Shown piece after piece: positions 1 to 35,285 of a DNA stretch of 35,285 nucleotides. Position 1 is the stretch's first letter; each line of letters starts with the position of its first letter. Where the stretch lies: the NCBI GenBank assembly GCA_028287065.1, contig JAQBQJ010000565.1, positions 1 through 35,285 of the forward strand. The letters run 5' to 3'. A program made the translations under genes and the position numbers. Source of the stretch: Labilithrix sp. (GTDB lineage Bacteria > Myxococcota_A > Polyangia > Polyangiales > Polyangiaceae). Under the pieces are notes generated by a model. The model made no database searches. It was not told the DNA's origin and worked only from the letters and a program-made list of their open reading frames with translations.

Positions 1-1
1 G

Positions 2-496
2 GCCGATCCGGGCACCGAGGTCGAGGTGAAGCTCGAGGGCGGGACGAGCCCGTCGACGCGCCTCGAAGGAACGGCGCGGATCGATCTCTTCGGCGTGCGG
101 CTGAAGGGGATCAAGGGCCCCGTCGACGTGAAGCTCGAGGGCTCGGCCTCGGGCCCGGCCGGCAAGCCGCTCGAGCTGGAGAAGACGACCGCGACGCTCG
201 GACCGTTCGTCGCCAACGTGACGGGGACGATCGCCCCGAACGATCAGGGCTTCCGGCTCGACGCCGCGTGGCGCACGCAGCCCATCCCGTGCGACAAGCT
301 CGCGAAGGCCGAGGCAAAGTCGATGGGCCCCATCGCGGCGGCCATCCAGGAGATCGCCCACAATACGGGCGCGGCGCGCGTGACCGGGACCGCGCATGCG
401 TCCGGGCTCGTGAAATACGACACGAAGACGCCGGACGACGGCACGATGACGGTCGTGACCCGGGAGGCCTGCGGGCTCTCGATCTTCGGCCTGTAA
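2..496 (+). CDS. C-terminal part of a GspN/AsmA-like hypothetical protein (truncated by window start)
   Basis: Frame open from base 2 (ADPGTEVEVKLEGG...) to the stop at 494-496; beta-rich repetitive LEG/VTGT pattern. Family assignment is weak. Confidence 0.55.
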   Translation, partial: ADPGTEVEVKLEGGTSPSTRLEGTARIDLFGVRLKGIKGPVDVKLEGSASGPAGKPLELEKTTATLGPFVANVTGTIAPNDQGFRLDAAWRTQPIPCDKLAKAEAKSMGPIAAAIQEIAHNTGAARVTGTAHASGLVKYDTKTPDDGTMTVVTREACGLSIFGL

Positions 497-517
497 TAAG
501 CATCAGTCGACAAATGC

Positions 518-539
518 GCGGTTTGCGGCTAGAAACCGC
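518..539. terminator. Short hairpin GCGGTTT-N8-AAACCGC
   Basis: 7-bp perfect inverted repeat just after the stop of the first ORF; no clear U-tract, so terminator function is uncertain. Confidence 0.3.
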
Positions 540-544
540 CCGCC

Positions 545-778
545 ATGCGCGGATTCCTCCAGCCCTCCCTCCGTAACAACCCCACCGACACGCAGCAGCA
601 GTTCTCGAAGCTGTCGCGTCACCGCCGCGCGCACCTCGCCGAAGCGGCGCAGACCACGCTGGTGAAGGCCTCGCAGTGGGCCCGCGGCGAAGCCGTCACG
701 CCGCAGGTCGCGGACGCGCTCGAGGCGCAGCTCAAGGCGTACTCCACGAAGGCCGCGAAGAAGACGCCCGCCGCCTGA
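545..778 (+). CDS. Small hypothetical protein (77 aa)
   Basis: Complete ORF MRGFLQPSL...KKTPAA; the segment TTLVKASQWARGEAVTPQVADALE loosely resembles the end of an HTH. Confidence 0.55.
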   Translation: MRGFLQPSLRNNPTDTQQQFSKLSRHRRAHLAEAAQTTLVKASQWARGEAVTPQVADALEAQLKAYSTKAAKKTPAA

Positions 779-793
779 GACGCGTCGGTATCC

Positions 794-907
794 AAGAAGT
801 CTGAGAAAAGCGCGAAAGCGCGAAGGATATTTTTGTTCGAGACATGCGCGCCCAACGCGCGTGTCTCGAACAAAATAAATCTTCGCGCTTTTCTCGGACT
901 TTCTCGG
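794..907. repeat. Long imperfect palindrome, copy 1, between convergent genes
   Basis: Left arm (agtctgagaaaagcgcgaa...ttgttcgagacatgcgcg) pairs with right arm (cgcgcgtgtctcgaacaaaat...ttcgcgcttttctcggact) around a ~5 nt loop; related copy at 30161-30280. Confidence 0.85.
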
Positions 908-910
908 ATC

Positions 911-2035
911 TCAGCCGCGCTTCTTGGCGAAGTCCTTCATGAACGACGCGAGCGTGTCGACCCACGCGGGCTCGACCGCGTTGTAGAGCGACGCGCGGAT
1001 GCCGCCTACCGAGCGGTGTCCCTTGAGGCCGATCATGCGCTGGGCCTCGGCCTCCTTCACGAACGCGTCCTCGAGCTCGGGCGACGGCAAACGCCACACG
1101 ACGTTCATCTTCGAGCGACACGCCTCGTCGACCGGGCAGCGGTAGAAGCCGCCGGAGCCCTCGATGGCGTCGTAGAGGACGGCCGCCTTCTTGTCGTTCC
1201 GCGCCTCGATGGACGCGATGCCGCCCTGCGATTCGACCCACGCGAGCACGTTCCGCACGAGGTAGATCCCGAACGTCGGCGGCGTGTTGTAGAGCGACTG
1301 GTTGTCGGCGTGCGTCCGGTACTGGAAGATCGCCGGCAGGTCCTTGCGACCGCGCGCGACGAGGTCCTTCTTGATCGCGACGATCGTGACGCCGCTCGGG
1401 CCGATGTTCTTCTGCGCGCCGGCGTAGATCAGGCCGAACTGCGACGCATCGACGCGGCGCGAGAGGATGTCGCTCGACATGTCGACGACGACGGGCACGT
1501 CTCCGCTGCCGGAACGAGGAAATGGCGTGGAGGCATCGAGCCCGTACTGCACGCCGTGGATCGTCTCGTTGCTCGTGCAGTGCAGGTACGCGGCGGCGCT
1601 CGTGAGCTTCAGCTCCGACTGCTGCGGGACCCGGACATACGACTTGTCCTTCTCCGTCGAGGCCGCGACGTGCACCTCGCCGGCGCCCATCGTCTTGCAG
1701 GCGCGGGCTTCGGACACCGCCTTTTCGCCCCATGCGCCGGTGACGACGTAGTCTGCAACCTTGCCCTGCTCGAGAAGGTTCAACGGGATCTGCGCGAACG
1801 CCTGCGAGGCGCCGCCCTGCACGAACAGGACGTCCCAGTCCTTCGAGAGACCGAGATGCTTCGCGACCAGCGCGAGGGCCTCGTGATGGACCTTCTCGTA
1901 GACCTTCCCGCGATGCGAGTGCTCCATCACGCTCATCCCCGAGCCCTCGAAGTCGAGGAGCTCTTCGTGAGCACGCTGCAGAGCAGCGAAGGGAAGCGAC
2001 GCAGGACCGGCGTTGAAGTTGAGGGCGCGGCTCAT
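911..2035 (-). CDS. serC: Phosphoserine aminotransferase
   Basis: MSRALNFNAGPASLP..., SVMEHSHR, FVQGGAS, GAQKNIGPSGV, GGIRASLYNA: characteristic SerC motifs; ATG complement at 2033-2035. Confidence 0.95.
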   Translation of the reverse strand: MSRALNFNAGPASLPFAALQRAHEELLDFEGSGMSVMEHSHRGKVYEKVHHEALALVAKHLGLSKDWDVLFVQGGASQAFAQIPLNLLEQGKVADYVVTGAWGEKAVSEARACKTMGAGEVHVAASTEKDKSYVRVPQQSELKLTSAAAYLHCTSNETIHGVQYGLDASTPFPRSGSGDVPVVVDMSSDILSRRVDASQFGLIYAGAQKNIGPSGVTIVAIKKDLVARGRKDLPAIFQYRTHADNQSLYNTPPTFGIYLVRNVLAWVESQGGIASIEARNDKKAAVLYDAIEGSGGFYRCPVDEACRSKMNVVWRLPSPELEDAFVKEAEAQRMIGLKGHRSVGGIRASLYNAVEPAWVDTLASFMKDFAKKRG

Positions 2036-2098
2036 GATGGGGGCAGAGTAACGCGATTGTTCGCGATGGTCTCCGGCGTTCGGAGTTACACTGCGCCC

Positions 2099-2422
2099 GT
2101 GAATCGCGCGGCACTGCCTCTGTACGTGCTCCCGCTGATCGCACCCGCCGTCACCCTCGGCTGCAACGGCAAGATCAGCCGCGCCGAGTGCGTCGCGATG
2201 CTCGACAGGTACATCGACATGACGGTCGCGGGAGAGCCCGGCCTTGCCGATCTTCCGCCCGCCGAAGCGCAAGCAGCCCGCGACTCCGCGAAGGCCCTGC
2301 GCAAGAGCGATTCACGATACCTGCGCGTGCAGGAGCAGTGCGAAGCCGAGATCACGCGGCGCGAATTCCGCTGCGCGATGAAGGCACCATCCCCGGAGAC
2401 GTGGCAAGCATGCATCGATTGA
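2099..2422 (+). CDS. Small secreted protein/lipoprotein-like hypothetical
   Basis: GTG start, hydrophobic N-terminus (VNRAALPLYVLPLIAPAVTLGCNGK), ends at 2422; overlaps the next CDS by 13 nt. Confidence 0.6.
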   Translation: MNRAALPLYVLPLIAPAVTLGCNGKISRAECVAMLDRYIDMTVAGEPGLADLPPAEAQAARDSAKALRKSDSRYLRVQEQCEAEITRREFRCAMKAPSPETWQACID

Positions 2423-3213
2423 TCGGTCGTTCGGCCCTTTCCACGGCGAGTACCGCTTTCCTCGCGACCCTGCTCGCGCTCGGCGCCGGCTGCGGAAACA
2501 AGAAGCCTGCGGAGAGCGCGTCCGGCGAAGCCGACGGCGGCGACGGAGGCAGCGAGACGTCGGGCGACGAGAGCGCAGGCGGCGACGGCGGCGCAGGCGG
2601 CGAGAAGAAGGACGAGTGCATCGGCTTCGACATCGGCAACCTCGAGGACATGCTCCTGAAGAGCTCGTGCGAGGAGCCGAACGTCAAGCCCGACTCGATC
2701 CAGCCGATCGACCTCAAGGGCAAGCTCGAGGTCACGCTCTCGGCGAGCCCGACGAAATCCGCGGGCGGCGGCAAGGTCGACCTCCTCGTGACGTTCGCGA
2801 ACAAGTCGAAGGACCCGCTCGTCCTCCACTTCAAGATCGATCCGGTCCCGCGCTTCGAGACCGAGGTCTACGACGCGAAGAAGGGCAAGCGCGCCGACAT
2901 GCCCGCGCCGCCCACCCCTCCCCCGCCGAAGAATGCAACACAGCCGCCGCCCAGCGAGGCGAAGTCGGCACGCATCACGATCGCGCCGGCCGGCAACGCT
3001 CGCGCTCGTATCCCGTGGGAGGCCGTGAAGATGAAGTGGGCCCCCGAGAAATACCGCGGCACTCCGCCCGAGCGCGGCTATCCGCGCGCGCCGGCCGGAC
3101 CGCTCGCGAAGGGGAAATACAACGTCAAGGTCGTCACGCCGCTCGTGGGCGTGTCCGAAGGCGTCGATCACGAGATGAGCGCGCCGAAGGTCGAGATCGA
3201 GATCGACAAGTAA
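2410..3213 (+). CDS. Lipoprotein, unknown function
   Basis: MHRLIGRSALSTASTAFLATLLALGAGCGNKK: lipobox signal peptide followed by an acidic Gly/Asp-rich linker. Confidence 0.75.
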   Translation: MHRLIGRSALSTASTAFLATLLALGAGCGNKKPAESASGEADGGDGGSETSGDESAGGDGGAGGEKKDECIGFDIGNLEDMLLKSSCEEPNVKPDSIQPIDLKGKLEVTLSASPTKSAGGGKVDLLVTFANKSKDPLVLHFKIDPVPRFETEVYDAKKGKRADMPAPPTPPPPKNATQPPPSEAKSARITIAPAGNARARIPWEAVKMKWAPEKYRGTPPERGYPRAPAGPLAKGKYNVKVVTPLVGVSEGVDHEMSAPKVEIEIDK

Positions 3214-3237
3214 GGGCGTTAGCATGCCCCTACCTCG

Positions 3238-4230
3238 ATGACCGAACCGACCAGCACCTCCGGAAGTCCCTCCGAAGCGATCCCGCGCGGCGCGTTCCGC
3301 GCGGTGTTCTTCGGCACACCGCAGTTCGCCGTGCCTTGCCTCGAGGCGCTCACCGAGATCGCCGACGTGGTCGCCGTCGTGTGTCAGCCCGATCGCCCGC
3401 AGGGTCGCGGCCTCGAGCTCACCGCGCCTCCCGTGAAGAAGCGCGCTCTCGAGCTGGGGCTCAACGTCGTGCAGCCCACGAAGCTCAAGACCGGTGAGTT
3501 CGCGGCGTGGCTTCGCGATCAGAAGGTCGACGTCGCGCTCGTCGTCGCGTACGGGCGCATCCTCCCGCAGGACGTCCTCGATGCGCCGCGGCTCGGCTGC
3601 GTGAACGTGCATGCGTCGCTGCTCCCGAAGCTGCGAGGCGCCGCGCCGATCACGTGGGCGGTCGTGCAGGGCGAGCCGGAGACCGGCGTGACGTTGATGC
3701 AGATGGACGCCGGCATGGACACCGGCGCGATGCTCGAGCAGTTCGCGACGCCGATCGCGGAGGAAGAGACCGCCGGCGAGCTGTCGGAGCGTCTCTCGGC
3801 GATCGGCGCGCTCGCGACGCGCAAGGGTCTGCCCATGTACGTCTCGGGCGGGTACACGCCGATCCAGCAGGACCACGCGAAGGCGACGATGGCGCCGATG
3901 CTGAAGAAGGAAGACGGACGCATCGATTTCACCAAGCCCGCACGCGCCGTGCACGATCACGTGCGTGGGATGATGCCGTGGCCCGGCGCCGTCACGACCG
4001 CGCGCGGCAAGACCCTCAAGGTGCATGCGACGCGCGTGACCGACGTTCCGCAGGGAAAAAAGGCGGAGCCCGGCACGGTCGTGTTCGCCGACAAGACGCG
4101 CGTCGTCGTCGCGTGCGGTGAGCGCGGCGTCGAGCTCTCGCGCATCCAGCTCGAAGGCAAGAAGGCGATCGCCGCGGGCGATTGGTTCCTCGGTCGCGGC
4201 ATCGCCGAGGGCGACAAGCTCGGAAGCTAA
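3238..4230 (+). CDS. fmt: Methionyl-tRNA formyltransferase
   Basis: FFGTPQFAVPCLEAL, QPDRPQGRG, NVHASLLPKLRGAAPITWAVVQGE: canonical Fmt motifs. Confidence 0.96.
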   Translation: MTEPTSTSGSPSEAIPRGAFRAVFFGTPQFAVPCLEALTEIADVVAVVCQPDRPQGRGLELTAPPVKKRALELGLNVVQPTKLKTGEFAAWLRDQKVDVALVVAYGRILPQDVLDAPRLGCVNVHASLLPKLRGAAPITWAVVQGEPETGVTLMQMDAGMDTGAMLEQFATPIAEEETAGELSERLSAIGALATRKGLPMYVSGGYTPIQQDHAKATMAPMLKKEDGRIDFTKPARAVHDHVRGMMPWPGAVTTARGKTLKVHATRVTDVPQGKKAEPGTVVFADKTRVVVACGERGVELSRIQLEGKKAIAAGDWFLGRGIAEGDKLGS

Positions 4231-5711
4231 AAGGCTACGTCCTCTTCGTCGGGACGACCGTTGCCGCCGCGCGGCGCGGAGCCGGGCTTGCGCCCAGGCC
4301 TCGTCCCACCGCCACGCTTCGTCGAAGGGATCGGCGCCGCGGTGCGCGACGGAGCCGCAGGCTCGGCGATCGCCGTGGCCGTGGCCGTGGCCGGCACGGC
4401 GGCGACGGATGGCGCGATCGGCGCGAGCGCCGCCGTCGAGGTGAGCACCGTCGCCGGGAGCGCAGGCGCTCGTGCGTTGGCCGTGGCAGCGTTCGGCGGG
4501 TCCGAGCTGCCGCGGGCGAGGCGGAGCGCGAGGCCGACGACGAGCAGCGTCGCGAGCGCGGCCGCGACGAGCACCATCATCCCGCGCTCGACGGGAAGTG
4601 GACCCGGGGGCGCGGACGTCGAGGCCGCCGGCGGCGGCGCGAACGACGGCGCGTACGGAGCAGGAGCGAACGAGGATGTGACCGGCGGCGGCGGAGGCGC
4701 GCTCTGCCGTGGCGCGATCGCCGTACCGGCAGGCGCGACGAAGGTGAGCGGCGGCGCCGGAGGTCCCGTCATGACCTCGTTCACGGTCAGGGTGGCGTCC
4801 TCCGAAGGCGAGAAGATCGGCGCGTGCGTCATGATCGCCGTCGGCGCATCGCGCCTCGGCGTCTCGATCGCTTCGGCGAAGGCGTCGGAGAGCTCGCGCG
4901 CGGACGCGAAGCGCAGAGATGGCTCCTGCGAGCATGCATGTGCGAACCAGGCATCGAGGCCGGACGGCAGGTCCGGATTGACGACGGTCGGCGGCGTGTA
5001 GTTGTTCGTGAAGATCGCGATGGCGATCTGTCCGACGGACTCGGCGCGGAACGGCGTGCGCCCCGTGACCATGTGATACGCGAGCACGCCGAGCGACCAG
5101 ATGTCCGCGCGATGATCGAGCTCGCGCGACCCCTCGAGCGCCTCGGGCGCCATGTACGCCGGCGTTCCGACCATCTCGCCGCTGATCGACAGGTTCGGCT
5201 CGTGCGCCATCTTCGCGATGCCGAAGTCGACGAGCTTCACGTGCCAGTTCTTACCGCCGGAGCAGAGGAAGACGTTCGCTGGCTTGATGTCGCGATGCAC
5301 GATCCCGAGCTCGTGCGCTTTGCTCAGCGCGGAGCCGAGGCTCTCGAGGACGAGCGCGGCCTGCTCGACGGAGAGGTGCCCCTGTCTGTGGAGCGCCTCG
5401 GAGAGGTCTTCGCCTTCGAGGAGCTCGAGCACGATGTACGGGACGCCGTCGTCGGTCACGCCGTGATCGAGCGTCTGCACGACGTGCGGGCTCCGCACCT
5501 GCGCGGCGGCGGCGACCTCGCGTTCGAAGCGCGCGCGGATCCCGTCGTCCTCGAGGTGCGCATCGGAGAGGAGCTTGACGACGACGTCGGCCCTGAGCCG
5601 TGCATGCCGCGCGACCCACACACTTCCCATCCCGCCCTTGCCCAGGCGGCGCACCAGACGAAGGTCCGGCGAGACCGAGACGCCGGGTCGAAATGCCCCC
5701 ACGGGCTTCAT
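4227..5711 (-). CDS. Serine/threonine protein kinase with C-terminal TM segment
   Basis: LGKGGMGSVWVARH, VVKLL, IVHRDIKPANVF, VDFGIAK, GTPAYMAPE; hydrophobic segment MMVLVAAALATLLVVGLAL near the C-terminus. Confidence 0.95.
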   Translation of the reverse strand: MKPVGAFRPGVSVSPDLRLVRRLGKGGMGSVWVARHARLRADVVVKLLSDAHLEDDGIRARFEREVAAAAQVRSPHVVQTLDHGVTDDGVPYIVLELLEGEDLSEALHRQGHLSVEQAALVLESLGSALSKAHELGIVHRDIKPANVFLCSGGKNWHVKLVDFGIAKMAHEPNLSISGEMVGTPAYMAPEALEGSRELDHRADIWSLGVLAYHMVTGRTPFRAESVGQIAIAIFTNNYTPPTVVNPDLPSGLDAWFAHACSQEPSLRFASARELSDAFAEAIETPRRDAPTAIMTHAPIFSPSEDATLTVNEVMTGPPAPPLTFVAPAGTAIAPRQSAPPPPPVTSSFAPAPYAPSFAPPPAASTSAPPGPLPVERGMMVLVAAALATLLVVGLALRLARGSSDPPNAATANARAPALPATVLTSTAALAPIAPSVAAVPATATATAIAEPAAPSRTAAPIPSTKRGGGTRPGRKPGSAPRGGNGRPDEEDVAF

Positions 5712-5820
5712 TATACATAGCGTCTCGTGCGAGTCGGCCCTGCAGAGCTGACAGGCGCCCTATCTCTGCTTCTGGCGAGCCCGGCCGGGCTTGCGTTTTG
5801 GCCAAGGAGCGCGAAAGTTC

Positions 5821-8800
5821 GTGGATCTCCCCGTGGCCTCCAAAGCGCACGCACGCACGCTGACGCACGATCCGGTCGATCCGCTCGCCGCCTTCCATCC
5901 CGCGGTCGGTGAGTGGTTCCGCGCCGCGCTCGGCGAGCCCACGCGCGCGCAGGTGCTCGCGTGGCCGCACATCGCGAAGGGCGACACGACGCTGCTCCTC
6001 GCGCCGACCGGCTCGGGAAAGACGCTCGCCGCCTTTCTCTCCGCGATCGACCGACTCGTGCAGGAGCCCGAGCTCCCGCGCGACGAAGCGCGGTCGCGCT
6101 TGCGCGTCCTCTACGTGTCTCCGCTCAAGGCGCTCGCCGTCGACGTCGAGCGGAACCTTCGTGCGCCTCTCGCCGGCGTGGCGGAGGCGGCCGCGCGGCT
6201 CGGGACTCCGCTGCGCCGTCTCGAGGTCGCGGTCCGCACGGGAGACACGCCCACGTCCGAGCGCGCGAAGATGCTCCGCGCGCCGCCCGACATCCTGATC
6301 ACGACGCCGGAGTCTCTCTATCTCCTCCTCACGTCGTCGCAGCGCGAGCTTCTCACGTCGGTCGATACCGTCATCATCGACGAGATCCACCAGATGGCCG
6401 CGAGCAAGCGCGGCGCGCATCTGTTCTTGTCGCTCGAGCGGCTCGCGGCGATGCGCCCCGACACGCCGCTCCAGCGCATCGGCCTCTCGGCGACGCAGCG
6501 CCCGCTCGAGGAGATCGCGCGCCTCCTCGGCGGCTACGAGACGGCGGCCGCGAAGCGACGCGCCGCCACCCCGCGCGACGTCGCGATCGTCGACGCCTCC
6601 GCGAAGAAGGTGCTGTCCATCACGGTCGAGGTGCCGCCTCCCCTGCCCGACGGCCTCGCCGGGCCGCTCGACGACGAGGAGGCCGATCCGGACGCGCGCA
6701 GCATCTGGCCCCAGGTGCACGTGCGGTTGGTCGAGAGGATCCGCGCGGCACGCTCGACGATGATCTTCGTCAACAGCCGCCGCCTCGCCGAGCGCCTCGC
6801 GACGGCGCTGAACGAGACGGCGGGCGAAGAGATCGCGCTCGCGCACCACGGCTCGGTCGCGAAGGACAGCCGCCGCGCGATCGAGGAGCGCCTCAAGGCC
6901 GGGGAGCTGCCCGCGATCGTCGCCACGTCGTCGCTCGAGCTCGGCATCGACATGGGCGCGGTCGACCAGGTCATCCAGGTCGAGGCGCCGCCGTCGGTCG
7001 CGTCGGGCATCCAGCGCATCGGGCGCGCGAGCCACCACGTGGGGGGCATTCCGTCGGGCGTGCTCGTGCCGAAGCACAAGCACGATCTCCTCGCGTGCGC
7101 AGCCGCGGCCGCCGGGATCGAGAGCGGCGACGTCGAGGAGACGTATTACGCGCGCAACCCGCTCGACGTCCTCGCGCAGCAGATCGTCGCGATCGCGAGC
7201 GTGGGCATCCCGCGCGCGCCAGTGCCTCTTCGAACCGCTAAAAAGGGCGGATCGCGCGTTTCGAAGCGCGCCTCCGTGCGCAAGGCCGACCTCGAGGACC
7301 GCGAGGTCGAGACCGAGGTCGAAGCGATCTGGGACCTCGTGCGACGCGCAGCACCGTTCGCCGAGCTGCCGCGCGCGAGCTTCGACGGCGTGCTCGACAT
7401 GCTCGCCGGGCGGTACCCGAGCGACGAGTTCGCGGATCTCCGCCCGCGGATCACGTGGGATCGCACGCGCGGCGTCGTGACCCCGCGCGCCGGCTCGAAG
7501 CGTCTCGCGATCCAGAACGCGGGCACGATCCCGGACCGCGGTCTCTACGGCGTGTTCCTGCAGGACGGCAACGACAACAGCGACGGGCGCGAGTCACGGG
7601 ATCGCGACGACGACGGCAAGGCGACCAGCGCGCGCAAGAGCAAATCGAGCCGGCGCGTCGGCGAGCTCGACGAGGAGATGGTCTTCGAGCTCCGCGAGGG
7701 AGAGGTCTTCCTCCTCGGGGCTTCGTCGTGGCGCACGGAGCAGATCACGCGCGATCGGGTGCTCGTCACGCCCGCCGCCGGCGTGCCGGGAAAGATGCCC
7801 TTCTGGCACGGCGATCGCGCCGGCCGCACGGTCGCGTTCGGCGAACGGATCGGGAAGCTCACGCGCACGATCGCCGGGCTCGCCCCGCCCGAGGCCGCCG
7901 CGTTGCTCGCGAAGGAGCACCATCTCGACGCGCGCTCGGCCAGCGATCTCATCGCGTACGTGAAGGACGAGGTGAAGGCGGCGGGCACCGTCCCGAGCGA
8001 TCGGACGATCGTCGTCCAGCGCGTGCCCGACGAGCTCGGCGATCTGCGCATCTGCGTGCTCACGCCGTTCGGCAGCCGCGTGCACCAGCCGTGGGCGATG
8101 GCCGCGCTCCGCAAGCTGCGCGACGCACGCGCCGGCGACATGGAAGCGGTCGCGAGCGACGACGGCATCATCTTCCGCGTGCCGGGCGGCGAGGAGCCGC
8201 CGCCGGTCGACCTCCTCTTCCCTTCGCCCGACGAGATCGAGGACATCGTCACGCGCGAGCTCGGCGGATCGTCGCTCTTCGCAGCGCGCTTCCGCGAGGC
8301 GGCGGCGCGCGCGCTGCTCCTGCCCCGCCAGCACGTCGGCAAGCGCACGCCGCTCTGGGCGCAGCGGAAGCGCGCGGCGGATCTCCTCGCCGTCGCGCAG
8401 CAGTATCCGTCGTTCCCGATCGTCCTCGAGACGTACCGCGAGTGCCTGCGCGACGCGTTCGACTTGCCCGCGCTCGTCGACGTGCTCCGGGCGGTCGAAT
8501 CACGGAAGATCCGCGTCACGACCGTCGACGTGACCACGCCCTCGCCGATGGCGGCGTCGCTGCTGTTCTCGTTCGTCGGGAGCTTCATCTACGACGAGGA
8601 CGCGCCGGCCGCGGAGCGCCGCGCGCAGGCGCTCACGATCGATCATGCGCAGCTGCGCGAGCTCCTCGGCGAGACCGAGCTCCGCAAGCTGCTCGATGCC
8701 GACGTCGTCCTCGAGCATGGACGACAGCTCCAGCGTCTCGATCGTCCGCTCCGTCATGCGGATGCGCTGCACGATCTGCTGCTGTGGCTCGGCGATCTGA

Positions 8801-10845
8801 CCGGCGACGAGATCCGCCGTCGCGCCGAGACCTCGCCCGACGCATGGATCGAGTCGCTCGTGCGCGATCGGCGCATCGTCCGCGTGCGCATCGCGGGAGA
8901 AGAGCGCTTCATCGCCGTCGAGGACGTCGCGCGCTATCGCGATGCGCTCGGCGTGGTGCTCGAGCGCGGTCTGCCCGACGCGTTCCTCGGCCCGACGAAG
9001 GACGCGCTCACGTCGCTCGTCGCTCGCTACGCGCGCACGCACGGTCCGTTCACGGCGACGGACATCGCGTCGCGCTGGGGTCTCGGCGAGGCGTCGGTCA
9101 TCACGGCGCTCGAGCGGCTCGCGGCGCTCGGCAAGGTGGTGACCGGCACGTTCCTACCGTCGCCGGCGGCGCCGCGCGCGCGCGGACGTTCGAGCACGGC
9201 GTCGCCGCTCGAATACTGCGACGCCGAGGTGCTGCGGATCCTGAAGCGCAAGACGCTCGCGCGGCTCCGCAAGGCGATCGAGCCCGTGACGTCCGACGTG
9301 TTCGCGCGGTTCCTCGCGGACTGGCAGGGCATCGTCGCGCCGGACGACGCGCGCGCACAGCGGCTCGCGGCGGCGCCGGTCGAGGCGCTGCTCCGCGCGA
9401 TCGCGCAGCTCGAGGGCTGTCCGATCCCTGCGTCGGTGCTCGAGACCGAGGTGCTGCCGGCACGCGTGCCCGGCTATCGCTCGTACATGCTCGATCAGCT
9501 GCTCGCGTCCGGCGAGGTGGTGTGGGCCGGTATCGAGCCGATCGGCTCGCATGACGGGCGCGTCGCGCTCTATCGCTCGGACCGCGAGCCTCTTCTCGCG
9601 CGCCATGCGCCGCGTACGGGCGCGGATGCGCCGGACACGCCGCTGCATCACACGCTGCGCGAGCTCTTCGAGCGACGCGGCGCGCTGTTCTTCGCCGAGA
9701 TCAAGCGGAGCGTGCAGACGTATCCGCAAGAGCTGCTTGCTGCGCTCTGGGACCTCGTCTGGGCCGGAGAGATCACGAACGACACGCTCGAGCCGCTCCG
9801 CACCCTCGGCCGGCGCGACGAGCGACGCGGCCGTCCGGCGCCGCGGCCTGCGCATCGCGGGCCGGCGGGCAGCGAAGGGCGATGGTCGCTCCGGCGCTCG
9901 CGCTGGGAACGGGTGCCGTCGAGCACCGAGCAGGCGACGGCGATCGCGCGCGCCATGCTCGAGCGTTACGGGATCGTGCTCCGCGAAGCGGCGCAGGCCG
10001 AAGGGCTGCCCGGCGGCTTCGCGAACGTCTACGACGTGTATCGCGCGCTCGAGGATCAAGGGCGCGTGCGTCGCGGCTACTTCGTCGCGGAGCGCGGCGC
10101 AACGCAGTTCGCCCTCCCCGGTGCCGAGGAGCGCCTCCGCACGAAGCGGCCCGAAGAAGAGGAGCCGCGCACGCTCGTGATCGGCGCGACGGATCCGGCG
10201 AACCCGTGGGGCTCGCTGTTGCCGTGGCCTCGCGACGCAGCCGATGGTGCAGCGCCGCCGCCGGGTCGCTCCGCGCAGCGCGTTCCCGGTGCGCGCGTCG
10301 TCATGCACGACGGCAAGCTGCTGGCGTGGCTCGGACGTGGCGGTCAGAGCATGATCACGTTCCTGCCGAAGGACGAGCCCGAGGCGTCGCATGCGGCAAA
10401 CGCGCTCGCGCAGGCGCTCGTCGCGATTGCGCGGCGGCGCGCGCGGATCGCGATGCTGATGACGATCGACGGAGCGCCCGCGCTCGAGAGCCCGTTCGCG
10501 AAGGTGCTGGGCGAGCACGGTTTCGCGGCGCGCCGCGGCGCGCTCGTATTCATCCCCGCGCGAGCTCGGGAGACCTCGGACCTCGGACGACGCGGCGAGC
10601 GCGCGCGCACGTTCGCGGAGGGCGGCGGATTCAGCGGCGGCTTCAGCGCGTTCGGACGCGAGGCAAGCCGGTACGAGGCGCGCTCGCAGCCGGTCGCGCC
10701 GGCAGACGGCGAGCTCGACGACGACGCGTTCGACGACGACTCCTTCGACGACGCTGCGTTCGACAGCGAGGCGGTCGCGCCTGGCGAAGAGCTTGCGCCC
10801 GACGAGGAGCTCGCACCGGACGACGTCGAGGACGTGCATGCCTGA
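5821..10845 (+). CDS. lhr: Lhr-family DEAD/DEAH-box ATP-dependent helicase
   Basis: [95 protein letters not shown]. Start GTG 5821, 11 nt after AAGGAG, is the preferred choice. Confidence 0.93.
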   Translation: [1674 protein letters not shown]

Positions 10846-11500
10846 GGGCGACTCGATTCACCGACTTGCAGCGCGCCTGCGCCCGCGGCTCGTCGGCGGG
10901 CGCGTGCGATCGCTGAACGCGCACGACATCGCCGATGCCGTGGCGGACACGGTCGTTGGGCATACCGTGGTCGCGGTCGAGGCGCGCGGCAAGAACCTGC
11001 TCGTGCGCTTCGACGACGGACGCACGCTGCACGTGCACCTGCGCATGCTCGGGCGGGTGGGGCTCGAACGACCGCGCTCGACGTACTGGCGGCCGCGACG
11101 CACGCCGCATCAGCTGCGCCTCGACGTCGAGGGAGCGGTGGTGGTCGGCGATCGGATCCCGGTACTGCGTCTACTGAAGGCAGGAGCGGAGGAGCGCGAC
11201 TCCGAGCTACGCGGGCTCGGCCCGGACCTCGTCGCTGCGGAGCTCGACGAGGACGAGTGCGTCGTGCGTCTCCGCGCGCTCGGGAAGCGGCCGATCGGCG
11301 AGGCGTTGCTCCTCCAGCGCGCGCTGGCGGGGATCGGCAACATCTACAAGTCCGAGACGCTGTTCCTCGAGAAGGTCGATCCGAGCGTGCCCGTGTCCGA
11401 GCTGAGCGACGACGTGCTGCGGGCGCTCGTGCGACGCGCGAGCAAGCTGCTCAAGATCGACACGTCGAGCGGGCAGTACCTCGAGCGCGTGAACAAGTAG
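10838..11500 (+). CDS. Fpg/Nei-family DNA glycosylase lacking the C-terminal zinc finger
   Basis: MPEGDSIHRLA (catalytic PEGD/E N-terminus), GRTLHVHLRMLG, H2TH region LLLQRALAGIGNIYKSETLF; ORF ends at SGQYLERVNK with no CxxC...CxxC. Confidence 0.9.
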   Translation: MPEGDSIHRLAARLRPRLVGGRVRSLNAHDIADAVADTVVGHTVVAVEARGKNLLVRFDDGRTLHVHLRMLGRVGLERPRSTYWRPRRTPHQLRLDVEGAVVVGDRIPVLRLLKAGAEERDSELRGLGPDLVAAELDEDECVVRLRALGKRPIGEALLLQRALAGIGNIYKSETLFLEKVDPSVPVSELSDDVLRALVRRASKLLKIDTSSGQYLERVNK

Positions 11501-12483
11501 TCGCGTCTCTCCCGGTCCTCGCCGCGGCCATCGCGTTTGCGTGTGCGTGCGCGTCGACGCCCGCGGGCCATCCTCGCGATCCGGCGGGGGTCGTGCCCCC
11601 GCCGACCGCGTCGTCCGGTGCCGTCGTCGACGTCGACGTCACGACGAAGCCTCGGACGATCTACGCGCTGAGCGACGTGCACGGCGGCTACGACCGCTTC
11701 GCCGCGCTCCTCGCAGGCGCCGGCGTCACGCGCGGGATCCCCGAGCGCCCCGACGCGATGGCGTGGGCCGCAGCCGACGCGGTCCTCGTCGTCGCGGGCG
11801 ATCTGATCGACAAGGGCCCGCAGCCGATCGAGGTGATCGACGCGCTACGTGCGCTCGAGGCGAGCGCGGCAGCCGCGGGTGGTCGCGTCGTCGTGCTGCT
11901 CGGCAACCACGAGGCCGAGTTCTTCGTGAACCCCACGAACAAGAAGGCGGACGGCAGCGACGGCTTCGATCGCGAGCTCGACGCGCTGCACGTCGAGCCT
12001 TCGCGCGTCGCGTCGGGAGAAGAGCCGCGCGGGGCGTGGCTCCTCGCGCGACCGTTCGCGGCGCGCGTCGGGAGGTGGTTCTTCGCGCACGGCGGCAGCA
12101 CGCACGGCCGCACGCTCGCCGAGCTCGATGCGCTGCTCCGCGCCGAGCTCGTCGCGCACCCCACGTTCGACAGCCCGGAGATCGTCGGCGACGCATCCAT
12201 CCTCGAGGAGCGTGACTGGTACGCCGATCCGGCGGTCGCGCCCGCCAACGCGCGGGCGCTCGGCGTCGCGCACATCGTCTTCGGTCACGACCCGAATGCG
12301 CTCGGCGCACGCGGCGTGATCGCCGTCGCGCAGAACGCCTCGCTGTTCCGCATCGACTGCGGCATGTCCCCGAACGTGAACGACAGCGACGGCTGCGTCC
12401 TGCGCGTCCGCCACGAAGGGAAGCTCGACGTCGCCGACGAGCTGCGCGCGAACGGGGCGTCGCGCGAGATCTTCCGCGAGTAG
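11497..12483 (+). CDS. Calcineurin-like metallophosphoesterase with lipoprotein-type signal (start unresolved)
   Basis: SDVHGGYDRF, VVAGDLIDKGP, VVVLLGNHEAEF, VFGHDPN. Signal-like ASLPVLAAAIAFACACAS in frame, but no ATG/GTG/TTG between 11257 and 11497. Confidence 0.75.
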   Translation, partial: VVASLPVLAAAIAFACACASTPAGHPRDPAGVVPPPTASSGAVVDVDVTTKPRTIYALSDVHGGYDRFAALLAGAGVTRGIPERPDAMAWAAADAVLVVAGDLIDKGPQPIEVIDALRALEASAAAAGGRVVVLLGNHEAEFFVNPTNKKADGSDGFDRELDALHVEPSRVASGEEPRGAWLLARPFAARVGRWFFAHGGSTHGRTLAELDALLRAELVAHPTFDSPEIVGDASILEERDWYADPAVAPANARALGVAHIVFGHDPNALGARGVIAVAQNASLFRIDCGMSPNVNDSDGCVLRVRHEGKLDVADELRANGASREIFRE

Positions 12484-12579
12484 CGCACACATCGTCGCCA
12501 CCTCGCGTCGGCGATTGAGACCCGACCGAGAGGTCGCTCCGATTGCGCATACGCGAGTCGTGGCGCATGCTTCGCCCCC

Positions 12580-13941
12580 ATGCGGAGCCTCCACAGCCTG
12601 GTCGTCCTCGGTGCCGTCGTGTCGGCCGTCGCGCTCGCGGCCGCATGTGGCGGGTCGGGCGGCGCCGCTCCGGGGGCCGGCGACGGTGGCGCGACGGTCA
12701 CGCCGGGCACGCCGGACGGCGTCGCGGGCAACCTCCCGTGCGACGTCGACGCGGTGCTCGCCGCGAACTGCCGCAAGTGTCACGACGCGTCGCCGAAGTT
12801 CGGCGCGCTGATGCCGCTCGTCACCGCGGCCGATCTCCATGCGCCGGCGGTGAGCAATCCGGGGCGCCAGGTCTACGAGCTCGTGCCCGAGCGCATCGCG
12901 GACGACGCCAATCCGATGCCCCAGCGGCCGAACCCGCGCCTCTCCGCGGGCGATCGCGCCACGCTCTCGTCGTGGGCTGCCGCGGGCGCGCCCGCCGGCT
13001 CCGCGCAGTGCAACACCGCGCCGCCGAAGCCCGACGTGATGACGAGCTGCAAGCCCGACCTCCCGATCGGCCCGGCGTCCGACTACGTGATGCCGCCGAG
13101 CACGGGCGACGAGTACGTCTGCTACGGCGTCGAGCTCACGAAGGCGACGCCGACGCAGGTCGTCGGCTTCGCGCCGCGCATCGACAACACGAACATCGTG
13201 CACCACGTCGTGCTCTACGAGGCGGACGCGGCGTACTCGCCGACGCCCACGCCCTGCAGCGCATCGGGCTCGCTGCAGTGGCACATGGTCACGGCCTGGG
13301 CGCCGGGAGGGAAGGGCTTCGAGCTCCCGCCCGAGGCCGGCTTCCCGCTGAAGACGACCGGCGCGACGCACTACGTCGTGCAGGTCCACTACTCGAACCC
13401 GCAGGCGCTCGCGAACCAGAAGGACAAGAGCGGCTTCGACCTGTGTACGTCCGCGCCGCGGAAGTACGAGGCCGACGTGATCGCGTTCGGCACGCAGAAG
13501 ATCAAGATCCCCGCCGGCGCCTCGGTCACCGCGAACTGCAAGGTGACGGTCGTCTCGCAGTTCGCCGGGCTCCATCTCATCGCGGCGATGCCTCACATGC
13601 ACAAGCTCGGTACCGACATGACGACCGAGCTCCTCGCGGGCGGTCCGTCGGGGCCCGCCACCGATCTCGGAACGGTGAAGGGCTGGAACTTCAACACGCA
13701 GGCGTGGTTCGAGATCAAAGGCGACGGCACGGGCGGCGGCGCGGTCTCGAAGACCGACGACGTCATCCAGACCAAGTGCTCGTGGAAGAACACGACGGGC
13801 GCCGAGGTGAGCTTCGGCGAAAATACCGCCGACGAGATGTGTTACTCGTTCACGACGTACTACCCGCGCATCGTCCCGCCGCAGGGACTGCCCTGGAGCT
13901 GGGCGTATCCGGCGGCGGCATCGAGCTGCACGTACGAGTGA
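12580..13941 (+). CDS. Copper type II (PHM/DBM-like) monooxygenase-type lipoprotein with N-terminal c-type heme motif
   Basis: Signal MRSLHSLVVLGAVVSAVALAAACGG; CRKCH; NIVHHVVLYE, VQVHYSNP, MPHMHKLGTDM, TADEMCYSFTTYYP. Confidence 0.85.
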   Translation: MRSLHSLVVLGAVVSAVALAAACGGSGGAAPGAGDGGATVTPGTPDGVAGNLPCDVDAVLAANCRKCHDASPKFGALMPLVTAADLHAPAVSNPGRQVYELVPERIADDANPMPQRPNPRLSAGDRATLSSWAAAGAPAGSAQCNTAPPKPDVMTSCKPDLPIGPASDYVMPPSTGDEYVCYGVELTKATPTQVVGFAPRIDNTNIVHHVVLYEADAAYSPTPTPCSASGSLQWHMVTAWAPGGKGFELPPEAGFPLKTTGATHYVVQVHYSNPQALANQKDKSGFDLCTSAPRKYEADVIAFGTQKIKIPAGASVTANCKVTVVSQFAGLHLIAAMPHMHKLGTDMTTELLAGGPSGPATDLGTVKGWNFNTQAWFEIKGDGTGGGAVSKTDDVIQTKCSWKNTTGAEVSFGENTADEMCYSFTTYYPRIVPPQGLPWSWAYPAAASSCTYE

Positions 13942-14138
13942 TCGATTCGTTCACGTGGCTCGGCGCGCTGGATCGCCGTCGCGGACCGACACGCTCGACC
14001 TGACGGAATCACGACGTAATCCCGAGTCGAGCCCGCCTGCGGAGCATGGCCTGAGAGCTGCACTTCGTGTCGCCGTAAGCTCCGCGTCCGCGCCCGCCCT
14101 CGGTTCTCCGTCCTCTCCACCAACTCCGCCAATCCCCT

Positions 14139-14212
14139 GGGACGGGGTCGCCGGGTGCGGGCACGCGCGCGGAGCTCGCCGTCCCAAGTGACGCTCAGCT
14201 GCTTTTTTCGAG
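14139..14212 (+). terminator. Possible intrinsic terminator (gggacgg ... ccgtccc, then T6)
   Basis: 7-bp complementary arms with a GC-rich interior, followed after a ~17 nt gap by tttttt. Spacing is not ideal. Confidence 0.3.
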
Positions 14213-14218
14213 GCGAAA

Positions 14219-14233
14219 GGCCTTGATAAGGCC
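14219..14233 (+). promoter_or_regulatory. Leader hairpin GGCCTT-GAT-AAGGCC upstream of hflX
   Basis: Perfect 6-bp stem with 3-nt loop ~24 nt before the proposed ATT start of hflX. Confidence 0.35.
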
Positions 14234-14256
14234 GAAGGCCGCTGTAGGGTCGCCTC

Positions 14257-16134
14257 ATTCAACTCTACGGCAACACCACCGGTCTCTCGCCCTCCGCAAC
14301 GAAGACGCTCGAGCGCATCTATCGGCGCCGCGTCCCCGCAACGGACATCGCTACCCCCGAGCTGACGCGCTCGCTGGTCGAGGCGAGCTTCGAGACAGGG
14401 CGGCAGGTCGGCGCGCTCGTCCATCGCTCCGGTGAGGTCGACTACGTCATCGTCGGCGACGCCGGGAAGCTGATGCTGCCCGATATCGGTCGCCTCCGCG
14501 CGGCCGAAGGTCGCTTCCGCGGTCTGCGCCTCGTGCACACGCACGTGCGCGGGGAAGCGCTCACGCGTGACGACCTCGTCGACCTCGTACGCCTGCGGCT
14601 CGATCTCGTGTGCGCGATCCAGATCAGCCCGCGCGGCGAGGTTCGATCGCTGCACTATGCATACAATATCCCCGCGGAGCCCGGCGAGGTGCCGTACCGC
14701 GAGGTCGGGCCTCTTCCTCCCGGACAGGTCGACGTCGACGTCGCCGAGCTCATGTCCGGGCTCGAAGCGGAGTTCGCGCGCAAGACGCGCACGCGCGACG
14801 TCCAGGCGAAGGACGGGCGCGCCATCCTCCTGCACGTCGGCGACAAGTCCGAACGCAACGCCGTCCACCTCGCGAACGAGGGCATCCGCGAGCTGCGTGA
14901 GCTCGCGTACACGGCGGGCGTCGAGGTCGTCGACACGATCGTCCAGGTCCGCGAGCGCATCGATCCGAAGCACGTGCTCGGCAAGGGCAAGCTCGACGAC
15001 GTCATCGTCCGCGCGATGCAGCTCGACGCGCAGGTCCTGATCTTCGATCGCGATCTCACGCCGGTTCAGTCCTCCGCGATCGCGAAGGAGAGCGACCTCA
15101 AGGTCATCGATCGCACGCAGCTCATCCTCGACATCTTCGCGCAGCGCGCCGAGAGCACGGACGGCAAGCTGCAGGTCGAGCTCGCGCAGCTGAAGTACAA
15201 CATGCCGCGCCTCGGCCTGAAGGATGACTCGCTCTCTCGCCTCACCGGCGGCATCGGCGGGCGCGGTCCCGGCGAGACGAAGCTCGAGATCGGCCGCCGC
15301 CGCGCGAAGGAGCGCGTCAGTCACCTCGAAGCGCAGCTCAAGAAGCTCGTTCGCCAGCGCGAGCAGCGCCGCTCGAAGCGCGCGCGCACCGGCGTGCCGA
15401 CCATCGCGGTCGTGGGCTACACGAACGCCGGCAAGAGCACGCTCCTCAACACGCTCACCGGTTCGGACGTCCTGGTGGAGGACAAGCTCTTCGCGACGCT
15501 CGATACGCGTTCGCGCCATCTCAAGGTCGGCTGGGCGGGCTACGGCGATCGCGAGGTCGTGATCACCGACACGGTCGGTTTCATCCGCAGCCTGCCGAAG
15601 GACCTCTTCGCCGCCTTCCGCGCGACGTTCGAGGAGGCCGCGGACGCCGACGTCCTGCTCCACGTCGTCGACGCGAGCGACGACGCGAAGGACGAGCACA
15701 TGGCGACGACCGAGAAGGTCCTCGCAGAGCTCGAGCTCGACGAGATCCCGCGCATCGTCGTCTTCAACAAATCGGACATGCTCGCGCCGTTCGCGCGCAA
15801 GCTGCTCCAGAAGAAGTACCCCGACTCCGTCGTCCTCTCCGCGATGGATCGCGAGACCACGCGCCCGCTCCTCGTCCGCATCGCACGCGAGCTCGCCGAG
15901 CGGTGGGAGCACAGCGCGAAGATGCCCGAGGCGCCTCGCACCGAACCGATGCTGCCCGACTTTCGGGAGGGCGTGTCGTGTGATTCACACGACCTCCCCG
16001 ACGACGACGGCCACGCCGAGGGCAGCGCCGACGAGGGCGCGACGCTCGACGATCTCCTCCGCATCAGCGGTCGCCGCATCAAGCGCGTCGCTCCGCCCGT
16101 CGCGCCTCGCGTTCGCACCGACAAGGTCCATTGA
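14257..16134 (+). CDS. hflX: GTPase HflX (proposed non-canonical ATT start)
   Basis: [65 protein letters not shown]; conserved N-terminus [25 protein letters not shown] readable only from 14257. Confidence 0.93.
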
Positions 16135-16136
16135 TC

Positions 16137-16505
16137 ATGAGGTGGCGCGCGCTGTGTCAGCCCGCGCTCACGCTCTCCGTCGTGATGCTCGTCACGGCGT
16201 GCTCGGGTGGTCTAGGCACGGCGAAGGCCGATTTCCGCAAAGGCCGGATCGCCGAGGCGAAGACCGAGCTGCTCGCGCTCGAGCCCGAAAGCCGGACGTG
16301 GGGCAACCAGCGGCGCGCGGAGTACGCGCTCTATCGAGGGCTCGTCCATCACTCGCTCGGCGATCGCGCCGCCGCGGGCGTGTGGCTCGCGGAGGCGAAG
16401 GCGCTCGAGGACGCGCAGCCCCACACGCTCGGCGAGGACGACCGCGTCCGACTGAAGCTCGCGCTGGAGTCGCTCTCGAGCAGCACCGCACCTGCCTCGC
16501 CATGA
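16137..16505 (+). CDS. Small lipoprotein, TPR-like hypothetical
   Basis: MRWRALCQPALTLSVVMLVTACSGG signal plus an alpha-helical repeat-like body. Confidence 0.7.
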   Translation: MRWRALCQPALTLSVVMLVTACSGGLGTAKADFRKGRIAEAKTELLALEPESRTWGNQRRAEYALYRGLVHHSLGDRAAAGVWLAEAKALEDAQPHTLGEDDRVRLKLALESLSSSTAPASP

Positions 16506-17743
16506 GCGAAGACGAGGCTCCGCCTCCGAGCGTGACGTTCGCGACCGGCGGTCTCCAGTGGACGCGCGTGCGTACACCGCGGCTGCTCTCGTTCATCGCG
16601 AAGATCCTGTTCGCGCTCGGCGGACTGACCGTGCTCGCCGCGTCGTACGAGAGCATGGGTTTCTTGGCGTTCGCCGGCCTCCTCGGCGTGCTGGCGTGGC
16701 CGCTCTTCATCGTCAGCTACATCCTTTCGCTCACGCAGAACGCGATCGGCGGCGGCCTCGAGGTGTCGAAGAGCGAGCTCGTCGTGCACATCGCGCGGAA
16801 GCGAAAGACGATCGCCGTCGACGCGATCGCCGGCGCGCTCGTCGTCGAGCGACTGGGCCTCGGGTGGCCGATCCCGACGGTCGAGATCGAGCTGATCGAC
16901 GGTGACATCCTCACCGCACGCCTTCCCGATCCGCGCTCGGCGCACGCAGTGGTCAGCGCGCTCGGATTCGGAGCCGGTGGCCGGCGCGTTCACGCCGCGC
17001 TCGCGAAGCCGACGCGGCGCCTGCTTCACCCGATGCTCGGCTTTCTCGCGTACATCGTCGGGAACGTCGCGATGGTCGTCGCGAGCACGGTCGGCGGGTT
17101 CGGGGTCGCGTACGCGTTCTGCCCGCTGGTGGCGCTCGCGGCTTACGCCGGGCTGAAACGGCTCACCCGGGCGCCCGAGCTGACCGTCGGCGACGACGGT
17201 GTGCTCGTCGAGGGTCGCTTCCGTCGCACGTTCATCCCGCGCAGCGACATCGTCGCCGTCGCGATGCCCACCTTCACCACGCTCGTCATCCAGCGAAAGA
17301 GCGGCAAGGCCACGATCGTTCGTGGCGTGGTCCTGAACGACGCGCGCTGCGCCGCGATCGCCCGCGTCATCGAGGATCGCCTCGGCCCGTCGGTCGCGAC
17401 GGCCGACCGCTTCGCGCACTACGACCGTTCCGGCCGAGCGCTCTCTGCGTGGCGCGATCATCTCGCGCGCGCGATGAACGAGGCGAGCTATCGCCAGAAT
17501 GCGGCGACCGTGGACGAGGCCGCCGCCGTGCTGCGAAGCGCAGAGGCCACGCCCGAGCAGCGGGTCGGAGCTGCGCTCGCGCTACGCGTCGCGGGAGAGC
17601 CGGCGGAGCGCATCCGTGTCGCGGTCGACGCGGCTGCCGACGACCGCGTGCGTGAAGCGCTCGAAGCGGTCGCCGAGGCGCGCGATGGAAACGACGATCC
17701 GATGATCGAGAAGGCCTTGCGCCGGCTCGCGGCGCCGGATTGA
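16502..17743 (+). CDS. Multi-TM membrane protein, unknown function
   Basis: MSEDEAPPPSVTFATGG... with several hydrophobic segments; ATGA overlap with the preceding stop. Confidence 0.75.
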   Translation: MSEDEAPPPSVTFATGGLQWTRVRTPRLLSFIAKILFALGGLTVLAASYESMGFLAFAGLLGVLAWPLFIVSYILSLTQNAIGGGLEVSKSELVVHIARKRKTIAVDAIAGALVVERLGLGWPIPTVEIELIDGDILTARLPDPRSAHAVVSALGFGAGGRRVHAALAKPTRRLLHPMLGFLAYIVGNVAMVVASTVGGFGVAYAFCPLVALAAYAGLKRLTRAPELTVGDDGVLVEGRFRRTFIPRSDIVAVAMPTFTTLVIQRKSGKATIVRGVVLNDARCAAIARVIEDRLGPSVATADRFAHYDRSGRALSAWRDHLARAMNEASYRQNAATVDEAAAVLRSAEATPEQRVGAALALRVAGEPAERIRVAVDAAADDRVREALEAVAEARDGNDDPMIEKALRRLAAPD

Positions 17744-17774
17744 TCGACGCTAGGATCCGCGCTAACAACCGCGC

Positions 17775-19436
17775 ATGAGTGGCCCCCGTCCTGTCAAAGC
17801 GCCTCGCGGTTCCGAGCTGTCGTGCAAGGGTTGGGTGCAAGAGGCTGCGCTCCGCATGCTCCACAACAACCTCGATGCCGAGGTGGCCGAGCGTCCGGAC
17901 GACCTCGTCGTGTACGGCGGCACCGGCAAGGCGGCGCGCTCGTGGGACGCGTTCGACGTGATCGCGCGCGAGCTGCGCTCCCTCGAGAACGACGAGACGC
18001 TCCTCGTGCAATCGGGCAAGGCGGTCGGTCGCTTCCGCACGCACGCCGATGCGCCGCGCGTGCTCATCGCGAACTCGAACCTCGTCGGCAAGTGGGCGAC
18101 GTGGGAGCACTTCCGCAAGCTCGAGGCCGAGGGCCTCATCATGTTCGGTCAGATGACGGCGGGCTCGTGGATTTACATCGGCACGCAAGGCATCTTGCAG
18201 GGCACGTACGAGACGTTCGTCGCCGCGAAGAAGGCGTACGCGGAGCGCACGAAGAAGAGCGGTCACGCATGGGTGCTCACCGCGGGCCTCGGCGGCATGG
18301 GCGGCGCGCAGCCGCTCGCCGCGACGATGGCGGGCCTCTCGTGCCTGGCCATCGAGGTCGATCCCACGCGCATCCAGAAGCGTCTCGACACGCGCTACGT
18401 CGACGAGCGCATCGACGATCTCGACAAGGCGCTCGAGCGCATCGAGCGTGCGAAGAAGGACGACAAGCCGGTGAGCATCGGTCTGTGCGGCAACGCCGCG
18501 GAGATCTTCCCGGAGCTCGTGAAGCGCGGCATCACGCCGGACCTCGTGACGGAGCAGACGGCGGCGCACGATCCGCTGGTCGGCTACGTGCCGATGGGCT
18601 TCACGCTCGAGGAGGCCGCCGAGCTCCGCAAGGAGGACGCGGAGGCGTACGTCGAAAAGGCGAAGGCGAGCATGGCCGAAGAGGTCGATGCGATGCTCGC
18701 GATGAAGGAGAAGGGCGCCGAGGTCTTCGACTACGGCAACAACATCCGCGCGTGCGCGGTCGAGGCGGGCTGCAAGCGCGCGTTCGACATCCCGGGCTTC
18801 GTCCCGGAGTACATCCGCCCGCAATTCTGCATCGGCCGCGGCCCGTTCCGGTGGGTGGCTCTGTCGGGCGATCCGGAGGACATCGCGGTCACGGATCAAG
18901 CGGTGCTCGACGCGGTGCCGAACGATCCGGACCTCCGCCGGTGGATCGAGCTCGCGAAGGAGCGGGTGAAGTTCCAGGGCTTGCCGGCGCGGATCTGCTG
19001 GCTCGGGTACGGCGATCGCGCGAAGGTGGGGCTGGCGTTCAACGAGCTGGTTCGCACGGGCAAGGTGAAGGCGCCGATCGTGATCGGGCGCGACCATCTC
19101 GATTGCGGCTCGGTGGCGTCGCCGAACCGCGAGACGGAGGCGATGAAGGACGGTAGCGACGCCATCGCGGACTGGGCGATCCTGAATGCGCTGGTGAACA
19201 CGGCGAGCGGCGCGAGCTGGGTGAGCTTTCATCATGGGGGCGGCGTGGGGATGGGGATGAGCCTGCATGCCGGGATGGTGGTGGTCGCGGATGGGACGGC
19301 GGAGGCGGCGAAGCGTCTCGAGCGTGTTCTGACGAGCGATCCAGGCATGGGTGTCATTCGGCACGCCGATGCCGGGTACGAGGACGCGATCGAGTGCGCC
19401 AAGGAGAAGGGCGTGCACGTGCCGCATAGGGCGTGA
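17775..19436 (+). CDS. hutU: Urocanate hydratase
   Basis: [99 protein letters not shown]. Confidence 0.97.
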
Positions 19437-19473
19437 GCGAGCCCGCACGCGCACGCGCACGCGCTCCTTCCGT

Positions 19474-19540
19474 GGCGGAGGCGAACGCGAACGCGAAGGC
19501 GAACGCGAAGGCGGAAGCGGAGGAGGAAAGCGGAGGCGGC
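19474..19540 (+). repeat. Degenerate hexanucleotide array (GCGAAC/GCGAAG/GCGGAG)
   Basis: ggcgaacgcgaacgcgaaggcgaacgcgaaggcggaagcggaggaggaaagcggaggcggc. Confidence 0.85.
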
Positions 19541-19573
19541 GTCGTGGCGGGCTCACAACCCGCCGGCCGTTGA

Positions 19574-19899
19574 TCAGCGGTGGCCGCCGATGCAGTTGTA
19601 GAAAGTGTCGATGATTTCTCGGAGCTTGGCTGCGAGCTCCGGCGGCAGTTGCGCGATGTATCCGGATGCGTGCGCCGATTCGAGGATCGCGATGCATTCG
19701 TTCGCGGAGCCTTTGGCGTAGCCGTAGTGCAGGTTGCGACGTGCGCCTCGGGCGTGGCTGCCCTCGGCGATGTTGAGCGGAATGCTGCACCGAGCCTTCT
19801 TCAGTTGCCGGCTCAAGTCCGGGTCCTGCCGATCCAGACCGCCACGACCGCGGTCATCTCCCTCACCACCTCCAGCGCATCGACATAGATCTTCAACAT
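19574..19899 (-). pseudogene. Four-helix-bundle (S23/IVP-type) protein gene split by an apparent 1-nt frameshift
   Basis: MLKIYVDALEVVREMTAVVAVWIGR in one frame continues as DPDLSRQLKKARCSIPLNIAEGSHARGARRNLHYGYAKGSANECIAILESAHASGYI in another; the frames meet near 19813-19830. Confidence 0.75.
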
Positions 19900-20014
19900 T
19901 CGAACCTCCGTGCCCGCATCTCGTGCGGACGTAAAACCTCCCGCGTCGCGCGCAGCTCGACGCGACCGAGCACGACGCGACACTAAGAAGTCCGAACGAC
20001 GATCAGATCCGCAA

Positions 20015-20057
20015 CGCCGCCTCCGCCTCCGCCTCCGCCTCCGCTTCCGCCTCCGCC
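20015..20057 (+). repeat. Hexanucleotide array (CCTCCG/CTTCCG), inverted relative to 19474-19540
   Basis: cgccgcctccgcctccgcctccgcctccgcttccgcctccgcc; its reverse complement closely matches ggcggaagcggagg...gcggaggcggcg at 19510-19541. Confidence 0.85.
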
Positions 20058-20074
20058 TGTGCTTTGATTCGAAC

Positions 20075-21055
20075 GTGCGACGCCTCTTTGCGCTTCTTGC
20101 CGTCGCCCTCGTTGCGGTCGCCTGCTCCGACGAGTCCATCAAACCAACGCCCGGCCCGGTCCTTCCTCCCGACGCCGCCGTCGATGCCGCTGCCCCCGCG
20201 CCCGACGGCGGCGCCACCCGTCGCCCCGGCGTCCTCCGCGTCGCCACCTTCAACGTCCACCGCTACTTCGACACCCTCTGCGACAGCGGCAACTGCGCCG
20301 CAGGCGATTTCGAAGAAGCTCCCTCCCAAGCCGTCTTCGACGCCCAGACCGACAAGCTCGCGAAGGGGATCGCGCTCATCGACCCCGACGTCATCTCCCT
20401 CGAGGAGGTCGAGACCGACCGCTGCCTCTCTGCGCTCACCGCCAAGCTCGCCTCGCTCGGCAAGGCCTTCACGATCTCCCACCTCGGCGAGACCGGATCT
20501 CCCGGCAGCGTCGACGTCGCGGTCCTCGCGCGCGGAACGCTCGGCGAGATCAAGACGCACCGCGAGACGCGCATTCCGCTCGCCGGCGGCGGCACGACCA
20601 CGTTCTCGCGCGAGCTCCTCGAGATCCGCATGACGTTCGGCGAAAGGCAGGTCGTCATGTTTGCCGCGCACTTCCGCTCGCAGGTCGCCGACGATCCCGC
20701 GCGCCGCCTCGCCGAAGCGAAGGCAGCGCAGGCGATCATCGCGAAGACCTCGACGGATCTCCCCGACGCGCTCGTGCTCCTCGGCGGCGATCTCAACGAC
20801 AAGCCCGGCTCCGAAGCGATCAACGCGCTCGAGGCCGGCGGCGCCCTCGTGCGCGTCGCGAAGGATCTCCCGCCCGACGACCAGGCCACGTACATCTTCA
20901 ACGGTGTGAAGAGCGCGCTCGATCACATCTTCATCGGCGCGCCGCAGGCGACCCGCTACGTCGGCAAGAGCACGACGGCGTACAAGGACGATCCGCGCGG
21001 CGGCTTCGCCGGCAGCGATCACGCCGCGCTCGCCGCCGATTTTTCGATCGAGTGA
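20075..21055 (+). CDS. Endonuclease/exonuclease/phosphatase-family lipoprotein
   Basis: VRRLFALLAVALVAVACSDE signal; RVATFNVHRYFD, DVISLEEVE, VLLGGDLNDKPGSEA, DHIFIG, GSDHAALAADF. Confidence 0.88.
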   Translation: MRRLFALLAVALVAVACSDESIKPTPGPVLPPDAAVDAAAPAPDGGATRRPGVLRVATFNVHRYFDTLCDSGNCAAGDFEEAPSQAVFDAQTDKLAKGIALIDPDVISLEEVETDRCLSALTAKLASLGKAFTISHLGETGSPGSVDVAVLARGTLGEIKTHRETRIPLAGGGTTTFSRELLEIRMTFGERQVVMFAAHFRSQVADDPARRLAEAKAAQAIIAKTSTDLPDALVLLGGDLNDKPGSEAINALEAGGALVRVAKDLPPDDQATYIFNGVKSALDHIFIGAPQATRYVGKSTTAYKDDPRGGFAGSDHAALAADFSIE

Positions 21056-21191
21056 TCCCATCCGCCGCGAGACCCCCCCGATGGGGTTTCGTTCGCTCGA
21101 AAAAAGCCGAGCCATTTCGAGCGTTGACGCGGACCCCATGCACACCCGATGAAAGCGGCCCTCGTGCAGGCTCCCCCTCGATGCCTCGATC

Positions 21192-21545
21192 TCAGGCCAG
21201 CGGTGCCGGATACGACGACAGGCCGATCCTCCGCCCGTCCGGATCGCGTACGTACAGCGTGAACTCCGTCGAGGCCTCGATGCCGACGCCCGCCTTCGCC
21301 AGACGCTCCGTGTACAATGCACGCGTCTCCGGGGCGATCGTGAACGCCACGAGCTCCTTCGAGCCCTCGGGATGCGGCGGCTCGCCGGGCTCGCTCGTCT
21401 CCAGCATCACGATCGCGCCGCCCGCATCGAGCCACACGCTCCGCGGCTCTTGCCGGCGTACGACGGCCAGGCCGAGCGCCTCGACGTAAAAGCGTTCGAG
21501 ACGTCCGAGGTCCTTCGTGCGGAACGCGAGGTGATGGACGCGCAT
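21192..21545 (-). CDS. VOC-family (glyoxalase/bleomycin resistance) protein
   Basis: MRVHHLAFRTKDLGRLERFYVEALGL...FTLYVRDPDGRRIGLSSYP. Confidence 0.9.
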   Translation of the reverse strand: MRVHHLAFRTKDLGRLERFYVEALGLAVVRRQEPRSVWLDAGGAIVMLETSEPGEPPHPEGSKELVAFTIAPETRALYTERLAKAGVGIEASTEFTLYVRDPDGRRIGLSSYPAPLA

Positions 21546-21589
21546 GGGCCGAGCGTACCGCTCTCCACCTCGGATAGTCTGCGGCGCTT

Positions 21590-23434
21590 ATGGCATCGGC
21601 GCGGCGAAGCACGCGGGCGCGATCGAGGATCGCCGCGCTCACGACGACCCTCGCGCTCGCGGTCGCCTTCCCGGCGGCGACGGCGAAGGCGCAAGGAACG
21701 ACGCGCTCGTCGCCGTCGTCGCCGTACGAGAAGTCGAAGATCGGCCTTGCGCTCGACGCCGTCCACGGCGTCGTCGACCCCGCGCCGGAGGGGAAGATCG
21801 TCGAGGGCATCGACGTCGTCCCGCTCGAGGTCATCGAAGAAGACGACCCCGCGCCGCGGTTCCTCAACATCTTCCACGCGACCACGCTCCGCAGCACGTT
21901 GAAGCGCGAGGTGTTGCTCACGGTCGGCGAGGCGTATCGCCAGTATCGGGTCGACGAGACCGTCCGTTCGCTGCGCATCTTCCAGCAGCTCTCGCTCGTC
22001 CTCGCCGTCCCGATCGCGGGCAGCGCCCCCGATCGCGTACGCGTCCTGATCGTGACGAAGGACGTCTGGAGCCTCCGCGCGCAGTTCGACCTGAAGCTCG
22101 GCGCCGGCGGCCTAGACCTGCTTCGCTTCGAGCCGACCGAGCGCAACATCGCCGGGACGCTCGACTCCGCCGTCACGCGCTTCGAGCTGTACCCGAATTC
22201 GCTCACGCTCGGCGGCGGCTACTTCATTCCACGCCTCGCAGACCGCCTGATCTACCTGGTGCTCGAGGGTAACGTCGTCTTCGAGCGCGACAGCGGCCGC
22301 GCCGAGGGCTCGTACGGTCGCGTCGCAGCGTCGTCGCCGCAGCTCTCCGCGGATACGCCCATCCTCTGGGGGGTCGGCACGGTGTGGCAGGACATCAACG
22401 TGCGACGCTACGTCAACGCGAAGCTCGCGACGTTCGACGCGCAGAGCACTCCCGACGACGATCGCGTCCCCGACGTCTATCGACTGCGCGGCATCACGAC
22501 GACCGCGTCGGTCGTGCGCTCGTACGGCCTCGCACGCAAGGTCGACGTCACGTTCGGCGGCGAGCTCAACGTGCGCGAGTACATCGGTCTCGATCCCGCG
22601 CTCTACGATCCGCGCGTCGTCGCCGAGTACCAGGCGAAGCGCGTGCCCACCACCGACTATCGCGCGGCGCCGTGGTTCCAGGTTCGCGCGTACGAGAGCC
22701 GCTTCCTCCGCATCCACGACCTCGAGCTGCTCGCCCTCGAAGAGGACTACCGGATCGGCTACGACGGATGGCTGCGCACGTATCCCGTCACGAAGGCGAT
22801 CGGCTCGTCGCGCGACTTCCTCGGGCTGCACGCCGCCTTCCAGTACGTCGCGCCGCTTCGTACCGGGTTCGCGCGCGCGACGACCGAGGCGCTCACGGAG
22901 CTCCAGACCGACGCCGTGCCCACGTTCGCGGTCGCGGGCAACGTGATGCTCGTGAGCCCGAGCTTCGGCATCGGCCGCCTCGTCGTGAGCGGGCTCGGCA
23001 TCGCGCGTCCTCGCAACTACCTGAACCAGCGCAGCTCGATCGGCGGCGAGGGGCGCTTGCGCGGCTACCCGAGCGCGGCCTTCCTCGGTGAGAACCTCGT
23101 CGCGTGGAACACCGAGCTGCGCTCGCGTCCGGTCGAGATCCTCTCGTGTCAGGTCGGCGGCGCGCTCTTCTTCGACGTCGGCGATGCATTCGACGGCACG
23201 CACCTTCAGCCCAAGAGCTCCGCGGGCTTCGGCGTTCGGACGCTCTTTCCGCAGCTCGATCGCCAGGTCTTCCGCTTCGACGTCGCGTTCCCGCTGGTCC
23301 GTGGCGGCGCCGAGTCGCCCGTCGGGTTCTACGCGTCGTTCGAGCAAGCCTTCTCCGCAGGCGCAATCACGGCGCCGGGCCCTGCGCCCGCGCAATCGAT
23401 CCTCAGCCCGGTCGGCGGCGCGCTCGGCCAGTGA
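21590..23434 (+). CDS. BamA/TamA-like outer-membrane protein
   Basis: Signal peptide, POTRA-like segment (TVGEAYRQYRVDETVRSLRIFQQ), C-terminal GEGRLRGYPSAAFLGENLVAWNTELR typical of Omp85 barrels. Confidence 0.8.
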   Translation: MASARRSTRARSRIAALTTTLALAVAFPAATAKAQGTTRSSPSSPYEKSKIGLALDAVHGVVDPAPEGKIVEGIDVVPLEVIEEDDPAPRFLNIFHATTLRSTLKREVLLTVGEAYRQYRVDETVRSLRIFQQLSLVLAVPIAGSAPDRVRVLIVTKDVWSLRAQFDLKLGAGGLDLLRFEPTERNIAGTLDSAVTRFELYPNSLTLGGGYFIPRLADRLIYLVLEGNVVFERDSGRAEGSYGRVAASSPQLSADTPILWGVGTVWQDINVRRYVNAKLATFDAQSTPDDDRVPDVYRLRGITTTASVVRSYGLARKVDVTFGGELNVREYIGLDPALYDPRVVAEYQAKRVPTTDYRAAPWFQVRAYESRFLRIHDLELLALEEDYRIGYDGWLRTYPVTKAIGSSRDFLGLHAAFQYVAPLRTGFARATTEALTELQTDAVPTFAVAGNVMLVSPSFGIGRLVVSGLGIARPRNYLNQRSSIGGEGRLRGYPSAAFLGENLVAWNTELRSRPVEILSCQVGGALFFDVGDAFDGTHLQPKSSAGFGVRTLFPQLDRQVFRFDVAFPLVRGGAESPVGFYASFEQAFSAGAITAPGPAPAQSILSPVGGALGQ

Positions 23435-23453
23435 GTGTGCTAATCCCCGGGCG

Positions 23454-24428
23454 ATGCGTCATGTCGTCGTCGCCACGCACGGGCACTGCTTCGATGGGAT
23501 GTGCTCGGCCGTGATGTTCACGCGGCTGATGCGACACATCCACCCCGGCGAAGAGCTCTCGTTCACGTACCGCGCGCAGGGCTACGGTCCCGGCTCGAAC
23601 GGCGTCGACCCGGCGATCTTCACCGGCCAGGAGAACGCGATCCTCGACTTCCGCTTCTCGCAAGCGCCTCAGCTCACCTGGTACTTCGATCATCACGTCA
23701 GCGCATTTCCCTCGCCGGCCGATCGCCTCGCCTACGACGATCGTGCGAAGGAGGGCCCCTCGCGCACGATGTTCCACGACGGTGGCTACGGCTCGTGCAC
23801 CAAGCTCATCGCCGACATCGGGCGCCAGCGCTTCGGTCTCGACGTGTCGGGCGACGAGGAGCTCGTGCGCTGGGCGGACATGATCGACTCGGCCGCCTTC
23901 CCGAGCGCCGAGATGGCAGTCGCGCGCGCCGAGCCGGTGCTTCACCTCATGACGGTGGTCGAGCACCACGGCGGAGATGCGTTCCTCCAGACGATGGTCC
24001 CGCGCTTGCTCGAGGAGCCGCTCGTGGAGCTGGCGAAGGGCAAGGACGTCGAGGAGGCCTACGCGCCGCTCGCCGCGCAGCACGAGGGCTACGTCGAGCT
24101 CGTGAAAAAGCACGCGACCGTGCGCGGCCCCGTGGTCGTCGTCGATCTCGGCTCGGTGGTCGTCGACGTCGGCGCGAAGGTCGTGACGTACTCGCTCTGG
24201 GCGGAGAGCGCGTACTCCGTGGTCCTCAGCTGCTCGCCGTCGAAGTGCAAGATCTCGATCGGCTACAACCCGTGGTCGCCGGTCGAGCGTCGCCACAACA
24301 TCGCCGCGATCTGCGAGCGTCACGGCGGGGGCGGTCACCCCGTCGTCGGCGCGATCTCGCTCCCCGCCGACCAGATCGACCGCGCGCGGAAGCTGACGAA
24401 CGAGATCGCCGAGGAGCTCGCGACCTGA
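23454..24428 (+). CDS. DHH/DHHA1-type phosphoesterase-like protein
   Basis: THGHCFDGMCSAVM, WYFDHHVSAFPS, C-terminal HGGGGHPVVGAISLP. Confidence 0.85.
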   Translation: MRHVVVATHGHCFDGMCSAVMFTRLMRHIHPGEELSFTYRAQGYGPGSNGVDPAIFTGQENAILDFRFSQAPQLTWYFDHHVSAFPSPADRLAYDDRAKEGPSRTMFHDGGYGSCTKLIADIGRQRFGLDVSGDEELVRWADMIDSAAFPSAEMAVARAEPVLHLMTVVEHHGGDAFLQTMVPRLLEEPLVELAKGKDVEEAYAPLAAQHEGYVELVKKHATVRGPVVVVDLGSVVVDVGAKVVTYSLWAESAYSVVLSCSPSKCKISIGYNPWSPVERRHNIAAICERHGGGGHPVVGAISLPADQIDRARKLTNEIAEELAT

Positions 24429-24445
24429 GCGATTCTCATGAGCTC

Positions 24446-25204
24446 GTGTCGCGTGATTCACGCGACCTGATCGTCCTCGGTCATCGGGGCGGGCGAGGCG
24501 AGGGCTGGCCGGCGGAGAACACGCTGCCCGCGTTCGAACGCGCGATCGCCGAAGGCGCGGACGGGGTCGAGCTCGACGTGCGACTCACGTTGGACGGCGA
24601 GGCGATCGTCTTCCACGACACGACGCTGGCGCGCGCGACGGGAGGCGCCGACGCGCGCGCCGTCCACAAGGTCGCGTATGCGGATCTGCCCATTTTGCCG
24701 GGAGGCGAGCGCATCCCGCGCCTCGCCGACGTGCTCGACGCGATGCGCGGGCGCATCGTGAACGTGGAGCTGAAGGCGGACGTCGCGCCGACGTCGATGC
24801 TCGGCGACGTGCCGCAGCGAATGCGTCTGGTACGGACGGCGGCCGCCGCCGTGAAGAAGACGAACGGCGTCGACGTCGTCTTCTCGTCGTTCGATCCGCT
24901 CTCGGTGATCGCGCTCGTCGCCGTGCTGCCGCGTGTGCCGCGCGCGATCCTGGTCGGCACGAGGACGCCCCGCGCCGCCACCGCGCTCCCGCTCGCGATG
25001 CGTGCCGCGATCGTCGCCGCTCACGTCGACGAGTCGCTCGTCACGGCAGCCCGCGCGGAGCGGCTTGCGCGCTCGGGGCTGCGCGTCGCGGCGTGGACGG
25101 TCAACGATCCCGCGCGTGCACAGCTGCTCGTCGCGCTCGGCGCATCCTGGATCATCACCGATGCGCCGGGCCGGATCGTCGCCGCCCTCAGTCCTCGCAG
25201 GTGA
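24446..25204 (+). CDS. Glycerophosphodiester phosphodiesterase family protein
   Basis: VLGHRGGRGEGWPAENTLPAFERAIAEGADGVELDVRLTLDGEAIVFHDTTLARATGG; WTVNDPARAQLLVALGASWIITDAPG. Confidence 0.93.
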   Translation: MSRDSRDLIVLGHRGGRGEGWPAENTLPAFERAIAEGADGVELDVRLTLDGEAIVFHDTTLARATGGADARAVHKVAYADLPILPGGERIPRLADVLDAMRGRIVNVELKADVAPTSMLGDVPQRMRLVRTAAAAVKKTNGVDVVFSSFDPLSVIALVAVLPRVPRAILVGTRTPRAATALPLAMRAAIVAAHVDESLVTAARAERLARSGLRVAAWTVNDPARAQLLVALGASWIITDAPGRIVAALSPRR

Positions 25205-26075
25205 CGCGCTCGACGCGAAGCCCCGGCGGCGGCTGCTGCGTGAAGAGCCCCTCGGTGAGCGGCGGGTTCCAGGTCACGTCCTCGTAGCGGAACTGGACGT
25301 CCTCGTCCTTCGCCGGCACCTCGACGTGGATCTTGCGCGGCAGCTCGGCCTGACACACCGGACCGCTGACCGGGATCGGAGGGTCGATGCCGTCCGGATC
25401 GACCTGCGGCTTCGACATCGCGGCCGGCTGATGGTCGCCGAGCTCTGCGTGGTAGAGCACGTAGCCTTCCTGGCGAACCTCGACGTCGACGACGCGCATG
25501 CGCTGCTGGTCCCACGGCAGCGCGAAGTCCTTCGGATGCGGGGCGAGGTGGATCTCCTCCTGGGCGTTGCGCGAGCTCGCGATCTTGATGACGTAGTAGC
25601 CGCTGTTGCTCCACTCGATCGTGGCGGCCGGCGGCTCGTGCTTGAGGACGGGCGCCTCGCCACGTAGGAGCGACACGAGGACGTGCCCGGGCATCGGCAC
25701 GGTGGTGAGCCGCGCGATGTTGCAGGCGCTCGCCGGGCCGAACAGGAAGCGCTTCTCGCGCAGGTCGGCGAGCGTGAACTTCGTCTCGTCGCTCGCGAGC
25801 GTAGCGACGACGCCGCTGTTCATCGGACCGATGACGTCCATGCGGAGGCGCGCGGGCCAGAGGGCGAACATGAGGAGATCGCCGCGGACGCGACCGCCTT
25901 TGCCGAAGTGGTCGATCTTCGCGCTCGCGTGGATGCCGACGCCGCAGTCCTGGCTTGCGTGAAGCCGTGCGAGCGCCGAGCGCGCGTCGGGCATGCGGGA
26001 GGCCGGCGGAGGCGTCCCGCAGGCCATGCAGCCGAGGGAGGCGAGGGCGACCACGAGAGCTCCGGCGCGGTTCAT
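25188..26075 (-). CDS. Lipoprotein of unknown function (LolA/LolB- or DUF4292-like impression)
   Basis: MNRAGALVVALASLGCMACGTPPP lipobox; LRMDVIGPMNSGVVATLASDETKFTLAD. Overlaps the convergent GDPD gene by 17 nt. Confidence 0.8.
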   Translation of the reverse strand: MNRAGALVVALASLGCMACGTPPPASRMPDARSALARLHASQDCGVGIHASAKIDHFGKGGRVRGDLLMFALWPARLRMDVIGPMNSGVVATLASDETKFTLADLREKRFLFGPASACNIARLTTVPMPGHVLVSLLRGEAPVLKHEPPAATIEWSNSGYYVIKIASSRNAQEEIHLAPHPKDFALPWDQQRMRVVDVEVRQEGYVLYHAELGDHQPAAMSKPQVDPDGIDPPIPVSGPVCQAELPRKIHVEVPAKDEDVQFRYEDVTWNPPLTEGLFTQQPPPGLRVERVTCED

Positions 26076-26099
26076 GGCACCCCGTCTAACACAGGAGTG

Positions 26100-26118
26100 G
26101 TGTCCGAATTCCGGACAC
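26100..26118. promoter_or_regulatory. Candidate operator: inverted repeat GTGTCCG-AATTC-CGGACAC
   Basis: 7-bp perfect arms in the intergenic region upstream of both the - strand lipoprotein and the + strand small ORF. Confidence 0.5.
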
Positions 26119-26219
26119 TCGCGAACCGCATAGTGTCAACAGATCGTTACATGCCGTGCGCGTAAGGCGCGGAAATGCGCGCGATCCGCGTTGGCAGAGA
26201 GGTTGCTCAGGGCCGCCGC

Positions 26220-26321
26220 ATGAGGAAGTACACGGGGAGCGGGGCGACTGCGGCGACTGCGGCGAGCGCGGCGACACAGGGCGGTGGGATGTTCGCGACG
26301 CAGGGCGGCGGGATGTTCTGA
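26220..26321 (+). CDS. Small ORF (33 aa) with duplicated ATQGGGMF C-terminal unit
   Basis: ATG with AGGG 7 nt upstream; MRKYTGSGATAATAASAATQGGGMFATQGGGMF*. The two 24-nt units differ only at two synonymous positions. Confidence 0.6.
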   Translation: MRKYTGSGATAATAASAATQGGGMFATQGGGMF

Positions 26322-26345
26322 GAGCGAGAGCTCTGCTTCTGGCTT

Positions 26346-26696
26346 CTAGCCCGTGACGTTTACGGGCCCGTGATCGTCGCAGTGCCCGCCATGCGCGTGG
26401 TGAAGGTGCCCGTCGACCACGTAGTCGGTGTGGTCGCCGTGCGCGATCGCCTCGTGGCCGCATGAGGCGCCGTGGACATGGTCCTTCGCGTGGCTGCACG
26501 AGCCGTGCGACGGCGTGCAGTCGGCCGGGTTCTTACCGCCGACGGCGATGACGTGCTCGTCGACGTGGTCGCCGTGCGCGTGATGCAGGTGGCCGTCGTG
26601 GAGGAAGTCCTGGTGGCCTTCGTGCTCGACCTGCTTGTGGCCGCAGTTCGGGCCGTGCTGGTGGTCGTGGTCATCGTGGATCTCGTGCGTGCTCAT
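26346..26696 (-). CDS. Histidine-rich putative metal-binding protein
   Basis: MSTHEIHDDHDHQHGPNCGHKQVEHEGHQDFLHDGHLHHAHGDHVDEH...; two internal repeats of GHxDxxxDGHLHHAHGxHxDxH. Confidence 0.88.
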   Translation of the reverse strand: MSTHEIHDDHDHQHGPNCGHKQVEHEGHQDFLHDGHLHHAHGDHVDEHVIAVGGKNPADCTPSHGSCSHAKDHVHGASCGHEAIAHGDHTDYVVDGHLHHAHGGHCDDHGPVNVTG

Positions 26697-26715
26697 CGTC
26701 GTCTCCTGTTCTGGG

Positions 26716-27216
26716 TCAGTCGTCGTGTTTGTGGTCGTGCGCGTGCCCCTCGGCTGCGTGCTCGATCGCGCTCTGGATGAGGTCGCTGACGTGCGCGTCA
26801 GCAAGCGAATAGAAGATGTGCTTCCCGGCGCGTCGCCGAGCGACGATGCGCTCGGACCGCAAGAGGCGGAGCTGCTGCGAGACCGTCGAGAGCCCGACAC
26901 CTGCGGCGTCCGCGAGCTCCGTCACGCACCACTCGCCGTCGCAGAGGCGATAGAGCAGCTTGAGCCTCGAGAGGTCGCCGGCCGCCCGGAAGATCGCCGC
27001 AGCTCGATCGAGCTGATCGTCGCTGACGGTCGTCTGGCGTGCCCGCCGCGCATGCTCCTCCGGCCCGCACTGGCCTTCGGCGCGTCCCTCGGCGACCGGC
27101 TTGGACGGAGCGGTCGCGCTCGCGCTCGCGGCGGCCGCGCTGGCCACCTTGGCGACGTCGGCCGCAGAGGCCTTCAGCGAGCCGTTGGTCTTCGAGGAGG
27201 AGGGAGGGCGGGACAT
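26716..27216 (-). CDS. ArsR/SmtB-family transcriptional regulator, Zn-type alpha5 site
   Basis: wHTH core (SRLKLLYRLCDGEWCVTELADAAGVGLSTVSQQLRLLRSERIVARRRAGKHIFYSL) then DAHVSDLIQSAIEHAAEGH, giving a D-x-H-x10-H-x2-E ligand pattern. Confidence 0.93.
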   Translation of the reverse strand: MSRPPSSSKTNGSLKASAADVAKVASAAAASASATAPSKPVAEGRAEGQCGPEEHARRARQTTVSDDQLDRAAAIFRAAGDLSRLKLLYRLCDGEWCVTELADAAGVGLSTVSQQLRLLRSERIVARRRAGKHIFYSLADAHVSDLIQSAIEHAAEGHAHDHKHDD

Positions 27217-27237
27217 CACTTCACCGATTGATGAATT

Positions 27238-27265
27238 GTTATAGTGTACGGGCTGCCCGGGTCAA
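27238..27265 (-). promoter_or_regulatory. Sigma70-like promoter for the arsR/His-rich operon
   Basis: On - strand: TTGACC, 16-nt spacer, TATAAC; located ~20 nt upstream of the regulator ATG in otherwise GC-rich DNA. Confidence 0.6.
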
Positions 27266-27406
27266 GGATCTCCGGGGCCGAGTCACCGACAAAAAAAACA
27301 CGGGAAATCCCCGTAGCTCCAGCATTAACGCCCCCGCCGGCCGCTTCCGCAAGCCCGGCGCCGGCCAGCATCGATTCGACCGGATCGATGCACTAGCCTC
27401 GCCCCG

Positions 27407-28669
27407 ATGTCCCCGACCCTCGCGCGCGCCGTGCGCCCTCTCGAAGATGCGTGGCAGGAGGTGATCGACGCCGTCCTCAAACGTCGTGGCGCGCCCTCGA
27501 CGAAGGACGTGCAGAAGCTCGCGCCGCGCCTCGTCGAGCTCTCGCATGCGTACAACGCGGGTCTCGCCGGCGACGCCGCGCGCGTTCGCGTCCCGCTCGA
27601 TGCCCGCATCGCGTTCTCGTTCGCGCGCGACGTCCCGAAGGGCGCCGGCGCCGTGCGCGAGCTCATCGGCACCGGCGCGCTCGCGGCATCGGCGGATCGC
27701 GTCGTTCGCATCGTCGACCTCGGCGCAGGGCTCGGGGCGATGACCTGGGGCATCGCACGCGCGCTCGCGGCGGGGTCGGCGGCGCCACCGCGCATCGAGG
27801 CGCTCCTCGTCGACGAGGACGGCGACGCGCTCGCGGCCGCCGAGTCGATCGCACGCGAGGTGACGGCGCATCCGGACCTGAACGCACCCGCCATCCGGAT
27901 GCAGACGCGCAAGGAGCGCATCGCCCCGGGAATGAAGCTCCCCGAGGCCGACGTCGTCGTCCTCGGTCAGGTGCTGAGCGAGCTCGACGTCGCGATGGAC
28001 CCCAGGGAGCGCGCCTCGAAGCACGCCGCGCTCGTCTCGGATCTCCTCGCGCGCGTGGTCGCGCCTGACGGCGCCCTGGTCATCGTCGAGCCCGCGCTCA
28101 GGGAGCGCACCCGGCATCTCCATGCCGTGCGCGACGTCCTCGTCGCCGCGGGCACGACCGTGTTCGCGCCGTGCCTGCATGCGTCGGGATGTCCGGTGCT
28201 CGCGACCGACGGAGACTGGTGCCACGAGGACCTGCCGGTCGATCTCCCGGCCTGGGTCGTTCCGCTCGCGCGCGCCGCCGGCCTTCGCTGGCAGCGGGTC
28301 ACGTTCAGCCACCTCGTCCTGCGGAGGGACGATCGGCGCCTCGTCGACGAGCTCACGCGTACCGGGCCGCGCGTGCACCTGCGCGTCATCTCCGAGCTGA
28401 TGCGAACCAAGGGAAAAGCAGAGGTCTTCGCGTGCACGGCGGAGGGCGCGCGCCTGCGTCTCCGGCGCCTCGATCGCGACGCGAGCGACACCGGGCCGGG
28501 CGCCGCTGCGACGACGGCGTGGTCGGCGCTCGGTCGCGGCGACGTCGTCACGCTGACGCAAGCAGACCAAACAGAAGGACGCGACGCAGCCGCTACCCGC
28601 GGTCCGATCGACGAACGGGGCCGCGTCTCGGGCACGGCCCAGATTGACGTCTGGCCGATCAGGAAGTAG
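27407..28669 (+). CDS. Rsm22-like SAM-dependent methyltransferase family protein
   Basis: VVRIVDLGAGLGAMTWGI, VVVLGQVLSEL, GALVIVEPALRERTRHLHAVRD, FAPCLHASGCPVLATDGDWCHEDLPVDLP. Confidence 0.8.
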   Translation: MSPTLARAVRPLEDAWQEVIDAVLKRRGAPSTKDVQKLAPRLVELSHAYNAGLAGDAARVRVPLDARIAFSFARDVPKGAGAVRELIGTGALAASADRVVRIVDLGAGLGAMTWGIARALAAGSAAPPRIEALLVDEDGDALAAAESIAREVTAHPDLNAPAIRMQTRKERIAPGMKLPEADVVVLGQVLSELDVAMDPRERASKHAALVSDLLARVVAPDGALVIVEPALRERTRHLHAVRDVLVAAGTTVFAPCLHASGCPVLATDGDWCHEDLPVDLPAWVVPLARAAGLRWQRVTFSHLVLRRDDRRLVDELTRTGPRVHLRVISELMRTKGKAEVFACTAEGARLRLRRLDRDASDTGPGAAATTAWSALGRGDVVTLTQADQTEGRDAAATRGPIDERGRVSGTAQIDVWPIRK

Positions 28670-28753
28670 CTGGTGCGACCGGAGACGGACGAGGGAGCCA
28701 CGCGACTGCGCGTGGTGATCTCACGGGGGGGCGCTTCCGTCGGAGGCCGCCAA

Positions 28754-29416
28754 ATGCAGGGGCTCTATGCCATCGTCGACACCAAGCTGCTCGCGGCACG
28801 TGGGACCGATCCCATTGCCTACGCGCGCGCACTGCTCGAGGTGCGGCCCGCCGCACTACAGCTGCGCGCGAAGGACGTGGGCGCACGCGAGATGCTCGCC
28901 ATGCTTCGCGCGCTCGGCTCGATCTGCCGTCAAATGGGGGTTCCGCTCGTCACGAACGACCGCGCCGATCTCGCCGCCCTCGCCGGCTGCGAGGCCGTGC
29001 ACATCGGACAGGAGGATCTTCCGTACGAGCTCGTCCACCGCATCGCTCCGCAGCTCTCGGTCGGGATCTCGACGCACAACCTCGCGCAGCTCGAGAAGGC
29101 CCTCGCCTTCAAGCCTCGCTACGTGGCCTACGGGCCCGTGTTCGAGACCACGACCAAGATGAACGCGGATCCCGTCGTCGGTCTCGAGGGGTTGCGGCAG
29201 GCCTCGCGCGTGGCGCGCGCCGCCGGCATTCCGATCGTGGCGATCGGCGGCATCACCCTCGCGCGCGTCCACGAGCTCGTCGAGCTCGCCGACGCCTGCG
29301 CGGTCATCGGCGATCTCTATCTGCCCGGCGCTTCGCTCGCCGACGTCACAGAGCGCGCACGCGCGTTCCAGGTCGCGTTCGGCGGCCCTCATCGCGTCGC
29401 CGAGGCTCGTCCGTGA
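28754..29416 (+). CDS. thiE: Thiamine phosphate synthase
   Basis: LYAIVDT, ALQLRAKD, VPLVTNDRADLAALAGCEAVHIGQEDLP, GISTHNLAQ, YVAYGPVFETTTK, IPIVAIGGI. Confidence 0.93.
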   Translation: MQGLYAIVDTKLLAARGTDPIAYARALLEVRPAALQLRAKDVGAREMLAMLRALGSICRQMGVPLVTNDRADLAALAGCEAVHIGQEDLPYELVHRIAPQLSVGISTHNLAQLEKALAFKPRYVAYGPVFETTTKMNADPVVGLEGLRQASRVARAAGIPIVAIGGITLARVHELVELADACAVIGDLYLPGASLADVTERARAFQVAFGGPHRVAEARP

Positions 29417-30150
29417 GCCTCCTCCTCGCTGGCCTGATCGTCGCAGGAACCAGCGGGGCAGTCGCAATCGGTCGCTGGCTGTCGCGCCGGCGCGAGAATT
29501 CGAACGAGCCGAAACCCGATGTGCCGGACGCGGCGAACGCGCCGGACGCGGGCGAGGCGAACGACGAGCAAGACAAGAAGGACGAGAAGGACGACGCCGC
29601 AACCCCGAAGAAGGCCGGTGGCGCCGCGCCGAAGCCTCCCAAGCGCCGCGTCGAGGGCCCGCACGCCCATCTCGAAGGCTTTCCGTGTCAGCTCGGCGAC
29701 GTCGTCATGCGCCTCACCGGCGAGGAGGCATGGCTCGCCGGCGGCCTCGTCCTCTCCGAAGAAGCGCCGATCGCCGCGCTCTTCGTCGCGCCCGACGCCG
29801 GTCACGACTGCGCGATCTACGTGAGGCCGCAGCCGCGCGAAGCGGTCTTCTGGATGGAGCCGCTCGATCCGGGAGCGATCCTCGTCGGAGGCGAGCCGCC
29901 GAGCTCGGTCGAGCACCGTGGCATCCGCTTCGATCGCGTGCGCCGCCTCCCGCTCCGCCCGCGTCGTATCGGCGTGGGAGCGCCCGACGTCGGCGACGCG
30001 GTCGTGCTCGCGGAGTACTCCTCGGCGGGCGCCGAGCGCCTGCTCGTGATGCGCAGCGCGTCGGGCACGTCGCACGCGTACCGCGGCGAAGAGCTCGAGG
30101 TGTCCTCGTACGAGGTCATCGCGTCTGGCAAGTCGACGCTCGACGAGTAA
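29413..30150 (+). CDS. Hypothetical protein with N-terminal TM anchor
   Basis: GTG start overlapping the thiE stop (GTGA); MSLLLAGLIVAGTSGAVAIGRWLSRRR then a charged linker and globular domain. Confidence 0.75.
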   Translation: MSLLLAGLIVAGTSGAVAIGRWLSRRRENSNEPKPDVPDAANAPDAGEANDEQDKKDEKDDAATPKKAGGAAPKPPKRRVEGPHAHLEGFPCQLGDVVMRLTGEEAWLAGGLVLSEEAPIAALFVAPDAGHDCAIYVRPQPREAVFWMEPLDPGAILVGGEPPSSVEHRGIRFDRVRRLPLRPRRIGVGAPDVGDAVVLAEYSSAGAERLLVMRSASGTSHAYRGEELEVSSYEVIASGKSTLDE

Positions 30151-30160
30151 CGGGACGAGA

Positions 30161-30280
30161 CGAGAAGTCCGAGAAAAGCGCGAAAGCGCAAAGGGGGTTG
30201 TTTGTTCGAGAGAAGCGTTCTGCAGGCGCGTGTCTCGAACAAACCCCTCTGCGCTTTCGCGCTTTTCTCAGGCTTCTCGG
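30161..30280. repeat. Long imperfect palindrome, copy 2, between convergent genes
   Basis: cgagaagtccgagaaaagcgcgaaagcgcaaag...tgtttgttcgagag pairs with tgtctcgaacaaacccctctgcgctttcgcgcttttctcaggcttctcgg; related to 794-907. Confidence 0.88.
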
Positions 30281-30289
30281 CTCTCTAGC

Positions 30290-31324
30290 TCACAGTGCGC
30301 GCATGCGCGACAGCATCGCCTCGACGACGAGCTGAGGCGCATTGTTGCCGTCGAGGTGCTCGAGCGCGCTGAGCGCGAGGTGCCCGCGCATCGCGAGCGC
30401 CTCCGCCTCGACGCGATTCGCGCGCGCTGCGTCCGATGCACGCACCGCGAGCGCGCTCGCGAGCGCGGCGATGCGTGCGCGAAGGAGGTCCTTCTCCTTC
30501 TTCGCGTCCTCGGCGAGCGCGAGGAGCGGCTCGAGGCCGGGCGCGGCGACCGCCTCGAGCGCGCGCGTGACGAACCGATCGCGCGCCTCGCTCTCCTCGG
30601 GATCGGCGAGGTGCTCTCCCGCCTCGACGCTCCCGCCCGCGAGCCGCGCGACCTCGCGTGCGCGCTCCGGCTCGACGCCGCGGCTCTCGAGGATCGAGGC
30701 GACGACGTCGTCGGGCAGGGGAGCGAAGCGGATCCGCATCGTGCGCGACAGGATCGTCGGCAGCAGCGCGTCGGGCTGCGACGTGAGCAAGATGAAGTGC
30801 GTGCGTGCGCCGGGCTCTTCGAGCGTCTTCAGGAGCGCGTTCGCGGCCGACACCGACAGCTCCTCCGCGCGCCGGACCACGAAGACCTTCGCGCGGCCCT
30901 CGTGCGGCGCATACGCCGCGCGCGACAGCACGAGCGTGCGGATCTGATCGATCGAGATGTCCTGCGTCTCCGGCGTGCGCCGGCCGATCGTCTGCGGCGC
31001 ATAGAGACCGCGCTCGATGACGACGACGTCCGGATGGACGGGCCGGCGCTCCTCGTCGCGAGGCACGGCGCGGAGGCACGACGAGCACGTCCCGCACGCG
31101 AGGAAGCTCGGCGGCGCGCCGCCTCCGAACAGACCGCCTTCCTCGACGCCGCGCTTCTCGCAGACGAGCGCCTGCGCGAGACCGAAGGCCGCGAGCTCCT
31201 TGCCGACGCCGTCCGGGCCCGCGAACAGATACGCGTGGTGCACGCGCCCCGTCTCGAGGGCGCGCTCGATCGTGCGACGCGCCGTGTCCTGCGCACGTAC
31301 CTGGGAGAGGAGGACCTCGGACAT
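30290..31324 (-). CDS. holB: DNA polymerase III subunit delta'
   Basis: HHAYLFAGPDGVGKELAAFGLAQAL, CGTCSSCLRA, VFVVRRAEELSVSAANALLKTLEEPGARTHFILLTSQPDALLPTILSR. Confidence 0.92.
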   Translation of the reverse strand: MSEVLLSQVRAQDTARRTIERALETGRVHHAYLFAGPDGVGKELAAFGLAQALVCEKRGVEEGGLFGGGAPPSFLACGTCSSCLRAVPRDEERRPVHPDVVVIERGLYAPQTIGRRTPETQDISIDQIRTLVLSRAAYAPHEGRAKVFVVRRAEELSVSAANALLKTLEEPGARTHFILLTSQPDALLPTILSRTMRIRFAPLPDDVVASILESRGVEPERAREVARLAGGSVEAGEHLADPEESEARDRFVTRALEAVAAPGLEPLLALAEDAKKEKDLLRARIAALASALAVRASDAARANRVEAEALAMRGHLALSALEHLDGNNAPQLVVEAMLSRMRAL

Positions 31325-31334
31325 CGCCCGTGAG

Positions 31335-31715
31335 TTAGGAGCGCGACGCCGTCGCGTCAACGGAGCGCGCCCTGCGCGTCGCCGTGATCGGCTTCACGAA
31401 GAGCGAAAGCGCGCGACCGAGCGCGATCGCGACGATCGCCGCGAGCCCGCCGACGAAGGGACGTGCCTTGAACACGACGATCCCGACCGCGAGCGTCGCC
31501 AGGTATCCGACGCCGACGAGAGCGAGCAGCCCGGAGCTGAGCGAGCTCGCGTCCTCTTCCTGGGCGCGCCCGCAGCCCTCGCAGCACGAAGCGGCCGCGC
31601 TCGACGCCGTGCCCCGGGACTCGAGCTCGTACGTCGCGCAGTCGTCGCAGAGGTTCTTCGCGCAGACGGCGCACGGGCCGCGTGCCTCGATGTCGGGGTG
31701 AGCCGTGCACTGCAT
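31335..31715 (-). CDS. B-box-type zinc-finger-like membrane protein
   Basis: MQCTAHPDIEARGPCAVCAKNLCDDCA Cys/His pattern followed by two TM segments. Confidence 0.75.
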   Translation of the reverse strand: MQCTAHPDIEARGPCAVCAKNLCDDCATYELESRGTASSAAASCCEGCGRAQEEDASSLSSGLLALVGVGYLATLAVGIVVFKARPFVGGLAAIVAIALGRALSLFVKPITATRRARSVDATASRS

Positions 31716-31753
31716 GGGCCGCGAGTGTATCCCAAGTGTATCGTGGTGACCCG

Positions 31754-32200
31754 ATGCTGCTCGACCCCGTCCGGCTGACCGAGCACGTCCATGGACACCT
31801 CGGGTGGCTCGCGGCGGCGATCCTCCTCCATCCGGCGATCGTCCTGCGCAGCCGGACGCGTCGCGCACACTGGGCCGTGGGGCTCGCGACGGGCTTCGTC
31901 ACGGTCGCGTCTGCGCTCGGCGTGTGGCTCTACGTGGCGTATCGCGAGCGCCTGAAGCAAGGCATCTTCCTGCATGCGCCGTCCGTCGGCCTCCTCTTCG
32001 AGCGGAAGGAGCACCTCGCGTTCGGCGCGGTCGTCCTCGCGTGGGCGGGCGCCGCGGCCTACGTCGCGGCGGAGCGCGCGCCGGGAGAGGCACGCGAGAG
32101 CCTTCGCACGATCGCGTTCCGCGCGTTCTGCGCGTCGGCGGCGCTCTCGATCCTCGTCGCCGTCCTCGGCACGATCGTGGCGGCGTACCGGAGTTTTTAG
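31754..32200 (+). CDS. Small multi-TM membrane protein
   Basis: MLLDPVRLTEHVHGHLGWLAAAILLHPAIVL... with ~4 hydrophobic segments. Confidence 0.75.
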   Translation: MLLDPVRLTEHVHGHLGWLAAAILLHPAIVLRSRTRRAHWAVGLATGFVTVASALGVWLYVAYRERLKQGIFLHAPSVGLLFERKEHLAFGAVVLAWAGAAAYVAAERAPGEARESLRTIAFRAFCASAALSILVAVLGTIVAAYRSF

Positions 32201-32289
32201 CGCGTTCGCTGTGTCCGCCGTCCCACGCGCGCGCGTGAGGCGAGCCACGCCGATTCGCACGAATCCCACGGATCCCGCGGTGCCTGCGC

Positions 32290-32305
32290 TGGCTCACACG
32301 TTGCA
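32290..32305 (+). promoter_or_regulatory. Candidate sigma54 (-24/-12) promoter TGGCTCACACGTTGCA
   Basis: One mismatch to TGGCACRNNNNTTGCW; GG and GC separated by 10 nt. Confidence 0.45.
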
Positions 32306-32318
32306 GCCCATCGGCGTC

Positions 32319-32729
32319 ATGAACCTGCCCAAGCTTGCCTCGATGGTCGTCACCGGAATCGCTCTCGTCTCGTTCTCGGGGTCCGCGCTCGCCGACGCGA
32401 AGCCGCTGGAGGTGAAGCGCCTCGTCTTCGCGCGCGGCATCGACGGCCACGAGCCGCAAGAGGTCGGCACGACGTTCTCGACGAAGGACGATCGCGTCTA
32501 CGCGTTCGTCGAGCTCTCGAACGCCGGCGCCGACGACAACATCGACGTCGTGTTCCAGCCGCCGAGCGGCGGGTCGTTCGCGGTGCCGCTGAAGGTGAGC
32601 GGAAAGGCCGCGCGCTTCCGCACGTGGGCCTTCACGCGCAAGACGCAAGAGGCCGGCGAATGGACGGTCATCGTCCGCGACAGCGGCAACAAGGTCCTGT
32701 CGCGTCAGTCATTCACCGTCACCAAGTGA
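32319..32729 (+). CDS. Secreted DUF2914-like protein
   Basis: Signal MNLPKLASMVVTGIALVSFSGSALADA; VYAFVELSNAG...GEWTVIVRDSGNKVLSRQSFTV. Confidence 0.75.
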   Translation: MNLPKLASMVVTGIALVSFSGSALADAKPLEVKRLVFARGIDGHEPQEVGTTFSTKDDRVYAFVELSNAGADDNIDVVFQPPSGGSFAVPLKVSGKAARFRTWAFTRKTQEAGEWTVIVRDSGNKVLSRQSFTVTK

Positions 32730-32738
32730 CGGGCGCGG

Positions 32739-33524
32739 TCACGTTCCGGTGAACGCCGGCTTCCGCTTCTCGAGGAACGCCTTCATGCCCTCGGCGCGAT
32801 CCTTCGTGCCGAACAGCATCGCGAACGACTGCGTCTCGAGCGCGTTGGCCACGTCGAGCGGCACGTCCGCGCCGCTGAAGAGCACGCGCTTGCACTGCGC
32901 GACGGCGAGGCGCCCTTTCGAAGCGATCTTCGCGGCCTGCTCGCGCACCTTCGTCAGCAGCTCGGCATGCGGCACGACCGCATTCACGAGCCCGATCCTC
33001 CGGGCCTCTTCGGCATCCACCGTGTCGCCCGTGTAACAGAGCTCGCGTGCACGACCGATGCCGACGCGCCGCGCGAGGCGCTGCGTGCCGCCGAATCCCG
33101 GCATGACGCCGAGGTTGACCTCGGGCTGACCGAGCTTCGCTTTGTCGCTCGCGTAGAGGAAGTCGCATGCGAGCGCGATCTCGCATCCGCCGCCCAGCGC
33201 GAAGCCGTTGATCGCGCCGATGACGGGGAACGGCGCCTTCTCGATGCGCGAGCACACGCGATGGCCCATCTCGGAGAACGCGCGGGCCTGCTCGGTCGTC
33301 ATCTCGAGCATCGCGGCGATGTCGGCCCCGGCCGCGAAGGCCTTGTCGCCCGCGCCGGTGAGGATCGCACACGACACGGTCGCGTCCGCGGACAGCGTCG
33401 CGAGCGTCGCGTCGAGCTCGGCGAGGAGCTCCGCGTTCAGCGCGTTGAGCTTGTCGGGGCGATTGAGGGTGAGGACTGCGATCGCGGCGTCAGTCGAGCG
33501 GTCGCACAGGACGGTGTTCGTCAT
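32739..33524 (-). CDS. Enoyl-CoA hydratase/isomerase family protein
   Basis: VLTLNRPDKLNALNAEL, KAFAAGADI, INGFALGGGCEIALACDFLYAS, GQPEVNLGVMPGFGGTQRL. Confidence 0.95.
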   Translation of the reverse strand: MTNTVLCDRSTDAAIAVLTLNRPDKLNALNAELLAELDATLATLSADATVSCAILTGAGDKAFAAGADIAAMLEMTTEQARAFSEMGHRVCSRIEKAPFPVIGAINGFALGGGCEIALACDFLYASDKAKLGQPEVNLGVMPGFGGTQRLARRVGIGRARELCYTGDTVDAEEARRIGLVNAVVPHAELLTKVREQAAKIASKGRLAVAQCKRVLFSGADVPLDVANALETQSFAMLFGTKDRAEGMKAFLEKRKPAFTGT

Positions 33525-33542
33525 GCGCGCGGACTAACACGA

Positions 33543-35225
33543 TCACCACGTCTCGACCACCGTCGCCCGATGGTGGTCCCACCCGAGCATCGCGTAGACC
33601 GACGCGAGCCGCTCCTTCACGCGCGCCATCTGCGCGTAGTCGCCGCCCGAGGTGCGCCCGACGGCGACGAGCATGCGCTCGGCGCCCTCGACGTCGCCCG
33701 CCGCGAGCGCCGCGTCCGCGTCGTCGAGCGTCCATGGCGTCGCATGGGCTTCGAAGAACCAGGGAGGAGGAATCGCGTTCGCGAGCGGCTGAGGGAAGTC
33801 GCGCGCGAGGCCGAGCTCGGCGACGATGATGCGCACCGCGTCGGGCGCGTAGGCGGTCGCGTTGTGCAGGACGCCCGCGAACCACACGTCGACGTCGTCG
33901 GCGAGCCAGCGTGCGTCGCCCGTCGCGCGGGACACGAGCACGACCGGCACGCGCTCGTTCTTCGCGCGCGGATGCGGATAGAAGTACGTCGCGATCGAAT
34001 CGCCCTCGCGGTTCTCCGCGATGTCGAGCAGACACGGATCGCGCCCAGCGAGCATCGTCCAGCGTGCGCGCGGATCGCGGAGCGTGATGCCGAGCCTCTG
34101 CACGCGGGCAAACACCCCGCTGCGGGCCTCGAACGCGTCGGCCATGCGCGTGAGCACGTCCGAGCGCGCCTCGAGGAGCGCCAACATACCGAGAAGACCG
34201 TCGTGCGGCGTGGGCGCGCGGCGCTCGGTTCCGTCGCGCGGGGCAGGGACGATCTCCTCGCGTGCGCCGCTCGCGGCGCCGCGTGGATTGCGTGCAGGTT
34301 GCAACAAAACCTCGGCGTGACCTTCGAACGAGGTGTTCGAAGGCAGCGTCGCCTCGATGCTCGCCGCGAGCCGTCGCGGGTTCGCTTCGATCTGCGGAGC
34401 GTCGGTCCGCACGAGCCGTACGTCGACGTGCTTCGCCACGGTGAGCCGCACCGACGGCGTCTCGGGCCGGAACGCGATGCGCTCGACGGGCCCGTTCGGC
34501 GACCGTCGCGACTCGAGGACGAGCCCGTTGCTCCCGCGCGTGAGGAGGTGCGCAGCGCCGGGCACGGTCGTGCGCGAGACGAACGAGCCGGTCACGCGAT
34601 CGAGCGTGGTGACGTGCGTGACGGAGCCGGCCTCGCGGCGCTCGACCGAGGCGACGTGCACGCCGCTCGACGTCGCGATCGGCGGGAGCGCATGCGAGCC
34701 GTCGACGTGATGCGTGTGCACGACCTGCCAGGTGCCGAGGTCGACTGCGAGCACGTCGCGCTGATCGGTCGCGAAGAAGAGCAGGTCGCCGGCGATCGTC
34801 CCGTGCGCGCCGACGTGCTGCATGGTCCCGCCGACGTGGATCTTCGTGTCGAAGGCGCCGGTCGCGAGATCGGCGAGCGCGATGTCGATTCCGTCTCCTC
34901 CGGCGGATGGAATGACCGACACGTGCCGCCCGTCGCGCTCACCCGCGAACGCGACCTGTTTCGGCGATGTGCGCTTCCAGAGCCGAGCCCCACTCGCATC
35001 GGCGTACGCGGCGATCTCGCGATCGTCGCGCACGACGAAGAACGCCCCGTGCCTCTCGACGCGCCATCCAATCCCGAACGGCGCGGGCTCGAGCCTCACC
35101 TCGCGCAGCACCTCGCCGGTCGCGCGATCGACCGCCACGAGCCGAGCCCCGGACTCGCGCATCCAGGCGACGGTGCCGTCGGTGGAGAAGGCGAAGAGGG
35201 GAGTGGAGACGGGGGCGAGGGGCAA
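33543..35225 (-). CDS. Beta-propeller (PQQ/quinoprotein-like) hypothetical protein, start uncertain
   Basis: Repeats such as VAVDRATGEVLREVRL, IAAYADASGARLWKR, LAVDLGTWQVVHTHHV; TTG start at 35225 near the window edge. Confidence 0.75.
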   Translation of the reverse strand: MPLAPVSTPLFAFSTDGTVAWMRESGARLVAVDRATGEVLREVRLEPAPFGIGWRVERHGAFFVVRDDREIAAYADASGARLWKRTSPKQVAFAGERDGRHVSVIPSAGGDGIDIALADLATGAFDTKIHVGGTMQHVGAHGTIAGDLLFFATDQRDVLAVDLGTWQVVHTHHVDGSHALPPIATSSGVHVASVERREAGSVTHVTTLDRVTGSFVSRTTVPGAAHLLTRGSNGLVLESRRSPNGPVERIAFRPETPSVRLTVAKHVDVRLVRTDAPQIEANPRRLAASIEATLPSNTSFEGHAEVLLQPARNPRGAASGAREEIVPAPRDGTERRAPTPHDGLLGMLALLEARSDVLTRMADAFEARSGVFARVQRLGITLRDPRARWTMLAGRDPCLLDIAENREGDSIATYFYPHPRAKNERVPVVLVSRATGDARWLADDVDVWFAGVLHNATAYAPDAVRIIVAELGLARDFPQPLANAIPPPWFFEAHATPWTLDDADAALAAGDVEGAERMLVAVGRTSGGDYAQMARVKERLASVYAMLGWDHHRATVVETW

Positions 35226-35267
35226 GGAGGAGGGGAGTGTAGCGCCGGAGATTCGAGATAACAGGTG

Positions 35268-35285
35268 ATGGAAATGGAAATGGAA
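35268..35285 (+). repeat. ATGGAA hexamer x3, truncated by window end
   Basis: atggaaatggaaatggaa at the terminal 18 nt. Confidence 0.7.

Follow-up and report, generated by a model that had tools for sequence, protein, structure and literature searches.

A 33-codon open reading frame (ORF) in the 35,285-nt stretch of Labilithrix DNA analysed here (the window) appears to be a stand-alone minigene switched by sigma-54, in which an octapeptide would be the functional element, serving as a short ligand or signal; we give this reading a probability of about 0.55. The existence of the gene and its promoter is strongly supported by a comparison with related genomes. The features of the locus are listed in Table 1.

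Table 1. Features of the peptide locus in the window.
Feature	Position	Strand	Remarks
Divergent lipoprotein gene, 295 aa	25188..26075	-	no Pfam/NCBIfam family; flanks 11/11 loci
UAS1, palindrome TGTCCG-N5-CGGACA (6-5-6)	26101..26117		centre about -109; predicted activator site
UAS2, GTGTCAACAGATCGTTACAT	26133..26152		degenerate copy of GTGTCAACACATCGTGACAC; centre about -76
Sigma-54 -24/-12 element TGGCAGAGAGGTTGC	26192..26206	+	13/13 on a simple consensus score
Predicted transcription start (+1)	26218	+	placed 12 nt past the C of the -12 GC
33-codon peptide ORF	26220..26321	+	translation MRKYTGSGATAATAASAATQGGGMFATQGGGMF*; homologues in 10 other genomes
Variable low-complexity spacer ATAATAASA	26243..26270 (9-bp microsatellite 26243-26275)	+	9-bp tandem repeat, separate from the units
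Unit 1, ATQGGGMF	26271..26294	+	24-nt unit
Unit 2, ATQGGGMF	26295..26318	+	24-nt unit, stop codon directly after
Convergent gene, His-rich protein, 116 aa	26346..26696	-	no known family; neighbour within the genus only

The repeated octapeptide and its relatives

A sequence-only reading of the window had reported the ORF and, at its end, a 24-nt duplication with two silent differences, and both were borne out: the units differ only by ACA/ACG and GGT/GGC, and their tandem is the top array of the window (TRF score 82). The same reading took the silent differences as a sign of selection on the peptide. On the window's own evidence this was only suggestive, as synonymous changes make up 23.6% of the single changes available to the unit and two silent differences out of two are expected by chance with P = 0.056 (0.085 if only transitions are counted). 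The case therefore had to rest on relatives.

Relatives were first sought in 38 related genomes, at both the DNA and the protein level, and five further genomes of the genus carried matching peptides beside the same genes. With the later searches, 10 genomes of the family besides the window's own (Labilithrix relatives, Polyangiales) proved to have the same locus, giving 11 loci with the window; all of these genomes are drafts or MAGs from one bacterial family, in which absences are weakly supported. The peptides were MKNYEGRGVRSTTATQGGGMF in G007, which has no ATAATAASA spacer, MVSFVSATQGGGMFAGSTQGGGSF in G009 and MFLIQSATQGGGTFATQGGGTFRVRA in G004, while G006 encoded six units and G003 about seven, some of them decayed. 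Two other genera of the family had 10-residue ORFs, MFATQGGGTF and MTATQGGGTF; the ORF of G020 read MTYATQGAGTL, and that of G099 was the 9-residue MATQGGGSF, which is Met, one unit and a stop codon. A genome new to the set, reached by a scan with the promoter only (locus L078), encoded MSSAHSATQGGGTFATQGGGTFLAGATPS. The number of units thus ranged from one to about seven per locus, with a single unit in 5 of the 11. Several multi-unit versions (G003, G004, G006 and MYX10) carried C-terminal tails or decayed units, indicating that a free C-terminal Phe is not essential unless the peptide is cleaved.

The pattern TQGGG(M/T)F occurred at this locus in six of 12 genomes of the genus and nowhere else in the genus, and the reversed control pattern had zero matches. 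A relaxed form of the unit, searched in 318 genomes of the class, matched these loci, one separate copy in G005 and one EF-G gene; a broader search requiring a stop codon added nothing new among 377 genomes of the phylum. The separate copy, MSHIEATQGAGTFATQGAGTF (L027:1366-1431, minus strand; G005:C7:202862-202921), has a Shine-Dalgarno (SD) sequence and no promoter block, and lies a few dozen bp 3' of a gene for a 446-aa lipoprotein without a Pfam family. The match in L055 was rejected as a peptide gene, since it falls in the EF-G-like gene (L055:1405-3024, minus strand), whose domain V reads TATQGAGTF and contains the octapeptide of the G005 unit. A second match in the window's own genome (L002) was discarded as low-complexity; a long near-perfect inverted repeat containing CGTAAACGTGAACGTGCCC was seen at L002:2510-2610. 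Phage origin was also dropped, with no megablast match in phage records. Pfam and NCBIfam profiles, run on four of the peptides at E <= 10, gave nothing except non-significant flagellar matches.

Among 27 units, the mean pairwise differences at codon positions 1, 2 and 3 were 0.054, 0.118 and 0.436, with minimum changes of 4, 4 and 19 in the respective columns. This concentration of differences at the third position strongly supports selection acting on the peptide, with the consensus ATQG[GA]G[TMS]F. Thr2, Gly4 and Gly6 were invariant, Gln3 was replaced by Arg in three units, position 5 was Gly or Ala, position 7 was Thr, Met, Ser or once Ala, and position 8 was Phe, rarely Leu; three to seven codons were used per residue position. 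The residues N-terminal to the units were unrelated between lineages, apart from M[RK][KN]YxGxG shared by the window and G007, which identifies the unit as the conserved part. The earlier view of a genuine small peptide, selected as a peptide, was in this way upheld: homologous ORFs, whose absence or loss of frame had been named as grounds against it, were found at the same locus with the frame kept, they varied at third positions, and their number of units changed between genomes. What the window's two silent differences could only hint at is thus carried by third-position variation among the relatives.

The promoter block and the surrounding genes

The 19-bp inverted repeat noticed earlier upstream of the ORF is present (GTGTCCGAATTCCGGACAC, 26100-26118) and turned out to be half of a 41-bp block, TGTCCG-N5-CGGACA-N16-TGTCAAC(A/G), after which come a sigma-54 element, TGGC-N7-TTGC, and directly the ORF. 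The order 5' of the ORFs is the palindrome TGTCCG-N5-CGGACA, 16 bp, TGTCAACA and the sigma-54 element. Both arms of UAS1 were identical in 11 of 11 loci, as was the TGTCAAC of UAS2; the second arm of UAS2 was intact in most relatives and worn in the window, G007 and G148. On a 13-point scheme the sigma-54 element had the full score in eight loci and a score of 12 in the other three, and that of the window was the only position with a score of 13 among 70,542. In ten loci its distance from the start of the palindrome is 89-92 bp; the exception, at 102 bp, is displaced by roughly one turn of the helix. The palindrome is centred at -107 to -110 (once at -120). RpoN (PF04552) was found in all eight genomes tested.

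In myxobacterial sigma-54 promoters, enhancer sites lie 80-150 bp upstream of a -12/-24 element with the consensus TGGCACG-N4-TTGC(T/A) (PMC7910581), and both the element and the spacing of our loci fit this description. The locus resembles NtrC- and Nla28-type promoters (PMC4987338, PMC7910581) in its -24/-12 TGGC-N7-TTGC and in a pair of enhancer sites located about 80-120 bp upstream, and NtrC sites, laid out as TGCACC-(A/T)4T-GGTGCA (PMC4987338), in the 6-5-6 form of the palindrome. It differs from them in the half-site, which is TGTCCG instead of TGCACC (NtrC) or CT(C/G)CG(C/G)AG (Nla28), and in having essentially one target per genome: in eight genomes the palindrome occurred about once, at this locus. 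The sequence features argue strongly for a sigma-54-dependent promoter, and the rarity of the palindrome suggests an activator with a single target, or one with further sites that the pattern misses because they are too degenerate.

Searching with the block only, we matched exactly the six peptide-carrying genomes in the genus, and eight genomes of the class out of 318, all of them peptide-carrying. When 85,462 species genomes were scanned, there were again eight matches, each with the sigma-54 element and the peptide; they fell in Labilithrix or unclassified Myxococcales MAGs, which several sequencing projects had contributed. With two mismatches allowed, 308 genomes yielded two added loci (G099 and G020), both at one mismatch and both with the sigma-54 element and a peptide. 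Every one of the 11 blocks found with no more than a single mismatch is accompanied by a peptide. The three matches at two mismatches (L095-L097) had no peptide, came from another family and were set aside as chance. Since the block was defined on the first six loci, those six are not independent evidence, which consists of L078, L098 and L099 only; these three were reached by the block and missed by the peptide search, and all three had a peptide.

In eight loci the ATG lies at +16 to +37 of the predicted start and is served by a GGGAGG- or AAGGAG-like SD sequence, and in the window (about +3), G007 and G020 it lies at +2 to +4, making the transcript nearly leaderless. The AGGG that the sequence-only reading had pointed out does sit 7 nt before the ATG of the window; it is, however, unlikely to serve as an SD sequence, because its place between the -12 box and the predicted start puts it most likely within the promoter, so that it is probably not part of the mRNA.

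The divergent lipoprotein was 51-84% identical among loci by tblastn, with partial genes at two contig edges. On the convergent side, loci of the genus typically have the gene for the His-rich protein and then that for an ArsR-type regulator, and in other genera a different gene takes this place; an Rsm22-like methyltransferase is a shared neighbour further off. None of the shared neighbours is a maturase, in line with the earlier remark that no modifying enzyme is adjacent, and no co-directional downstream gene was identified at the loci. The module is absent from G011, where the lipoprotein gene lies next to the His-rich gene, and in G005 these two genes are likewise together without it (drafts or MAGs). 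The flanking genes thus stay where the module is missing, which indicates that promoter and peptide come and go together.

Other features of the region were seen in passing. The palindrome lies about 25 bp 5' of the start of the divergent lipoprotein gene, over the place of its expected -35 (window 26076-26118), so the activator might also affect this gene. The ArsR-type regulator beside the His-rich gene (window 26716-27219, minus strand) has a His-rich tail; conservation of the DNA of this pair extends to several genera of the order, and the pair is likely to be involved in metal handling. A GACGTTTACGGGCCCG palindrome is also found at window 26355-26378, and a copper type II ascorbate-dependent monooxygenase (PHM-like; window 12580-13941, plus strand) is encoded 12 kb from the peptide.

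Alternative explanations

The peptide could instead be a multivalent intracellular small protein, whose repeats bind a partner as a sequestering or scaffolding linear motif and are not released as octapeptides. The units abut or are loosely spaced without a conserved cleavage site, and tails and decayed units are tolerated, as such a protein would allow; the single unit in 5 of 11 loci, however, shows that multivalency is not essential, and we regard this explanation as rather unlikely. A modified-peptide (RiPP) precursor, either a leader with several cores, as the sequence-only reading had proposed, or a leaderless form like the microcin C precursors, is improbable in our view. Like multi-core precursors, the loci carry tandem, identical or near-identical short units in variable number, and a 7-aa precursor can suffice, as in MccA (PMC6495379), with which the ORFs share a length down to 7-10 codons and, in most loci, a strong SD sequence. 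Unlike multi-core precursors, the smallest forms have no leader: the N-termini are unrelated, and ORFs of 9-10 aa leave no room for one. Nor is a modifying enzyme found among the conserved neighbours (the lipoprotein and the Rsm22-like methyltransferase, and within the genus the His-rich protein and ArsR). MccA, moreover, ends in Asn and lies beside mccB, whereas these peptides end in Phe, Leu or a tail, have no MccB neighbour, and occur as tandem copies of conserved sequence, where in MccA only the length is conserved. The lack of a shared maturase and of a co-directional downstream gene disfavours both a leader-core precursor and an attenuator. As to the toxin peptide that had also been offered, we found no evidence for it.

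It is very unlikely that the peptide mimics domain V of EF-G and so targets the ribosome or an EF-G binder. The unit ATQG(G/A)G(T/S/M)F does recall the TQGRG(S/T)(F/Y) of domain V, seen as KTQGRGSF and NTQGRGTY in PDB alignments, and among 318 genomes the unit pattern matched nothing outside the peptides except the EF-G-like gene; six matches out of seven to one motif can be chance, though, the conserved Arg of EF-G is missing, and Met is frequent at position 7. We think it highly improbable that the ORF is incidental to a functional RNA (an sRNA or a decoy for an RNA-binding protein). Such an RNA would agree with a transcript unit that is apparently short, sigma-54-driven and monocistronic, but differences gather at wobble positions, with three to seven codons per residue position, and a search of Rfam gave no match. 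The length of the ORF would also fit a regulatory leader peptide (an attenuator or arrest peptide) acting on a gene further downstream. This is the least probable of these explanations, given that wherever the next called gene was identified (in the window, in L083 and L099, and in those loci of the genus that have the His-rich gene) it is convergent, and that it is not the same from genus to genus.

Proposed mechanism and significance

In the sigma-54-switched minigene that we favour, a putative dedicated enhancer-binding activator would bind the 17-bp palindrome and probably also the TGTCAAC site that follows 33 bp further along, switching on the -24/-12 promoter with sigma-54 RNA polymerase. 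The short transcript would be translated into one to about seven copies of ATQG[GA]G[TMS]F. The smallest form, with Met, one octapeptide and a stop codon, points to the octapeptide as the working part; extra copies would raise its dose or valency, the N-terminal residues would be filler, and the switch-type promoter with its own activator site suggests that the peptide is made on demand. More tentatively, the octapeptide may act like PatS, as a ligand or signal that is recognised by a protein receptor. In PatS, HetN and PatX of heterocyst cyanobacteria, which have an RG(S/T)GR motif, RGSGR peptides are ligands of regulators (PMC7761841). Shared with them are a very short conserved motif, C-terminal or internal, in ORFs that are otherwise unrelated or short, a regulated promoter with production, here predicted, during a response, and, as MATQGGGSF illustrates, the sufficiency of the motif as a minimal ORF. 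The motif here is nevertheless another one, an octamer with up to about seven repeats behind a sigma-54 promoter and without sequence relation to those peptides, and its receptor is putative.

Literature searches on the motif and on sigma-54 minigenes turned up no description, and the gene is previously undescribed in myxobacteria. That it represents a new class of bacterial peptide signal, a minigene of Met, octapeptide and stop codon that is amplified in tandem and governed by a dedicated sigma-54 activator, is a possibility that we consider less likely than not. A gene of nine codons is far below the usual limits of gene calling, and a conserved and regulated example means that genes with a function escape notice. 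Because every residue of the peptide is defined, the block of promoter sequence can be used as a search key and relatives differ in copy number, the function is open to testing. If the activator serves this gene alone, the locus would provide a clean peptide-response circuit in myxobacteria.
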